Below, in pieces: positions 1 to 64,000 of a stretch of DNA of 64,000 bases (its first letter is position 1; each line of letters opens with the position of its first letter). The notes beneath the pieces are model-generated. The model was not told where the DNA came from. It saw only the letters and a list, made by a program, of their open reading frames with translations, and did no database searches. A program made the translations under genes and the position numbers. The stretch is from Castellaniella sp. (GTDB lineage Bacteria; Pseudomonadota; Gammaproteobacteria; Burkholderiales; Burkholderiaceae_B), in contig JAHRWZ010000062.1 in the NCBI GenBank assembly GCA_019104865.1, positions 1 to 64,000 of the forward strand. The letters are read 5' to 3'.

Positions 1-23
1 CCCAAAGTCTTTTTGTCCTTCAT
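1..23 (-). CDS. 5' end of an unidentified minus-strand gene (partial)
   Basis: Only the first seven codons are in the window; on the minus strand they read MKDKKTL and the gene continues beyond base 1. The start is supported by a strong Shine-Dalgarno AGGAGA at 31-36, seven bases upstream of the ATG. A hairpin with a CCGGGC/GCCCGG stem (48-68) lies in its presumed leader. The charged N-terminus would fit a signal peptide of an exported protein, but there is too little sequence to assign a function. Confidence 0.4.
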
Positions 24-420
24 TGGTTTGTCTCCTGTCGAGTGGCCCCGGGCACCGGATGCGCCCGGCTGAAACACGATAATTCCAGCAAAAACCCCGC
101 GATTTCTTTTTATGCGGAACAGCTTTGTTTTTATCCTTGCATTCAATTCCGGACCGGATTTTCGGAGGACCGGATTTCTGCGTGACGCTATTAGTAAGAT
201 TTGAAGCTTACGCAAAACTTACGCTGCCTGGAGCGGTATGGACACCGCCCTGGAAAGGCTGGAGCGCCCTCCATATTCAATGCATTCGAGGACACCGCAT
301 CTCATTGATTCCTTGTGGAAATTCTCTTTAGGATTGAACGATGCAATGCAATATGATCAGGGTTATTGCTTAAGGGAAAACCGCAGTTATGGCTTACCCT
401 TAATATTGCGCCGCAGCATG
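24..420. other. Intergenic region left of the HIT gene
   Basis: About 400 bases without a convincing gene. Short open frames here lack ribosome sites and codon bias. The left part is the leader of the minus-strand gene at the window edge, with a 6-bp-stem hairpin at 48-68. The middle is AT-richer than its surroundings (about 100-380) and probably holds that gene's promoter, but I could not settle on -35/-10 boxes. Confidence 0.4.
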
Positions 421-447
421 AAAAACGGGACTCGAAAGTCCCGTTCA
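421..447 (-). terminator. Rho-independent terminator of the HIT gene
   Basis: A perfect 9-bp inverted repeat (AACGGGACT at 424-432, AGTCCCGTT at 437-445) closes on a four-base loop that reads TTCG on the minus strand. It is followed on that strand by a run of T. It lies about 35 bases downstream of the HIT gene stop codon, the right place and orientation for an intrinsic terminator. Confidence 0.8.
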
Positions 448-480
448 TTCAAATCGAAAATATTGGATCCGGGGAAATTT

Positions 481-885
481 TCAGTCCAGCCGGATACGCG
501 CGGCATAGTCCCGCAGCACTTCGATGCCCGGATCCTTGCGCGGCCAGATCAGGCCCACGCCATCGTCCTCGTGCCGTGGCAGCACGTGGATGTGGGCATG
601 CGGCACGGTCTGCCAGCCGGCAGGCCGGTTGGCCTGCAGCAGCGTCAGGCCTTCGGGCCGGAACGCGGCCTGGACGGCCCGCGCCACGCGGTGAGCCAGG
701 CGCATCATTTCAGCCGCCAGATCCTCGTCCATGTCGAGCAGAGTGGCGTAAGGCTCACAGGTCGCCACCAGCACTTGACCGGGATTCAGCTGGCCGGCGT
801 CCATGAAGGCGAACACGCGGTCGTCGCGGTGGACGATGGCGGCCGGAATCTCGCCGGCCAGGATTCGGGTGAAGACGGTTTCCAT
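481..885 (-). CDS. HIT family protein (nucleotide hydrolase/transferase)
   Basis: This 134-residue protein is a histidine-triad nucleotide-binding protein, a family that hydrolyses nucleotidyl phosphoramidates, dinucleoside polyphosphates or related adenylates in the cytoplasm. The active-site triad HAHIHVLPR is clear near residue 100. The N-terminal TVFTRILAGEIPA segment is typical of the family and fixes the ATG at 885; the reading frame stays open further upstream, but that extension is arginine-rich and unlike the family. It is monocistronic, with its own terminator at 421-447, and lies just downstream of dppF on the same strand. The natural substrate cannot be told from sequence. Confidence 0.85.
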   Translation of the reverse strand: METVFTRILAGEIPAAIVHRDDRVFAFMDAGQLNPGQVLVATCEPYATLLDMDEDLAAEMMRLAHRVARAVQAAFRPEGLTLLQANRPAGWQTVPHAHIHVLPRHEDDGVGLIWPRKDPGIEVLRDYAARIRLD

Positions 886-959
886 AGGGATGCGCGCTCC
901 GGAAAAGCCCGTGACCGGGCCGGAATGGGGTCTGGCCACGGTAGCACACCCGGCCCGGC

Positions 960-1994
960 CTAGGCGGCGGGCGGCGTGCCGAGGTCCTGTTCGACCGCGA
1001 AGCAGGCCACCCGCCGCCCGCCTTGCGGCAACAGAGAAGGGGGCCGCTCGCGGCACACCGGCATGACCCTGTGGCATCGGGAACTGAACGGACAACCGGG
1101 CGGCGGGTTCAGCGGACTGGGCAATTCCCCCGACAGCTTGATGCGTTCGCGCCGGGCCGCGTCGTTCAGACGCGGCGTGGCCGACAGCAGCGCCTGGGTG
1201 TAGGGATGCAGGGGCCGGCCGAAGATCGCTTCCTTCGTGCCCTGCTCGACCACGCGGCCCAGGTACATCACCAGCACCTCGTCGGCCAGGTGTTCGATCA
1301 CCGACAGATCATGGGAGATGAACACATAGGACAGCCCCAGGTCGCGCTGCAAGTCCTGCATCAGATTCAGCACCTGGGCGCGTACCGACACGTCAAGCGC
1401 GGACACGGCTTCGTCGGCCACCAGAATCTCGGGGTCCAGCATCAGGCCCCGGGCGATGGCGATGCGCTGACGCTGGCCGCCGGAGAACATGTGCGGATAA
1501 CGGCCGTAATGCTCCGGGCGCAGGCCGACCCGTTCCATCATCGCCTGGCCGCGCGCCCGGCGCGCGCGCGCGTCCAGCCTCGTGTTGATCAGCAGAGGCT
1601 CTTCCAGGATGTCGCCGATGCGCTTGCGCGGGTTCAGCGAGGCGTAGGGATTCTGGAAGATGATCTGGATCTTGCTGCGACGCAGCTTCGCCAGGGCGGG
1701 GTCTGAACTGGACACGTCCTGCCCCCGGTACAGCAATTGCCCGGCGGTGGGCGGCTCGATCATGGTCAGCACCCGGGCCAGGGTGGATTTGCCGCAGCCC
1801 GATTCACCGACCACCGCCAGCGTGCGGCCAGCCCGCAGGCCGAAGGACACCCCGTCCAGGGCCTTGACGGACTTCGCCGGCTTGAGGAATCCGCCATCCA
1901 CGGCGTAGTGGCGCTTGAGATCGATGGCCTGCAGGACGCATGGCGGGTCGCCAGCCGCTGGCGTCCCGTGAGAGAGGTTCGGTTGTTCTGTCAT
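960..1994 (-). CDS. dppF: Dipeptide ABC transporter ATP-binding protein DppF
   Basis: One of the two ATPases energising dipeptide uptake at the inner membrane. Visible motifs: Walker [10 protein letters not shown] (residues 63-71), signature SGGQRQR (about 171-177) and Walker B LVADEA (about 191). The C-terminal oligopeptide-transporter extension has the cysteine cluster GCPFSSRC...C. The length (344 residues) fits the DppF/OppF family. The ATG overlaps the dppD stop by four bases (ATGA), so the two ATPases are translationally coupled. It is the last gene of dppABCDF. Confidence 0.92.
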
Positions 1995-2992
1995 GATGCG
2001 GACACCTCCTGCGCCGCAGACACCGGCTGGCCGGCGTCATCCAGCGGGGTATGGCATTTCACCTGCCGGCCATCGTCCGGCCCGGCCAGTTCCGGCTCGC
2101 GGACGCGGCACAGGTCCGTGGCGTAAGGACAGCGCGGGCTGAGCAGACAGCCCTCGGGCCGGTCGTAGCGGCCCGGGACCACGCCCTGCAGCGACACCAG
2201 GCGCTCGGCGCCCTGGGAAAATTCCGGCAGCGCCCGCAGCAGCGCCTGGGTGTAAGGATGGCGCGGATGACGGAAGATGTCCGACGCGGGGCCGGACTCC
2301 ACCAACTGGCCGGCGTACATGACCAGGATGCGGTCGGCGGCCTCGGCCACCAGGGCCAGGTCGTGGGTGATCAGCACCAGCCCCAGGCCCTGGCTGCGTT
2401 GCAGCGACAGCAGCAGGTCCATGATCTGGGCCTGGATGGTCACGTCCAGGGCCGTGGTCGGCTCATCGGCGATCAGCAGGCGCGGCTTGCAGGCGATCGC
2501 CATGGCGATCATGACGCGCTGGCTCATGCCGCCCGACAACTGGTGCGGATAGGCCCCCAGGCGCGATTCCGGATCGGGAATGCCGACCTGGTCCAGCAGT
2601 TCGATCACCCGGGACCGCAGCGCGCGCCGCGAACCGCCGCCATGGGCGCGCAGGGCCTCGGCGACCTGGTATTCCACCGTATAACAAGGATTCAGGCTGG
2701 TCATCGGATCCTGGAAGATCATCGAGACCTCGGACCCGATCAGCGAACGGCGCCGCTTTTCCGGCATGCGCAGCAGATCCTGGCCATCGAAGCGCAAGGC
2801 GTCGGCGTGCACGCGGCCGGGAAAGTCGACCAGCCCCATCAGGGCCAGGGAACTGACGGACTTCCCCGAGCCCGATTCCCCCACCAGGCCGACCACCTCG
2901 CCCGCCTCGACACGGTAGCTGATGCGGTCCACGGCCTTGAAGGGCGCGGCTTCGTCGCCGAAATGCACGGACAGATTCTGGATTTCGAGCAT
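1991..2992 (-). CDS. dppD: Dipeptide ABC transporter ATP-binding protein DppD
   Basis: The partner ATPase of DppF, 333 residues. Walker A GESGSGKS is at residues 38-45, the signature LSGGMSQRV follows, and Walker B reads [12 protein letters not shown]. The C-terminal oligopeptide domain carries the cysteines of the [16 protein letters not shown] stretch. The ATG at 2992 follows the dppC stop after two bases. A GTG six bases further upstream is possible but would overlap dppC. A much longer open frame upstream in the same phase is the out-of-frame shadow of dppC. Confidence 0.92.
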
Positions 2993-2994
2993 GA

Positions 2995-3888
2995 TCACAC
3001 TTTCAGACGCGGATCGAGGGCGTCGCGCAGGCCGTCGCCCGTCAGGTTGAAGGCCAGCACGGCCAGCAGAATGGCCAGGCCCGGAAAAGTCACGACCCAC
3101 CAGGCGCTCTGCGCGAACTGCAGCACATTGGCCAGCATGGTGCCCCATTCCGGAGTCGGCGGCTGCGCGCCCATGCCCAGGAATCCCAACGCGGCCATGT
3201 CCAGGATGGCGTTGGAAAAACCCAGGGACGCCTGCACGATGAGCGGCGCCAGGCAATTGGGCAGGATATTGATGAACATCTGCCTCCAGGCGCCCGCACC
3301 CACCACGCGCGAGGCGATCACGTAGTCGCAGGTCATTTCGCGCAGCACCGCCGCGCGCGTCAGGCGGACATAGTGCGGCAGCGCCACGAAGCTGAGCGCC
3401 AGGGACGCGTTGACGATCGACGGCCCGAAGATGGCCACCAGCACCAGCGCCATCAGCAGGCTGGGCAGCGCCAGCATGATGTCCACCAGGCGCATGATGG
3501 CGATGTCGACGATGCCGCCCATATAGCCCGCGATGACGCCGAAGAAAATACCCAGGGCCAGCGACACGCTGACCACCAGGAACCCCACCAGCAGCGACAG
3601 GCGCGCGCCATGGATCAGGCGCGACAGGATGTCGCGGCCCACGTCGTCGGTGCCCAGGACAAAGCGCCAGGAACCGCCGTCCAGCCAGGCGGGCGGTTGC
3701 AGCAGGGCGTCGCGGTATTGCGTGGAGGGATCGTGCGGCGCGATCCACCCGGCGAAGATCGCGATCAGCAGCATGGCCACGATGTAATACAGGCCGATCA
3801 GCGCCCCGCGGTTGCGGCGGAAGTCCTGCCAGAAGGATTTGAACGGCCCCGGCGGTGCCGGAACAGTCGCGGTCGCGGTCGTGGACAT
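2995..3888 (-). CDS. dppC: Dipeptide ABC transporter permease DppC
   Basis: Inner-membrane permease of 297 residues. It has an N-terminal membrane segment after a short cytoplasmic tail (about 28-50), then the five-helix BPD_transp_1 domain. The EAA loop that contacts the ATPases is in the region [17 protein letters not shown]. The conserved [21 protein letters not shown] stretch is typical of DppC/OppC. It starts one base after the dppB stop and ends two bases before dppD, so it sits in the middle of a compact operon. Confidence 0.92.
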
Positions 3889-3889
3889 G

Positions 3890-4918
3890 TCAGTTCCTCC
3901 CCCGGCGATGGCGGATGCGCGGATCGGCCAGTCCGTACAGGATATCGACGCACATGTTGACGATGATGATGAGGGTGGCGACCATCAGCACGCCCCCCTG
4001 GACGACCGGATAGTCGCGCTGCTGCAGCCCGTAGATCAGCCAGCGCCCGACACCCGGCCAGGAAAAGATGGTTTCAGTCAGGATCGCCCCGACCATCAGC
4101 ACGCCGACCTGCAGCCCGATCACCGTCAGCACCGGCAGCAGGGCGTTGCGCAGTGCATGCACCACGACCACCCGCGTGCGCGACAGGCCCTTGGCCCGCG
4201 CGGTGCGGATGTAGTCCTCGTTCAGCACTTCCAGCATCGAGGAGCGCGTCATGCGCACGATCACCGCCAGCGGGATCGTCGCCAGCACGAAAGAAGGCAA
4301 CAGGATGTGGTGCAAGGCGTCGAGGAAATTGCCTTCCTCGCCGAAGAGCAGCGTGTCGATCAGCATGAAGCCGGTCAAGGGATTGTCGGGATCCAGGAAC
4401 ACCGCCGCGCTGACGCGCCCGGAGACCGGCATCAGGTCCAGTTGCACGGATACCAGCATGATCAGCATCAGGCCCCACCAGAACACCGGCATGGAGTAGC
4501 CGGTCAAGGCGGCCGTGATGGCGGCATGATCGAAGAACGAGCCGCGCTTGACGGCGGCCAGCACCCCCACCGGGATGCCGATCAGCAGGGCGATCGCCAT
4601 CGCGAAAACGCTGAGTTCCAGCGTCGCCTGGAAGCGCGGCACGAATTCGGACCAGATCGGTTCGCGGGTGGTCAGCGAGGTGCCCAGGTCGCCGTGCAGC
4701 ACGCCCCAGACGTAATGGCCATACTGGGTCCACAGCGGCTGATCCAGGCCCAGCTGGGCCATCATGGCCGCGTGGCGCTCGGGCGACAGGCCGCGCTCGC
4801 CCGCCATGATCATCACCGGGTCGCCGGGAATGAGGTGGATGAACGCGAAAGTCAGCAGCGTGATGCCGATGAACGTCGGGATGGCCAGCCCGACGCGTTT
4901 GAGAATGAAGGAAAGCAT
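3890..4918 (-). CDS. dppB: Dipeptide ABC transporter permease DppB
   Basis: Inner-membrane permease, 342 residues, with the DppB opening MLSFILKRVGLAIPTFIGI followed by LIPGDPVMIMAGERG, closely resembling E. coli DppB as I recall it. The ATG at 4918 matches the family N-terminus and has a purine-rich GGGGGGA upstream; the frame is open another 20 codons but that part is not conserved. It is separated from dppA by 113 bases that contain a long stem-loop. Confidence 0.93.
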   Translation of the reverse strand: MLSFILKRVGLAIPTFIGITLLTFAFIHLIPGDPVMIMAGERGLSPERHAAMMAQLGLDQPLWTQYGHYVWGVLHGDLGTSLTTREPIWSEFVPRFQATLELSVFAMAIALLIGIPVGVLAAVKRGSFFDHAAITAALTGYSMPVFWWGLMLIMLVSVQLDLMPVSGRVSAAVFLDPDNPLTGFMLIDTLLFGEEGNFLDALHHILLPSFVLATIPLAVIVRMTRSSMLEVLNEDYIRTARAKGLSRTRVVVVHALRNALLPVLTVIGLQVGVLMVGAILTETIFSWPGVGRWLIYGLQQRDYPVVQGGVLMVATLIIIVNMCVDILYGLADPRIRHRRGRN

Positions 4919-4964
4919 GGCGCGTACGCATCCCCCCGGAAACGGAAGGATCGGATGAGGAATG

Positions 4965-5015
4965 GCGATCCGCGCCACGGCGGGCCCGCCATGCGGGCGC
5001 CGGGACGCGGATCGC
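4965..5015 (-). other. Stem-loop between dppA and dppB
   Basis: A perfect 10-bp inverted repeat (GCGATCCGCG at 4965-4974 and its complement at 5006-5015) encloses a second, perfect 12-bp palindrome at 4979-4990. It lies in the only sizeable gap of the dpp operon, directly after the binding-protein gene. Such intercistronic structures usually protect the upstream message and keep binding protein in excess over permease. No T-run follows, so it is probably not a full terminator. Confidence 0.55.
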
Positions 5016-5031
5016 GCGGATCGGCTGTGAC

Positions 5032-6627
5032 TTACTTGCCGAGGCTGACGTGGTCGAAGATGTGGCGGCCCACGGGCGACACGGTGTAGCCCTTGACTTC
5101 CTTGCGCAATGGTTCGAACACCGTGGAGTGCGCGATCATGACGGCCGGTGCCTGCTCATGCATCACGACCTGGGCCTGCTTGTAGAGTTCGACGCGCTTG
5201 GCGTGGTCGGACGTGGCGCGTGCGGGTTGGATCAGGTCTTCGAAGGGCTTGTAGCACCAGCGTGAATAGTTCGACCCGTTCTGCACGGCGGTGCAGCTGA
5301 ACAGCGTGGCCAGGAAGTTGTCCGGGTCGCCGTTGTCGCCCGTCCAGCCGATCAGCATGGTCTGGTGTTCGCCGTTTTTGGCGCGCTTCAGGTATTCACC
5401 CCATTCGTAGGTGACGATTTTCGCCTTCACGCCTATCTGTGCCCAATCGGACTGGATCATTTCGGCCATGCGGCGGGCGTTCGGGTTGTAGGGACGCTGC
5501 ACAGGCATGGCCCACAGGTCGGTCTCGAAGCCGTTGGGGTAGCCGGCTTCGGCCAGCAGGGCTTTGGCCTTGGCGATGTCGTGCGGCCAATCCTGCACGG
5601 CGTCGTTATAGCTCCACATGGTGGGCGGCAGCAGGTTCTTTGCCGGCTGGCCAGCGCCCTGGAAGACCGCCTTGATGATGGCGGGCTTGTCGATGGCCAT
5701 GGACAGGGCCTGGCGCACCTTTGCGTCGGTGAAGGGTTTCTTCTGGGTGTTGAACGACAGGTAGCCCACGTTCAGGCCGGCCTGTTCCAGCAGCTGGATG
5801 TCTTTGTTCTTGCGGATGGATTCCAGGTCGGCCGGATTCGGGTAGGGCAGGGACTGACATTCGTTTTTCTGCAGCTTGGCATAGCGCACGGATGCATCCG
5901 GCGTGATGGCGAAGACCAGGCGGTCGATCTTCGTCTTGTCGCCCCAGTACGCCGTGTTGGCCTTGTACAGGATGCGGGCGTCTTTCTGGTAGGTGACGAA
6001 TTCGAAAGGCCCGGTGCCGATGGGGTCGGTATCGACCTTGGTCGGGGTGTTGGCCTTCATCATGGCGTTGGCGTATTCAGCCGACTGGATGGACGCGAAA
6101 TCCATACCCAGGTTGGCGATGAAGGGGGCTTCGGGGCGCGTCAGCACAAAGCGCACGGTCTGGTCGTCGACCTTTTCGATCTTGTCGATCAGCTTGTCCA
6201 TGCCCATGCCGACGAAGTACTGGTATGAGCCGTTCGAGACTTTGTGATACGGATGATTGGCGTCTTTTTGGCGCAGGAAGGAAAACAGCACGTCGTCCGC
6301 GTTGAAATCGCGGGTGGGCTTGAACAGCTTGCTGGAATGGAATTTCACGCCCTTGCGCAGGTGAAGGGTGTAGGTTTTGCCGTCTTCGCTGACGTCCCAG
6401 GACTGTGCCAGGCCAGGAACTATTTCGGTGGAGCCGGCCTTGAATTCGACCAGGCGGTCGAAGACCGGATGCGTGGCGTCGTTGGTCGTGCCGGACGTGA
6501 AGAACGCCGCGTTGAAGCCTTCTGGCGAGCCCTCGGAACAGTAGACATAGGTGGATGCGGCCTGCGCCGAGCCGACTGCCAGGGTCATGGAAATCAGGGA
6601 CAGCCCCAAGGATCGCTTGGAAATCAT
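5032..6627 (-). CDS. dppA: Dipeptide ABC transporter periplasmic binding protein DppA
   Basis: SBP_bac_5 family solute-binding protein, 531 residues, the expected size. It begins with a Sec signal peptide (MISKRSLGLSLISMTLAVGS, cleavage likely after AQA) and continues STYVYCSEGSPEGFN as in DppA. It captures di- and tripeptides (heme in some species) in the periplasm. The start at 6627 has a strong Shine-Dalgarno GAGGTG a few bases upstream; the longer frame upstream lacks one. First gene of the operon, divergent from ssb. Confidence 0.93.
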   Translation of the reverse strand: MISKRSLGLSLISMTLAVGSAQAASTYVYCSEGSPEGFNAAFFTSGTTNDATHPVFDRLVEFKAGSTEIVPGLAQSWDVSEDGKTYTLHLRKGVKFHSSKLFKPTRDFNADDVLFSFLRQKDANHPYHKVSNGSYQYFVGMGMDKLIDKIEKVDDQTVRFVLTRPEAPFIANLGMDFASIQSAEYANAMMKANTPTKVDTDPIGTGPFEFVTYQKDARILYKANTAYWGDKTKIDRLVFAITPDASVRYAKLQKNECQSLPYPNPADLESIRKNKDIQLLEQAGLNVGYLSFNTQKKPFTDAKVRQALSMAIDKPAIIKAVFQGAGQPAKNLLPPTMWSYNDAVQDWPHDIAKAKALLAEAGYPNGFETDLWAMPVQRPYNPNARRMAEMIQSDWAQIGVKAKIVTYEWGEYLKRAKNGEHQTMLIGWTGDNGDPDNFLATLFSCTAVQNGSNYSRWCYKPFEDLIQPARATSDHAKRVELYKQAQVVMHEQAPAVMIAHSTVFEPLRKEVKGYTVSPVGRHIFDHVSLGK

Positions 6628-6973
6628 GATTATCACCTCGCATGGTATGCGTGAATCTGCGAGAACATAGCATGAAACGTTGTTTGAACTGTAGTGCTCG
6701 GGCATCAAGGATTACCCGGATGAACGACCGCGCAATTTTCCAAAAAAAGGTGCGGCGATTGATGCTTGAAGTTTTTTCGAAACAGGGGCGGGGTTGGGGT
6801 CAGGGCGGGAGGGCCGCGCGACCAGGCACCGGCCAGGCGGATCACCCGCCAGTGAGTCTTGTCGGTGCAAACCCTGCTGCGCGATAATGTCCATTTGACC
6901 CCACTCGATGGACTGCGGGGGTGGCATATCCCCGATAATGGCAGCCACATCGTTCAATACAGGATTCACCACC
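6628..6973. promoter_or_regulatory. Divergent intergenic region dppA / ssb
   Basis: About 345 bases between two divergently transcribed genes, so both promoters must be here. For ssb a plausible sigma-70 pair is TTGTCG (6859-6864) and GATAAT (6883-6888) with an 18-base spacer; a second GATAAT at 6934-6939 lacks a matching -35. For dppA I found no convincing pair. Short open frames crossing the region look non-coding. Confidence 0.4.
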
Positions 6974-7459
6974 ATGGCCTCAGTCAACAAAGTCATTCTC
7001 GTCGGCAACCTGGGGCGCGATCCCGAGGTCCGCTACAGCCCGGATGGCGCGGCGATCTGCAATGTGTCGATCGCGACCACCAGCACCTGGAAGGACAAGG
7101 CATCCGGCGAGCGCCGCGAGGAAACCGAATGGCACCGCGTGGTGTTCTACAACCGCCTGGCTGAAATCGCCGGCGAATACCTGCGCAAAGGCCGGTCCGT
7201 CTACGTGGAAGGCCGCCTGAAGACGCGCAAATGGCAGGACAAGGAAACCGGCGCCGACCGCTACAGCACCGAAATCGTCGCCGACCAGATGCAGATGCTG
7301 GGCGGGCGCGAAGGCGGCGACACGGCCGGTGGTGGTGACGATGCGGGCGGTTTCTCGCAGGCCCCGGCGCGCCGTGCCCCGCAGCAGCAGCGCCCGGCCG
7401 CCCCGGCCGCGGCCCCGGCCAGCAACATGGCCGACATGGACGACGATATTCCGTTCTAG
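6974..7459 (+). CDS. ssb: Single-stranded DNA-binding protein
   Basis: 161-residue SSB that coats single-stranded DNA as a tetramer in replication, repair and recombination. The OB fold spans about residues 1-110 ([21 protein letters not shown] opening, [20 protein letters not shown]). A Gly/Pro/Gln/Ala-rich flexible linker follows, and the conserved acidic tip DDDIPF recruits partner proteins. The ATG at 6974 is set by the universal [14 protein letters not shown] start. An intrinsic terminator follows immediately, so it is monocistronic. Confidence 0.96.
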
Positions 7460-7490
7460 AACCTACTTTGTTAGGTTTTGTGGGTATCAA

Positions 7491-7521
7491 GCCCGCTCTC
7501 CCTCTGGGAGGCGGGTTTTTC
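7491..7521 (+). terminator. Rho-independent terminator of ssb
   Basis: Stem CCCGC + CTCCC (7492-7502, one bulged T) pairs with GGGAG + GCGGG (7506-7515) around a TCT loop, followed directly by a T-run (7516-7521). It begins about 30 bases after the ssb stop. Confidence 0.9.
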
Positions 7522-7678
7522 TTCACCCATATCTTTCTTGTGTTGTCGCTGTGTTTTGCATCAACTACTACTGTGCAAGAACGGTGGGTTAATGGCTACA
7601 AATCGGCCAGGATATACATTTAATAAATATCTGCCTATCATTAAGTGTTTTATGGCAAGTGTCAGGAGGACTTTTACC

Positions 7679-8146
7679 ATGAACCAGACCATTGACACGG
7701 CTACGGCGCGGCGCATGGCCGAGGCGGGCACCATCCGGGGCGTCTCGATCATCGGCCAGCCTGGCGGCTGGAGCGTCATGCTAAAGACCGGCGTCCACGA
7801 AAAGCCGCTGGGCGGCCAGAAAACCGACCGACCGCGCATCTGGCGCAGCTTGGACACGCTTACCGAGTACCTGCGAAAGGATTTGTCCATCGTGCACATC
7901 GACAGCGTGGACGCCTCACACTACAGCAATGCTGACGTGCATCGGCTTGGTCGGCCTGATGCGGCCGCACGGCTGAAGCGTACCTACGAAGCTGCCGCTT
8001 ACGATGCGTGGTTTCGTGCCCAGGTCGACGCCGGCATCAAGGAAGCCGACGATCCGGCCACGAAGTGGGTTGGTCATGAGGAAGCCATGGCTGGCATGTA
8101 TAAGCACCTAGATCAACTGGAGGCCCGCGCCAGAGGCAAAAATTGA
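7679..8146 (+). CDS. Antitoxin of a ParE-type toxin-antitoxin pair (PaaA2/ParD-like C-terminus)
   Basis: 155-residue protein just upstream of, and overlapping, a ParE-like toxin gene. I recognise it as the large antitoxin type found with ParE toxins in Proteobacteria. The first about 80 residues resemble a DNA-binding/dimerisation module (TATARRMAEAGTIRGVSIIG). The C-terminal KRTYEAAAYDAWFRAQVDAGI segment resembles the toxin-wrapping helix of PaaA2/ParD antitoxins. AGGAGG at about 7664-7669 sits nine bases upstream of the ATG. An AT-rich palindrome upstream (ATTTA-A-TAAAT near 7618-7628) could be the autoregulatory operator. The family call is from memory of similar proteins. Confidence 0.75.
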   Translation: MNQTIDTATARRMAEAGTIRGVSIIGQPGGWSVMLKTGVHEKPLGGQKTDRPRIWRSLDTLTEYLRKDLSIVHIDSVDASHYSNADVHRLGRPDAAARLKRTYEAAAYDAWFRAQVDAGIKEADDPATKWVGHEEAMAGMYKHLDQLEARARGKN

Positions 8147-8439
8147 GGATTGAGTGGCTGCCCGGGGCCGATGCCACGCGGGATGACCAGCTCACGTACA
8201 TCGCGCAGGACAGCATCCAGGCAGCGCGGGATGTCGCCGCGCAGATCGATCGCCAGGTCGGCCAGCTGGCACAGTTTCCAGAGTTGGGGCGGGCTGGACG
8301 GAGGCGCGGCACCCGCGAGCTGGTCATTAGCGGCAAGTCGCTGCTGGTGGTCTACCGGGTGCGGCCGCAGTTGGCCAGGATCGAAATCATCCGTGTGCTG
8401 CATACCTCGCAGCAGTGGCCGCCAGGCGAAACCCCGTGA
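8143..8439 (+). CDS. RelE/ParE family toxin
   Basis: 98-residue basic protein with the ParE fold signature: IEWLPGAD...QLTYIAQDSIQAA, the FPELGRAGRR turn, GTRELVI and YRVRPQLARIEIIRVLHTSQQWP. ParE toxins poison DNA gyrase and RelE toxins cut mRNA; the RVLHTSQQWP end favours the ParE branch. The start is a TTG overlapping the antitoxin stop (TTGA at 8143-8146), a coupling that keeps toxin below antitoxin. It ends 52 bases before a LexA box, but nothing shows that the module itself is SOS-controlled. Confidence 0.85.
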   Translation: MRIEWLPGADATRDDQLTYIAQDSIQAARDVAAQIDRQVGQLAQFPELGRAGRRRGTRELVISGKSLLVVYRVRPQLARIEIIRVLHTSQQWPPGETP

Positions 8440-8491
8440 ACCTTGTGCGTAAGTGTTGCTATGTTCCGCGCCCTGCGATGCATCTATTACA

Positions 8492-8507
8492 CTGTATATA
8501 AAAACAG
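8492..8507 (+). promoter_or_regulatory. LexA (SOS) box upstream of imuA
   Basis: CTGTATATAAAAACAG is a perfect match to the CTGT-N8-ACAG LexA consensus with an AT-rich core, ending 17 bases before the imuA start. The proximity to the start means LexA would cover the promoter or initiation region. It implies DNA-damage induction of the mutagenesis cassette. Confidence 0.92.
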
Positions 8508-8524
8508 TAATCTATGCTCCTGTC

Positions 8525-9304
8525 ATGCCTGTCATGCCTGTCAACGCCCTCCGCCCCGAATCGATCCACCCGTCCCTGTGGCGGGCGTCGCAGTTGGCGC
8601 GGGGGTGCGCTTCGGGCGTGGATACCGGCCATGCGGCGCTGTCGGCCGAATTGCCGGGCCGCGGCTGGCCAGCCGGGTGCCTGATCGAATTGCTGTTGCC
8701 GCAGTCCGGCATCGGCGAACTGCGGCTGTTGCTGCCCGTGCTGCGCCGATCCATCCTGCTGATCCAGCCGCCGTATCGGTTGCAGCCTTTGGCGCTGTCC
8801 TGGTGGGGGGTGGATCCCGGCCGTGTGATCCTGCTGCAGGCGCCGCGTGGGGTGGATGCCTGCTGGGCGGCCGAACAGGCGCTGCGAGCGGGTACCTGTG
8901 ATGTGGTCCTGTTGTGGCAGCCAGTCCCCGTGCGCTCCGATGTTCTGCGGCGCCTGAATCTGGCGGCTCAAGCAGGGTCGGCCTTGTTTTTCATGTTTCG
9001 CCCATCTGTCGAGGCGGACCAGCCGTCGCCTGCGCCGTTACGTTTAGCGCTGGCGCCCGCGCATGATGGCGTGGCGGTCACCTTCGTCAAACGCCATGGT
9101 CCCCCACGCGATGGCCCGCTGTTCGTGCCGCTGATGCCTTCGCCCATTTTGCTGGATCAGCCTGCCAGGCCGGATCAGCGCGCATCGGCCTTTGATCCGC
9201 CACCGTGGATCCCTGCCGCAGTCGATGGAATGCGCTGGCCTGGACCCGGTGAGACGGCCGAATCACCGGCTGTCGTTGAACGTGGCGTGGACGATATTTG
9301 GTAG
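8525..9304 (+). CDS. imuA: ImuA, RecA-like component of the SOS mutasome
   Basis: 259-residue SulA/RecA-like protein that is always found with ImuB and DnaE2; ImuA interacts with the mutasome and is needed for damage-induced mutagenesis. Recognisable stretches are HPSLWRASQLARG...GHAALSAELPGRGWPAGCLIELLLPQSGIGE (typical ImuA) and the CWAAEQALRAGTCDVVLLW Walker-B-like region. The start is either of two adjacent in-frame ATGs (8525 or 8534); the frame upstream crosses the LexA box and is not coding. imuB follows after its own LexA box. Confidence 0.88.
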   Translation: MPVMPVNALRPESIHPSLWRASQLARGCASGVDTGHAALSAELPGRGWPAGCLIELLLPQSGIGELRLLLPVLRRSILLIQPPYRLQPLALSWWGVDPGRVILLQAPRGVDACWAAEQALRAGTCDVVLLWQPVPVRSDVLRRLNLAAQAGSALFFMFRPSVEADQPSPAPLRLALAPAHDGVAVTFVKRHGPPRDGPLFVPLMPSPILLDQPARPDQRASAFDPPPWIPAAVDGMRWPGPGETAESPAVVERGVDDIW

Positions 9305-9333
9305 GGCCTTGCCACTCGGATGATGTACTAATA

Positions 9334-9349
9334 CTGTATATTAATACAG
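9334..9349 (+). promoter_or_regulatory. Second LexA (SOS) box, upstream of imuB
   Basis: CTGTATATTAATACAG, again a perfect CTGT-N8-ACAG site and an almost perfect palindrome, lies in the 81-base gap between imuA and imuB, 36 bases before the imuB ATG. It implies an independent SOS promoter for imuB-dnaE2 in addition to the one upstream of imuA. Confidence 0.92.
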
Positions 9350-9385
9350 TAAAATGCCGAGCTTCGTCTACCTGCTATATCCATC

Positions 9386-11050
9386 ATGTCCGTCTGGATC
9401 GGCGTTCATCCGCCCTCATCCGTTCCAAGCCCGCCTGCGTTGCATCTAGCACAGCCGATGTCGACAGTGGCAGGAACATCCGCCGATGCCGTTACGGATC
9501 AGGATGCTTCCGTCCTGGCCATCGCCAGCGCCTTGCTGCGGTTTACGCCAATGCTGGCGATCGCCCCCGAATCCGTCATCCTGATGGATGTCACGGCCAG
9601 CCTGCGGCTGTTTGGCGGCATTCGTGCCCTGCGGGTGCAGATGCGCCGAGTCCTGGCCATGTTTGTCCAGGCCGATGAGGCGTCAAGCGCAGTGACGGCA
9701 ACAACAACAGTCATGCCGATCGTCGCAGTCGCGGCCAGCGGCCCCGCCGCCTGGATGCTGGCCCGCAGCGGGCAGGGTGGCAGCGCGCTTACAGCCCGAT
9801 CCCTGCGGCGCGCCCTGGCTCGGGTGCCGCTGGGCGTGTCGCCGCCCGCGCGGCCCTTCGCCGACTGGTTCCGGGAACTGGGCTGCGTGACTCTGGCCGA
9901 TCTGCGGCGCCTGCCGCGCATTGGCCTGAAAAAGCGTTGCAGCCCGGCCTTGCTGGACTGGCTGGATCAGCTCGATGATGGCTGTGCGCGCTACCGCTGG
10001 CTGGAATTGCCGCCGACGTTCGATGCCGGGCTGGAATTGCCCGATCACGTCGAGCACGCACCGGCCTTGCAATGGGCCGTGCAGCGCCTGATCCTGCAGT
10101 TGTGCGGCTGGCTGGCCGCGCGCCAGCAGGATGCGGCCGCATTCACGCTATGGCTGGGGCATGATCGCTACAGGGTTGCTCCGTGGCTGCGGGATCCTTC
10201 CACGCGCGATCGGGCACATAGCCACTCCACCCGTGCCGAGCCGGATCCGGCAGCCGGCACACGGCTCGACATCGTGCTGGGCGAACCTGGCCGGGATCCT
10301 GATGCCATGACTCGACTGGCACAGGAACGGCTGAATCGCCTGACGCTGGCGGCGTCCGTCATCAGCGTGCGCCTGCAGGTCTCGCAGTTGCGGGCGGCGC
10401 GGGCTCCCAGCCTGGATCTGTTCCCGGAACCCGGCGGCACGCCGCAGGATCACGCCCAGCTGCTGGCATTGCTGGCCGCCCGTCTGGGGGCCGATCATGT
10501 GCTGGTGGCGGCGCCCCAGGCCGATCATCGGCCGGAATGGGCTGCCCGCTGGATTCCTCTGGATCCATCCAGGCTGCACATGCCGTGCACGCCTGACGGC
10601 GCACCGGCCTCCAGAACGCATCACGCGGTGTTCATGAATCCCTTGGGGCAATCCGGCTTGGCCGAACCGCACGCCGGAAGCCCCCGCGACACAGCATGGC
10701 AGCCTGGCGGGTGGGGGAACAATCCCCTGCCGCGCCCCGCCTGGCTGCTGGATGCCCCCGTGCCGCTGGCAATGCGCGGGCATCGCCCCTGTTACGGCAC
10801 GCCCTTGCGCCTGGTCTCACCCGCCGAACGGCTGGACTGCGGCTGGCAGGATGGCTATCCCATCATCCGCGACTATTTCGTCGCCGAAGATGCAACCGGC
10901 ATCTGCTACTGGATCTTCCGCCTGGGAATGCCAAGACCCATGCCGAACCCGAACCCGGACCCGAACCCGGGCTCGGCGCAGGCCCCAGCGCCGGCTCCCG
11001 CCCCGGATGCAGGCGAACCGCACTGGTATTTGCATGGGCTCTTTGGATAA
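9386..11050 (+). CDS. imuB: ImuB, Y-family polymerase-like mutasome adaptor
   Basis: 554-residue Y-family-like protein. ImuB lacks polymerase activity but tethers DnaE2 and ImuA to the beta clamp. The N-terminus (MSVWIGVHPP) replaces the usual MxLWxxI start, and the catalytic acidic motif of active Y-family enzymes is not apparent. PilA-like stretches include VTASLRLFGGIRALRVQM, LADLRRLPRIGLKKR and DYFVAEDATGICYWIFR. The C-terminal WYLHGLFG end is canonical. Just before it is a low-complexity Pro/Asn/Ala run (about residues 516-543), encoded by short tandem repeats at about 10936-11012. The 3' end overlaps dnaE2 by 17 bases. Confidence 0.9.
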   Translation: MSVWIGVHPPSSVPSPPALHLAQPMSTVAGTSADAVTDQDASVLAIASALLRFTPMLAIAPESVILMDVTASLRLFGGIRALRVQMRRVLAMFVQADEASSAVTATTTVMPIVAVAASGPAAWMLARSGQGGSALTARSLRRALARVPLGVSPPARPFADWFRELGCVTLADLRRLPRIGLKKRCSPALLDWLDQLDDGCARYRWLELPPTFDAGLELPDHVEHAPALQWAVQRLILQLCGWLAARQQDAAAFTLWLGHDRYRVAPWLRDPSTRDRAHSHSTRAEPDPAAGTRLDIVLGEPGRDPDAMTRLAQERLNRLTLAASVISVRLQVSQLRAARAPSLDLFPEPGGTPQDHAQLLALLAARLGADHVLVAAPQADHRPEWAARWIPLDPSRLHMPCTPDGAPASRTHHAVFMNPLGQSGLAEPHAGSPRDTAWQPGGWGNNPLPRPAWLLDAPVPLAMRGHRPCYGTPLRLVSPAERLDCGWQDGYPIIRDYFVAEDATGICYWIFRLGMPRPMPNPNPDPNPGSAQAPAPAPAPDAGEPHWYLHGLFG

Positions 11051-14000
11051 ACGCAAACATGCCAGGGGGCTGGCCCCTGGCGGGCGTCCGGATTCGGGAC
11101 AGGCTTTGCCCGCCTACGCCGAACTGCAATGCGCCAGCAATTTTTCCTTCCTGACCGGGGCATCCACGGCCGAGGAACTGGTCGCCCGCGCCGCCCGGCT
11201 GGGCTACGCCGCCCTGGCGATCACGGATGAGTGCTCGCTGGCCGGTGTCGTGCGGGCGCACGTCGCGGCGAAGGCAGCCGGCCTGCCACTGATCGTCGGG
11301 GCCGCATTCCGGCTATCCGCCGCGCCGACGTGGGCGGATGACGACGCGTGCCAGGCCAACACCGCCATCACGCTCACCGCCCTGGCCATGCACCGTGACG
11401 GCTACGGCAATCTGTGCGAACTGGTGTCCCTGGGGCGCATGCGCAGCCCCAAGGGCGGCTACCACCTGTCCGCGCGGGATCTGGATGCCCCGGATCCGTC
11501 ATTCGCCCATCTGCGCTGCCTGCCGGGCTGCTGGGTGATCCTGTCGCCCGATTACCCTGCGGACGAAGCCCGGCTGGCAGGCCGGATCCGATGGGCTGCG
11601 GCGACGTTCGGCGACCGGCTGCGCATCGCCCTGACCCTGCACGCCCGCGCGCTGGACGACATCCATCGCGGCCGGGTGCTGCGCGTGGCGGCCCGGTTTG
11701 GCGTCCCCGTCGTCGCCACCGGTTGGCCCGTGATGCACGCGCGCTCGCGCAAGCCCCTGCAGGACGTGATGACCGCCATCCGCCTGGGTAAGACCGTGCA
11801 TGAATGCGGCTACGCCCTGCAGCCCAATGCCGAACGCCACCTGCGTAGTCGGCTGCGTCTGGCCAATCTGTATCCGGCGGACACCTTGGCGGAAACCGTG
11901 CGCGTGGCGCAGCGCTGCCGTTTTTCCCTGGATCAGCTGCGCTACGAATATCCCGACGAACTGGTGCCAAAGCATCAGACGCCTGCGACCTATCTGCGTC
12001 AGGAAACCCTGGCGGGCGCGCAGCGCCGCTTTCCGGATGGCATCCCGCCCGCTGTGCGGGAACAGATCGACCACGAACTGGAATTGATTGCCGATCTGCG
12101 TTACGAGGCCTACTTCCTGACGGTCCACGATATTGTCCGTTTCGCCCGCAGCCAGAACATCCTGTGCCAGGGGCGGGGCTCGGCGGCCAATTCGGCTGTG
12201 TGCTATTGCCTGGGCATCACCGAGGTCGATCCGGCACGATCGAACCTGCTGTTCGAGCGTTTCATCAGCAAGGAACGCAACGAACCGCCTGACATCGACG
12301 TGGATTTCGAACATCAGCGCCGGGAAGAGGTCATGCAGTACCTTTACGCAAAATACGGCCGCGACCGGGCGGCGCTGACGGCGGCGGTGGCCACGTACCG
12401 GCCGCGTGGCGCCCTGCGCGAGGCGGGCAAGGCACTGGGTGTGGATCCCGGCGTCATTGATCGGGTGGCCCGCGCCCATCGCTGGTTCGATTCCCGCACC
12501 GATCTGCTGCAGCGTTTTGCCGACGCGGGGCTCGACCCGCAGGCGCCGCTCAACCGCCAGTGGGCGGCGTTCGCGGTGCAACTGCTGGGTTATCCGCGTC
12601 ATCTGTCGCAGCATTCGGGCGGCTTCGTGATCAGCCGCGGCAGGCTGACCCGGCTGGTGCCGGTGGAAAACGCCGCCATGGATGGCCGCACCATCATCCA
12701 GTGGGACAAGGATGACATCGAGGCCCTGGGCATCCTGAAGATCGACGTCCTGGCGCTGGGCATGCTGTCCATGCTGCATCGCGCCCTGGACCTGATGGCT
12801 GAAAGGCATGGCCGGCCCTTTGCGCTGCGGGATATCCCGCCCGAAGACCCCGCCACGTACGACATGCTCAGCCGGGGCGACAGCATGGGTGTGTTCCAGG
12901 TGGAATCCCGTGCCCAGATGGCCATGCTGCCGCGTCTGCGCCCGCAGTGTTTCTATGATCTGGTGATCGAAGTCGCCATCGTGCGCCCCGGCCCCATGCA
13001 AGGCGGCATGGTCCATCCCTATCTGCGTCGCCGCCAGGGGCTGGAGCCGGTCACCTTTCCGTCCAGGGGGATGGAGCAGGCGCTGGCCCGCACGCTGGGT
13101 GTGCCGATTTTCCAGGAACAGGTCATGCAGGTCGCCATGCTGGCGGCCGGCTATTCGGCGGGCGAGGCCGACCAACTGCGCCGTGCCATGGCCGCCTGGA
13201 AACGCCACGGCAACATGGACGTCCACCACGACCGCCTGGTCAGCGGCATGTTGATGCGCGGTTACGACCGCGACTTTGCCGAGAGCATCTTTGCCCAGAT
13301 CCGGGGTTTTGGCGAATATGGCTTTCCCGAAAGCCATGCGGCCAGTTTCGCGTTGCTGGCTTATGCCAGCGCCTGGCTGCGCCGCCATGAACCGGCCGTT
13401 TTTCTAGCGGCGCTGCTCAACAGCCAGCCCATGGGCTTCTATACCCCGTCCCAACTGGTGCAGGATGCGCAGCGGCGCGGAGTGCGCGTGCTGCCGGTGG
13501 ACGTCACCATCAGCGATTGGGACAGCGGGCTGGACCGCATGGACGGGGCTCGTGATACGCGGATGGAAACCGTGCGCCTGGGGATCTCTCTCATCAGCGG
13601 CATGAATCGCGATGCCGCCGAGCGTATCGTCCATGCCCGGTCCGCGCAGCCTTTCGCGGACGTGGCCGATCTGGCCCACCGGGCACGGCTGGAGCGCCAC
13701 GACCTGCAGGCGCTGGCGCGGGCCGGCGCCTTGCGCGTCCTGGCCGGCGGCAACCGGCGTGCCGCCCTGTGGCAGGCGGCCGCCGCCGTCCCGGATCGGG
13801 ATCTGCTGCGTGGCATCACCCGGGATGATGTGGTGCCCGTGCTGCCGCGCGCTTCGGAAGGTCAGGAGATCGCCACCGATTACCGCGCCCTGGGCCTGAC
13901 CCTGGGGCGCCACCCCCTGGCCCTGCTGCGCGACCGTTTGCGGGCCGACCATCTGCTGTCCGCCGCCCAGCTGGCCAGGTTGCGCAACCGCCAACTGGCG

Positions 14001-14285
14001 CGTGCCTGCGGCCTGGTGACGGTGCGCCAGCGCCCCGGCACGGCCAAGGGCGTGCTGTTCATGACCCTGGAAGATGAGACAGGGACTGTCAATGTCATTG
14101 TCTGGCCGGATATGTTCACGCGATACCGGCACGAAGCGCTGAACGCGCCCCTGCTGGCCGTCTACGGCGTCTGGCAGACCGACGGTCAGGTCAGCCACCT
14201 GGTCGCCCGGCGGCTGGCGGACCGCAGCACCCTGCTGATGTCGTTGTTCGACGGCCTGCCGGTGCCATCGCGGGATTTCTGCTGA
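11034..14285 (+). CDS. dnaE2: Error-prone DNA polymerase III alpha subunit DnaE2 (ImuC)
   Basis: 1083-residue C-family polymerase for translesion synthesis with ImuA/ImuB. The PHP domain opens with AYAELQCASNFSFLTGAS, the catalytic aspartates are in PDIDVDFEHQRREEV (about residues 422-436), and helix-hairpin-helix and OB-fold regions follow (C-terminal GTVNVIVWPDMF). The ATG at 11034 inside the imuB 3' end gives a short non-conserved leader before the PHP domain; the frame stays open upstream but is antisense-like filler. It shares the SOS promoters before imuA and imuB. hutI follows after 113 bases. Confidence 0.95.
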   Translation: MGSLDKRKHARGLAPGGRPDSGQALPAYAELQCASNFSFLTGASTAEELVARAARLGYAALAITDECSLAGVVRAHVAAKAAGLPLIVGAAFRLSAAPTWADDDACQANTAITLTALAMHRDGYGNLCELVSLGRMRSPKGGYHLSARDLDAPDPSFAHLRCLPGCWVILSPDYPADEARLAGRIRWAAATFGDRLRIALTLHARALDDIHRGRVLRVAARFGVPVVATGWPVMHARSRKPLQDVMTAIRLGKTVHECGYALQPNAERHLRSRLRLANLYPADTLAETVRVAQRCRFSLDQLRYEYPDELVPKHQTPATYLRQETLAGAQRRFPDGIPPAVREQIDHELELIADLRYEAYFLTVHDIVRFARSQNILCQGRGSAANSAVCYCLGITEVDPARSNLLFERFISKERNEPPDIDVDFEHQRREEVMQYLYAKYGRDRAALTAAVATYRPRGALREAGKALGVDPGVIDRVARAHRWFDSRTDLLQRFADAGLDPQAPLNRQWAAFAVQLLGYPRHLSQHSGGFVISRGRLTRLVPVENAAMDGRTIIQWDKDDIEALGILKIDVLALGMLSMLHRALDLMAERHGRPFALRDIPPEDPATYDMLSRGDSMGVFQVESRAQMAMLPRLRPQCFYDLVIEVAIVRPGPMQGGMVHPYLRRRQGLEPVTFPSRGMEQALARTLGVPIFQEQVMQVAMLAAGYSAGEADQLRRAMAAWKRHGNMDVHHDRLVSGMLMRGYDRDFAESIFAQIRGFGEYGFPESHAASFALLAYASAWLRRHEPAVFLAALLNSQPMGFYTPSQLVQDAQRRGVRVLPVDVTISDWDSGLDRMDGARDTRMETVRLGISLISGMNRDAAERIVHARSAQPFADVADLAHRARLERHDLQALARAGALRVLAGGNRRAALWQAAAAVPDRDLLRGITRDDVVPVLPRASEGQEIATDYRALGLTLGRHPLALLRDRLRADHLLSAAQLARLRNRQLARACGLVTVRQRPGTAKGVLFMTLEDETGTVNVIVWPDMFTRYRHEALNAPLLAVYGVWQTDGQVSHLVARRLADRSTLLMSLFDGLPVPSRDFC

Positions 14286-14364
14286 ACCTGGCGGACCGCT
14301 GCGCGATCGTGGCACCCGCCGTGCCTCTTGTCCTGGCCGCCGCCAGTGGGCATAATCTTCCACA

Positions 14365-14376
14365 TTGTCTATACAA
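14365..14376 (+). promoter_or_regulatory. HutC-type operator upstream of hutI
   Basis: TTGTCTATACAA, an imperfect palindrome of the TTGTNTATACAA type known for GntR/HutC repressors, lies 22 bases upstream of the hutI start. The same 11 bases TGTCTATACAA recur upstream of hutU (18984-18994), and the related GTATATAC palindrome occurs in two other promoters of this locus. hutC itself is at 24843-25571. Confidence 0.65.
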
Positions 14377-14398
14377 ATACAAGCCAAGGTGATTCCGT

Positions 14399-15649
14399 AT
14401 GCCGTATCTCCCCGAACCCGGCGTCCGCCCACACGGCCGCGTCTTGTGGAAGAACCTGCGCATTGTGCCGTCCGGCTGGCGGTCCGGGCTGGTGCCGCTG
14501 TGCGACCTGGCGGTCGAGGACCAGCGCATCGTCTGGCTGGGGGCGGCGGGCCAGGCGCCGACCGGTTTTCAGGCTGCGTTGCAGCATGACCTGGGTGGCG
14601 CGCTGGTCACGCCGGGGTTGATCGACTGCCATACCCACCTGGTTCATGGCGGCCAGCGGGCCAATGAATTCGCGCTGCGCCTGGCCGGTGCCAGCTACGA
14701 GGACATCGCCCGCCAGGGCGGGGGCATCGTGTCCAGCGTGCGGGCCACACGGGCGGCCGACGAGGACACCCTGTTCCAGCAGGCGCTCAAGCGCCTGGAC
14801 GCCCTGCGGGCCGAAGGCGTGACCGCCATCGAGATCAAATCCGGCTACGGCCTGGACCTGGACACCGAACGCAAGATGCTGCGCGTCGCCCGGCGCCTGG
14901 GGGAAGCGCGGCCCGTCACGGTGCGCACCACCTTCCTGGGGGCGCATGCCCTGCCGCCCGAGTACGCGGGCCGCGCCGACGACTACATCGATCTGGTGTG
15001 CAACGTCATGCTGCCGGCTCTGGATGACGAGGGCCTGGTCGATGCGGTGGATGTGTTCTGCGAGAACATCGGTTTCAGCCTGGCGCAGTCCGAACGCGTG
15101 CTGCAGGCCGCCACGCGGCGCGGCCTGGCGGTGAAAATGCACGCCGAACAGCTGTCCCTGATAGGCGGCGCGGCCCTGGCCGCCCGCTACGGGGCCTTGT
15201 CGGCCGACCATCTGGAATGGCTGGACGATGCGGGCGTCCAGGCCATGCGTCAGGCCGGCATGGTGGCCGTGCTGCTGCCCGGCGCCTACTACTTCCTGCG
15301 CGACACCCATGTGCCGCCCATCGATCTGCTGCGTCGCCACGGCGTGCCCATCGCGCTGGCCACCGACTGCAATCCCGGCACTTCGCCCGCCACATCCCTG
15401 CTGCTGATGCTGAACATGGCCTGCACGCTGTTCCGGATGACGGTGGCCGAGGCCCTGGACGGCGTCACCAGCCACGCCGCCGACGCCCTGGGCTGCGTGG
15501 GCGTCAGTGGGCGCCTGGCCGTCGGTCATCCGGCCGACTTCGCGGTCTGGGACATCGACAGCCCAGCGGAACTGGCCTACTGGATGGGCCTGCCGCGCTG
15601 CCGGATGTCCGTGCGTCAGGGCAACACCGCCTTCCAGTCCACCCGGTAG
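14399..15649 (+). CDS. hutI: Imidazolonepropionase HutI
   Basis: 416-residue amidohydrolase that opens 4-imidazolone-5-propionate to N-formimino-L-glutamate, the third step of histidine degradation. The metal-binding [10 protein letters not shown] is near residue 78-87. The conserved [24 protein letters not shown] and [10 protein letters not shown] motifs follow. The ATG is preceded by AAGGTG at suitable spacing. hutI is on the opposite strand from hutH and the two genes overlap tail to tail by 34 bases, so neither has room for a terminator. No formiminoglutamate hydrolase or deiminase (hutG/hutF) is in the window. Confidence 0.95.
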
Positions 15650-17154
15650 CTGCCTTCCAGCACCCGGCGCCCGACGATGTCCAGGTCGGGGGCCAGCAGG
15701 CGGTCGCGCTCGTAGAACGGCACATCCCGGCGGATCTTCCGGTGCAGCGCCTGCAGCGGGGCCGATGTCGTCAGCGGGGCGTGGAAATCGATGCCCTGGG
15801 CCGCGCACAGCAGTTCGATGCCGATGATGTGCGCCGTGTTGCTGGCCATATCGGCCAGCCGCCGGGCGGCGAACGTCGCCATGCTGACGTGGTCTTCCTG
15901 GTTGGCTGACGTGGGCAGGCTGTCCACGCTGGCGGGGTGCGCCAGCGACTTGTTTTCAGACGCCAGCGCGGCGGCGGTCACGTGGGCGATCATGAAGCCG
16001 GAATTCAACCCCGGTTCCGGCACCAGAAACGGCGGCAGGCCTGAAATGCTGGCGTCGATCAAAAGCGCCACGCGGCGTTCCGCCAGGCCGCCGATCTCCG
16101 CAATCGCCAGCGCCAGGATGTCGGCGGCGAACGCGATCGGCTCGGCGTGGAAATTGCCGCCCGAAATCACCTGGGCCGGCTGCCCGTCGCGCCCCGGGAA
16201 CACCAGCGGATTGTCTGTCACGGCATTGGCTTCGGTCAGCAGCGTGCGCGAGACCTGGCCCATCAGGTCGTGGATGGCGCCCATCACCTGGGGCTGGCAG
16301 CGCAGGCTGTAGGGGTCCTGCACCTTGTTGTCCGACACCAGGTGCGAGGCCCGGATCGCGCTGCCAGCGAGCAGCGCGCGGTAGCGGCGGGCGACCTCGA
16401 TCTGCCCTGGCTGGCCGCGGATTTCGTGCACGCGCGGATCGAACGGCGCATCGCTGCCCTTGGCGGCGTCGATGCTCAGCGCCCCGGCCAGCACCGCGCT
16501 GTCGAACAGGTGTTCCGCCAGGAACAGCCCGTGCAGCGCCAGGGCGGTGGACACCTGGGTGCCGTTGATCAATGCCAGGCCTTCCTTGGCCGCCAGGTGG
16601 ATGGGGGCGATGCCCGCTCGCGCCAGCGCCTGTTGCGCCGGCAGCCACTGGCCTTTGCACAGCAGGCGGCCTTCGCCCAGCAGCGCCAGCGTCATGTGCG
16701 CCAGGGGCGCCAGATCGCCCGAGGCGCCCACCGAGCCCTTTTCGGGGATGTGCGGGATCAGGCCGGCATTGAAGACCTGCATCAGCGTCCTGACCACGCT
16801 GGACCGGATGCCCGAATAGCCGCGCGCCAGGCTGGCGACCTTCATCGCCATCAGCAGGCGCGCCACGCGGGCGTCCAGCGGGTCGCCCACTCCCACGGCA
16901 TGCGACAGGATCAGATTGCGCTGCAAGGCCTGCAACTGGTCGTCGGGGATGTGCGTCTGCGCCAGTTTGCCGAAGCCCGTATTGATGCCGTAGGCCGGAA
17001 CGCCCCGGTCGATGATGGCCTGCACGATGGCGGCCGAGGCATCCATGTCGCGCACGGCCTGTTCGGGCAGCGCCAGCTGCACCTTTCCCAGCCAGATCTG
17101 GCGTAGTGCGTCCATGTCCAGCTTCCCGGGCTGCAAGGTCAAAGTCGTCGTCAT
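15616..17154 (-). CDS. hutH: Histidine ammonia-lyase HutH
   Basis: 512-residue enzyme that converts histidine to urocanate and ammonia. The Ala-Ser-Gly triad that cyclises to the MIO electrophile is in [15 protein letters not shown] (about residues 143-157). [14 protein letters not shown] near the N-terminus and [11 protein letters not shown] near the C-terminus are further family signatures. It lies 70 bases downstream of hutU on the same strand, so it ends the transporter-hutU-hutH transcription unit. The 3' end overlaps the convergent hutI. Confidence 0.95.
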
Positions 17155-17224
17155 GGATATTCGCTCGAAGAAATTCGATCATCAGCACAGAGGCTGTCGG
17201 GGAAAGAGCCGCGGGCGCGCGCGT

Positions 17225-18928
17225 CTACGAAATCATCGGCAGATTCAGGCCGAAATCCCGCGCGGTCTGGATGGCCAGTTCATAACCCGCATCGGCATGG
17301 CGCATCACACCGGTGCCGCAGTCGTTGATCAGCACACGTTCCAGTCGGCGGGCGGCGGCGTCCGTGCCATCGGCCACGATCACCATGCCGGCGTGCTGGC
17401 TGTAGCCCATGCCGACCCCGCCGCCATGGTGAAACGACACCCAGCTGGCCCCGCCGGCCGTGTTCAGCAGCGCGTTCAGCAAGGGCCAGTCGGACACGGC
17501 GTCCGTGCCGTCGCGCATGGCCTCGGTTTCGCGGTTGGGGCTGGCGACCGAGCCCGTATCCAGGTGGTCGCGGCCGATCACGATGGGGGCCTTCAGTTCG
17601 CCCGAGCGCACCATCTCGTTGAAGGCCAGCCCGGCGCGGTGGCGTTCGCCCAGGCCCAGCCAGCAGATGCGCGCCGGCAGCCCCTGGAAGGCGATGCGCT
17701 CGCGCGCCATGTCCAGCCACTGGATCATGTGGTGATTGTCGGGGAACAGTTCCTTCAGTTTGCGGTCGGTCGCGTAGATGTCTTCCGGGTCGCCCGACAG
17801 CGCCACCCAGCGAAACGGCCCCTTGCCCTCGCAGAACAGCGGGCGGATGTAGGCCGGCACGAAACCCGGAAAATCGAAGGCGTCGGTGATGCCTTCGTCG
17901 TAGGCCACCTGGCGGATGTTGTTGCCATAGTCCACCGTGGGGACGCCCATGGCGTGCAGGTCCAGCATGGCCTGCACGTGGCGGGCGCAGGATTGCGCCG
18001 CCTCGGCCCGCAGGCGCGTATGCTGGGTCGGGTCGCGCTGGGCGGCCTGCCATTGTTCTACCGTCCAGCCCGACGGCAGGTAGCCGTGGATGAGGTCATG
18101 GGCGGATGTCTGGTCCGTCACCAGGTCGGGACGCGGGCCGCCCGTCTGGGCGCGGCGGGCCAGTTCCGGCAGGACGTCGGCCGCATTGCCCAGCAGGCCG
18201 ATGGACACGGCTTCCTTGCGGCGCGTGTGTTCGGCGATCATGGTCAGGGCCTCGTTCAGGTCGCGGGCCTGCCTGTCCAGGTAGCGCGTGCGCAGTCGGA
18301 AATCGATGTGCGACTGCTGGCATTCGATGGTCAGCGAGCAGGCCCCGGCAAAGGTCGCCGCCAGTGGCTGCGCCCCGCCCATGCCGCCCAGGCCCGCCGT
18401 CACGATCCAGCGCCCCGCGAACGAGCCGTCGAAATGCTGGCGGGCGGCCTCGGCAAAGGTCTCGTAGGTGCCCTGCACAATGCCCTGGCTGCCGATGTAG
18501 ATCCAGCTGCCGGCCGTCATCTGCCCATACATGAACAGGCCCGCCTGGTCCAGTTCATTGAATTTTTCCCAGGTGGCCCATTTGGGGACCAGGTTGGAAT
18601 TGGCCAGCAACACGCGCGGCGCATCCGCATGGGTTTTGAAGACGCCCACCGGCTTGCCCGATTGCACCAGCAGGGTCTCGTCTTCCCCCAGTTTGCGCAG
18701 GCTGCCCAGGATGGCGTCGTAGCAGGCCCAGTTGCGCGCCGCGCGGCCGATGCCGCCGTACACCACCAGATGTTTCGGGTTTTCCGCCACCGCCGGGTCC
18801 AGATTGTTCTGGATCATGCGGTAGGCCGCCTCGATCGTCCAGTTGCGGCAATGCAGTTGCGACCCCGTGGGGGCGTGGATTTCGCGGCTGGCGTCATAGC
18901 GCGGATCGTCTGCGGGGGAATGGGACAC
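17225..18928 (-). CDS. hutU: Urocanate hydratase HutU
   Basis: 567-residue NAD-dependent urocanase that converts urocanate to imidazolonepropionate. [15 protein letters not shown] is diagnostic. The start is taken as GTG at 18928, because an AGGAG lies six bases upstream (18935-18939) and the product then opens as in other HutU proteins ([15 protein letters not shown]). The first in-frame ATG (18994) would put the operator region inside the gene. Operator-like repeats at 18961-18994 suggest its own HutC-controlled promoter besides read-through from the ABC transporter genes. Confidence 0.93.
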
Positions 18929-18960
18929 GGTCTGCTCCTGTGCGGAAAATATCAAGCTCG

Positions 18961-18995
18961 AATGTATATCTGTTTTATTCAAATGTCTATACAAG
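18961..18995 (-). promoter_or_regulatory. HutC-type operator(s) upstream of hutU
   Basis: Two related elements in the 128-base gap before hutU: TGTCTATACAA (18984-18994, identical to the core before hutI) and AATGTATATC (18961-18970). They are centred about 40-60 bases upstream of the GTG start, where a repressor would block a local promoter. Confidence 0.55.
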
Positions 18996-19056
18996 TTAAT
19001 CTGGTATACGACATACCGGGTCGCACGCGGCGAGGCCGAACGCGGCCTATCCCGTC

Positions 19057-19887
<831 letters not shown>

Positions 19888-19890
19888 CCA

Positions 19891-20553
19891 TCAGCGCTGC
19901 AGGTAGCGGCTAGCCTTCAGTTCGGCCCAGCCCCCCAGTTTCTGCGTGACGGCGACCAGCATCAGGTAGCACACGCACAGCACCAGGGTAGTTTCGACAT
20001 AAATGAATTGTTCCGATCCGATCTGCGTCAGCACGGCGGTCAGTTCGGGCACCGTGATGATCGACAGCACGGACGTTTCCTTGCTAAGAATGATGATCAT
20101 ATTGATCAGGGCCGGGGTGATGATCACCAGCATCTGCGGCAGCTGCACGCGCCAGATGGTGCTGATGCGCGACAGGCCCAGGCAGTCGGCGGCCTCGATC
20201 TGGCCGTGGGGCACCGACAGAAATCCCGAACGGAAGATCTCGGCGAAATAGGCGCTGCCGTACAGCGCCAGCGACACGACACCCGCGTCCAGCGCCGACA
20301 GCGAGACGCCGAAATTCGGCCCGCCGTAGTACAGGACGAACAGCTGCACCAGGAACGGCGTGGTGCGCAGGATTTCGATATAGACCCGCAGTACCGCCCG
20401 GATCCAGCGGCCCGTGAACAGCTGCAGCACCGCGATGGCAAACCCCACCACCATGCCCAGCGCCACGGCTCCGACCCAACTGATGATGGTGATGCCAAAG
20501 CCATCCAGGATCTGGCCGCCGTATTGCGAGATCAGGGGAAAGTCCAGTGCCAT
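19891..20553 (-). CDS. Polar amino-acid ABC transporter permease (HisM/HisQ type)
   Basis: 220-residue His/Glu/Gln/Arg/opine-family permease with about five membrane helices (for example ITIISWVGAVALGMVVGFAIAVL). The EAA-like loop is AADCLGLSRISTIWRVQLPQ, and the RTTPFLVQLFVLYYGGP segment is typical. Three bases separate it from the ATPase gene. It shares one base with the upstream permease gene. Confidence 0.9.
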   Translation of the reverse strand: MALDFPLISQYGGQILDGFGITIISWVGAVALGMVVGFAIAVLQLFTGRWIRAVLRVYIEILRTTPFLVQLFVLYYGGPNFGVSLSALDAGVVSLALYGSAYFAEIFRSGFLSVPHGQIEAADCLGLSRISTIWRVQLPQMLVIITPALINMIIILSKETSVLSIITVPELTAVLTQIGSEQFIYVETTLVLCVCYLMLVAVTQKLGGWAELKASRYLQR

Positions 20554-21215
20554 CAGGCTCTCCCGAAACGCTGTTCGGCGTAGTGGCCCAGCACCGACAG
20601 CACCCCGTTGATCAGCATGTAGGCCAGCCCCGCGATCAGGTAGGCCTCCAGCGGTCGGAAGGTGCTGGCCGCGACGTTCTGCGCGGTGCGGGTGATTTCC
20701 GCCACGCCCACCACCGAGATCAGGGCGGATGCCTTGATCAGCAGGATCATTTCATTGATCAGCGACGGTGTGGTCAGCTTCAGCGCCTGGGGGATCTCGA
20801 TGCGGATCAGCGTGTGCGCGGACGACAGGCCCACCATCTGCGCGGCCTCGATCTGGCCGCGCGGGATGCCCAGAAAGCCGCCGCGCAGGATCTCGCCCAG
20901 ATAGGCGCCTTCGCACAGCGAAATGGCGGCAATGGCCGCCACCAGCGGCGACACATTGATCCCCAGGGTGGGCAGGAAGTAGTACGCCAGCATCAGTTGC
21001 ACCAGCAGCGGCACCCCGCGAAACAGGAAGGTGTACAGATTGCCGCAGCGCCGCAGCCATGCCGATGGCGACAGGCAGGCAGTGACGACCAGGACGGCGA
21101 CGACGAAGCCCAGCAGCAGCCCGATCACAGAGACGAAAATCGTCATCTGCGAGGCCTGCAGGATCAGGGGCAGGGCGTGCGTGAAGGTGCTGGCATCGAA
21201 CATGCGGGCTTCCAA
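20553..21215 (-). CDS. Polar amino-acid ABC transporter permease (second subunit)
   Basis: 220-residue permease pairing with the gene product of 19891-20553; equal length suggests an old duplication. Visible are FLFRGVPLLVQLMLAYYFLP and the EAA-type loop EAAQMVGLSSAHTLIRIEIPQAL. Start is Met1 (21215) or Met5. The gene lies 83 bases downstream of the binding-protein gene and overlaps the next by one base. Confidence 0.9.
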   Translation of the reverse strand: MEARMFDASTFTHALPLILQASQMTIFVSVIGLLLGFVVAVLVVTACLSPSAWLRRCGNLYTFLFRGVPLLVQLMLAYYFLPTLGINVSPLVAAIAAISLCEGAYLGEILRGGFLGIPRGQIEAAQMVGLSSAHTLIRIEIPQALKLTTPSLINEMILLIKASALISVVGVAEITRTAQNVAASTFRPLEAYLIAGLAYMLINGVLSVLGHYAEQRFGRA

Positions 21216-21298
21216 AGAAAAGCGGGGCCTGCGCCCCGCGGCGATCGGGCGGTCAGGTCAGGGCGACCGCCCGATGCGACAGGATGGAAACAGACCGG

Positions 21299-22129
21299 TC
21301 AGACGTTGGGGACGAAGTCTGCCGTGGGTACCGGCATTTCCATGCCGAACCATTTTTCCTGCAGCGCCTTCAGGCGGCCATCCTGATGCATGGCCAGGAT
21401 GACCTTGTCGATGGCGGCGATCAGCGAATCGCTGTCGGCGCCCTTGTGGCCCATGAAGGCGAAATAGACTTTTTTCCCGATGCTGGGCTGAACCACCGCG
21501 AACGTGTCGGGGCGTTCCTTTGCGGCCACGGCGATGTTGGTGATCGAATGGCCCACCGCCATGATGCGGCCATTGGCCAGGTCGGCATAGGCCTGGTTGA
21601 AGTCCACGTATTCGCGGATTTCAGGCACGGGTTTCAGGGTCTCGGCATAGGCCTTGGTCTGCGCCAGTTGCGAAGATCCGCGCTGGCTGCCGATGATCTT
21701 GCCCGCCACCTGTTCGGGCTTGGTGAAATCCTTGTTCTTGGCGCTCTTCAGGAAGGCCACGGTGCCGTCGGCGATGGGCAGGGTGAAGTGATAGCGTTCC
21801 TTGCGTGCCTTGGTGACGTTCAGCGGGCCGCCCACCATGTCGAATTTCTTCGCATCCAGGCCCGGCAGCACGCTGGCCCAGGGCAGGTCGATGAAGCGCA
21901 CCTTCACGCCCAGGGCCTTGCCGACCTCGGCGAAGAATTCCTTGTTGAAGCCTTCCTGCTTGCCGTCTTTCAGGAAATCGAACGGCGGGAACTGCATTTC
22001 GGTGCCGACGACCAGTTCACCGGCCTTGTGTACGTCGGCCAGCTGGTCCGCCTGGGCGGGCAGGGTGAACGATGCGGCGGCCAGGCAGCTGCTGGCCAAC
22101 AGCCATTTGAGTGTCGGGGTGATGCGCAT
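21299..22129 (-). CDS. Amino-acid ABC transporter periplasmic binding protein
   Basis: 276-residue SBP_bac_3 family protein. Signal peptide MRITPTLKWLLASSCLAAAS with cleavage probably after AQA; mature protein begins DQLADVHKAGELVVGTEMQFPPFDF. The ATG at 22129 has AAGGAGA just upstream and the hydrophobic signal begins there, whereas the longer upstream frame would run into the promoter. It heads a probable operon: binding protein, two permeases, ATPase, hutU, hutH. The Hut context suggests histidine or urocanate as ligand; the binding pocket cannot be read from sequence alone. Confidence 0.88.
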   Translation of the reverse strand: MRITPTLKWLLASSCLAAASFTLPAQADQLADVHKAGELVVGTEMQFPPFDFLKDGKQEGFNKEFFAEVGKALGVKVRFIDLPWASVLPGLDAKKFDMVGGPLNVTKARKERYHFTLPIADGTVAFLKSAKNKDFTKPEQVAGKIIGSQRGSSQLAQTKAYAETLKPVPEIREYVDFNQAYADLANGRIMAVGHSITNIAVAAKERPDTFAVVQPSIGKKVYFAFMGHKGADSDSLIAAIDKVILAMHQDGRLKALQEKWFGMEMPVPTADFVPNV

Positions 22130-22203
22130 GGTGTGTCTCCTTGGTTGGCGGGACAGCGCGGGCGTGCCCTGATGCCGGAAATGATAGTGGATCTGCACGG
22201 TGT

Positions 22204-22257
22204 CCGGGCTTCTTGAGGCCCGGTAAAAAGTATATACATTTGCGATGGGGTGTCAAT
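22204..22257 (-). promoter_or_regulatory. Promoter cassette of the transporter-hut operon (repeat copy 1)
   Basis: On the minus strand: -35 TTGACA (22251-22256), 16-base spacer, -10 TATACT (22229-22234). The perfect palindrome GTATATAC (22230-22237) overlaps the -10 box, a good position for a HutC-type repressor. Just downstream is a leader hairpin with a CCGGGC/GCCCGG stem (22204-22223). The whole element recurs at 24763-24815 with only three substitutions and a one-base indel. Confidence 0.8.
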
Positions 22258-22321
22258 TACCGAGAGCCAGGCCTGCGCGCGAATCCGCGTGAATTAAGGG
22301 TAAATCCCAGGCGGTGGCAGG

Positions 22322-23464
22322 CTACGCTGCGAGCATCTGCCGGGCGATGATGGTGCGCTGGATCTCGGACGAGCCCTCGTAGATGCGCAGGATCCGGGCG
22401 TCGCGCACGTAGCGCTCCAGCGGCATGTCGCGGGTGTAGCCGTAGCCGCCGTGGATCTGCAGGGCGCGGTCGGTGATGAAGCCGACGGCTTCGGATGCAA
22501 CCAGTTTTGCCATCGCGGATTCCAGGGAAAACCGCTCCCCCGATCCCCGCTTGTGGGTGGCCTGCAGCGTCAATGCCCAGGCGGCTTCCAGGCGCAGCTT
22601 CATGTCGGCCAGCATCCATTGGATGCCTTGCTTCTCGGCCAGCGGTTCGCCGCCGATCAGGCGTTCCCGCGACCAGGACACGGCGGCCGCCAGCGCCGCT
22701 TCCGCAATGCCCAGGCTGGTGGCGGCCACATCCAGGCGGCTGTTGTCCAGCACCTTCATGGCGGTGCGAAACCCGCTACCTTCCTCGCCCAGCCGCTGGG
22801 TCGCGGGCACCCGGCAATCCAGCGCCAGTTCGAAGGCATGGCCGCCCCGGATGCCCATGAGCTTTTCCGGTTGGGATATCTGCAGGCCGGGGGTGCCCTT
22901 GTCCACGACGAAGGCGCTGATGCCCCGGCTGCCCGCCTGGGGGTCGGTCTTGGCGTAGACCACGATGAAATCGGCCTCGCCCGCGTTCGAGATGAAGTGC
23001 TTGACCCCGCTCAGGTGATAGTGGTCGCCGTCGCGCCGCGCGCGGGTGCTCATGTCCGCCGGATTGGACCCGGCCCGGGGCTCGGTCAGGGCGAACGCAC
23101 CCAGGATGCTGCCCTGGGCGGCCCGGGGCAGAAAGCGCGCGCGCAAGGCGTCGTCGCCCCCGATCAGGACCGAGTCGGTCGCCAGGTAGTGGGCGCCGAT
23201 CATTGATGCCGTCGCCGCGCAGCAGCGGGCGATTTCGACGATGGCCAGCACCAGCGCGGTGGGACTGACCCCGGGGCCGCCCCAGCGTTCCGGCAGGTTC
23301 ATGCCCATGACGCCCAGGGCCGACAGCCCGGGCACGTGGCAGGTTGCCGATCGGGCCTGCTCGTCCAGTTCGGCGGCCAGGGGGGCGAGTTCGGCCGCTG
23401 CGTAGCGACCGATGGCCGCGGCGATTTCCAGATCGTCGTCACTGACGCCCAGGCGTGGATTCAT
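22322..23464 (-). CDS. Acyl-CoA dehydrogenase
   Basis: 380-residue FAD-dependent acyl-CoA dehydrogenase that introduces a 2,3-double bond into an acyl-CoA. FAD-binding stretches include FALTEPRAGSNPADMST and KHFISNAGEADF. The C-terminal LQIHGGYGYTRDMPLERYVRDARI and the EGSSEIQR motif, whose first Glu is the usual catalytic base, are present. The start at 23464 (MNPRLGVSDDDLEIA) follows an AACCATC context downstream of GGAGAAC. It lies 34 bases after a family III CoA-transferase gene driven by a HutC-type promoter, so its substrate is probably linked to histidine or urocanate metabolism; the exact acyl group is unknown. Confidence 0.88.
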   Translation of the reverse strand: MNPRLGVSDDDLEIAAAIGRYAAAELAPLAAELDEQARSATCHVPGLSALGVMGMNLPERWGGPGVSPTALVLAIVEIARCCAATASMIGAHYLATDSVLIGGDDALRARFLPRAAQGSILGAFALTEPRAGSNPADMSTRARRDGDHYHLSGVKHFISNAGEADFIVVYAKTDPQAGSRGISAFVVDKGTPGLQISQPEKLMGIRGGHAFELALDCRVPATQRLGEEGSGFRTAMKVLDNSRLDVAATSLGIAEAALAAAVSWSRERLIGGEPLAEKQGIQWMLADMKLRLEAAWALTLQATHKRGSGERFSLESAMAKLVASEAVGFITDRALQIHGGYGYTRDMPLERYVRDARILRIYEGSSEIQRTIIARQMLAA

Positions 23465-23498
23465 GATGGTTCTCCGGTGTATTCCAATCAAGACGGGT

Positions 23499-24710
23499 TT
23501 AGCGCCCGAAGACGCCCAGATCGCGCAGCGCGCTGATTTTGTCCAGGCTCAGCCCCAGCAGATCATGCAGGATCGTGTCGGTGTCGGCGCCCAGATCCGG
23601 CGCCGGGCGCGTCGGGCGCGTTTCCCAGGCGGAAAACCGGATCGGCTGATGGGGCAGCCGCAGACCCGCCAGGTCCGGGTGGGCCACGTCCTGCAGCAGC
23701 TGGCGGGACTGCGCCTGGGCGCTGTCCAGTGCCTGGCGCACCGTCCAGATCGGCGCGGCCGGGATGGCGTTGGCCTCGAAGCGTTCGACCGCCTGGGCCA
23801 CGGTCAGTGCCGCCGCCCAGGATTCGATGGCTTCGCGCAGCAGCGGTTCGTGTTGCGAGCGCTGCTCGTCGCTGGCGAAGCGGGGGTCGCGCGCCAGGTC
23901 GTCGCGGCCGATGACCCGGGCGAACTGCGCAAACAGTTTGTTGTTCAGGATCGCCAGGACGAAATGCCCGTCCTTGGCCTGGTAAGCGCCAAAGGGGGCG
24001 GATAGCGGATGCCGGTTGCCCACCCGGTGGGCGTCCCGGCCGGTGAACAGGTACCGCGCGACGGCGGTGACGGTGAACGACAGCGTGGCATCGAACATCG
24101 CCGCGTCCACGTGGGTGCCCCGGCCGTCGCGGTCGCGGCCGATCAGGGCCGCCAGGGTGCCCCAGGATGCGAACAGGCCGCTCAGCACGTCGGTGATGGC
24201 TTCTCCGACCAGTGTGGGTGGGCCATCCGGGAAACCGGTGGATTCCATGATGCCGCTCATGGCCTGGATGATGATGTCGTAGGCGGGCCGATGCGCGGCC
24301 GGGCCATCCTGTCCGAAACCGGAAATGCTGGTGTAGACCAGGCGCGGGTTCAGCGCGCTGAGCGTGTCGTAGCCGATGCCCAGCTTGTCCGCCACTCCCG
24401 GCCGGAAATTTTCGACCACGATGTCGACTTCGGGGACCAGCTGGTGCACCAGCGCCACCGCGTCGGGCTGTTTCAAGTCGAGCGCCAGGCTTTGTTTGTT
24501 GCGGTTGACGACACTGAACAGCGCGCTGTGGCCGTCGCGCATCGGGCCGATGGCGCGGTAGTCGTCGCCCTGAGGGGGTTCGACCTTGATGATGTGTGCG
24601 CCCAGGTCCCCCAGCAGCGCGGTGCAAAAGGGGCCGGACAGCACCCGGGTGAAATCCAGCACGCGCAGGCCGTCCAGGGGGCCCTTGCTGGTCTGAGTGT
24701 CCTGCGCCAT
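23499..24710 (-). CDS. Family III CoA-transferase (CaiB/BaiF)
   Basis: 403-residue CoA-transferase. The N-terminal GLRVLDFTRVLSGPFCTALLGDLGAHIIKVEPP is diagnostic, and the catalytic aspartate is expected in the AYDIIIQAMSGIM region. These enzymes move CoA between carboxylic acids. The ATG at 24710 has GGAGA six bases upstream, whereas the longer frame would run through the promoter. Its promoter (24763-24815) is a near copy of that of the amino-acid transporter/hut operon. hutC is directly upstream on the same strand. Together with the dehydrogenase gene it could activate and desaturate an imidazole-containing acid (see findings). Confidence 0.88.
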   Translation of the reverse strand: MAQDTQTSKGPLDGLRVLDFTRVLSGPFCTALLGDLGAHIIKVEPPQGDDYRAIGPMRDGHSALFSVVNRNKQSLALDLKQPDAVALVHQLVPEVDIVVENFRPGVADKLGIGYDTLSALNPRLVYTSISGFGQDGPAAHRPAYDIIIQAMSGIMESTGFPDGPPTLVGEAITDVLSGLFASWGTLAALIGRDRDGRGTHVDAAMFDATLSFTVTAVARYLFTGRDAHRVGNRHPLSAPFGAYQAKDGHFVLAILNNKLFAQFARVIGRDDLARDPRFASDEQRSQHEPLLREAIESWAAALTVAQAVERFEANAIPAAPIWTVRQALDSAQAQSRQLLQDVAHPDLAGLRLPHQPIRFSAWETRPTRPAPDLGADTDTILHDLLGLSLDKISALRDLGVFGR

Positions 24711-24762
24711 ATCGTCTCCGTGGTGATCCATCACGGACCCGGGCCGCCTGGCGGCGCCGGTT

Positions 24763-24815
24763 CCGGGCTTCTTGCGGCCCGGTAAAAGTATATACATTTG
24801 CGCTAGGGTGTCAAT
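24763..24815 (-). promoter_or_regulatory. Promoter cassette of the CoA-transferase operon (repeat copy 2)
   Basis: Minus-strand -35 TTGACA (24809-24814), 16-base spacer, -10 TATACT (24787-24792), with the palindrome GTATATAC at 24788-24795 over the -10. A hairpin with the CCGGGC/GCCCGG stem (24763-24782) is in the leader. It is a near copy of 22204-22257. It starts 28 bases beyond the hutC stop, so hutC read-through is also possible. Confidence 0.8.
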
Positions 24816-24842
24816 CGCAGCGTGCCCCGAAGGGCCGGTCCG

Positions 24843-25571
24843 CTATGTCTGCCCTGCGAGCTTGTAGCGATTGCCGGGGTACCACATCACCGCCTGAGAA
24901 GCGAACGCCCCGCCCGAAAATGTCATGCGGTCCAGCACCAGGCAGGGCTGTTCCACCGGGATGTCCAGCGGTTCGGCTACGGTTTTCGGGGGCAGTTTGA
25001 CCTCGATCGTGTAGCGCCCGGAGGGCGCGGGCGCGGCGTGCATCAGGTATTCGTTGGGGGTCGTTTGCGACCAGTCCTGCTGCAGATAATCCGGCAGGCG
25101 CCGGGCGTCGACCACGCGATCTTCCAGCTGGATGGGTTCCGCGTTTTCGTAATGCACGATGATCGAATGAAACAGAGGCGCGCCCACCGGCAGGTGAAAG
25201 CGCTGCGCCTGCGTCGTGGACACCTTGGTTTTTTCCAGCAGCAGCACGTGGCAGGAATGCTGGTGCCCCCGATCGTGGATATCCTGGGCGATGCTGCGGA
25301 TCTCGATTAGGGTGGACGGGATTTTCGCGGGCGCCACATAGGTGCCCGACCCCTGGTAGCGCAGCAGCACCTGGTCCGCCGTCAGTTCGCGCAGGGCGCG
25401 ATGCACCGTCATGCGCGACACACTGAATTGCTTGCACAGCGCCAGTTCGGTGGGGATCAGTTCGCCTTCCGTCCAGGCGCCACCGCGAATCTGTTGAAGG
25501 ACGTAGTCCTTGATGCGCTGGTAGGCGGGCGTCGCCCGCGCGGTGGTCTCGGTCTGGGCCTGGCGGGGCAT
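24843..25571 (-). CDS. hutC: Histidine utilisation repressor HutC (GntR family)
   Basis: 242-residue GntR/HutC-type regulator. N-terminal winged helix-turn-helix, about residues 12-80 (YQRIKDYVLQQIRGGAW, the recognition region FSVSRMTVHRALREL, and GSGTYVA). The C-terminal UTRA effector domain is about residues 95-235. In the hut systems studied, HutC represses until urocanate binds. It lies between its probable targets: the CoA-transferase operon downstream, and the transporter-hut operon further on. The motif AGGACAC lies about nine bases upstream of the ATG. Confidence 0.9.
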   Translation of the reverse strand: MPRQAQTETTARATPAYQRIKDYVLQQIRGGAWTEGELIPTELALCKQFSVSRMTVHRALRELTADQVLLRYQGSGTYVAPAKIPSTLIEIRSIAQDIHDRGHQHSCHVLLLEKTKVSTTQAQRFHLPVGAPLFHSIIVHYENAEPIQLEDRVVDARRLPDYLQQDWSQTTPNEYLMHAAPAPSGRYTIEVKLPPKTVAEPLDIPVEQPCLVLDRMTFSGGAFASQAVMWYPGNRYKLAGQT

Positions 25572-25802
25572 GTCGTGTGTCCTGTTCGTCGGATAGGGCT
25601 ATTCTATGCGACACCGTGCCGCAGCCATGCGGATAAGGGTTATCCCGGGATTATGCGTCAACCTTGAAGCACCTTATAGGGCTTTTCTGATAGCCGCCCG
25701 AAGAGGCGTCCGGTACATTGCTGAAAAACGTCTGAATCGCGCGCGGGCCGTCGGGGCCCCTGGGCGCGGCAGGCACATCAGAATGACATACTGGAGACAA
25801 CC
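25572..25802. promoter_or_regulatory. Divergent intergenic region hutC / NCS2 permease
   Basis: 231 bases between two divergent genes, so both promoters are expected here. A ribosome site (CTGGAGAC, 25791-25798) precedes the permease ATG. No GTATATAC-type operator was seen, so neither hutC autorepression nor HutC control of the permease is evident. -35/-10 boxes are not clear. Confidence 0.4.
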
Positions 25803-27287
25803 ATGAGCCATTCCGTCGCACCGGTCGATGAAGTGCTGCCGCTGGGCAAACTGACCGCGTTGGGCCTGCAGCACGTGCTGGTCATGTACGCCGGCGCGGT
25901 CGCCGTGCCGCTGATCATCGGCCGCGCCCTGAATCTGGACGCCCACGAAGTATCCCTGTTGATCGCCGCCGACCTGTTCGCCTGCGGCATCGCCACCATC
26001 ATCCAGTCATTGGGCGCTACTCAGTGGTTCGGCATCAAACTGCCCGTCATCATGGGCGTCAGCTTCGCCCCCGTCGGGCCCATGATCCACATCGCCCAGG
26101 GCAATCCGGGGCATGAGGGCGCACAACTGCTCTTCGGCACCATCATCGCGGCCGGGATCATCACCATGATCATCGCCCCCTGGGTCAGCCGGCTGCTGCG
26201 GTTCTTTCCGCCCGTCGTCACCGGCACCATCATCGCCATCATCGGCATCACCCTGATGCGCGTCGGGATCAACTGGATCTTCGGCAACCCCTTCGGCCCC
26301 ACGGCCCCGTCCGTCGTCGATCCGAACTACGTCGAATGGCTGAAGAACATCCAGGCCGCCACCGGCGCGCCCGGGTCGCCGCTGCCGGCCGTGCCGAAGG
26401 GGCTGTCGATCGTGCCCACCATCCCCAACCCCAAATACGCCAGCCTGGCCGGGGTGGGTGTGGCCGCCATCGTGCTGCTGTCCATCCTGGTGATCGCCAA
26501 ATTCGCCAAGGGATTCATGGCCAACATCGCCGTGCTGCTGGGCATCGTCGTCGGCGCCGTCGTCACGACCGCCATGGGCATCATGAACTTCGAGAAGGTC
26601 GCCAAGGCCGCCTGGGTGGATGTGGTCCTGCCCTTTCATTTCGGCATGCCCAAATTCGATTTCTGGATGATCCTGACCATGACGCTGGTCATGATCGTGA
26701 TCCTGATCGAATCCACCGGCATGTTCCTGGCCCTGTCCGACATGACGGGTAAGAAGATCGGCCAGAAGGATCTGGCGCGCGGCCTGCGCACCGACGGCCT
26801 GGGCACGCTGATCGGCGGCATCTTCAACACCTTTCCGTATTCCAGCTTTTCCCAGAACGTGGGGCTGGTGGCGGTGACGGGGGTGCGCAGCCGCTATGTC
26901 TGCGTGGCCAGCGGCGTCATTCTGCTGATCCTGGGCCTGCTGCCCAAACTGGCAGCCCTGGTCGAATCGCTGCCCACGGTCGTCCTGGGCGGTGCCGGCA
27001 TCGTCATGTTCGGCATGGTCACGGCCACCGGCATCCGCATCCTGGGCGGGGTGGACTTCAAGGACAATCGCCACAACGCCATGATCGTCGCCATTTCCAT
27101 CGGCATGGGCATGATCCCGGTGGTGGCTCCGCGCTTCATGCAGTGGACCCCGGCCGCCATCCATCCCTTGATCGAGTCCGGCATCCTGCTGACATCCCTG
27201 TCGGCCGTGCTGTTGAACCTGTTCTTCAACGGCGCCTCGCACGACGCCAAGGCCGCCGTCGAGGCCGCGAAGCACGCCGAGGCGTGA
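25803..27287 (+). CDS. NCS2 family purine (xanthine/uric acid type) permease
   Basis: 494-residue inner-membrane transporter with about 14 hydrophobic segments (LGLQHVLVMYAGAVAVPLIIG at the start). The NCS2 signature region FNTFPYSSFSQNVGLVAVTGVRS is at about 341-363. This family imports xanthine, urate or uracil with protons; the SFSQNVG form is typical of the xanthine/urate branch. It is monocistronic and divergent from hutC. I see no purine catabolic gene nearby, so the substrate is assigned by family only. Confidence 0.88.
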   Translation: MSHSVAPVDEVLPLGKLTALGLQHVLVMYAGAVAVPLIIGRALNLDAHEVSLLIAADLFACGIATIIQSLGATQWFGIKLPVIMGVSFAPVGPMIHIAQGNPGHEGAQLLFGTIIAAGIITMIIAPWVSRLLRFFPPVVTGTIIAIIGITLMRVGINWIFGNPFGPTAPSVVDPNYVEWLKNIQAATGAPGSPLPAVPKGLSIVPTIPNPKYASLAGVGVAAIVLLSILVIAKFAKGFMANIAVLLGIVVGAVVTTAMGIMNFEKVAKAAWVDVVLPFHFGMPKFDFWMILTMTLVMIVILIESTGMFLALSDMTGKKIGQKDLARGLRTDGLGTLIGGIFNTFPYSSFSQNVGLVAVTGVRSRYVCVASGVILLILGLLPKLAALVESLPTVVLGGAGIVMFGMVTATGIRILGGVDFKDNRHNAMIVAISIGMGMIPVVAPRFMQWTPAAIHPLIESGILLTSLSAVLLNLFFNGASHDAKAAVEAAKHAEA

Positions 27288-27332
27288 TGGGCTGCTTACA
27301 ATAGGGGATTGCTTCATTTCGGTGGTCTCGCC

Positions 27333-27881
27333 ATGTCCAATTCCCCGGCTGCCTGGTACGTCGCCCACACCAAGCCCCGCCAGGAAGCCACCGCGCGGGA
27401 ACAGCTGCTGCGCCAGGACTTCGAGGTCTATCTGCCGCTATTCAAGGTCTTCAAAAAAATGCGCCCGGCCGCACGGTGCGTGACGACTGCGGTGACCGAC
27501 GCCGCTGCCACGCTGACCGCCCACGAACCCATGTTTCCGCGCTACCTGTTTCTGCGCCCGACGCGGCCCACCCAGTCGCTGTCGGTCGTCCGGTCCACCG
27601 TCGGCGTCAGCCGACTGGTGATGTTTGGCCACCAGCCCGCGCAGCTGGCCGATGCCGCCGTGCAGGCCATCCGCCAGGCCGAAACCCTGCGAGAGACCGC
27701 TGATATCAACCAGATCAGCCCGTTTCAGGCCGGCATGTCCGTGCAGATCCAGGATTCCCCCCTGGCCGGCATCCAGGCCCTGGTGCAGGCGGTGTCCAAA
27801 GACCGCGTCACCCTATTGCTGAACATCCTGGGCCGCCCCCAGACCGTGCAAGTCGAGTTCAGGCAGGTCAGGCCGCTGTAA
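27333..27881 (+). CDS. rfaH: RfaH-like transcription antiterminator (NusG paralogue)
   Basis: 182-residue NusG-family protein. N-terminal NGN domain (AWYVAHTKPRQEATAREQLLRQDFEVYLPL, then EPMFPRYLFLRP) and C-terminal KOW-like domain (ISPFQAGMSVQIQDSPLAGIQALVQAV). RfaH is recruited at ops sequences in leaders of long surface-polysaccharide operons and suppresses polarity. A near-perfect ops (32089-32100) is 4.2 kb downstream in front of the O-antigen operon, which supports RfaH rather than NusG. The ATG at 27333 gives the family N-terminus. It is somewhat longer than E. coli RfaH (162) owing to an insert around residues 45-65. Confidence 0.88.
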   Translation: MSNSPAAWYVAHTKPRQEATAREQLLRQDFEVYLPLFKVFKKMRPAARCVTTAVTDAAATLTAHEPMFPRYLFLRPTRPTQSLSVVRSTVGVSRLVMFGHQPAQLADAAVQAIRQAETLRETADINQISPFQAGMSVQIQDSPLAGIQALVQAVSKDRVTLLLNILGRPQTVQVEFRQVRPL

Positions 27882-27920
27882 TTCGAGGCATTGATTCCGC
27901 TGATGCCACGGCGTCCGCGC

Positions 27921-28061
27921 TCAATGCGTAGCCGGTTCCGTCCCTCGCATCGCCGCCCACCAGATCGCCAGCGACACCACGAAGAACATCACCCCGTTGT
28001 TGTGTCCCAGGATCACCTGCTTCAGGCTGAGTGCGACAAAGGCCGCCGGCAGGCTGGCGCC
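27921..28061 (-). pseudogene. Remnant of an O-antigen ligase 3' end
   Basis: On the minus strand this reads as the C-terminus of a ligase (SLPAAF...QVILGHNNGVMFFVV..., then a variant tail and stop). Bases 27946-28061 match the 3' end of the intact ligase gene (30502-30617) at 110 of 116 positions by eye. Five of the six differences change an amino acid, fitting loss of constraint. The homology stops abruptly at 28061, just before the autotransporter gene. The region 27882-28190 contains nothing else convincing apart from the autotransporter leader. Confidence 0.8.
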
Positions 28062-28190
28062 TAGGTATTGGAATTGATGACCATCAAGAAAAAGTAAAAT
28101 TCAGTAACAACCCTACTGCACAGACATCGGATTTTCCTGGAAAAGATACCTGTCACATTTCGTGACTGATAACTTTGACAGGAGACTTCC

Positions 28191-30428
28191 ATGTCGATCC
28201 GACATAGCACCACCATATTCTTGCTCTGCTGCCTGGGCCTGCCACCGCCCGTGCTGTCGCAGCCGATGCCGCCGCCCGCCCCGCAGTCGGGCCAACCAGA
28301 GGCGCCGTGGGATTCGTCCCCGGCGCCTTTTTCTTTGGACGGCCGGCTGTTCGATGCGCCCGGCGACGTCGTCATCACCCGCCCCTTGATTCTGCCGGAT
28401 GACAGCGGTTTTCGTGTGCTGGCCGGGCAGACATTGAACATCCAGGGGCCGATCTGCGCGCCGGCGAGTGGTACCAGCCCCGCCGCCTGTCGTGCCGACG
28501 GAACGCCGCCCCCAACCGCATCGCTGCTGCTGAAACTGGGCGATGGCCGCCTGGCGCTGTCCGGCGCCAACACCTGGCGCGGCAATACCGTCCTGCTGCA
28601 GGGCAGTCTGGGGCTGCAATCCAACCAGGCGCTGGGGTATTGGGGCAACACGCTGGACATGGCATCCGGCACGCGGCTGGAATTGGCCGATGGCGGGACG
28701 ATCGATCAGGGACTGCGTATCCAGACCGTCGATGCCATGGCGTCCCTGATCCCGCTGGATTGGGGGCTCGGTCGGCTGCCGGCCAGCGGGGCGCCGGCCG
28801 TCCTGCGGGTGGCCACCGGCACGGCGACGTGGCGGGGTCCGATCACGGCCCTGGCACCGCTGGAAAAAGACGGCGCCGGCACCCTGCGGCTGCTGGGCAC
28901 CGGGTATGCGCCGAATGACCCGCTGCTGCTGCGCGAGGGTGGCCTGCAGGTCGGCGAAGGCGGCCTGGATGCCGGCCACCTGTGGTTCGGTGCGATACAT
29001 GGCATGCCGGGCACCACGCTGTCGGGCACCGGGCTGATCCTGGATGCCCAGGTGGCGGGGCATGTGCAGCCGGGCACCCCGCAGTCCGTGGGCACCCTGC
29101 TGTTCGGCAATCACCTGCGGCTGGCCGATACGGCCCAGGCCCGAATCCGCATCGATGCTGCGGGCCAGGCCGATCAGCTGTGGTCCCTAGGCACGGCTCG
29201 CCTGGGCGGCGAGCTGCTGGTCATGCCCACTGCGGGGAATTGGACGCCCGCCACCCGCTGGACCATCGTCCGCGCCGATGGCGGGCTGGACTATACCGCC
29301 CTGGGCACCACCGATCCAGCAGCCACCACCCCGGTCGGCCTGTCGAGCGGGGGTGGACGCTTCAGCCGGGTTCGCAGCAGTGTGCGCTACCTCGATCCCG
29401 TCCTGAGCTATGGCCCCACATCCGTCACCCTGGGCTTGCAATACAACGCCCTGGGCCTGAACACGGCCGATTCCAGCTGGCGCAGTGCCCTGCTGGAAGA
29501 CAGCCGCTTCCCGCGCGAATCCGCCCTGATGCATACCGCCAGCGGCCGCGCCTGGGCGCAGACCTGGGCCGTCAACAGTGAACGGACGGGTAGCGGTAGC
29601 CTGCTGGGCGACGACCGCGACACCGGCGGGCTGCAGATCGGCGTCAGCCGCCCGCTGGCCCGGGATTGGCACTGGGCCGCGTTCGCAGGCGTGCAGAACA
29701 GCCGCCAGCGCACCATGGGGCCAGCGGGCATGGAACCCGATGGCAGCGGCCCGGGCGGCGCCTACCGCCTGCGGGACGAGTCGGTCCACGCTGGCCTGGG
29801 GCTGGCGTATACCGCGCCGGCCCTGTCCCTGACCCTGGGCACCGCCCAATCGTGGCATCGGGCGACCATCAGCCGCCAGGCCGATCCGTCCGAACCCGAT
29901 CTGCGCAGCCAGGCCCGTGCCACCTTAAGCCAGATCTGGGCCGAAGCCCGCCTGCGGCAGCCGTTGCCGCTGGGTGACTGGGGCATTGTCCCCTGGGCTC
30001 GCGCCGGGTGGCTGCATCTGCGCCGCGCCGACGTGCAGGAAACCGGCGGCCTGGCGGCCGTCACGCTGCCGGCGCAGACCGACCGGCGATGGCTGACCCA
30101 TCTGGGTATTCAGGCGGAGCGCCGCTGGCCAACCCCGCACGGCGACGCCGTTCTGGGGGCGGAGCTCAGTGCGCGCAGCCTGTGGGGTGGGCGCACTTTA
30201 TCCAGCCAGCAGGCCTATCGTGCCGATCCGGACGTCCTGTTCCAGGCGGTTGCCTTGCCGCTTAGCCGGCATGTGCTGGGGCTGGATGTGGGGGTGGATG
30301 CGCCTGCCACGCGCCGTGCCCGTATCCGGCTAGCCTATACCGGCCAGTATGGCAGCGGGCAGATGCAGCATGGGGTCTGGCTGGGGATCAGCATCGCGCT
30401 GGATGGGAAGCTGGCGGATATGAAGTAG
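28191..30428 (+). CDS. Autotransporter (type Va) outer-membrane protein
   Basis: 745 residues. Signal peptide about 1-23 (hydrophobic IFLLCCLGLPPPVLS). The passenger, about 30-470, contains autotransporter-associated beta repeats (GDGRLALSGANTWRGNTVLLQGSLGL near 117-142; LEKDGAGTLRLLGTG near 224). The C-terminal domain, about 485-745, is an autotransporter barrel (AWAQTWAVNSERTGSG, GGLQIGVSRPL, YRLRDESVHAGLGLAYT). AGGAGAC precedes the ATG. The passenger is short and has no protease or adhesin signature that I recognise. The C-terminus ends DGKLADMK instead of the usual terminal aromatic residue, which may affect BAM recognition. Confidence 0.82.
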   Translation: MSIRHSTTIFLLCCLGLPPPVLSQPMPPPAPQSGQPEAPWDSSPAPFSLDGRLFDAPGDVVITRPLILPDDSGFRVLAGQTLNIQGPICAPASGTSPAACRADGTPPPTASLLLKLGDGRLALSGANTWRGNTVLLQGSLGLQSNQALGYWGNTLDMASGTRLELADGGTIDQGLRIQTVDAMASLIPLDWGLGRLPASGAPAVLRVATGTATWRGPITALAPLEKDGAGTLRLLGTGYAPNDPLLLREGGLQVGEGGLDAGHLWFGAIHGMPGTTLSGTGLILDAQVAGHVQPGTPQSVGTLLFGNHLRLADTAQARIRIDAAGQADQLWSLGTARLGGELLVMPTAGNWTPATRWTIVRADGGLDYTALGTTDPAATTPVGLSSGGGRFSRVRSSVRYLDPVLSYGPTSVTLGLQYNALGLNTADSSWRSALLEDSRFPRESALMHTASGRAWAQTWAVNSERTGSGSLLGDDRDTGGLQIGVSRPLARDWHWAAFAGVQNSRQRTMGPAGMEPDGSGPGGAYRLRDESVHAGLGLAYTAPALSLTLGTAQSWHRATISRQADPSEPDLRSQARATLSQIWAEARLRQPLPLGDWGIVPWARAGWLHLRRADVQETGGLAAVTLPAQTDRRWLTHLGIQAERRWPTPHGDAVLGAELSARSLWGGRTLSSQQAYRADPDVLFQAVALPLSRHVLGLDVGVDAPATRRARIRLAYTGQYGSGQMQHGVWLGISIALDGKLADMK
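30210..30319 (+). repeat. Autotransporter 3' segment duplicated at 31816-31933
   Basis: This part of the autotransporter barrel (QAYRADPDV...LPLSRHVLGLDVGVDAPA) recurs as a decayed copy about 1.6 kb downstream, beyond the ligase gene and in the same orientation. Confidence 0.75.
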
Positions 30429-30488
30429 TGGGGTGACGCATTCGTCACGGGTCTGCGCTGCATCGCCAACAGGCGGTGCGGCGCCCGA

Positions 30489-31781
30489 TTATTCCTCCCC
30501 CCGCATCGCCGCCCACCAGATCGCCAGCGACACCACGAAGAACATCACCCCGTTGTTGCGCCCCAGGATCACCTGCGTCAGGCCGAATGCGGCAAAGGCC
30601 GCCGGCAGGCTGGCGCCGCAGCAGGCCAGCACGCGCACGGCGATGTCCGCATGTCGCAGACGCTGCGCGAAATACCAGAAGCTGGCGATCAGCAGCGCCA
30701 GGAATGCCACCAACGCCAGCGTGCCCTGGTGCAGCCAGATCTCGAGAAACTGGTTGTGGGTGTTGGACAGAGTCCCCACAAACGGCTTGATGCGCCCGGC
30801 CTGGATCAACGTCTGCAGATGCGCGTCGTAATCGACATAGCTCCAGCCCAGCAGCGGGCGGTCGGGGATGCTGATCAGGGCGGCCTTCCAGGCCTCTAGC
30901 CGGGAACCGACGTTGTTTGTGGCGTCGCCCTGCTGACTGTAGGCCTGCCATTCGGAAAAAGCCCTGTCGAAGCGGCCTTCGGCGAACTGTCCCGCAGTCA
31001 GCAGCGTGAAGGCCAGTGTGATGGCGACCACCAGCAGGCCACACCCTACCAGCACGACACGGACATGTTCCCGACGGATCAGCGTCACAGCGGCCAGAAT
31101 GATCATGATCGGTAGCGCTACGAGCCCACCGCGCGTGGCGGACGCGATAAAGGCATACACCCCCGCCAGCGACCCAGCCAACAGCAGCGCCGTCCAGCCG
31201 ATGCGATGGCGGATGGCCATCAACGCCGCGCCCAGCAGGCACCAGAACGCCATGATCAGCGCCATGTCGCCGAACGGGATGGCGCTGGTGATGAATCCAG
31301 ACGCTCGGTCGAACTCCATTCGGTGAATTTGCCACCAGGCTACAGCAGCCGCCCCCATGCAGCCCAGCGCCAGCGCGGCCCATAACCAGTCCATGCGCAG
31401 GCGGGCCCGGCGCAGGCCCCAGACCACCGGGATCACCAACAGATAGCGGACTCCCTGGTCCAGGTATTTCCCCTCATCCCCATGCCAGGTGACTGCGACG
31501 GCGTTCATCAGAAAAACCGCTGCCAGCAGGATACACAGTGTCCGGTCCTGAACCGACCAGGCGGCGGTGTGCGGCGCCTGTGCCAGACGCCGCTGCCACA
31601 GACCCGCCAGCGCACCAGCCAACAGCAGCCCGGCCCCCCAGGAATAGCCGTTGGGTACCGACAGCGTCAGCAGAAAGAACAGAGCCGCGCTGGCGGTCAT
31701 CCAGACCGACAGCCGGGGGGAACCAGCCAGCGACGCTTGCATACGCGAGATCAGAAGAAACAGAGAGGAAAAGTGACGCAT
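30489..31781 (-). CDS. waaL: O-antigen ligase / Wzy-type polymerase family membrane protein (WaaL-like)
   Basis: 430-residue inner-membrane protein with about ten or more hydrophobic segments and a large periplasmic loop. The conserved Wzy_C region SNTHNQFLEIWLHQGTLALVAFLALL carries the His considered essential in WaaL. The loop has the usual charged stretch (GRFDRAFSEWQAYSQQGDATNNVGSRLEAWKAAL). Its position, separate from the operon and on the opposite strand, with a different Wzy candidate at 56885-59185, favours the ligase that joins O antigen to lipid A-core. A truncated copy of its 3' end is at 27921-28061. Confidence 0.82.
   Translation of the reverse strand: MRHFSSLFLLISRMQASLAGSPRLSVWMTASAALFFLLTLSVPNGYSWGAGLLLAGALAGLWQRRLAQAPHTAAWSVQDRTLCILLAAVFLMNAVAVTWHGDEGKYLDQGVRYLLVIPVVWGLRRARLRMDWLWAALALGCMGAAAVAWWQIHRMEFDRASGFITSAIPFGDMALIMAFWCLLGAALMAIRHRIGWTALLLAGSLAGVYAFIASATRGGLVALPIMIILAAVTLIRREHVRVVLVGCGLLVVAITLAFTLLTAGQFAEGRFDRAFSEWQAYSQQGDATNNVGSRLEAWKAALISIPDRPLLGWSYVDYDAHLQTLIQAGRIKPFVGTLSNTHNQFLEIWLHQGTLALVAFLALLIASFWYFAQRLRHADIAVRVLACCGASLPAAFAAFGLTQVILGRNNGVMFFVVSLAIWWAAMRGEE
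30502..30617 (-). repeat. Ligase 3' segment, direct repeat of 27946-28061
   Basis: 116 bases with six mismatches to the other copy and the same orientation, 2.56 kb apart. The repeats enclose exactly the autotransporter gene and could recombine to delete it. Confidence 0.85.
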
Positions 31782-31815
31782 TGTACCGGGCTCAATGGGG
31801 TTTCGGCTGCCTCGA

Positions 31816-31933
31816 CAGGCCTATCGTGCCGATCCCGGCCGTCACGTTCCAGGCCGCCGGCCTGCCCCTGAGCCGGCATGTGCTGGGGCTGGATGTGGGC
31901 GTGAACGCGCCAGCCAAGCGCCGCATCGCGTGA
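31816..31933 (+). pseudogene. Remnant of an autotransporter 3' end
   Basis: Starts abruptly at 31816 with bases matching 30210 onward of the autotransporter. An extra C near 31835 (GATCCC instead of GATCC) shifts the frame, after which VTFQAAGLPLSRHVLGLDVGVNAPAKRR matches the barrel. A stop follows at 31931-31933. It lies between the ligase start and the O-antigen operon leader. Confidence 0.78.
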
Positions 31934-32115
31934 CAGGCAGTGCGGCGTCTGAAAACGCAATCAACGCCGTGGTGACGCGTCATTCAAATCGTGTTGCATG
32001 TGATTCTTGGGAACGTCCGGCCCCATGGTGTACTATCGCGTTCACGTCTTGAACAACCTAAAAGCGCTTGCTGACCGTGTCACAGCACGGCGGTAGTGTG
32101 CCTGAAGCCTAGTCC
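31934..32115 (+). promoter_or_regulatory. Leader and presumed promoter of the O-antigen operon
   Basis: Non-coding stretch before wlbB. A candidate promoter is TTGGGA (32007-32012), 18-base spacer, TACTAT (32031-32036). The ops element lies about 50 bases downstream of that -10 box, where an RfaH loading site is expected. The promoter boxes are weak matches. Confidence 0.4.
32089..32100 (+). promoter_or_regulatory. ops element (RfaH recruitment site)
   Basis: GGCGGTAGTGTG matches the E. coli ops GGCGGTAGCGTG at 11 of 12 positions. It is in the untranslated leader, 15 bases before the first gene of a polysaccharide operon of at least 31 kb, in sense orientation, and an rfaH-like gene is 4.2 kb upstream. 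The single change (C to T at position 9) would turn a G-C pair of the ops hairpin into a G-T pair. Confidence 0.85.
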
Positions 32116-32691
32116 ATGTCCCACTACCAGCATGAAACTGCCATCGTCGATGACGGCGCTCAGATCGGCGAAGGATCCCGCGTCTGGCATTTCGTTCACG
32201 TCTGCGGCGGTGCGCGCATCGGTGCCGGGGTCTCCCTGGGGCAGAACGTTTTCGTCGGTAACAAGGTCGTCATCGGCGACCGCTGCAAGATTCAGAACAA
32301 CGTCTCCGTCTACGACAACGTCACCCTGGAAGAGGGTGTGTTCTGCGGCCCCAGCATGGTGTTTACCAACGTCTACAACCCCAGATCCCTGATCGAGCGC
32401 AAGGACGAGTACCGCGACACCCTGGTCAAAAAGGGCGCGACCCTGGGCGCCAACTGCACCGTCGTCTGCGGCGTCACCATCGGCGAATTCGCCTTCATCG
32501 GGGCGGGCGCCGTCGTCAACAAAGACGTCAAGCCCTATGCCCTGATGGTCGGCGTGCCCGCCCGCCAGATCGGCTGGATGAGCGAGCACGGCGAACAACT
32601 GGGCCTGCCTCTGAGCGGCAATGGCGAAGCCGTCTGCACCCGTACCGGCGCCACCTACCGCCTGACTGATGGCCAGTGCGCCCGCGTCTGA
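32116..32691 (+). CDS. wlbB: UDP-2-acetamido-3-amino-2,3-dideoxy-glucuronate N-acetyltransferase
   Basis: 191-residue left-handed beta-helix acetyltransferase of the WlbB/WbpD type, which acetylates the 3-amino group on the way to UDP-GlcNAc3NAcA. Hexapeptide repeats run from about residue 10 to 150 ([64 protein letters not shown]). [37 protein letters not shown] is very typical. It is the first gene after the ops element and sits 20 bases before the aminotransferase gene. Confidence 0.92.
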
Positions 32692-32711
32692 TATCCCATA
32701 CCCAAAATCTC

Positions 32712-35137
<2,426 letters not shown>

Positions 35138-35141
<4 letters not shown>

Positions 35142-36208
35142 AGCTTTTAACCGTCATCGGAGCGCGTCCGCAGTTCATTAAGGCTGCAGCCGTCTCCCGC
35201 GTGCTGGCCACGCAGTATCCGGCTGCGCGGGAAGTCCTAGTTCATACCGGCCAGCATTATGACACCAACATGTCTGATGTGTTCTTCGATGAACTCGACA
35301 TTCCCAAGCCGGATCACCATCTGGGCGTGGGCGGCGGGTCCCACGGGCAGAATACTGGCCGCATGCTGGAAAAACTGGATGCGTTGATGACCCAGGAAAA
35401 ACCCGACTGGGTACTGGTGTATGGCGATACCGATAGCACGCTGGCTGGGGCACTGGCCGCCGCCAAGCTGCACATCCCGGTGGCCCATGTCGAGGCGGGG
35501 CTCAGATCCTTCAATCGCCGGATGCCGGAGGAAATCAACCGAGTGCTGACCGATCATGTCGCCGACCTGTTGTTTGCGCCGACCCGAGTCGCGCAGCGAA
35601 ATCTGCAGAACGAGGGCGTTGTGGATTCAATGATCCACGTGGTGGGCGACGTCATGTACGATGCAGCCCTGTACTACAAGGCACTGGCCAGAAAGCCTGC
35701 ATGGTTTGATGCGTTGGAGATTGGAAATTTCGCCTTGTGCACTATCCACCGGGCCGAAAACACGGATGATCCTCAACGGATGCAAGGCATCCTGGCGGGG
35801 CTGGGAGAATCTAGGCTGCCTGTGGTGCTGCCCCTGCATCCTCGGACCAGGAAGCAGCTGGCGCAGTTTCATCTGAGTCTGCCGGATACGATCCGCGCAG
35901 TGGATCCTGTCGGATATCTGGAAATGGTCTGGCTGGAATCGCATTGCAGCCAGATTGTCACGGATTCGGGCGGCGTACAGAAAGAGGCCTATTTCCACGG
36001 AAAGCCTTGCGTCACCTTGAGGGATGAGACTGAGTGGGTCGAGTTGGTGGAGGTCGGGATGAATGTGTTGGTTGGGGCAGATACGGACCGCATCCAGGCC
36101 GCTATGGCAGGTACCTGGGGGTTGGGGCATGATCAGCAAGGTATGTATGGGTGGGGTGACAGTGCCCGGCGCTTGCTAAGTGCGCTGATCAGCGAGGTTC
36201 TGCGGTGA
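35138..36208 (+). CDS. wlbD: UDP-GlcNAc3NAcA 2-epimerase (WlbD/WbpI, WecB family)
   Basis: 356-residue non-hydrolysing UDP-sugar 2-epimerase. GARPQFIKAAAVSRVL, VLVHTGQHYDTNMSDVFF, VYGDTDSTLAGALAAAKLHIPVAHVEAGLRSFNRRMPEEINR and TDSGGVQKEAYFHGKPCVTLR are family signatures. The GRMLEKLDALM region and the gene context with wlbA/B/C point to the WbpI/WlbD substrate (UDP-2,3-diacetamido-2,3-dideoxyglucuronate to the mannuronate form) rather than plain UDP-GlcNAc. It overlaps both neighbours by four bases. Confidence 0.9.
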
Positions 36209-37968
36209 CTATTTTCCAACTAGCCAGGGGGTTTTGGGCGCATCTTAAAACCCGACGTAAGCAGCAACTTGCTGTTTTGCTGGTTCTCATGATTTTGGCG
36301 TCTTTTGCCGAGGTCTTAAGTCTCGGGGCAGTACTGCCGTTTCTTGGAGTATTAACTCAACCTGAGCGAGTCTTCACCTATCCTCCTATTCAGGGGTGGC
36401 TTGCATGGATGCGGCTCAATGAGCCGCGAGATCTGTTAATGCCGATTACTCTGGTATTCATCTCGGCGGTTTTGTTGGCGGGAATGGTCCGCTTGTTGCT
36501 CTTGTATTTCAGTACAAAACTGTCTTATGCGATTGGTGCAGATTTCAGTTATGAAATATACCGTCGTACATTATATCAACCATACACTGTACATATATCG
36601 CGCAACAGTAGTGAGGTCATAAGCGGAGTCACAGATAAAGTCTCGGCTGTAATAAATTATTTTTTGACGCCTATTTTAAGTCTGTTTGGTAATTGTGTTA
36701 TTTTAATTTCGATTCTGAGTGCGTTATTGGTTGTTAATCCCTGGGTGTCACTGATTACCTTTATTGGGTTTGGTTTGATTTACGGTGGGGTGATTATCGT
36801 AACGCGCAAGCGACTTGCTGCCTATAGCGCGCAAATTGCAGATAAATCCACGCAAGTTGTCAAGATTCTGCAGGAGGGTTTGGGTGGAATACGGGACGTC
36901 TTGATTGATGGTTCTCAAGAAGCCTATAGCCGCTTGTACCAGAGAGCAGATGTTCCTTTGCGCAATGCTTACGCTGGCAGTGTCATTATCGGGGGCGCTC
37001 CGCGGTTCGCGGCGGAGGCGTTAGGCATGGCTTTCATCGCTATCCTTGCTTACCTGATGGCAAGCAAGGAGGGGGAGATTGGTAATGCTATTGCTTTGTT
37101 GGGAGTCTTGGCTTTAGGGGCGCAGCGACTGCTCCCGGTGCTGCAGCAGGGTTATATGTCTATTATTTTGCTGCGCAGTGGTCGATATTCTTTGCGAGAC
37201 GCTTTGTCGCTACTGAATCAACCTATGAATGAAGCTCTTTGTGGTGCTGGGGTTGCTGGTTTGCCGTTTTTACAAGGAATCAGTATGAGGCATATGAGCT
37301 TTCGCTACTCGGATAATACGCCGCTGGTTTTGCGTAATCTGAACTTATGGATTCCAAAAGGTGGTCGAACGGGTTTCATTGGCGCAACGGGAAGCGGGAA
37401 AAGCACACTATTAGACATCGTGATGGGGCTTTTGCTGCCTACCGAGGGAGGTGTGTGGATTGATGGTATTAAGTTAGACTCTTCTACGCAACGTGCTTGG
37501 CATTGCTATATTGCTCATGTCCCACAGAATATCTATCTATCGGATGCGAGCATCTCGGAAAATATTGCTTTTGGTGTGCCTCCAGATCAGATTGATCTGG
37601 ATAGGGTATATTGCGCTGCGCAGCAAGCGCAGATCGCAGGGGATATCGATACTTTCCCGGATAGGTATGACACAAATGTGGGTGAGAGAGGTGTGCGCCT
37701 TTCTGGTGGGCAGCGACAGCGCATCGGTATCGCCAGGGCGCTGTATAAGCAGGCAGCGGTTATTATATTTGATGAGGCTACTAGTGCACTTGATAATGAA
37801 ACAGAACGCGCGGTCATGGATGCGATTGATGGTCTAGATAGAAATTTAACCATATTGATGGTTGCGCATAGGTTATCAACCTTGGAGCGCTGTGATCAGG
37901 TTGTCGAACTCTGGCAGGGGGGAGTTCGCCGTGTGGGATCTTATGCCGAGATCGTGAGGTCAGTGTAA
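36205..37968 (+). CDS. ABC-type flippase, fused membrane and ATPase domains (PglK/MsbA-like)
   Basis: 587 residues. The membrane domain with about six helices (about 20-330) is followed by an ATPase domain: Walker A GATGSGKST (about 394-402), signature [16 protein letters not shown], Walker B AVIIFDEATSALD, and the H-loop VAHRLS. Such half-transporters flip lipid-linked oligosaccharides (PglK) or lipids. The start is GTG overlapping the wlbD stop (GTGA). Codon use is distinctly more AT-rich than in the wlb genes, so it was probably acquired separately. No Wzx flippase is seen in the window, so it may export the undecaprenyl-linked repeat unit. Confidence 0.88.
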   Translation: MTIFQLARGFWAHLKTRRKQQLAVLLVLMILASFAEVLSLGAVLPFLGVLTQPERVFTYPPIQGWLAWMRLNEPRDLLMPITLVFISAVLLAGMVRLLLLYFSTKLSYAIGADFSYEIYRRTLYQPYTVHISRNSSEVISGVTDKVSAVINYFLTPILSLFGNCVILISILSALLVVNPWVSLITFIGFGLIYGGVIIVTRKRLAAYSAQIADKSTQVVKILQEGLGGIRDVLIDGSQEAYSRLYQRADVPLRNAYAGSVIIGGAPRFAAEALGMAFIAILAYLMASKEGEIGNAIALLGVLALGAQRLLPVLQQGYMSIILLRSGRYSLRDALSLLNQPMNEALCGAGVAGLPFLQGISMRHMSFRYSDNTPLVLRNLNLWIPKGGRTGFIGATGSGKSTLLDIVMGLLLPTEGGVWIDGIKLDSSTQRAWHCYIAHVPQNIYLSDASISENIAFGVPPDQIDLDRVYCAAQQAQIAGDIDTFPDRYDTNVGERGVRLSGGQRQRIGIARALYKQAAVIIFDEATSALDNETERAVMDAIDGLDRNLTILMVAHRLSTLERCDQVVELWQGGVRRVGSYAEIVRSV

Positions 37969-38022
37969 GGGGGGCGTGCTATCCCTACATCTGGAAATTG
38001 GGGCGTTTAGAATAGAAAGGCT

Positions 38023-39021
38023 ATGTTGAAAGAAAAAACCATCCTGATTACTGGAGGGACGGGATCCTTCGGCCATACGTTTGTGCCCATGACGCTGGCT
38101 CGCTATAACCCAAAGCGTCTAATCATTCTGTCGCGCGATGAAATGAAACAGTGGGAGATGGCTAAACTGTATGGTGGAGATTCCCGGGTGCGGTTTTTCA
38201 TTGGTGATGTACGCGACAAGGACCGGTTGTATCGGGCCTTGGATGGGGTCGATTATGTTGTGCATGCGGCAGCGACCAAGATCGTGCCCACAGCGGAATA
38301 CAATCCCTTCGAGTGCGTCAAAACCAATGTCATGGGGGCGATGAATCTGATTGATGCTTGCATCGATCAGGGGGTCAAGCGGGTTGTGGCCTTGTCCACG
38401 GATAAGGCGAGCAGTCCGATTAATCTCTATGGTGCGACCAAGCTTGCATCGGACAAGCTGTTTGTAGCGGGTAATTCCTATTCCGGGGCGCATGGAACGC
38501 GCTTTGCGGTCGTGCGTTATGGCAATGTAATGGGCTCGCGGGGCTCGGTGATTCCCTTTTTCATGTCACTGCGTCCGGAGGGAGAACTGCCCATTACTGA
38601 TACGCGCATGACGCGCTTCATGATTTCCCTGGAGCAGGGGGTGGAATTGGTCTGGCATGCCTTCGATGACATGGTAGGGGGTGAAATCTATGTGAAGAAG
38701 ATCCCCTCGATGAAGGTCACGGATCTGGCGCGCGTGATCGCGCCGCAGGCCCGTCACAAGATCATTGGGATTCGTCCGGGCGAGAAGCTGCATGAACAGA
38801 TGATTGGGGCCGAAGACTCTTTCTATACTTACGAATATCCCGAGCATTATAAGATACTACCGGCGATCAATGGCTGGTGCGATACTCCCGAACGCATCAA
38901 GGATGGCAAGAAGGTGCCCGAGGGGTTTACCTACGCGAGCGATCAGAATCCGGAGTGGATGGCGCCCGATACCTTGCGTGCCTGGATCGATGGCAACGCC
39001 AACAAGATTGGCAGGATCTGA
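38023..39021 (+). CDS. pseB: UDP-GlcNAc 4,6-dehydratase (inverting) PseB
   Basis: 332-residue short-chain dehydrogenase-like enzyme, first step of pseudaminic acid synthesis. NAD-binding ITGGTGSFGHTFV at the N-terminus, the HAAATKIVPTAEYNPFECVKTNV stretch, and STDKASSPINLYGATKLASDKLF with the YxxxK pair are as in PseB/FlaA1. The ATG lies 54 bases after the flippase gene and begins the pse block. It ends three bases before pseC. Confidence 0.93.
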   Translation: MLKEKTILITGGTGSFGHTFVPMTLARYNPKRLIILSRDEMKQWEMAKLYGGDSRVRFFIGDVRDKDRLYRALDGVDYVVHAAATKIVPTAEYNPFECVKTNVMGAMNLIDACIDQGVKRVVALSTDKASSPINLYGATKLASDKLFVAGNSYSGAHGTRFAVVRYGNVMGSRGSVIPFFMSLRPEGELPITDTRMTRFMISLEQGVELVWHAFDDMVGGEIYVKKIPSMKVTDLARVIAPQARHKIIGIRPGEKLHEQMIGAEDSFYTYEYPEHYKILPAINGWCDTPERIKDGKKVPEGFTYASDQNPEWMAPDTLRAWIDGNANKIGRI

Positions 39022-39024
39022 GCC

Positions 39025-40188
39025 ATGATTCCCTACGGGCGCCAGGATATCACCCAGGCCGATATGGATGCGGTGCTGGAAGTGTTGCAATCCGACTATC
39101 TTACGCAGGGACCGAAGGTGCCCGCCTTTGAGCAGGCAGTGGCTGCAAAAGTCGGCGCAAGGTATGCCGTGGCCGTCAATAGCGCCACCTCTGCCTTGCA
39201 TGTCGCCTGCTTGGCCTTGGGGCTTGGGCCGGGGGATTGGTTGTGGACGACACCCATCACTTTCGTGGCGTCGGCCAATTGCGCTTTGTATTGCGGGGCC
39301 AAGGTTGATTTTGTCGACATTGATGCGCGGACCTATAACATGGATCCGGCGGCCTTGGAGCACAAGCTGGCACGTGCCGAACGCGAGGGCCGATTGCCCA
39401 AGATCGTCATCCCCGTGCATCTATGTGGCCAGCCCTGTGAGATGGCGGCGATTCATGCCCTCTCCGAGCGCTACGGGTTCAAGATCGTAGAGGACGCCTC
39501 CCATGCGATCGGAGGGAAGTATGGCGGCGAATATATTGGCAATGGTCGCTATAGTGACATTACCGTATTCAGTTTTCATCCGGTCAAGATCATCACGACG
39601 GCCGAAGGCGGGATGGCGGTAACTAACGATGTGGAGCTTGCGGAGCGCATGGCTTTGCTGCGCAGCCACGGTGTGACCCGAGACCCTGCGCGCATGACGC
39701 ATCCGCCCGAGGGGCCGTGGTACTACCAGCAGGTTGCCCTGGGGTTTAACTACCGCATGACGGAGCTTCAAGCCGCCCTGGGCGTGAGTCAATTGCAGCG
39801 CCTGGACGAGTATGTGGCCAAGCGCCATGCGATAGCCGGGCTTTATGACGCGCTGCTGGCGGACTGTCCGGTATCCATCCCTTGGCAGCAACCGGCAGGA
39901 TACTCGGGTTTGCATCTATACGTGATCCGCTTGCGGCTCGAGCGGATGCGGCGCAGCCACCGACAGGTTTTTGAGTCTTTGCGTGCGCAGGGTGTCGGTG
40001 TGAATCTACATTACATTCCGGTACATACCCAGCCATATTACCAAGCGATGGGGTTTGCAGTGGGTGATTATCCGCAGTCCGAGCGCTATTACGCCGAGGC
40101 GATCAGCCTGCCCATGTATGCGACCTTGCAGGAAGCCCAGGTTCAGGACGTGGTCAAGGCAATTGGTTGTGCAGTGGATGGTGCGTGA
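39025..40188 (+). CDS. pseC: UDP-4-amino-4,6-dideoxy-N-acetyl-L-altrosamine transaminase PseC
   Basis: 387-residue DegT/DnrJ-family PLP enzyme. The opening MIPYGRQDITQADMDAVLEVLQSDYLTQGPKVPAFE is typical of PseC. The PLP lysine is in FSFHPVKIITTAEGGM (about residue 192) and the PLP-binding Asp is in IVEDASHAIGGKYGG. It uses glutamate to aminate C4 of the PseB product. It directly follows pseB. Confidence 0.93.
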   Translation: MIPYGRQDITQADMDAVLEVLQSDYLTQGPKVPAFEQAVAAKVGARYAVAVNSATSALHVACLALGLGPGDWLWTTPITFVASANCALYCGAKVDFVDIDARTYNMDPAALEHKLARAEREGRLPKIVIPVHLCGQPCEMAAIHALSERYGFKIVEDASHAIGGKYGGEYIGNGRYSDITVFSFHPVKIITTAEGGMAVTNDVELAERMALLRSHGVTRDPARMTHPPEGPWYYQQVALGFNYRMTELQAALGVSQLQRLDEYVAKRHAIAGLYDALLADCPVSIPWQQPAGYSGLHLYVIRLRLERMRRSHRQVFESLRAQGVGVNLHYIPVHTQPYYQAMGFAVGDYPQSERYYAEAISLPMYATLQEAQVQDVVKAIGCAVDGA

Positions 40189-40191
40189 GCC

Positions 40192-41259
40192 ATGTCTGAC
40201 AATTTTGATGTCACGCTGGGCTGGTTGAAGGAACGGTTTCGAGCTGGTAATTTGCAGGCGGATTTTCGCCAGGCGAACGTGCAACGCTATCGGGAGGCCT
40301 TCGAGCGCGGGGAGTACCGTATGGTGGATTACGATCCACTGATGCTCGATTATCAGATTGCCTATATGAGAAGCGCTGATTGGGCGGTAGAGGACTGTTC
40401 CGTCACTTTGCTGCATGATGGACGCGCGGCTGCTGTGTGCCCCCTGCTTGTATTTTTCAAGGGGCAAGAGGCCTTGTTGTCATCCAGCACGACGGACGTC
40501 TTTCCGCCCTTGTTCATTGCCGGCGTGGCTGGGAGCGTCAGAAAGCGTCTGACTAAGGGTTGGCTGGATGTGGTACGACAGTTGGCAACGCGAGCGGGTG
40601 CTGCGGATTGGCGCAGCCTGGAGGCTTTTCGTAATCAGCAAGGCTTGAGCGACTGGCATCATCTGCTGATGGCCGATGGGGCGCGGCTGACAGTCGCCCA
40701 TGATTGGTATGTGGATCTGTCGCTGGATATGGCGGACATCAAGGCGGGTTTTCGCACGAGCTATAAGTCGTTGATCAATAAAGCCGAGCGTCTCTGGCAG
40801 GTCAAGGTGGTCAGTGGCCGAGGCGACAAGGCTCTGTGGGAAGCATTCCATGCACTGCATGCGCTTGTTGCCGGCAGGCAGACGCGCTCGCAGGCGACGT
40901 GGGATCTGCAGTGGGATACGGTGATCCAGGAGCGTGGATTTTTGGTTTGCTTATTTGACGTCGCGAGCCGCATGGTGGGTGGGGGGTACTTTCATTTCAC
41001 GCCTGATGAAGCGGTTTATGCCGTGGGTGCCTATGATCGTGCGCTTTTTGACAAACCCTTGGGTCATGCCGTGCAGTATCGTGCAATCCAGGAATTGAGG
41101 TCCAGGGGAATTCGCTGGTATCGGATCGGCAGGCAGTGCTACGCGGCTGATACGCCCGCTCCATCTGATAAAGAGTGCGCGATCTCCAGTTTCAAGAGCG
41201 GGTTTGCCACCCATCTTTTTCCTGTCTTTAGGACACTGAATCATGCCACCCTCTCGTGA
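40192..41259 (+). CDS. FemAB/GNAT-fold acyltransferase-like protein
   Basis: 355 residues. The core resembles the FemAB/BioF2-type double-GNAT fold: FRTSYKSLINKAERLWQVKVVSGRGDKALWEAFHALHALVAGRQTRSQATWDLQ, then GYFHFTPDEAVYAVGAYDRALF and GHAVQYRAIQELRSRGIRWYRIG. Members add amino acids from aminoacyl-tRNA or act as acyltransferases. Its position between pseC and the sugar-tailoring genes suggests N-acylation, possibly with an amino acid, of a sugar intermediate. The real donor and acceptor are unknown. It overlaps the next gene by 17 bases. Confidence 0.68.
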   Translation: MSDNFDVTLGWLKERFRAGNLQADFRQANVQRYREAFERGEYRMVDYDPLMLDYQIAYMRSADWAVEDCSVTLLHDGRAAAVCPLLVFFKGQEALLSSSTTDVFPPLFIAGVAGSVRKRLTKGWLDVVRQLATRAGAADWRSLEAFRNQQGLSDWHHLLMADGARLTVAHDWYVDLSLDMADIKAGFRTSYKSLINKAERLWQVKVVSGRGDKALWEAFHALHALVAGRQTRSQATWDLQWDTVIQERGFLVCLFDVASRMVGGGYFHFTPDEAVYAVGAYDRALFDKPLGHAVQYRAIQELRSRGIRWYRIGRQCYAADTPAPSDKECAISSFKSGFATHLFPVFRTLNHATLS

Positions 41260-41972
41260 GAACCCATCGACCAGCGTCTCGATTGCGCAGTTCGATCAGG
41301 CCTATAGTCAGAAGGGGCTGGCGTCGCAAAGGATGTATCCCAATGAGGCGATGGTGCAGTTTGTCCTGGGCCGGTTTGGCGGTCTGGCGCAGGAAGAGCG
41401 CCGGCTAGTGCGGATTCTGGAGGTCGGGTGTGGGTCTGGAGCCAATCTGTGGATGCTTGCCAAAGAGGGTTTCGACGTCTATGGTCTGGATGCCTCGGCA
41501 ACGGGCCTGGCCTTGGCCCAGACGCATCTTGCGCAAAAATGGGGAGTGGGGGCGAAATTGACTGTTGGCGACTTCACGCGATTGCCCTATCCGGATCGTT
41601 TCTTTGATGCGGTGGTTGATGTAGTGAGTCTGCAGCACCTGAATTTGCAGGATGCCGCTGTGGCGTTGTCAGAGATTGCCCGGGTGCTGAAGCCTAAGGC
41701 GGGCTTTTTTAGCTATCGCCTGTCCGATCAGTCCTGCATGTACTTGCGCAACGCGTTGCCGCTGCTTGACGCGGCGACGGTACAAAATATTCCATCACCA
41801 TTACCTTTGGCCAATAATGGACCCACCTCGTTTGTGGTGGCCGGCATTGGCGCGTCATCTGTACGGCCAGGCAGGGCTTTCCGTCGGGTCGGTCCAGATT
41901 GTCGGCAGAACCTACGCGTCAGGCGATTTTGTAGAGTATCTGGCGATTGAAGCGAGTTCACGCCTAGCTTGA
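41243..41972 (+). pseudogene. SAM-dependent methyltransferase with a frameshift
   Basis: The first about 195 residues form a normal class I methyltransferase: LVRILEVGCGSGANLWMLAKEGFDVYGLDAS (motif I and acidic loop), FFDAVVDVVSLQHL (motif II), and LKPKAGFFSYRLSD. After NNGPTSF (about base 41833) the frame continues as Arg-rich nonsense to a stop at 41950. Reading with one base skipped gives WWPALARHLYGQAGLSVGSVQIVGRTYASGDFVEYLAIEAS and a stop at 41972, which looks genuine. So one extra base lies near 41831-41837. It may be a real mutation or a sequencing error; there is no long homopolymer to favour slippage. Confidence 0.72.
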
Positions 41973-41976
41973 GGGG

Positions 41977-42873
41977 ATGCTGATGATATCGCGCGCGGCT
42001 TCAAAAATCGCCTTGGGTGGCGCACAGTTTGGCTTGCGCTATGGGGTGGCCAACACTGTGGGCAAGCCGGATCTATCCACCGTCGGTGCGATCCTGGCGC
42101 GTGCCCGTGCTGGTGGGATCCGGTCGTTGGACACGGCGATCGCCTATGGGGATAGCGAACAGGTGCTGGGTGCCATCGGAGTGTCCGACTTCAGGATCAT
42201 CAGCAAATTGCCACAGATCCCGGAGCATGACGACATGAATGTGTCTGCGTGGGTTTCCTCACAAATTTCGGGCTCCCTGGCTCGACTGAAGGTGAGTCAT
42301 CTGGATGGCTTGTTGCTTCATCGCCCTGGCCAGTTGCTCTCTTCGATGGGAGAGCGGCTATACCGCGCACTGCAGGAGCAGGTCGCTCGAGGACGGGTGC
42401 GTCGGATTGGGGTCTCTATCTATGAGCCCTCTGAGTTGGATTGGCTGATACCGCGCTTCGCGCTGGACCTTGTCCAAGCACCGCTCAATCTGTGGGATGC
42501 TCGGCTGGAAGTGTCCGGGTGGCGCAGTCGGCTACAAAGCATGGGAATTGCCTTGCATGTGCGTTCCGTGTTCCTGCAGGGGCTGCTGTTGATGCCGGAT
42601 GCACGGCGCCCCGCCTATTTTGAGCGGTGGGCAGCGCTATGGGCCGCATGGCGCGGCTGGCTGGATGAGCATCGCCTTACCCCCCTGCAGGCGTGCCTAC
42701 GGTATGCGCTGCACGCCGAGGGTGTCGAGCGGGCTGTCCTGGGTGTGGACAGTGTGGGGCAATTGGATGAAATTTTGGCCATTGCTGACGAAGGGCCCGT
42801 ACCTCCTAGTTATCGGGCCCTGCAGACGCAGGATGCCGCGCTCTTGAATCCTTCTCTCTGGAAGCTCGAATGA
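41977..42873 (+). CDS. Aldo/keto reductase
   Basis: 298-residue NAD(P)H-dependent reductase with the full catalytic tetrad: Asp52 and Tyr57 in SLDTAIAYGDSE, Lys77 in IISKLPQ and His115 in LLLHRPGQ. The barrel starts KIALGGAQFGLRYGVAN, a form common in nonulosonate and other glycan clusters. A second ATG lies two codons in. The stop overlaps the next gene by four bases (ATGA). It probably reduces a keto-sugar or a modified side chain; the substrate is unknown. Confidence 0.85.
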   Translation: MLMISRAASKIALGGAQFGLRYGVANTVGKPDLSTVGAILARARAGGIRSLDTAIAYGDSEQVLGAIGVSDFRIISKLPQIPEHDDMNVSAWVSSQISGSLARLKVSHLDGLLLHRPGQLLSSMGERLYRALQEQVARGRVRRIGVSIYEPSELDWLIPRFALDLVQAPLNLWDARLEVSGWRSRLQSMGIALHVRSVFLQGLLLMPDARRPAYFERWAALWAAWRGWLDEHRLTPLQACLRYALHAEGVERAVLGVDSVGQLDEILAIADEGPVPPSYRALQTQDAALLNPSLWKLE

Positions 42874-44897
42874 AAGTTGTGGCCATCGTGCAGGCGCGCA
42901 TGGGCTCCACGCGTCTGCCTGGCAAGGTCATGAAGCCCATTGGTGGCGTGCCCATGATCGAGGTGTTGCTCGCGCGCCTTGCGCGGGCCCGGCGCCTCAA
43001 TCAGATCATGGTCGCGACTTCCACGGATCTTCGGAACCTCGCCTTGCGCGATCATGTCCAAAGGCTTGGCTATGCCTGCTTTGTAGGTAGCGAGCAGGAT
43101 GTCCTGCACCGCTATCTGCAGGCAGCCCGTCAGGCTCAGGCCGATGTGGTGGTGCGCGTTACGGGGGATTGTCCCTTGATCGATCCAGAGGTAGTCGATG
43201 CGGTGATCGACCGATTTTTTGCCCAACAGCTGGATTACGTCAGCAATGTCAGTCCCGCCACCTATCCGGATGGCTTGGATACGGAAGTGTTCACGCGAGA
43301 GGCGCTGGAGCGTGCCGCGCGCGAATCCACCGATCCATTTGACCATGAGCATGTCACGCCCTATCTGCGTCGTCCAGGGTTGTTTCGGACCGACGCCGTC
43401 TGTCATGAGAAGGACCTTTCAGGGCTGCGTTGGACGGTCGATGAGCCCGCGGATCTTGAAGTCGTGACGCAGGTGTTCAGGCACTTTTCTCCGGATATCC
43501 ATTTTTCCTGGCGACAGGTCGTGGCGCTGCAGGACGCGCACCCCGAACTGTTTGCCGCCAATCAGACTATCGAACGTAACGAGGGAGCCACCATGGGCAC
43601 CGGCCAGAAACTATGGAAGCGGGCAAAGCAGATTATTCCCGGGGGCAATATGCTGTTGTCCAAGCGGGCCGAGATGTTTCTGCCGGATCAGTGGCCCGCA
43701 TATTTCAGCAAGGCCTCGGGATGCCGCGTCTGGGATATGGATGGTCGCGAGTACATCGACATGTCGATCATGGGTATCGGTACCAATACTCTGGGCTATG
43801 GTCATCCTGAAGTGGATGACGCAGTGCGCCAAGTCATCGACCAGGGCAATATGTCGACCTTCAACGCGCCCGAGGAAGTCTATCTGGCCGAGCGTCTGGT
43901 GGCATTACACCCCTGGGCTGATATGGTGCGCTTTGCCCGTACGGGCGGCGAGGCTAATGCGGTGGCGATCCGTATTGCGCGAGCGGCAACTGGCAAGGAC
44001 AAGGTGGCGATTTGCGGTTATCACGGCTGGCATGACTGGTATCTGTCGGCCAATCTGGGCGATGAAACCCACTTGGCCGGACACTTGTTGCCCGGCCTGG
44101 AGCCCAAGGGTGTGCCAGCAGGCTTGCGGGGGACAACGCTGCCGTTTAACTATAACGATTTTCCAGGCTTGGAAGCCTTGGTGCGTGATCATGATGTGGG
44201 CGTGATCAAGATGGAAGTCTCGCGCAATATGGGCCCCAAGGATAATTTCCTGCACAAGGTGCGTAGGCTTGCCAGCGATCATGGCATCGTGCTGATTTTC
44301 GATGAGTGCACGTCGGGGTTCCGGCAGACCTTTGGCGGTTTGCACAAGCTCTATGGCGTGGAGCCAGACATGGCGATGTTTGGCAAGACACTGGGTAATG
44401 GCTATGCAGTGACGGCCACAATCGGTCGCCGCGAGGTCATGGAAGCGGCACAAACCACTTTTATTAGCAGCACCTTCTGGACGGAGCGCATCGGTTCGGT
44501 CGCGGGTCTGAAGACGTTGGAAGTCATGGAGCGTGTGAAGTCCTGGGAGACCATTACCAGGATCGGGCTGCAAGTTCGGGAGCAATGGCAGGCGTTGGCC
44601 GACAAGCACGGTTTGAAGATCAATCACTGGGGATTGCCGGCTTTAACAGGGTATACCTTTGAGAGCCCACACGCGCTGCAATACAAGACGCTTGTGACCC
44701 AGGAAATGCTTGCTAAAGGCTTCCTGGCGGGCAACAGCTGTTACACGTGTGTTGCCCATACGCCGGAGATAGTCGACGCTTATTTTGACGCGCTTGATCC
44801 CGTGTTCGGACTGATCAGAGAGTGCGAGGATGGGCGTGATGTCGAGGCCTTGTTACAAGGGCCTGTTTGCCATGCCGGCTTCAAGCGTTTGAATTGA
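42870..44897 (+). CDS. Fusion: SpsF-like cytidylyltransferase + class III aminotransferase
   Basis: 675 residues in two parts. Residues 1-230 are an SpsF/NeuA-type CTP transferase (VAIVQARMGSTRLPGKVMKPIGG, VRVTGDCPLIDPEVVD). Residues 242-675 are a glutamate-1-semialdehyde-aminomutase-like PLP aminotransferase (KLWKRAKQIIPGGNMLLSKR, FARTGGEANAVAIRIARAATGKD, DECTSGFR, PLP Lys in MFGKTLGNGYAV). The first part may make the CMP-activated nonulosonic acid, since no classical PseF is present. The second would aminate a keto-sugar or a side chain. At 43593 an in-frame ATG with GAGGGAG five bases upstream could also start the aminotransferase alone. Overlaps the aldo/keto reductase gene (ATGA). Confidence 0.87.
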   Translation: MKVVAIVQARMGSTRLPGKVMKPIGGVPMIEVLLARLARARRLNQIMVATSTDLRNLALRDHVQRLGYACFVGSEQDVLHRYLQAARQAQADVVVRVTGDCPLIDPEVVDAVIDRFFAQQLDYVSNVSPATYPDGLDTEVFTREALERAARESTDPFDHEHVTPYLRRPGLFRTDAVCHEKDLSGLRWTVDEPADLEVVTQVFRHFSPDIHFSWRQVVALQDAHPELFAANQTIERNEGATMGTGQKLWKRAKQIIPGGNMLLSKRAEMFLPDQWPAYFSKASGCRVWDMDGREYIDMSIMGIGTNTLGYGHPEVDDAVRQVIDQGNMSTFNAPEEVYLAERLVALHPWADMVRFARTGGEANAVAIRIARAATGKDKVAICGYHGWHDWYLSANLGDETHLAGHLLPGLEPKGVPAGLRGTTLPFNYNDFPGLEALVRDHDVGVIKMEVSRNMGPKDNFLHKVRRLASDHGIVLIFDECTSGFRQTFGGLHKLYGVEPDMAMFGKTLGNGYAVTATIGRREVMEAAQTTFISSTFWTERIGSVAGLKTLEVMERVKSWETITRIGLQVREQWQALADKHGLKINHWGLPALTGYTFESPHALQYKTLVTQEMLAKGFLAGNSCYTCVAHTPEIVDAYFDALDPVFGLIRECEDGRDVEALLQGPVCHAGFKRLN

Positions 44898-44927
44898 CCG
44901 GGCCCGATGCGTGATCAGGCACCAGCC

Positions 44928-46043
44928 ATGAGAGTTGTATTTCGTACGGATGCTTCGCTGGAGATCGGCACGGGCCACGTCATGCGTTGCCTAACCCTGG
45001 CAGATGCGCTCGTCGCAGGAGGAGCCACCTGTCAGTTCATCTGTCGTGCACATCCAGGAAATTTAGCTGATCTGATTCGTCAGCACGGCTTCACTGTGCA
45101 TCTTCTGCCGCTCGATGGCAACTGGGTCCTGCATGATCAGTCGGTCCCTGTTCATGCTGCGTGGTTGGGTGCTGATTGGCAAACAGATGCTGAGCAATCA
45201 CTGCATGCGTTGCGTGGCATGGCATGTGACTGGCTAATTGTCGATCATTATGCTCTGGATAAGGATTGGGAATTGGCGCTCAAGCCTTGTTCTCGGCGCT
45301 TGATGGTTATAGACGACCTCGCTGATCGTGTTCACGTGTGTGATCTGCTGTTGGATCAGAATTGGCATGGAAGCCAGACCCCTTGCCGCTACGACGCGGT
45401 GCTTGCTCCCACCGTGATCCGATTGCTGGGTCCTGAATATGCGTTGTTGAAGTCTGAATACGGTCAGTTGCGATCCCTCATGCCTCCGCGGGATGGCCAG
45501 GTGCAACGAGTATTAATCTTTATGGGTGGTAGTGACCCGCATAATCAGACAGCCAAAGTGCTTCGGGCGCTTATGGTCGAGGAACTATCAGGGTTGACGG
45601 TGGACGTGGTGGTCGGTGCCAACCATCCCGACCCATTAGGATTAGCGGCCTTGGTGTCGGCTAGGCATGCCACCATATTGCACAGGGATCTTCCAAGCTT
45701 GGCCGGCCTGATGGCGCGTGCAGATTTGATGATCAGTGCGGGAGGGGCTACTACCTGGGAGCGCATGTGCCTTGGCTTGCCGGGCTTGGTGATCAGTATT
45801 GCTGATAACCAAATAGCGATCCAGCGGGCGTTGGCGGGGGATGGGTACTGTAAGTATCTTGGCGTAATGTGCCAAGTTGACATGGGTGTGATTATAGATG
45901 CTGTACGGTGGGCTATCAGGCATCAATCTGAGTTAATCCAACAAAGTGAGTCATGTCAGAAACTGGTTGGTGGCTCCGGCACAATTCACGTGGTGAAACA
46001 CATACGAGAAATTAGCGGCTATGTCTTTGCGTCCCTTGGCTGA
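44928..46043 (+). CDS. pseG: UDP-2,4-diacetamido-2,4,6-trideoxy-beta-L-altropyranose hydrolase PseG
   Basis: About 371-residue GT-B-fold hydrolase that releases UDP in pseudaminic acid synthesis. The opening RVVFRTDASLEIGTGHVMRCLTLADAL holds the catalytic His of the G-x-GHxMR motif, and MISAGGATTWERMCLGLPGLVI is the UDP-binding region. Family alignment favours the ATG at 44928; an in-frame ATG at 44907 would add seven residues, and neither has a clear ribosome site. The 3' end overlaps pseH by 23 bases. Confidence 0.9.
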   Translation: MRVVFRTDASLEIGTGHVMRCLTLADALVAGGATCQFICRAHPGNLADLIRQHGFTVHLLPLDGNWVLHDQSVPVHAAWLGADWQTDAEQSLHALRGMACDWLIVDHYALDKDWELALKPCSRRLMVIDDLADRVHVCDLLLDQNWHGSQTPCRYDAVLAPTVIRLLGPEYALLKSEYGQLRSLMPPRDGQVQRVLIFMGGSDPHNQTAKVLRALMVEELSGLTVDVVVGANHPDPLGLAALVSARHATILHRDLPSLAGLMARADLMISAGGATTWERMCLGLPGLVISIADNQIAIQRALAGDGYCKYLGVMCQVDMGVIIDAVRWAIRHQSELIQQSESCQKLVGGSGTIHVVKHIREISGYVFASLG

Positions 46044-46581
46044 AGCCGATCTAACCATGATATTGCCCTGGCGAAATACGCCGATAGTCCGTCGGGCGAT
46101 GTATACGCATCATGAAATTAGTTTAGAAGAGCATTATTCTTGGTTTGGTAAATTAAAAAGCGATCCTAGCGCTTATTGGTTTCTCTATGGGGATATTAAT
46201 GGCCAGCCCAGGGGTGTCATCTATCTAACTCAGGTGGATCGCCGTCAAGGCACCGCCTTCTGGGGGTTCTACGCGAGTCCGGATGCACCATTAGGTACCG
46301 GAATGCATATGTCAATAGAGGCAGTAGATCTCGCATTCTATGATATGGGGTTGCGTAAGCTGAATGCCGAAATTCTTGCTAACAATCATCGCTCACTTAG
46401 AATGCATAGAAATGTTGGATTTGTTGAAGAGGGGCTGTTTCGAGAGCAACACTTTGATGGGGAATCCTACGTTGATGTATATCGTCTCGGCATGCTGGCA
46501 AGTGAATGGACAATGTGTCGGGTGCGGTTGTTGGGGCGCATTCACGAGTTCGGTTCGAATTCACCAACGAAAGTTTGCTGA
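46021..46581 (+). CDS. pseH: Pseudaminic acid pathway N-acetyltransferase PseH
   Basis: 186-residue GNAT acetyltransferase that acetylates the 4-amino group of the PseC product. SLRPLAEADLTMILPWRNTPIVRRAMYTHHEISLEEHYSWF is the usual PseH start, and GTGMHMSIEAVDLAFYDMGLRKLNAEILANNHRSLRMHRNVGFVEEG carries the acetyl-CoA site. It starts inside the pseG 3' end. A gap of 145 bases to the formyltransferase gene follows, AT-rich and without evident signals. Confidence 0.88.
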   Translation: MSLRPLAEADLTMILPWRNTPIVRRAMYTHHEISLEEHYSWFGKLKSDPSAYWFLYGDINGQPRGVIYLTQVDRRQGTAFWGFYASPDAPLGTGMHMSIEAVDLAFYDMGLRKLNAEILANNHRSLRMHRNVGFVEEGLFREQHFDGESYVDVYRLGMLASEWTMCRVRLLGRIHEFGSNSPTKVC

Positions 46582-46726
46582 TTCAGGTACCCAATTCTTG
46601 CGATTGAGGTTTTCATATTCTTGCTCAAGGATAATGGACTCTCGTTTGAGAAATAGAAAGAAAAAGTGGAATTTGACGGCCGTATGCAATCATGGTTAAT
46701 GGGTATCTAAATTCTGTCGCGAGGCT

Positions 46727-47452
46727 ATGTTGAAGATGCGAAGTTATGATGGTCAAGATCCTGCGGTGGGTCAGTCGACATCTTTTGTGATTGCGACATC
46801 TCGTCCGTGGAACGAAGGAATCGCTCGACGTCTCGAAAAAAAGACGGGTCATACTTTCCATATTATTACAAAAAAAGAAGATCTAACGCCTCAGTACCTG
46901 ATTGATATTAAGCCGCGCTACATATTTTTTCCCCATTGGTCACATATAATTCCTGCTGAAATTTATGATCAGTACGAGTGCGTCATATTTCATATGACTG
47001 ATCTGCCTTATGGTCGTGGGGGCAGCCCCTTGCAGAATCTTATTGTGCGTGGTCACCGTGAAACGCAGATTAGCGCTTTACGATGTGTTGAGAGTCTGGA
47101 TGCGGGGCCTGTATACATGAAACGCCCTCTGCGCTTAGAGGGTGCGGCTTCAGAAATATTCTCTCGAGCAGCTCGGATTATCGCGGATATGATCGAAGAG
47201 CTGATTCGAGAACAGCCTGAGCCTAGAGCGCAGGAAGGTGTCGTGACGATTTTTGCGCGCCGCACGCCAGCAGAGAGTAATCTCGCTCACGCACACATCA
47301 CAGACCTGAACGATTTCTTTGATTTCATTAGGATGCTCGACGCTAAAGGTTATCCAAGGGCGTTTATAGATTTGCATGGTTATAGAATCGAGCTATCTCG
47401 TGTTCGGTTGGGGCGGGATAAGTTGGTTGGCACGTTCGTTATCAGTAGATAG
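46727..47452 (+). CDS. Formyltransferase-family protein (PseJ-like)
   Basis: 241 residues with the formyltransferase core: FFPHWSHIIPAEIYDQYECVIFHMTDLPYGRGGSPLQNLI, corresponding to the N-H-SLLP-x-GxGxxP catalytic region of 10-formyl-tetrahydrofolate enzymes, then ISALRCVESLDAGPVYMKRPLRL. The unusual HMTDLPYGRGG form matches the branch found in nonulosonic acid clusters (PseJ type), which formylates an amino-sugar. The start could be Met1 or Met4. It lies between pseH and pseI, so it may compete with, or complement, PseH acetylation. Confidence 0.82.
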   Translation: MLKMRSYDGQDPAVGQSTSFVIATSRPWNEGIARRLEKKTGHTFHIITKKEDLTPQYLIDIKPRYIFFPHWSHIIPAEIYDQYECVIFHMTDLPYGRGGSPLQNLIVRGHRETQISALRCVESLDAGPVYMKRPLRLEGAASEIFSRAARIIADMIEELIREQPEPRAQEGVVTIFARRTPAESNLAHAHITDLNDFFDFIRMLDAKGYPRAFIDLHGYRIELSRVRLGRDKLVGTFVISR

Positions 47453-47506
47453 TGTGTCCCAAATTTCACTCTGAAGCGCGTTAATATAAATCAGACTAAT
47501 GATATT

Positions 47507-48559
47507 ATGAACAAGTCAATTTTAATCAATGGTCGGGCAATAGGTTCAGAACACACGCCATACATTATCGCTGAGCTTTCGGCAAATCATAACGGATCTC
47601 TAAATCGAGCTTTGGAGACTATAAGTGCCGCGCACCACGCCGGTGCTAGTGCAATCAAGCTGCAGACGTATACGGCTGATACAATGACGATTGATTGTGA
47701 TCGTTCCGAATTCATGATCAAGGGTGGCTTATGGGATGGGTTCAAGCTATATGATCTATATAAGTGGGCACAGACCCCTTTTGAATGGCATCAGGCTATG
47801 TTCGAATATGCACGAAAGCTTGGTATTACGATATTCTCTACGCCATTCGATGAGTCTGCGGTAGATCTCCTCGAACGGTTGGATGCTCCTGCATATAAAA
47901 TAGCTTCCTTTGAAAATACTGATTTGCCTCTGATCAGATATATTGCTAAAACAGGCAAGCCAATTATCCTGTCGACAGGCATGGCCTCTGAGGAAGAGAT
48001 CGAGGAGGCAGTAGATGCTGCGCGGGGTGCTGGCTGTGAAGACTTGATCTTATTGCATTGCATTAGCAGCTACCCAGCACCTATGGAGCAAGCAAATATT
48101 CGGCAGGTGCCGGAGCTTGCTCGGCGGTTCAATGTTGTCGCCGGCTTGTCTGACCACACGCTTGGGACGACAGCTTCCGTAGCCGCAATCGCCCTTGGCG
48201 CATGTGTGATTGAGAAGCACTTTACCTTGGATCGGCAAGAGAAAGGACCAGATAGCGAGTTCTCTATCGAGCCTCAGGATCTGGAGCGCCTGTGTCGAGA
48301 GTCCCGTGACGCGTGGTTGGCTTTGGGTGCGGCTGACTATCAGCGTCAACCTGCCGAGACGGAGAGTAGGGTTTTTCGCCGATCTATATATTTCGTCAGA
48401 GAATTACCTGCGGGCGCTATAGTTGGATCCGATGATATCCGTCGCATAAGGCCTGGCATGGGATTGGCGCCGAAACACTTCGAGAAACTAATTGGCCGGC
48501 GTCTTAAGGTCCCTGTGACTCGAGGTATGGCAACTGCTTGGGAACTATTTGATGAGTAA
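47507..48559 (+). CDS. pseI: Pseudaminic acid synthase PseI
   Basis: 350 residues: NeuB domain (about 1-245, PYIIAELSANHNGSLNRALETISAAHHAGASAIKLQTYTADTMTI) and C-terminal SAF antifreeze-like domain (about 288-345, FRRSIYFVRELPAGAIVGSDDIRRIRPGMGL). It condenses the hydrolysed 6-deoxy-altrosamine derivative with phosphoenolpyruvate. SANHNGS and DHTLG are typical for PseI rather than sialic acid synthase. The stop overlaps the deacetylase gene by 11 bases. Confidence 0.93.
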   Translation: MNKSILINGRAIGSEHTPYIIAELSANHNGSLNRALETISAAHHAGASAIKLQTYTADTMTIDCDRSEFMIKGGLWDGFKLYDLYKWAQTPFEWHQAMFEYARKLGITIFSTPFDESAVDLLERLDAPAYKIASFENTDLPLIRYIAKTGKPIILSTGMASEEEIEEAVDAARGAGCEDLILLHCISSYPAPMEQANIRQVPELARRFNVVAGLSDHTLGTTASVAAIALGACVIEKHFTLDRQEKGPDSEFSIEPQDLERLCRESRDAWLALGAADYQRQPAETESRVFRRSIYFVRELPAGAIVGSDDIRRIRPGMGLAPKHFEKLIGRRLKVPVTRGMATAWELFDE

Positions 48560-49253
48560 TATTGTGCTTGTCGTGGTTGCGCATGCCGATGATGAGGTCT
48601 TGGGATGCGGTGGCGTCATCGCCCGGCATATCGCGAATGGTGACTCTGTCCATGTTTTATATATGGCTGATGGTGTGGGTGCTCGCGGGGGTGAATTAGA
48701 GGTAGAGATCATGTGTAGGGGTCGAGCGCGTGATGAAGCGTTGCGTATTCTCGGTGTTACACAGTGGTGTGCCTTGGATTTTCCAGACAATCGAATGGAC
48801 GGCTTACCCCTGTTGGATATTGTGCAGCCGCTTGAGAGGATAATCTCAGCGATCGGTCCTGCAATCGTCTATACGCATCATTGGGGCGATCTAAATGTGG
48901 ACCATCGCTTGACTCATCAGGCCGTCATGACGGCCTGCAGGCCGCTGCCGGGAAGTTCCGTGCGCCAGATCCTGACATTCGAGGTGATGTCCAGCACAGA
49001 ATGGTCTTCCTTCGGCGAGACATCGTTCGCTCCAAATTTTTATGTGGATATTAAAGCTCATCTTGAGTTGAAGTGCAGGGCGCTGATGGCTTATGACTTG
49101 GAGATGCGACCCGCACCGCATTCGCGTTCAATTGAACATATAACGAGTCTGGCTAGGCATAGAGGCTACTCAGTTGGATTGGAAGCTGCTGAGGCGTTTT
49201 TTTTAGTCCGGAATATCATTGGCCCCTATGAAACCTCTGAGCAAGTCCTCTAG
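48549..49253 (+). CDS. PIG-L family deacetylase
   Basis: 234-residue zinc-dependent de-N-acetylase. AHADDEVLGCGG (metal-binding His-Asp-Asp) is near residues 11-22 and the second His motif is in THHWGDLNVDHRLTHQAV. Family members remove N-acetyl groups from GlcNAc-linked substrates. In this context it may deacetylate a sugar so that formyl, aminoacyl or another group can be placed. It is the last gene before a decayed insertion element, which marks a module boundary. Confidence 0.87.
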   Translation: MMSNIVLVVVAHADDEVLGCGGVIARHIANGDSVHVLYMADGVGARGGELEVEIMCRGRARDEALRILGVTQWCALDFPDNRMDGLPLLDIVQPLERIISAIGPAIVYTHHWGDLNVDHRLTHQAVMTACRPLPGSSVRQILTFEVMSSTEWSSFGETSFAPNFYVDIKAHLELKCRALMAYDLEMRPAPHSRSIEHITSLARHRGYSVGLEAAEAFFLVRNIIGPYETSEQVL

Positions 49254-49296
49254 GCCTACCAGAATATGGCTTATTGAAAGCTAACCAAACGGGAAG

Positions 49297-49609
49297 ATGC
49301 GGATGGGCCAGTTGAGCTTGGGCGAAGCGGAGTTTGCCGGTAAGTGTAAGGTATCCCTCTGCGAGAGGTTCCTCGCTGAGGTGGACCGCGCCACTCCTTG
49401 GAAGGTCTTTGACGACCTGGCCGAGCCCCACTGTCCGAAGACAGGCAACGGCCTCAGACCTCGATCCGCTGGAAGTGATGCGGTGCATCCGCGTCATGCA
49501 ACACCGGTTCAATCTGTCGAATCCGACGATGGAAGAGGTACTTTGCGACGACGTCTCGATTCGCAATTCCGCAAAACTATCTCTCACCTATAGCAGCATC
49601 CCTGATTAA
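49297..49609 (+). pseudogene. Decayed IS5-type transposase N-terminus
   Basis: Frame one gives MRMGQLSLGEAEFAGKCK and FLAEVDRATPWKVFDDLAEPHCPKTGNGLRP. After about 49450 a shifted frame gives DPLEVMRCIRVMQHRFNLSNPTMEEVLCDD, matching the start of IS5-family transposases (LIEPHYPK...[32 protein letters not shown] type). The rest is missing. The surrounding gene-free region is 49254-49827. After the fragment, 49610-49741 holds a 43-codon open frame (MTILLSRLLARIQRQ start) that may be a relic of a lost gene; I cannot assign it. Confidence 0.75.
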
Positions 49610-49827
49610 ATGACGATCCTTTTGTCACGACTTCTTGCTAGGATTCAGCGCCAGACACTGGTTGCTGGTCGGAGGATGAACTATCTCGGCAGAATGCATG
49701 GTGTCAGAGCACGGGTGACCCAGCTTGAAATGACCAGATGAATTCTTCAGGGCTAATCACTCGGCTATGTATGAGTTTAAAAATATTTTTACATGGGTAA
49801 GCAACTGGGGCTCAGCTAAATAACATT

Positions 49828-50604
49828 ATGAAATTCCTCTATGAAACGGCCGGGTTGCTAGCCGGAAAGGTGGGCATGCAGCCTTCGCATCTTTTTCCGT
49901 CGCCGTCAAAATTCTATTTGCTCAGAAGGCTGATCAAGTTTCTTGCGCGGGGAGAAGGCATGGGTATTGCCGTAGATGCCGCATGCGCAGATTTCAAATA
50001 TAGATCCCTCTTCAAGACAAAATATTATATTGGTATCGATGTCTCTGATGAGAATCTCGGCAACGGCTTGGTGAATAGAGCAAGGTCCGATGACCTCGGT
50101 GTGCTGGCGGACTTGCGTTCGCTGAGGAGTTTTCCTGCCATTGCCGATATAGTAGTCTCTACGCATACCTTGGCAAGCCTGTCGCCTGAGGATAGGAGTG
50201 AGGGAGTAATGGCGTTGGCAGGCGCAGTCGCTCAAAACGGAATTCTGTTCTTTAACATGCCGCAAGAATCGGACAGCGATGAGATCCATCGCTTCCTTGA
50301 GACGGAGTTTGGTGTGGTAAAACGCAGGGTTTACGGCAAACGGACCTTCATGGCAATCGAAAATTACTTTAGCCATCGCACTGGAGGTAAGGGGTTCTGG
50401 CCTCTTTTTTCAGTCGGAGTGGCGATCGTTGCCTGCTACTGCCTATCCTTCCTAGAAGGAAGGAGCAATAATGGTTACTATGTGCTGTATGAATGTTTCA
50501 ACAGGATGCCTTCCGACGTGGAAGACAGAATGAGTCGCATGCGGGCATATGACGCTGCAATATCTGTAGCGGATTATAAGAGCCGTGTCCCGCACACGCA
50601 GTGA
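49828..50604 (+). CDS. Putative class I methyltransferase-like protein
   Basis: 258 residues, not confidently recognised. GIAVDAACADFKYRSLFKTKYYIGIDVSDENL looks like motif I plus the acidic end of strand 2 of a Rossmann methyltransferase. ADIVVSTHTLASLSPEDR resembles motif II, and NGILFFNMPQE motif III. A hydrophobic stretch (FSVGVAIVACYCLSFL) near residue 190 could be membrane-associated. It is AT-richer than the wlb genes and is coupled to the next gene by a GTGA overlap. It may modify the glycan or be a degenerate homologue. Confidence 0.55.
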   Translation: MKFLYETAGLLAGKVGMQPSHLFPSPSKFYLLRRLIKFLARGEGMGIAVDAACADFKYRSLFKTKYYIGIDVSDENLGNGLVNRARSDDLGVLADLRSLRSFPAIADIVVSTHTLASLSPEDRSEGVMALAGAVAQNGILFFNMPQESDSDEIHRFLETEFGVVKRRVYGKRTFMAIENYFSHRTGGKGFWPLFSVGVAIVACYCLSFLEGRSNNGYYVLYECFNRMPSDVEDRMSRMRAYDAAISVADYKSRVPHTQ

Positions 50605-52016
50605 GAAACTCCATGAAGATCGCTTTATTTATGTCGGGTAATTTCGCGCGGCTAATGCGCCACTTCGTCGACTTCATGCCTGATGTGGCGTTGACTGCCA
50701 TATGTCCGAACTGGCAAGGTTATCATGTATGCAGAAAAGAGAGCCGCTTTCAGCAGGTCGACTATATCTTCGAGGGCCTCAATGCCCTGTTTGATAACGA
50801 TGATGTCCTCGATTTCATCAATAAATATGAGGACATAAACATATATGAAGTTCTTTCGGTCGACAAGACGCATTACAAGAAGATGGTAGGGGATTATCAG
50901 CTCAGATACATATCTTCCGTTGGGAAGAGGCTGGAGAGCATATTTCTTACCGAGAAACCGGATGGCATATTCTTTCCCATAATAGAGACGGTAGAGGCCA
51001 TGCTCGCGTATAGGCTAGCAGCTGCTTTGGGCATCAGGCCTATCGTTTATTGCAATTCTAGATTTTCCAGCCTTTCGTTTTTCTCCGAGTCGTTTCAAGA
51101 AACCCTTCCCGGCTACATGCATCTATGCGAATCGAACGAGCGGGATCTGCTATGGTCTCGATCGTTTATTCGTCAATATAGAGAGAATCCGAAGCCTTTC
51201 AATATAATTTCCGTAGATTTCCACAGTGCGGAGTGCATGAATGCGGGACGGAATGGCAGCGCATTGTGGAGATTTATAAGAAATTCCTGGTTGCATAGGG
51301 GGGTAGAGAAGCACAATAAATTGATATCCCATTGGATAAGCATGCAGGTGTACGTACAGAAAATCGCCACCCCCATAAGGAATATGATTTTCGCTATCAA
51401 TGAGCGATGGTTCATACGTCCCGGAGACCCACCTTCCGGAAAGTTCGATTTCTTCCCTCTCCATTTCTCCCCGGAATCCTCAATAAACGTTCCGGCTCCG
51501 TATTATATAGACCAGCTGCGAGTGGTCGACAGAATCCTTCTGGATCGAAATGACGGGAATCACCCCCTCGTCATAAAGGAACATCCTGCCATGTTTGGAT
51601 TCCGGGAGAGGGGATTCTATGCGAGGCTCATCAGAAGGCCGTTTGTAAAGTTCGTCCGAAAGGAGTTGCCAGGTGTGGATCTGATAAGAAAGGCTTCTAC
51701 CGTATATTCCGTCACCGGGACGGCGTGCCTGGAAGCATTCTTTTTGGGCGTGAAGTGGAAGCAATATGGAGTCAATTTTCTGAGTGACTGGTTTGATAGA
51801 AATGGCCCGGAATTGAGGGGGGGTGATGCAGATGTGGAGCGGTTTATTTGCGACGTGAGATCCGTTTCCAGGGAGTTCGTCCTGTATTCTCCTGGGATCT
51901 CCCGTCAGAGAGATGAGCTTCTTTTTTCGAGAGAAAACATATTCAGGATCTGTGAGCACCTAATGTTTCATATTAATCAGGACCAGAAATTCAGGGGCGT
52001 GGGTGGAGAAAAATGA
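50601..52016 (+). CDS. Capsule-synthesis-like glycosyltransferase (KpsS/Capsule_synth type)
   Basis: About 471 residues. The second half has the hallmark features FFPLHFSPESS, HPLVIKEHPAMFG and a C-terminal nucleotide-sugar region VYSVTGTACLEAFFLGVKW, as in capsule polysaccharide synthesis proteins that use CMP-linked acidic sugars. It is therefore a good candidate for the transferase that adds the nonulosonic acid. Start is taken as GTG (50601) overlapping the upstream stop; an ATG four codons in (50613) is the alternative. The 3' end overlaps the next gene by four bases. Confidence 0.7.
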   Translation: MRNSMKIALFMSGNFARLMRHFVDFMPDVALTAICPNWQGYHVCRKESRFQQVDYIFEGLNALFDNDDVLDFINKYEDINIYEVLSVDKTHYKKMVGDYQLRYISSVGKRLESIFLTEKPDGIFFPIIETVEAMLAYRLAAALGIRPIVYCNSRFSSLSFFSESFQETLPGYMHLCESNERDLLWSRSFIRQYRENPKPFNIISVDFHSAECMNAGRNGSALWRFIRNSWLHRGVEKHNKLISHWISMQVYVQKIATPIRNMIFAINERWFIRPGDPPSGKFDFFPLHFSPESSINVPAPYYIDQLRVVDRILLDRNDGNHPLVIKEHPAMFGFRERGFYARLIRRPFVKFVRKELPGVDLIRKASTVYSVTGTACLEAFFLGVKWKQYGVNFLSDWFDRNGPELRGGDADVERFICDVRSVSREFVLYSPGISRQRDELLFSRENIFRICEHLMFHINQDQKFRGVGGEK

Positions 52017-53269
52017 AAAAGCGCTTATTGATACTGTCTTATTATTTTCCGCCAGACAGTATCATAGGCGCGGCAAGACCTTATAGGATCGCTGATTTTT
52101 TCTTTGCAAAAGGATGGGAAGTCAGCGTCCTCGCATGTTCTGATGATTCAGTAACGAAGGATCCCTTCTATGGTGTGGGCCACCTTGATGTGGTCCGAGT
52201 CCAGGTACCGTCGCTGCTGAGATGGATCAATTCGCAGCCCAAAGGTGATGAGTCTCGTTCGTTAAAAGGCAAAGTGTATCGCGCAGTGCGTATTCTGCTA
52301 AGAAATGTGTTGTGGCCCGAACCTTTCGCTTTGGTATGCAGATCCCTGAAGTCGAAGGGGGATGAGATGCTTTCAAGGAACAGATACCATCTGATTCTAA
52401 GCACAGCATTGCCATTTTCAATGCACTGCACTGCGCGCAAGCTGTCCATGAAGCATGGGATTCCTTGGGTGGCCGATAATAGGGACTTGTGGGCGACATC
52501 TCCATATCGTCGGCTGTTGATTCCACGCAGATACTTCGATTGTGCTTATGAGCGTGCCGTTCTGGATGACGCGGTGCTGGTCGTAGGCGTCAGCAAGGCG
52601 ATGGTCGGTTATTATGTCAATGTGTGCGGGTTGCGGTCCTCGATCAGTGTGATGAATGGGTATGGCGGTGGGGGAGGGGATGATCGACAATCAAAGCCTC
52701 TCGCTCTGTGCCAGACTGCTTCATGCGAGGGAATATTGGATATAGTCTATGCGGGTGGCCTGTATGGGGGGCTGAGGAATCCGGAGCCGCTGTTCATTGC
52801 GGTTTCTCAGGATCAGGGCCTTCGTGGGCGTGTGAAAGTTTCCTTTTACGGATCTGAGGAAGACTGTGTGAATCAGTGGAAGCGCCAATATCCCGATTGC
52901 AGGATAGAGGTGTTTCCCAGGGTGTCAAAGAGTGATCTCCAGGATGTCTACGAACGAGCATCCATCTTGCTGGTTGTCCTTGGGGAGAAGGGCTTTGAGA
53001 AAGGAGTGCTCACTGGGAAGTTTTTTGAGTATCTGCCCTACGGAAAACCCATTATTGCGATTGCGCCGGACTCCTCCGAACTAGGGGCCGTAGTTAATGG
53101 ATATGGGCTGGGCTTGGCTGCGCGCGATCCCGTACGGATCGGAAGATATCTTCATGATGTCATAGATGAAAATGTGCCTTTGAGCGTGGATCCACCGAGG
53201 GAGCTGTCGAGCGATTATCAGACTGGGCTTCTATACGAACGTATTTGCGATATTCTGGGTAAAAAATGA
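52013..53269 (+). CDS. Glycosyltransferase family 4-like
   Basis: 418-residue GT-B enzyme: RLLILSYYFPPDSIIGAARPYRIADFFFAKGWEVSVL at the N-terminus and a C-terminal donor domain with GVLTGKFFEYLPYGKPIIAIAPDSSELG. The YYFPP...R..R..DFF opening is like WbuB-type transferases in O-antigen clusters. Linkage and sugar are not deducible. It overlaps both neighbours by four bases (ATGA). Confidence 0.8.
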   Translation: MKKRLLILSYYFPPDSIIGAARPYRIADFFFAKGWEVSVLACSDDSVTKDPFYGVGHLDVVRVQVPSLLRWINSQPKGDESRSLKGKVYRAVRILLRNVLWPEPFALVCRSLKSKGDEMLSRNRYHLILSTALPFSMHCTARKLSMKHGIPWVADNRDLWATSPYRRLLIPRRYFDCAYERAVLDDAVLVVGVSKAMVGYYVNVCGLRSSISVMNGYGGGGGDDRQSKPLALCQTASCEGILDIVYAGGLYGGLRNPEPLFIAVSQDQGLRGRVKVSFYGSEEDCVNQWKRQYPDCRIEVFPRVSKSDLQDVYERASILLVVLGEKGFEKGVLTGKFFEYLPYGKPIIAIAPDSSELGAVVNGYGLGLAARDPVRIGRYLHDVIDENVPLSVDPPRELSSDYQTGLLYERICDILGKK

Positions 53270-53778
53270 AGACGTATTCCTTAAGAAGAATAATATCCAC
53301 ACGCGACCTTTGGGGGCTTCTCCTAGTCAACTTCCTGTTTCAGTATCTGTTGTTCATAACCAGCAGAAGGGTTTTTCTGCTTCATTTTACCAACGTTATT
53401 TCCGCTGACGGTGGTTTCAGTGTCGTCGGCAGGGAGTGTAATTTGATAAAGTGCCTTCGCATCAATGGAGGCATACTTATACAGGCTTCCAATGGTGTGG
53501 AAATTGATGGCTCGTGCTTGCTGGGTCCGGGGGTGAAGATCATCAGCGGGAATCATGATTTGGATGATTTTTCGAAATCTTCTGTCGTCGATCGCCCAAT
53601 AAAGATCGGCGCCAACTGCTGGATTGGTGCGAATGCAGTCATATTGCCGGGCGTTGAGCTACAACCTGGAACAATCGTGGGAGCCGGCAGCGTGGTGACT
53701 GCCAGTCCGGGGGAAGGCAAGGTGACTATCGCCGGAAATCCGGCCTCGATTGTGCGGAAAAGAACGGTTGGGTCGTAG
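53266..53778 (+). CDS. Hexapeptide-repeat acyltransferase
   Basis: 170 residues. An N-terminal hydrophobic segment (LWGLLLVNFLFQYLLF, about 16-31) precedes a left-handed beta-helix: GVEIDGSCLLGPGVKIISGNHD, then RPIKIGANCWIGANAVILPGVELQPGTIVGAGSVVT. The NHD motif carries the likely catalytic His. Such enzymes O-acetylate glycans; the membrane segment suggests action on lipid-linked sugars. A 57-base gap before asnB contains a small hairpin. Confidence 0.82.
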   Translation: MKTYSLRRIISTRDLWGLLLVNFLFQYLLFITSRRVFLLHFTNVISADGGFSVVGRECNLIKCLRINGGILIQASNGVEIDGSCLLGPGVKIISGNHDLDDFSKSSVVDRPIKIGANCWIGANAVILPGVELQPGTIVGAGSVVTASPGEGKVTIAGNPASIVRKRTVGS

Positions 53779-53835
53779 CAGACTGTCCATTGATCAACAG
53801 GCCTTCGAGGCCTTCTTCTGGCTTATGAATGCTGT

Positions 53836-55716
53836 ATGTGTGGTTTTGTAGGATTTTTCGCTACGCAGCGTTCTGCGGCTGGTATCTCGCCCGCTCTACT
53901 GCGGCGGATGGGGGGCGCACTTGTCCATCGCGGGCCAGATGATGGAGGCTTCTGGCTCGATGGCTCCTTGGGATTCGGGGTTGCTCATAGGCGTCTTTCG
54001 GTTGCGGATTTGTCTCATGAAGGCCATCAACCTATGGTGTCTCACTGTGGCCGCTATGTGTTGGCATTCAACGGGGAGATCTATAACCATGGCGACCTAC
54101 GGGGGCGTTTGGCACGGGAGCAACTGGATATTCCCTGGCGAGGCCATTCCGATACTGAGGTCTTGCTGGCATGCTTGGCCCTGTGGGGCCTGGAGCGCAC
54201 TTTGCAGGCATGCGTAGGCATGTTTGCGTTTGCCCTGTGGGACTGCAGGGAAAAGACCCTGACGCTCGCTAGAGACCGCATGGGGGAGAAACCCCTTTAC
54301 TGGGGATGGCAAGGCCAGACTTTGTTGTTTGGATCAGAGCTGAAGGCCCTGCGGTTGCACCCTGATTTTCAGGGGGAGATCGACCGGGGCGCCCTGGCTC
54401 TGCTGTTGCGTTATAACTATATCCCTGCTCCTCACAGCATCTATCGCGGTATCCGCAAGTTGCCGTCAGGGCATTATGCCGTCATTGGCCCTGGGGACAG
54501 GAATGCTGTGACTAGGCAGTACTGGGATTACCGCACCATTGTCAGGGCTGGACTGGAAGCGCCTTTCGCTGGAACCGGCGCGCAGGCGGTGGATGAATTG
54601 GAGGCCCGGCTGGTGTCCAGCATTCAGGGGCAACGGGTGGCAGATGTCCCCTTGGGCGCATTTCTAAGCGGCGGGATCGACAGTAGCTTGATTGCAGCGC
54701 TGATGCAGCAGCAATCCGCGCAGCGAGTGCGGACCTATGCGATTGGGTTCCAAGAGGAGGCTTTCGACGAAGCGGTGCATGCGCGCACGGTGGCTCGGCA
54801 CTTGGGCACGGACCATACAGAGCTGTATGTCACGGAACAGGACGCTCTGGCGGTGGTTCCGGAGTTGCCTCGCATCTACTGTGAACCGTTTGCAGATAGC
54901 TCGCAGATCCCCACTTTTCTAGTCAGCCAGATGGCGAGCCGGCATGTGACTGTGGCACTTAGCGGGGATGGGGGCGACGAGTTGTTTGGCGGGTATACCC
55001 CCTACCAGTTTATGCCGAAGATATGGCGTCTGCTGCGTAGAGTGCCGCAACCATTACGGAGGGGAATCGCTTCCGCATTGGCTCTGCTTCCGCTGCCCCA
55101 ACGGATGGAGAAGCTGCTGGGCGTGATGGGGGCGGGGGATCGGGAGCAGTTGTATGCATGGATGCGCAGCCACTGGCTGGAGCCTGAGTCTGTCGTTGTG
55201 GGGGCGCAAGAGCCGGGCTCCTTGCTGTTTAATCCAAGTGGTTGGCGTTTCGTGGAGTCGTTCGAATCCTGGATGATGGCCATGGATGTCTGCGATTACA
55301 TGCCGGATGACATTCTGGTCAAGGTGGATCGAGCGGCCATGGCCAATAGCCTGGAAACCCGGGTGCCGTTGCTGGACCACCGCATTGTAGAATTTGCCGC
55401 GCGCCTGCCTTTGTCGATGAAAATCCGAGACGGTCAGGGGAAATGGGTGTTGCGACAGGTGTTGTATCGCCATGTTCCACAGGCACTGGTTGACCGGCCC
55501 AAGGCTGGCTTCATGGTCCCGCTTGGCAATTGGCTGCGGGGCCCATTGCGGGAGTGGGCGGACGATTTATTGCAACCGGTCAGGATGCAACAAGAGGGGT
55601 ATTTGAATGAACGGATGGTTCAAGCCGTATGGCAGGAGCATCTGGGAGGGAGAATGGATCGGTCAACAAAGTTGTGGAGCATTCTGATGTTTCAGGCGTG
55701 GATGAGAAGCCAATGA
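53836..55716 (+). CDS. asnB: Asparagine synthase-type amidotransferase (copy 1)
   Basis: 626 residues: class II glutaminase domain with nucleophile Cys2 (MCGFVGFF, AHRRLSVADLS, FNGEIYNH), then an ATP-pyrophosphatase domain with LSGGIDSS at 277-284 and SGDGGDELFGGY. True asparagine synthetases are alike, but homologues in O-antigen clusters amidate uronic acids. Given the Wlb pathway making diacetamido-uronic acids, it most likely makes the uronamide. A second, diverged copy is at 59246-61210. The stop overlaps the next gene (ATGA). Confidence 0.88.
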   Translation: MCGFVGFFATQRSAAGISPALLRRMGGALVHRGPDDGGFWLDGSLGFGVAHRRLSVADLSHEGHQPMVSHCGRYVLAFNGEIYNHGDLRGRLAREQLDIPWRGHSDTEVLLACLALWGLERTLQACVGMFAFALWDCREKTLTLARDRMGEKPLYWGWQGQTLLFGSELKALRLHPDFQGEIDRGALALLLRYNYIPAPHSIYRGIRKLPSGHYAVIGPGDRNAVTRQYWDYRTIVRAGLEAPFAGTGAQAVDELEARLVSSIQGQRVADVPLGAFLSGGIDSSLIAALMQQQSAQRVRTYAIGFQEEAFDEAVHARTVARHLGTDHTELYVTEQDALAVVPELPRIYCEPFADSSQIPTFLVSQMASRHVTVALSGDGGDELFGGYTPYQFMPKIWRLLRRVPQPLRRGIASALALLPLPQRMEKLLGVMGAGDREQLYAWMRSHWLEPESVVVGAQEPGSLLFNPSGWRFVESFESWMMAMDVCDYMPDDILVKVDRAAMANSLETRVPLLDHRIVEFAARLPLSMKIRDGQGKWVLRQVLYRHVPQALVDRPKAGFMVPLGNWLRGPLREWADDLLQPVRMQQEGYLNERMVQAVWQEHLGGRMDRSTKLWSILMFQAWMRSQ

Positions 55717-56888
55717 GCAACGCAGATGAGAAGCCGATTCTATTCGTCACGACTACCCTTGGTACGGGAGGTGCGGAGCGGATGTTGCTTAAGATCCTCA
55801 AACGCATGGATCGTGCGAGGTATAGGCCGACTGTAGTCTCCTTATTGGATGAGGGCTCGGTAGGGGTTGAGATTGCCGCCTTGGGGGTTCCGATTGTATG
55901 TTTGCACATGAATAAATCCTGGCGGATCTTTATTGCTCCTTTCATATTGTCAAGACTTGTCCGGCGGACGGAATGCGTGCTTGTTCAGGGATGGATGTAT
56001 CACGGAAACTTGCTAGCATGGATCGGGCGGCTTTTTTCAGGCCGGAAGGTGCCTTTGAGCTTTGGTATTCGGCAGAGCCTTTACGGGCTTGCGCGTGAGA
56101 GACTCAACACGCGTTGGGTGATACGTGCCAATGCCTGGATGTCTGGTCGGGTACAGGGCTTCCTGTTCAATAGTCGATATAGCCTGCAGTCGCATCGGGA
56201 TTTCGGATTCCGAGGGCGGAATATGCGAGTCATTCCTAACGGATTCGACCTGGACCTGTACCTTCCGAAGTCCGAGCGCAGTTTAGATCTCCGTAGGGGG
56301 CTTGGACTGGGTTCCGAATTAGTGGTGGGCATGGTGGCTAGGTTTCATCCTGTAAAGGGTCATCATGATTTTCTGCGTGCGGCTGCTATTGTGCATAGGT
56401 CTATGCCGGGTACAGTATTCCTGCTGATTGGCACAGGTGTAACGCAAGAAAATAAAAAGTTGGCCGATTGGATTGATGGTTTGGGATTGACTCGGTCGGT
56501 GCGGTTGTTGGGAGAGCGCACCGACGTGGCGGATTTGAATAATATCTTTGATATTGCTTGCCTGGCGTCCTTGGCGGAGGCATTCCCGAATGTGATCGGA
56601 GAGTCGATGTCTTGCGGAGTCCCTTGTGTTGTGACTGATGTTGGTGACTGCGCGGAGATTGTCGGGGAAACCGGTCGAGTGGTCAAGGCGGGTGACTCTG
56701 AGTCTTTGGCCGCCGCGATGCTTGAATTGTTAGGTATGGACTCAGCGGAACGAAGGCGCCTGGGGCAGGCTGCTCGCGCCAGAGTTATAGAGCAGTACGA
56801 CATGCAATACGTGGTTCAGCAGTACGAAAAATATTTTGAATCCCTGCTGGCCGACCGGCAGCTGGGGTGGGGATTGGTGCAGGAATGA
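55713..56888 (+). CDS. Glycosyltransferase family 4
   Basis: 391 residues, GT-B fold with the GT4 donor-site pattern: PILFVTTTLGTGGAERMLLKILKRM at the N-terminus, VVGMVARFHPVKGHHDFLRAAAIV, and AEAFPNVIGESMSCGVPCVVTDVGDCAEIV (EX7E-like). The ATG at 55713 overlaps the amidotransferase stop; the frame is open further upstream but only inside asnB. It ends four bases into the polymerase fusion gene. Confidence 0.87.
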   Translation: MSNADEKPILFVTTTLGTGGAERMLLKILKRMDRARYRPTVVSLLDEGSVGVEIAALGVPIVCLHMNKSWRIFIAPFILSRLVRRTECVLVQGWMYHGNLLAWIGRLFSGRKVPLSFGIRQSLYGLARERLNTRWVIRANAWMSGRVQGFLFNSRYSLQSHRDFGFRGRNMRVIPNGFDLDLYLPKSERSLDLRRGLGLGSELVVGMVARFHPVKGHHDFLRAAAIVHRSMPGTVFLLIGTGVTQENKKLADWIDGLGLTRSVRLLGERTDVADLNNIFDIACLASLAEAFPNVIGESMSCGVPCVVTDVGDCAEIVGETGRVVKAGDSESLAAAMLELLGMDSAERRRLGQAARARVIEQYDMQYVVQQYEKYFESLLADRQLGWGLVQE

Positions 56889-59185
56889 GTGGTCTGACTC
56901 GAAATTTGCGTCGCTATGTAAGTGTCGCCTTATCCGCCTTCATGTTGGCGGGCATATTTCTATTGATTCGTCCGGAGAACCTGTTGGAGAGGCTTGCCAG
57001 CTTTCCGCTTGAAGTGATGGCGGGTGTCTTGGCGCTGGTTCTGGTCAATCAGTTGACGGTCATTCATCGCTTCCGACGGATTCTGGCTCATTTTGGCTTC
57101 AAGGTATCTTGGGAGCCGATCTATCATGCAAGCGTACTCGGCAATCTGGCTGCGCTCGTGGTCATCCCGTTGATGGGGCATATGCTTGGACGGCAAGCAG
57201 TTCTGCGTCATGCGGGTGTGTCGCCCGTTGAGAACGCGATGATTGTTGCCTATGAGCGGATCCTAGTTGCATTGGTGAGCGCTGTGCTGGCACTGCTGGG
57301 TGGGATCTATCTTCTTGGGCGCGGCCTGTTCGGACAGGTTGCCGATGTTCCTTTCATCGAGATTTTGCTGGTGTTGGGGCTGGCCTGGTATCTAAATCAT
57401 CGCCTGGGATGGCGGAAATTCGAACATCGACATCTCGCTACGGTTTTTTCTCGGAGTAATACGGCGCATGTTTTAGAACTGCTAATAGTCACAGGGGTCA
57501 GCCTCGGGGCCATGCTCTTCTGCTTTGCGTTGCTGTTTCATGTGGTGGCTCCAACCCTGGATTGGCTCGACCTTTTCGCCATGGCTGCCATTGTTTCTTT
57601 CGGCGCCAGCATTCCACTCAGTTTTGGTGGCTGGGGGCTGCGCGAGATTGCGGCTGTCTATGTTCTTGGCCTTGCGGGGATACAGGCTGATGCCGCTCTG
57701 TCCGCATCCATTCTGTGTGGTTTGCTTTCCACAGCTGGCGTCTTGCTGCTGGCGGCAGTCGCTGTGATATGGCGCAGACGCGTTCCCTGGGGAAATGCTG
57801 CGGACAGCGGATATGGTGGTGATGGTGTCAGTAGCGCGCGGGTGTCGACCGAGAATGTCTCTGCCTGGTTTTTATACATCGCTACTGCGGTACTGGTGTT
57901 CTTTCAGGTGCATGTGACCATTGCAGGGACTACGGTGAATCTGAATTTGGCGGATCCGTTTGCTGTTCTTGCACTTTCGGCTGTGGCGCTCGACGCCTTG
58001 TCGAACCGCAGATGGCCGTCATGGAGCGTGCCTGGGCTGAACGCATGTTTATTGGTCATGGGGGGGGTCTTAGTATTTGGCTTGGCCCTCGCTTGGTGGC
58101 TGAGAGGCTCGGTGTCTGGTTGGGCTGTTGGGAAGGTCATTGGTTGGGTTGTGCTGCTGGGCTATATGGCAGCAGGTTATATGGCGGTTCACTATTACGG
58201 GCGACTCGGGTTCAGGCGCTTGGTTGAGATCATGGTGACCGTCATGTTTATAGTGGTGCTCTGCGCCGTGTTCCTAACCCCGCTGCATGGGCTTGATTTG
58301 CCTGGTTTTCTGCATGGTAGGGATACGTCTGGGCTTGAAGCGTACTCAGGAAATCGAAATGCGTTAGCGTTCCAGTTACTTGTCGTCATGGCGCTATACC
58401 TCCCACTGGTTGGGCAGATCCATCTTGCGACGGGCGATAAATGGTCTAGAGGAACCCGGTTGAGTATCTTGGTTCTAGGGGTTCTAATCGGTGGCTTGTT
58501 TTTGACAGCATCAAGATCTGCGTTGATCGCGTTTGCGCTGATGGCTGCTGTGGGTCTCGCCTTGCGTGTTGTCGACCGGCGCTATGTAATTTATGGGTTA
58601 TTGACAGGTGTTTCGTTCTGGGTTATCGCATACTGGTTGCCTACAATAGTGCAAGCTTTGATTCAGTTGGTAGACCATTTTGTTGTGTGGTCCTCATCCG
58701 TATTGAGTGGTACTCCAATGCGTGATTCGTCGATGATTGTGAAATCAATGGTTGTGATAGGTCGTGTATCGACTGAGATTAGTGACCACGGGCGGCTAGA
58801 AATGCTTGTCGCAGCCCTGAACGCGTGGCTGAATCACCCAATATTTGGTGAGGGATTAGGGGCCTTTCTACTTGATAGTAAGCAAACGCTTGGCCTAAGT
58901 ATGATTATACATAACACAGTATTATGGCTGTTGGCGGAGGTCGGGCTGGTCGGCGCCATCCCGTTCATTTTAACTTTTGTCCTGATCGTGCGATCTGCTT
59001 GGATAGGGCGGATGGGCGCCGTCCGTTCACATGGTGTCCTGCTGATCATGCTGATGTTTGCCGTTATGAGCCAGTTTCACGAGGTTCTGTATCAGAGGAT
59101 TTTTTGGATTGGTTTGGGCGGTTTGGCTGCTGCTCTACCGAGTCAGTTGCAAAATAGAAAGAAGTTTTTGATCTTAAATGAATAA
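56885..59185 (+). CDS. Fusion: flippase-like (LPG-synthase TM) domain + O-antigen polymerase-like domain
   Basis: 766 residues. The first about 300 residues look like the lysylphosphatidylglycerol-synthase-type membrane domain (UPF0104): VIHRFRRILAHFG, VVIPLMGHMLGRQ, and the GGWGLREIAAVY motif near residue 243. A hydrophilic linker (about 300-325) leads to a Wzy/WaaL-like polytopic half: TASRSALIAFALMAAVGL, then LNHPIFGEGLGAFLLDSKQTLGLSMIIHNTVLWLLAEVGLVGAIPF, where the NHP-GxG and H-N features recall O-antigen polymerases. The ATG at 56885 overlaps the upstream stop; a GTG six codons earlier is possible. It is the only Wzy candidate in the operon. Confidence 0.78.
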   Translation: MSGLTRNLRRYVSVALSAFMLAGIFLLIRPENLLERLASFPLEVMAGVLALVLVNQLTVIHRFRRILAHFGFKVSWEPIYHASVLGNLAALVVIPLMGHMLGRQAVLRHAGVSPVENAMIVAYERILVALVSAVLALLGGIYLLGRGLFGQVADVPFIEILLVLGLAWYLNHRLGWRKFEHRHLATVFSRSNTAHVLELLIVTGVSLGAMLFCFALLFHVVAPTLDWLDLFAMAAIVSFGASIPLSFGGWGLREIAAVYVLGLAGIQADAALSASILCGLLSTAGVLLLAAVAVIWRRRVPWGNAADSGYGGDGVSSARVSTENVSAWFLYIATAVLVFFQVHVTIAGTTVNLNLADPFAVLALSAVALDALSNRRWPSWSVPGLNACLLVMGGVLVFGLALAWWLRGSVSGWAVGKVIGWVVLLGYMAAGYMAVHYYGRLGFRRLVEIMVTVMFIVVLCAVFLTPLHGLDLPGFLHGRDTSGLEAYSGNRNALAFQLLVVMALYLPLVGQIHLATGDKWSRGTRLSILVLGVLIGGLFLTASRSALIAFALMAAVGLALRVVDRRYVIYGLLTGVSFWVIAYWLPTIVQALIQLVDHFVVWSSSVLSGTPMRDSSMIVKSMVVIGRVSTEISDHGRLEMLVAALNAWLNHPIFGEGLGAFLLDSKQTLGLSMIIHNTVLWLLAEVGLVGAIPFILTFVLIVRSAWIGRMGAVRSHGVLLIMLMFAVMSQFHEVLYQRIFWIGLGGLAAALPSQLQNRKKFLILNE

Positions 59186-59245
59186 GGCGGGGCGGGCAGT
59201 GCATGAGCATCTGTGCATGGGGAGGTGTAGAGAAATGGTTCTAAT

Positions 59246-61210
59246 ATGTGCGGTCTGATAGGTCTCTGGCAGCGGGGGGCAGTTGATCGATTGCGGTATG
59301 ATGCGCAGAATATGACGTCGGTGCTGGCTCATCGCGGCCCGGATGATGCTGGTATATGGGCCGATACTGCAGTCGGCCTTGCACTCGGGCACCGCCGTCT
59401 GTCCATCGTGGAGCTGTCCGCCGCGGGCCATCAGCCGATGCGGTCGTCCTGCGGACGATACGTGCTGGTCTTCAACGGCGAGATCTACAACCATCTCGAT
59501 TTGCGGTCCCGGCTGGGTGAGGCCGGACAGGGATGGCGGGGGCATTCGGATACTGAAACGCTGCTGGCATGCATCCAGGCCTGGGGGCTGAGACGCACTC
59601 TGGAGCAGGCCGTGGGCATGTTCGCGTTGGCCTTGTGGGACCGCCAAAGCCAGGTGCTCAGTCTGGCGCGTGATCGCCTGGGGGAAAAGCCTCTGTATTG
59701 GGGCTGGCAGGACGACATGCTGCTGTTCGGATCCGAACTGAAATCATTGCGGGCCCATCCGGATTTTCACGCGACGGTGGATAGGGGGGCGTTGGCCCTT
59801 TATCTGCGGCACGGGTATGTGCCAGCGCCTTGGTCGATCTATCAAGGCGTGCTCAAGCTGCCGCAGGGGCAGTTCATTGAAATTCCTTTGGGGCAGGGCG
59901 TCTCCGCGGCCAAGGCGGCAACGCCGCAGCCATTCTGGAGTTTCAATACGGTCGTTGCCCACGGGGAGGCGAATCCATTTTCGGGTGACGACACGGCGGC
60001 AATCGATGCACTGGAGGCACGGCTATCGGACACCATCGGGCAGCAGATGCTGGCTGATGTGCCTGTCGGGGCTTTCTTTAGTGGCGGGATTGATAGCACT
60101 ACGGTTGTTTCGCTGATGCAAAAGCTGAGCACCCGGCCAGTGTGTACCTTTACGATTGGTTTTGATGGCCACCAATATGATGAGGCTGCACATGCACAAG
60201 CAATCGCTGATCATCTGGGGACCGACCATATGCCGTTGATCGTTCGGCCGGAAGACGCGCTGGACGTGATCCCCATGCTGCCGCGCATGTACTGCGAGCC
60301 GCTCAGCGCGGATTCACAGATCCCGCTATATCTGATCAGCAAGCTGGCGCGGCGGCATGTCACGGTCGCTTTGAGCGGCGATGGCGGAGATGAACTGTTT
60401 GGCGGATATAACCGGTATCTGGGCGCGCGCCGCGTCTGGCTGCGTCTGCAGTCTATGCCCGGACCGGTGAGGCACGCTTGTGCCGCATTGCTGCGCAGCG
60501 TATCGCCGGCCGGCTGGGATCGCTTGTTCGCCTTGGCCAAACCGATATTGCCCGAAAGGTTTAGGCTGGCGATTCCGGGGACGAAGGCCCAGAAACTGGC
60601 GGATGTGCTGGAACTGGATACGGAGATGGATTACTTCCGTCGCCTGACCAGTCATTGGCAAGACCCCGAACGTATCGTGCTTGGGGGGCGTGAGCATCCC
60701 ACCCTGATGACAAACCCCGCCTCTCAGCCGCATGCCGATTGCTTCGAGCATTGGATGATGGCGATGGATGCGCAGACATTTCTGCCTGATGAAGTGATGG
60801 CCAAGGTGGATCGCGCCGCGATGGCTGCAAGCCTGGAAACGCGAGCGCCCTTGCTGGACCACCGGGTGGTGGAACTGGCCTGGCGGATGCCGCTGCGGAT
60901 GAAGATCCGCGATGGTCAGGGCAAGTGGCTGCTGCGTCAGGTGTTGTATCGGCATGTGCCGCGTGAACTGGTCGAACGCCCCAAGAAGGGCTTTGGCATT
61001 CCGATCGACGACTGGCTGCGGGGGCCTTTGCGGGCTTGGGCGGAAGGCCTGCTGGCGGAGGACCGTCTGCGGGCGGACGGATACTTCGATCCCGCGCCGA
61101 TTCGCGCACGGTGGCGCCAGCACGTGCAGGGCAGCCATAACTGGCAGTATCAGTTATGGCCCATCCTGATGTTTCAGGCCTGGCTGTCCGATGCCCAGGT
61201 GCACGCATGA
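59246..61210 (+). CDS. asnB: Asparagine synthase-type amidotransferase (copy 2)
   Basis: 654 residues with the same architecture as 53836-55716: Cys2 glutaminase start MCGLIGLWQ, FNGEIYNHLDL, ATP site FSGGIDSTTVV and SGDGGDELFGGYNRYLG. The two proteins are clearly related yet diverged throughout, so this is not a recent duplication. An extra segment (about 425-455) is present here. It probably amidates a second uronic acid residue, or acts on a different sugar. It sits 60 bases after the polymerase gene and overlaps the following glycosyltransferase gene (ATGA). Confidence 0.88.
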   Translation: MCGLIGLWQRGAVDRLRYDAQNMTSVLAHRGPDDAGIWADTAVGLALGHRRLSIVELSAAGHQPMRSSCGRYVLVFNGEIYNHLDLRSRLGEAGQGWRGHSDTETLLACIQAWGLRRTLEQAVGMFALALWDRQSQVLSLARDRLGEKPLYWGWQDDMLLFGSELKSLRAHPDFHATVDRGALALYLRHGYVPAPWSIYQGVLKLPQGQFIEIPLGQGVSAAKAATPQPFWSFNTVVAHGEANPFSGDDTAAIDALEARLSDTIGQQMLADVPVGAFFSGGIDSTTVVSLMQKLSTRPVCTFTIGFDGHQYDEAAHAQAIADHLGTDHMPLIVRPEDALDVIPMLPRMYCEPLSADSQIPLYLISKLARRHVTVALSGDGGDELFGGYNRYLGARRVWLRLQSMPGPVRHACAALLRSVSPAGWDRLFALAKPILPERFRLAIPGTKAQKLADVLELDTEMDYFRRLTSHWQDPERIVLGGREHPTLMTNPASQPHADCFEHWMMAMDAQTFLPDEVMAKVDRAAMAASLETRAPLLDHRVVELAWRMPLRMKIRDGQGKWLLRQVLYRHVPRELVERPKKGFGIPIDDWLRGPLRAWAEGLLAEDRLRADGYFDPAPIRARWRQHVQGSHNWQYQLWPILMFQAWLSDAQVHA

Positions 61211-62334
61211 AACTGTTGCTTGTCGGCGGCTTTGCCGAGTCCGTGCTGAACTTCCGCGGGCCGTTGATCGATGCGTTGTTGCGGGCGGGCGTCGAGGTCC
61301 ATGTCGCCGCGCCGGGGCTGGATCGGGGCGATGTGGGGCGTGCGTTGCGGGACCGGGGGGCGATCCCGCACGATGTGCCCTTGCAGCGCACTGGAATGAA
61401 TCCGCTGGCGGATGTGCGGGGCCTGTACGGCTTATGGCGCCTGATGCGTCACCTGCGGCCCGATGCGTTTCTGGGTTACACCATCAAACCTGTGATCTAT
61501 GGTTTGATGGCTGCGCGCCTTGCGGGGGTCAGCAGGCGGTACGCCTTGATCACGGGTCTGGGCTACGCCTTTCAGGAACGGCCCTCCAGCCGCCGCGCCC
61601 AGGTGGTCGCAAGTCTGGCGCGGGGGCTGTATCGTCTGGCGCTGCGTGGCGCGCATCGGGTTTTCTTTCAGAACCCGGATGACCAGGCGCTGTTCCAGGC
61701 ACTGCACATCCTGGACCCGCGGACGCCGTCCCTGGTGGTCAATGGTTCAGGGGTCGATGTCGCGCGTTTCGCCCAGGAGCCGGTTCCCGGTGGCCCCGTC
61801 GTGTTTCTGATGATCGCACGCCTGTTGATTGCCAAGGGGGTGCGCGAATATGCACAGGCTGCGGCCCGGTTGCGCCCCGAGTTTCCGCAGGCGTCATTCC
61901 AGCTGGCTGGCTGGATCGATGGCGGTCCGGACTCCATCGGTGCTGACGAACTGGATGCCTGGATCGGTGCGGGAACCCTGGAGTATCTGGGGAGGTTGGA
62001 CGACGTGCGACCGGCCTTGTCAGGTTGTGGTGTGTACGTACTGCCTTCGTACCGTGAGGGTACGCCGCGTACCGTGCTCGAAGCCATGGCGGTCGGGCGT
62101 CCGGTGATCACCACCGATGCTCCCGGATGTCGCGAGACGGTCGTCGATGGGGAAAATGGCTATCTGGTTCCAGTGGGATCGAGCGAGGATCTGGCTGCCG
62201 CCATGCAGCGTTTTCTTCACGATCCGCATCTGATGCAGGTGATGGGCGAACGATCGCGGCAGATCGCAGAAGACAAATACGACGTACATCGGGTGAATGC
62301 CGAGATGCTGCGTGGCATGGGGATCGCATCTTGA
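61207..62334 (+). CDS. Glycosyltransferase family 4 (WbpT/PglA-like)
   Basis: 375 residues. KLLLVGGFAESVLNFRGPLIDALLRAGVEVHVAAPG, FLGYTIKPVIYGLMAARLAGVSRRYALITGLGYAF and the donor-site LPSYREGTPRTVLEAMAVGRPVITTDAPGCRETV are typical of GT4 enzymes near the initiating transferase. The YTIKPVIYG stretch is common in transferases that act second, on the undecaprenyl-linked first sugar. The ATG at 61207 overlaps the asnB stop. Downstream the sugar transferase begins at a TTG overlapping its stop. Confidence 0.87.
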   Translation: MKLLLVGGFAESVLNFRGPLIDALLRAGVEVHVAAPGLDRGDVGRALRDRGAIPHDVPLQRTGMNPLADVRGLYGLWRLMRHLRPDAFLGYTIKPVIYGLMAARLAGVSRRYALITGLGYAFQERPSSRRAQVVASLARGLYRLALRGAHRVFFQNPDDQALFQALHILDPRTPSLVVNGSGVDVARFAQEPVPGGPVVFLMIARLLIAKGVREYAQAAARLRPEFPQASFQLAGWIDGGPDSIGADELDAWIGAGTLEYLGRLDDVRPALSGCGVYVLPSYREGTPRTVLEAMAVGRPVITTDAPGCRETVVDGENGYLVPVGSSEDLAAAMQRFLHDPHLMQVMGERSRQIAEDKYDVHRVNAEMLRGMGIAS

Positions 62335-62942
62335 AAAGGCTACTGGATATTCTGGGAGCGGGGCTGGGGTTGTTGGCCCTGTCGCCGTTGATTCTGTGCT
62401 TGGCCTGGCTGATTCAGCGTCGGCTGGGACGTCCTGTGCTGTTTTGTCAGATCCGGCCGGGGCGGCATGGTCGCCCCTTCCGGATGATCAAGTTCCGTAC
62501 AATGCGAGATGCTGCGGGCCTTGATGGGCAGCCGCTGCCGGATGCGGAGCGGATTACGCCTTTTGGCCGCTTGCTGCGATCCACCAGCCTTGATGAGTTA
62601 CCCGAGCTTTGGAATGTCCTGAAGGGTGATATGAGTTTGGTTGGCCCGCGCCCCTTGCTGATGGAATATCTGCCGCTTTATTCTCCGGAACAGGCGCGTC
62701 GTCACGAGGTGCGGCCTGGCGTCACGGGCTGGGCACAGGTTAATGGACGTAATGCCCTCAGTTGGGAAGACAAATTCCGGCTGGATGTGTGGTACGTGGA
62801 CCATCGGTCGCTGTGGCTGGATCTGAAGATTCTGTATCTGACAGTGAGAAAGGTATTGGCCCGCGATGGGATCAGCGCGATCGGAGAGGCAACAATGACT
62901 AGATTTACTGGCGCGATTCATGAGGAGAAAGATTATGAGTGA
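62331..62942 (+). CDS. Initiating sugar transferase (polyprenyl phosphate glycosyl-1-phosphate transferase)
   Basis: 203 residues, the small PglC/WecP-type monotopic enzyme. The re-entrant hydrophobic N-terminus ([28 protein letters not shown]) is followed by [63 protein letters not shown] (catalytic Asp-Glu pair) and [22 protein letters not shown]. It links the first sugar phosphate to undecaprenyl phosphate. Start is TTG at 62331 overlapping the upstream stop (TTGA). It overlaps the acetyltransferase gene by eight bases. Confidence 0.9.
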
Positions 62943-63591
62943 GTCTTTGTATGCCATTTATGGCGCCTCGGGCTTTGGTCGTGAGGTGCTGCCATTAGGT
63001 CGACAGTTTTTGGCGCGGACTGGGGTGGCCCTGGACCGTTTGGTGTTTATCGATGATGCCCCTTCCGCACAGCGGGTGAATGGTCATCGGGTATTAACCT
63101 GGCAGGAGTTTTTGGACGAACCGGCAAGCGCACGGTTCGTATCTCTGGCGATCGCCAGTGGAGCCATCAGGGAGAAGTTGTCGAAACTCTTGAGTAGTCA
63201 TGGAGTGACTCACTGGGAAATTCGCGCAAGTAATGTTGTCGAGTTGGATGATGTGCAGATGCAGGAAGGTGCGATCTTATGTGCCTTTGTCACGCTGACA
63301 TCAAACATCCGTATCGGCCGCCATTTCCATGCCAACATCTATAGTTATGTTGCGCATGATTGTGTGATTGGTGATTTTGTCACTTTTGCGCCTGGTGTAA
63401 TGTGCAATGGCAATGTGGTCGTCGAAGACCATGCCTACATTGGCACGGGCGCGATGCTGCGCCAAGGTAAACCCGGGAGGCCATTGCGGATTGGTCGTGG
63501 CGCGGTAGTGGGCATGGGGGCAGTAGTGACAAAAGATGTTGCAGCTGGCGAAACTGTTGTTGGTAATCCTGCGCGCCCCTTGATCAGATAG
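62935..63591 (+). CDS. Sugar O/N-acetyltransferase (PglD/NeuD-like)
   Basis: 218 residues: N-terminal sugar-nucleotide-binding Rossmann-like domain (YAIYGASGFGREVLPLGRQFL, about 5-75), then a left-handed beta-helix (EGAILCAFVTLTSNIRIGRHFHANIYSYVAHDCVIGDFVTFAPGVMCNGNV). The catalytic His is in YVAHDCVIGD. PglD acetylates the 4-amino group of the UDP-sugar that the adjacent PglC-like transferase uses, so the pairing is meaningful, although no 4,6-dehydratase/aminotransferase pair for bacillosamine is seen besides PseB/C. Confidence 0.87.
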   Translation: MSESLYAIYGASGFGREVLPLGRQFLARTGVALDRLVFIDDAPSAQRVNGHRVLTWQEFLDEPASARFVSLAIASGAIREKLSKLLSSHGVTHWEIRASNVVELDDVQMQEGAILCAFVTLTSNIRIGRHFHANIYSYVAHDCVIGDFVTFAPGVMCNGNVVVEDHAYIGTGAMLRQGKPGRPLRIGRGAVVGMGAVVTKDVAAGETVVGNPARPLIR

Positions 63592-63898
63592 TGTGTTGGA
63601 GCATAGGGCCTATTCGGCCTCTCGTTCTAATGTCGCAGGCCTACAACAACAATATTCTGCTTCTGTACTGTTGGGTGTCGCTGTGTTGAATACCCACCTT
63701 TCTCCCTGGCCTTCATTCTCCGCAGAAGACATCGTCCGCATCCCACCGGTGCGGTCAGTATTACACCGGCGCTAACACCTTCACCTACAATCAAACCCGC
63801 ACTCGATCCCGCTGACCGCGCCAAGGTTGTCACGATCGACCGAAATGCCCAGTAAAAATTAATTTTTCAGAGATGCCTGGTAAGTGAAGAAAAATAGC
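63592..63898. other. Gene-free stretch before the last gene
   Basis: About 300 bases with no convincing gene. One frame (about 63746-63856) reads as a plausible short protein end (GAVSITPALTPSPTIKPAL then ADRAKVVTIDRNAQ), perhaps a relic. The AT-rich end may carry a promoter for the following acyltransferase gene, but no clear boxes or terminator were found. Confidence 0.35.
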
Positions 63899-64000
63899 AT
63901 GCCAATAAATTTCAAATACCGTCCTGAAATTGACGGTTTGCGCGCTATTGCAGTGTTGCCAGTCATTCTATTCCATGCGGGAATTCCTGGGTTTTCTGGG
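63899..64000 (+). CDS. Acyltransferase 3 family protein (5' part, cut by window end)
   Basis: Only 34 codons are visible. They give KYRPEIDGLRAIAVLPVILFHAG, the highly typical N-terminus of OafA/OatA-type membrane O-acyltransferases: the R-x-x-x-DGLRAIAVL motif and the membrane His. Such enzymes acetylate O antigen in the membrane, consistent with the operon it follows. The ATG at 63899 follows an AT-rich GAAGAAAAATAG context. Confidence 0.88.
   Translation, partial: MPINFKYRPEIDGLRAIAVLPVILFHAGIPGFSG

Follow-up and report, generated by a model that had tools for sequence, protein, structure and literature searches.

A CoA-transferase/acyl-CoA dehydrogenase pair under HutC-type operators as a probable entry from imidazolepropionate into histidine utilization in Castellaniella

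The combination of product-to-substrate CoA transfer with an acyl-CoA dehydrogenase acting on arylacrylyl-CoA or arylpropionyl-CoA is known from the caffeate enzymes CarA/CarC and the phenylalanine enzymes FldA/AcdA. In histidine utilization (hut), urocanate relieves the repression exerted by HutC. According to the available part of a survey of Proteobacteria, the targets of HutC are the hut enzymes, HutD and transporters, together with histidine biosynthesis in two genomes (Leyn et al, 2016; PMC5343134). Imidazole propionate is described, in the accessible portions of the literature, as a compound that gut microbes produce and that has been linked to type 2 diabetes and to cardiovascular disease, and its formation via urocanate reductase has been studied. 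In the opposite direction, the title of an older paper reports that imidazolylpropionate is degraded by Pseudomonas testosteroni, a species now placed in Comamonas (Coote and Hassall, 1973).

We analyzed a stretch of 64,000 nucleotides of a Castellaniella genome (the window), in which the genes for a class III CoA-transferase (CoAT) and an acyl-CoA dehydrogenase (ACAD) were mapped between hutC and an ABC-transporter/hutU/hutH operon, as the first-pass annotation of this DNA had placed them. The order on the minus strand was hutC, CoAT, ACAD, substrate-binding protein (SBP), permease, permease, ATPase, hutU and hutH, with hutI being divergent, and the features were as follows.

14365..14376, minus strand: HutC-type site TTGTATAGACAA upstream of hutI
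14399..15649, plus strand: hutI, imidazolonepropionase (TIGR01224, 476.1 bits, cut-off 298.15)
15616..17154, minus strand: hutH, histidine ammonia-lyase (TIGR01225, 682.8 bits, cut-off 539.15)
17225..18994, minus strand: hutU, urocanate hydratase (TIGR01228, 934 bits, cut-off 375)
18983..18994, minus strand: HutC-type site TTGTATAGACAT upstream of hutU
19057..22198, minus strand: amino-acid-type ABC transporter, comprising SBP, two permeases and ATPase (both permeases pass the domain model TIGR01726)
22228..22239, minus strand: HutC-type site ATGTATATACTT on the -10 box of the transporter/hut promoter (-35 TTGACA 22256-22251, -10 TATACT 22234-22229)
22322..23491, minus strand: ACAD open reading frame, likely start ATG 23464 (below curated cut-offs; alignment to rat SCAD 1jqi)
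23499..24797, minus strand: CoAT open reading frame, class III (CaiB/BaiF/formyl-CoA-transferase type), likely start ATG 24710 (below curated cut-offs; similarity to YfdE 4hl6)
24786..24797, minus strand: HutC-type site ATGTATATACTT on the -10 box of the CoAT promoter (-35 TTGACA 24814-24809, -10 TATACT 24792-24787)
24843..25571, minus strand: hutC, histidine-utilization repressor of the GntR/HutC family (TIGR02018, 262.6 bits, cut-off 220)

The NCBIfam equivalog cut-offs were exceeded by HutC, HutU, HutH and HutI and were not reached by the ABC transporter genes, and all the NCBIfam matches listed for CoAT and ACAD fell below the curated cut-offs. Because the pair lies under HutC-type operators and travels with hut genes in many bacteria, we consider that CoAT and ACAD probably constitute a two-enzyme route leading into histidine utilization, which would oxidize imidazolepropionate to urocanate.

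The promoter of the pair had been regarded as a near-copy of the transporter-hut promoter with the same palindrome over the -10 box, and this was borne out by an alignment of the transporter promoter (22200-22262) with the CoAT promoter (24755-24822), in which 51 of 55 columns from ATTGACA through AGCCCGGA, counted by eye, were identical (3 mismatches and 1 gap). In both promoters, 16 bp separated TTGACA from TATACT and GTATATAC overlay the -10 box, and the only two occurrences of ATGTATATAC in the 3.46-Mb assembly were those at the two promoters. The HutC-type site WTGTATAKACWW, a pattern composed only after its sites had been seen, was present four times in the assembly, upstream of hutI, hutU, the transporter and CoAT and nowhere else, and the pattern read backwards gave one match. 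We take GT-N-TATA-N-AC to be the core of HutC-type operators. In addition, ATGTATATAC was conserved at the CoAT promoter of the same-species genome G298 and preceded the transporter in both G298 and G299, and the HutC repressor, which scores above its curated cut-off, is encoded within the cluster itself. Thus, the prediction that HutC controls the pair in this Castellaniella genome is well supported by the shared operators. The hutI and hutU sites (14365-14376 and 18983-18994) were absent from the list in the first-pass annotation. A 5' leader hairpin common to both promoters was also considered and rejected; because the whole leaders did not fold clearly better than shuffled sequences (z of -1.34 and -0.97), we do not claim an RNA regulator.

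Such control appeared to be local and not general, because the exact WTGTATAKACWW site preceded CoAT in 2 of 80 related loci (L038 and L039, in which the pair is beside a hutC gene), whereas a divergent LysR gene was the usual neighbor of CoAT (48 of 80). The earlier claim of HutC control therefore stands as a prediction for this genome and does not extend to the pair in general, and ancestral HutC control was rejected, with a site one mismatch away from TGTATATACA being found upstream of CoAT only in L038 and L039 among the 80 loci, counts that leave out the window's own loci, L001 and L002. On a Mesorhizobium plasmid, too, a HutC-type site preceded the pair next to a hutC gene. A GGTATATTC-like stretch upstream of CoAT was common to many Rhodobacterales loci.

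Among the related loci, hutH, hutU or hutI was present within at most 10 kb on each side of CoAT in 37 of the 80 loci, and 30 of the 60 loci of at least 15 kb were hut-linked. The gene order, taken in part from maps built by ORF clustering, was hutC-pair-transporter in the window and G298, transporter-GlcD-like-pair-hutU in G299, hutI-hutH-(hutG)-pair-hutU in Paracoccus relatives and hutU-pair-hutD in L066 and L078; in Comamonas testosteroni, the pair was about 4.6 kb from hutH (L021 and L022, the latter from strain ATCC 11996). The gene for a GlcD-like FAD dehydrogenase was present in the related clusters of G298, G299 and L066 and, by clustering, also in L004, L028 and L036. Among plasmids, 33 records matched, 32 of them at less than 60% identity, and the neighborhoods of 5 of the 33 were inspected; in pAMI4 of Paracoccus aminophilus, the pair adjoined a urocanate hydratase as well as other kinds of hydrolase, and no hut gene was near the pair on the one Paracoccus yeei plasmid inspected.

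At the remaining 43 of the 80 loci, hutH/U/I was not found in up to 10 kb on each side. These include Castellaniella caeni, the nearest named relative, in which the pair is unlinked to hut and LysR-flanked, indicating that the place of the pair changed within the genus. This arrangement would suit a bystander, namely a module of general use for short-chain acids that came to lie beside hut and acquired a copied promoter. We regard that explanation as very improbable, because Comamonadaceae, Burkholderiaceae, Paracoccaceae and rhizobia all show the linkage, with neighbors that differ, and because the hut label on a CoAT tree required 14 changes compared with about 27 after shuffling (0 of 500 shuffles as low), a difference that is favored by near-copies in the tree (81 rows, from the 80 loci and the window, minus L036 with its 309-aa ORF). 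Furthermore, hut genes were found in 0 of 20 regions around paralogous CoATs, which correspond to 22 of 30 paralogous places (7 of 8 in G000, 7 of 8 in G298, 4 of 4 in G293 and 4 of 10 in G299).

The pair was present in 4 of 10 Castellaniella genomes, all among the 5 with hutU (Fisher p 0.024, kinship ignored), and in 5 of 200 genomes of the G127 family, all among the 105 with hutU (p 0.038, kinship ignored), four of these five pairs being within about 10 kb of hutU. The samples overlap, as G339 of the G127 family is the genome of L008, and in the CoAT searches at order and family level, scoring was confined to the top 7 or 8 candidates per genome. Among the 43 genomes with an unlinked pair, hutU was present elsewhere in 36, a raw count uncorrected for the base rate of hutU in Rhodobacterales, and the seven without a hutU match were all MAGs. 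Taken together, the shared operators, the recurrent linkage and the co-occurrence with hutU give good support to the view that the pair takes part in histidine utilization.

With respect to the enzymes, the mechanically called start of CoAT (24797) falls within the operator and upstream of the expected transcription start, so that the start is probably ATG 24710, which is located downstream of GGAGAC as read from the sequence. The best solved chain was YfdE (4hl6, 316.8 bits), and the first Asp of HVDAAMFD, which we take to be the catalytic residue of class III CoA-transferases, was conserved and aligned with Asp in both YfdE and SUGCT; by these alignments, CoAT is a class III CoA-transferase at the family level. 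Relatives about 49% identical to CoAT are encoded next after an aromatic amino acid ammonia-lyase gene with no ACAD, a neighborhood that fits arylacrylate-CoA chemistry. The hut-operon CoATs of Paracoccus relatives were 49-52% identical to that of the window, and the family is thus not of one function, because the ammonia-lyase-linked relatives, which lack an ACAD, are about equally similar.

The likely start of ACAD is ATG 23464, which follows GGAGAA in the sequence. Its Glu372 (389-aa ORF numbering), in IYEGSSEIQR, aligned on E368 of rat SCAD 1jqi and was invariant in the 30 rows of alignment A1, and the AlphaFold model (pLDDT 89.7) had ACADs as its nearest solved structures (Foldseek TM 0.92). 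The alignment and model thus indicate that ACAD has the acyl-CoA dehydrogenase fold and catalytic Glu position. In an alignment of 73 rows, position 254 was acidic in all 72 rows having a residue there (D in 40 and E in 32), whereas Gly (four) or Thr (one) occupies it in the five best solved ACADs, and the acidic residue would be compatible with a basic imidazole substrate. Two other residues were set aside: a pocket argument from the position of SCAD Gln254, which does not discriminate because T, M and Q all occur across the ACAD family, and His101, which was present in 73 of 73 rows and yet also in three of the five best solved ACADs.

A conversion of imidazolepropionate to urocanate would account for these features by the simplest chemistry, namely CoA activation and alpha,beta-desaturation to the substrate of HutU. 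CoAT would transfer CoA to imidazolepropionate, and ACAD, with ETF as its electron acceptor, would desaturate the resulting imidazolepropionyl-CoA to urocanoyl-CoA. A second transfer by CoAT, from urocanoyl-CoA to a further molecule of imidazolepropionate, would free urocanate, so that the loop would run on catalytic CoA with no ATP. The urocanate would be degraded by HutU and HutI through established chemistry. As urocanate relieves HutC repression, the loop would be induced by its own product.

The pair might instead act on another acid met with histidine or its breakdown products, such as a dicarboxylate or a propionate carrying a substituted imidazole or a hydantoin, and be hut-linked since its product or inducer enters histidine catabolism. 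The substrates of class III CoA-transferases and ACADs are not readable from sequence, with no curated cut-off being reached here, about half of the loci are without hut linkage, and the pAMI4 pair has its hydrolases of other types. We consider this alternative unlikely, because an imidazole acid desaturated to the HutU substrate fits the co-occurrence with hutU, the acidic residue 254 and a linkage to hutU/H/I that spans diverse operons and lineages, and because the scores against the succinate-glutarate CoA-transferase model (CoAT, 302.9 of 750 bits) and the glutaryl-CoA dehydrogenase model (ACAD, 224.3 of 470 bits) were far below the cut-offs, by which the glutarate pathway was rejected. 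A reversed pair, in which urocanate would be activated to urocanoyl-CoA and reduced so that imidazolepropionate serves as an overflow product or disposes of electrons, would have reductive relatives in its favor, as the top NCBIfam match of ACAD was the acryloyl-CoA reductase AcrC (377.6 bits, below the cut-off of 640) and caffeyl-CoA reductase CarC (6fah) was one of its solved relatives. Such a direction seems highly improbable, because the operons that contain or adjoin the pair include hutU and hutI, which consume urocanate, and because AcrC and CarC operate with electron-bifurcating ETF complexes of anaerobes, whereas the host lineages of the pair are presumably mostly aerobic.

The oxidation of imidazolepropionate to urocanate by the pair, if true, would open a long-standing physiological finding to a test by a single deletion, provide a genome and metagenome marker of imidazolepropionate consumers and a possible enzyme tool for removing imidazole propionate, and bring acids related to histidine and urocanate within the hut regulon. 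More tentatively, and with somewhat less than even confidence, it may be possible that the cluster under HutC gathers acids derived from histidine, in the manner of a funnel, in which the ATP-free, self-priming CoAT/ACAD loop feeds imidazolepropionate to urocanate and the GlcD-like FAD dehydrogenase of related clusters feeds imidazolelactate to the histidine pool, that these are the genes behind the physiology in the 1973 title, and that hutC, transporter and pair on the Mesorhizobium plasmid form a portable imidazolepropionate module.

The first-pass annotation knew of no description of imidazolepropionate catabolism as a branch of hut. The title of 1973 names degradation of the same proposed substrate in a species that carries the pair near hut genes, and our literature search, conducted largely outside subscription journals, found no gene assigned to imidazolepropionate breakdown among the works listed; therefore, what appears to be new is the gene and enzyme assignment and not the physiology. 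Neither urocanoyl-CoA nor urocanyl-CoA occurred among the literature matches listed. As in the Proteobacterial HutC regulon, HutC, hutH/U/I and the transporter are under common operators here, whereas a CoA-transferase and an acyl-CoA dehydrogenase are unmentioned in the available part of that account (PMC5343134). The urocanate reductase UrdA likewise interconverts urocanate and imidazolepropionate; in the accessible description, it is a flavin enzyme that reduces urocanate (PMC10882135), whereas the route proposed here is oxidizing and proceeds through CoA thioesters. Succinate-glutarate CoA-transferase with glutaryl-CoA dehydrogenase is also a class III CoA-transferase plus an ACAD; CoAT and ACAD stay below the cut-offs specific for that pair, and their context is hut. 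Finally, the CarA/CarC and FldA/AcdA systems are reductive and belong to anaerobes, whereas the pair in this cluster is proposed to be oxidative and to lead into the hut pathway.

The gene order on the minus strand of the window is hutC, a class III CoA-transferase gene (CoAT), an acyl-CoA dehydrogenase gene (ACAD), a four-gene ABC transporter, hutU, and hutH, with hutI divergent, which confirms that CoAT and ACAD (the pair) lie between hutC and the transporter/hut operon. The curated family cut-offs were passed by HutC, HutU, HutH, and HutI, and none was reached by CoAT or ACAD. The elements concerned, from a genome assembly (G000) of 3.46 Mb in 102 contigs that is 89% complete, are as follows.

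22200-22262, transporter/hut promoter: TTGACA, 16-bp spacer, and TATACT, with GTATATAC overlapping the -10 box
22322-23491, minus strand, ACAD open reading frame
23499-24797, minus strand, CoAT open reading frame
24755-24822, CoAT promoter: TTGACA, 16-bp spacer, and TATACT, with GTATATAC overlapping the -10 box

The CoAT promoter was described in the first-pass annotation as a near-copy of the transporter/hut promoter with a palindrome on the -10 box, and the alignment agreed, with 51 of 55 columns identical, 3 mismatches, and 1 gap. ATGTATATAC occurred twice in the whole G000 assembly, once in each of these promoters. Its wider form, WTGTATAKACWW, a pattern composed after the sites had been seen, had one occurrence upstream of each of hutI, hutU, the transporter, and CoAT, and no fifth one in the assembly; it had 0 matches in 100 shuffles of the window, and the reversed pattern matched once in the genome. 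A genome of the same species (G298) retained ATGTATATAC and TTGACA at both promoters, with some intervening bases changed, and another Castellaniella genome (G299) had ATGTATATAC upstream of its transporter and HutC-type sites upstream of hutU and hutI. The operators common to the pair and the hut genes thus strongly support the earlier prediction that the pair would be under HutC-type control in the window genome. Because the called CoAT start sits inside the operator, ATG 24710, preceded by GGAGAC, is the likelier start as judged from the sequence, and ATG 23464 is likewise the likelier start of ACAD. The two promoters also shared a hairpin-forming transcript start (CCGGGC..GCCCGG; window 22203-22224 and 24762-24782), which was slightly altered at the transporter promoter of G298; folding of the whole leaders of both promoters was not clearly better than that of shuffles.

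A role of the pair in the hut pathway is strongly supported by its surroundings in other genomes. Scanning of genome contigs confirmed 141 CoAT relatives, and the best 80 loci of the 141 were analysed, a hut gene being counted if it was >45% identical to hutH, hutU, or hutI of the window and lay within up to 10 kb on each side. Among these best 80, ACAD was immediately downstream of CoAT in 74, and hutH, hutU, or hutI was near the pair in 37 (hutH in 37, hutU in 32, hutI in 25, and all three in 22); for loci of at least 15 kb, the count was 30 of 60. The gene orders varied, the pair being 4.6 to 5.2 kb from hutH in Comamonas, Delftia, and Variovorax (11 loci measured), flanked by hutU and by hutH or hutG in Paracoccus relatives, and downstream of hutU with gaps of 0 and 4 bases at loci L066 and L078. 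HutF, HutG, and HutD neighbours were confirmed with family models, using one representative each. When mapped on a tree of 80 CoAT rows, the hut label required 14 changes versus about 27 in shuffles, of which 0 of 500 were as low, a low count being favoured by near-copies. A TRAP-type transporter, which may take up urocanate or imidazolepropionate, was present at pair or hutU loci L050, L064, L069, L075, L077, and L008, its identity being confirmed as DctP family for L050 alone and assigned by clustering for the others. On plasmid pAMI4 of Paracoccus aminophilus (L179:1097-10391), genes for urocanate hydratase, a DUF917 protein, a Zn-dependent hydrolase, and an amidohydrolase adjoin a LysR gene and the pair.

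Where the pair was unlinked to hut in the sequence examined, hutU was found elsewhere in 36 of 43 genomes, a figure without a matched control for Rhodobacterales; the 7 without a hutU match were all metagenome-assembled genomes as judged by record title, and hutU was present in all 21 records read as named strains from their titles. In genomes sampled evenly across the order to which the window belongs, the base rate of hutU was 50/250, and the pair was scarce (2/250, window genome included). Four of 10 Castellaniella genomes had the pair, all among the 5 with hutU (Fisher p 0.024), and in the family of genome G127 (200 genomes; pair in 5, hutU in 105) all 5 pair genomes had hutU (p 0.038), neither p value taking account of kinship. 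The pair and hutU were 6.4 to 10.1 kb apart in 4 of these 5 and on separate contigs in 1. The order and family surveys scored the best 7 or 8 candidates per genome, and the samples overlap, the hutU place of genome G339 being that of the L008 genome. Around paralogous CoATs of the four pair-bearing Castellaniella genomes, hutH, hutU, or hutI was found in 0 of 20 regions (17 to 20 kb), which covered 22 of 30 paralogous CoAT places.

The co-occurrence of the pair with hutC, which the first-pass annotation had proposed to look for in related genomes, was seen in a few. A Mesorhizobium plasmid (L175:4683-11267) has a compact module made up of hutC, the genes of an ABC transporter, and the pair, in which an exact ATGTATAGACAT precedes CoAT and a one-mismatch site, read by eye, precedes the transporter; no further annotated hut gene was found within the 19 kb examined. 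At loci L038 and L039, a gene classed by clustering as HutC-like adjoins CoAT, and ATGTATAGACAT is present. Among the best 80 of 141 loci, these were the 2 with an exact HutC-type site before CoAT, and a divergent LysR gene was upstream of CoAT in 48. Therefore, the link to hut resides in gene content and place, and the predicted control by HutC is a solution that is local but recurs. A GGTATATTCA stretch, possibly a promoter or LysR-regulator site, was common to the region upstream of CoAT in Rhodobacterales and Stappiaceae loci (L046, L047, L049, L054-L056, L058, L060, L061, L064, L075, and L081).

Within the genus, the pair of C. caeni adjoins a LysR gene and is unlinked, with the hut cluster at another place; G299 has, in one direction, the transporter, a GlcD-like FAD oxidase gene, CoAT, ACAD, and then hutU and hutH; and in the window and G298, the pair is between hutC and the transporter, downstream of the near-copy of the transporter promoter. 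The simplest inference is that the promoter was duplicated as the pair moved. A GlcD-like gene between the ATPase gene and hutU is present in G298 and absent in the window. GlcD-like FAD-linked oxidases, the solved relatives of which include D-2-hydroxyglutarate and D-lactate dehydrogenases, may act on imidazolelactate, oxidising it. They recur in hut/pair clusters at L148:3872-5335 (minus strand), L147:12228-13622 (minus strand), and L066:11065-12465, and, by clustering, at L004, L028, and L036.

With respect to the enzymes, E372 of ACAD aligned with E368 of 1jqi, the SCAD-type catalytic Glu, and the predicted structure, a confident model (pLDDT 89.7), had acyl-CoA dehydrogenases as its top structural matches. 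At position 254, the alignment showed an acidic residue in every relative without a gap (72 of 72; D in 40 and E in 32), and the position was Gly in four and Thr in one of the five best solved acyl-CoA dehydrogenases; an acidic residue on this helix could hold an imidazole. The Asp that is conserved in the CoA-transferase family is present in CoAT. The hut-operon CoATs of Paracoccus relatives were 49-52% identical to it, and CoATs equally similar to it can serve in the context of another pathway, because relatives of about 49% identity on Rhizobium and Sodalis plasmids (L178:7407-11869 and L177:7457-11857) follow an ammonia-lyase gene. The rows there, of aromatic amino acid ammonia-lyase, CoA-transferase, 3-hydroxyacyl-CoA dehydrogenase, and enoyl-CoA hydratase genes, suggest arylacrylate chemistry, possibly a beta-oxidation-like route for a lyase-made arylacrylate.

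Comamonas testosteroni, the present name of Pseudomonas testosteroni, has the pair close to hutH (L021 and L022). This species is named, under its older name, for imidazolylpropionate degradation in the title of an early study (Coote and Hassall, 1973). Among the papers listed by our literature searches, none was seen to assign genes to the breakdown of imidazolepropionate; in the portions accessible to us, a HutC regulon survey (PMC5343134) mentioned neither CoAT nor ACAD, and a preprint from 2026 that deals with imidazole propionate (PMC13320830) contained none of three terms for its degradation. The pair apparently adds a new genetic branch to hut, one that matches old physiology. Imidazolepropionate is probably the substrate, and in the simplest chemistry the pair would convert it to the CoA ester, desaturate this ester to urocanoyl-CoA, and pass the CoA back to the next imidazolepropionate, which would free urocanate for HutU. 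The steps downstream of urocanate are established hut chemistry. The proposed loop would be like the known CoA loops for caffeate and phenylalanine in kind, but those operate in the reducing direction.
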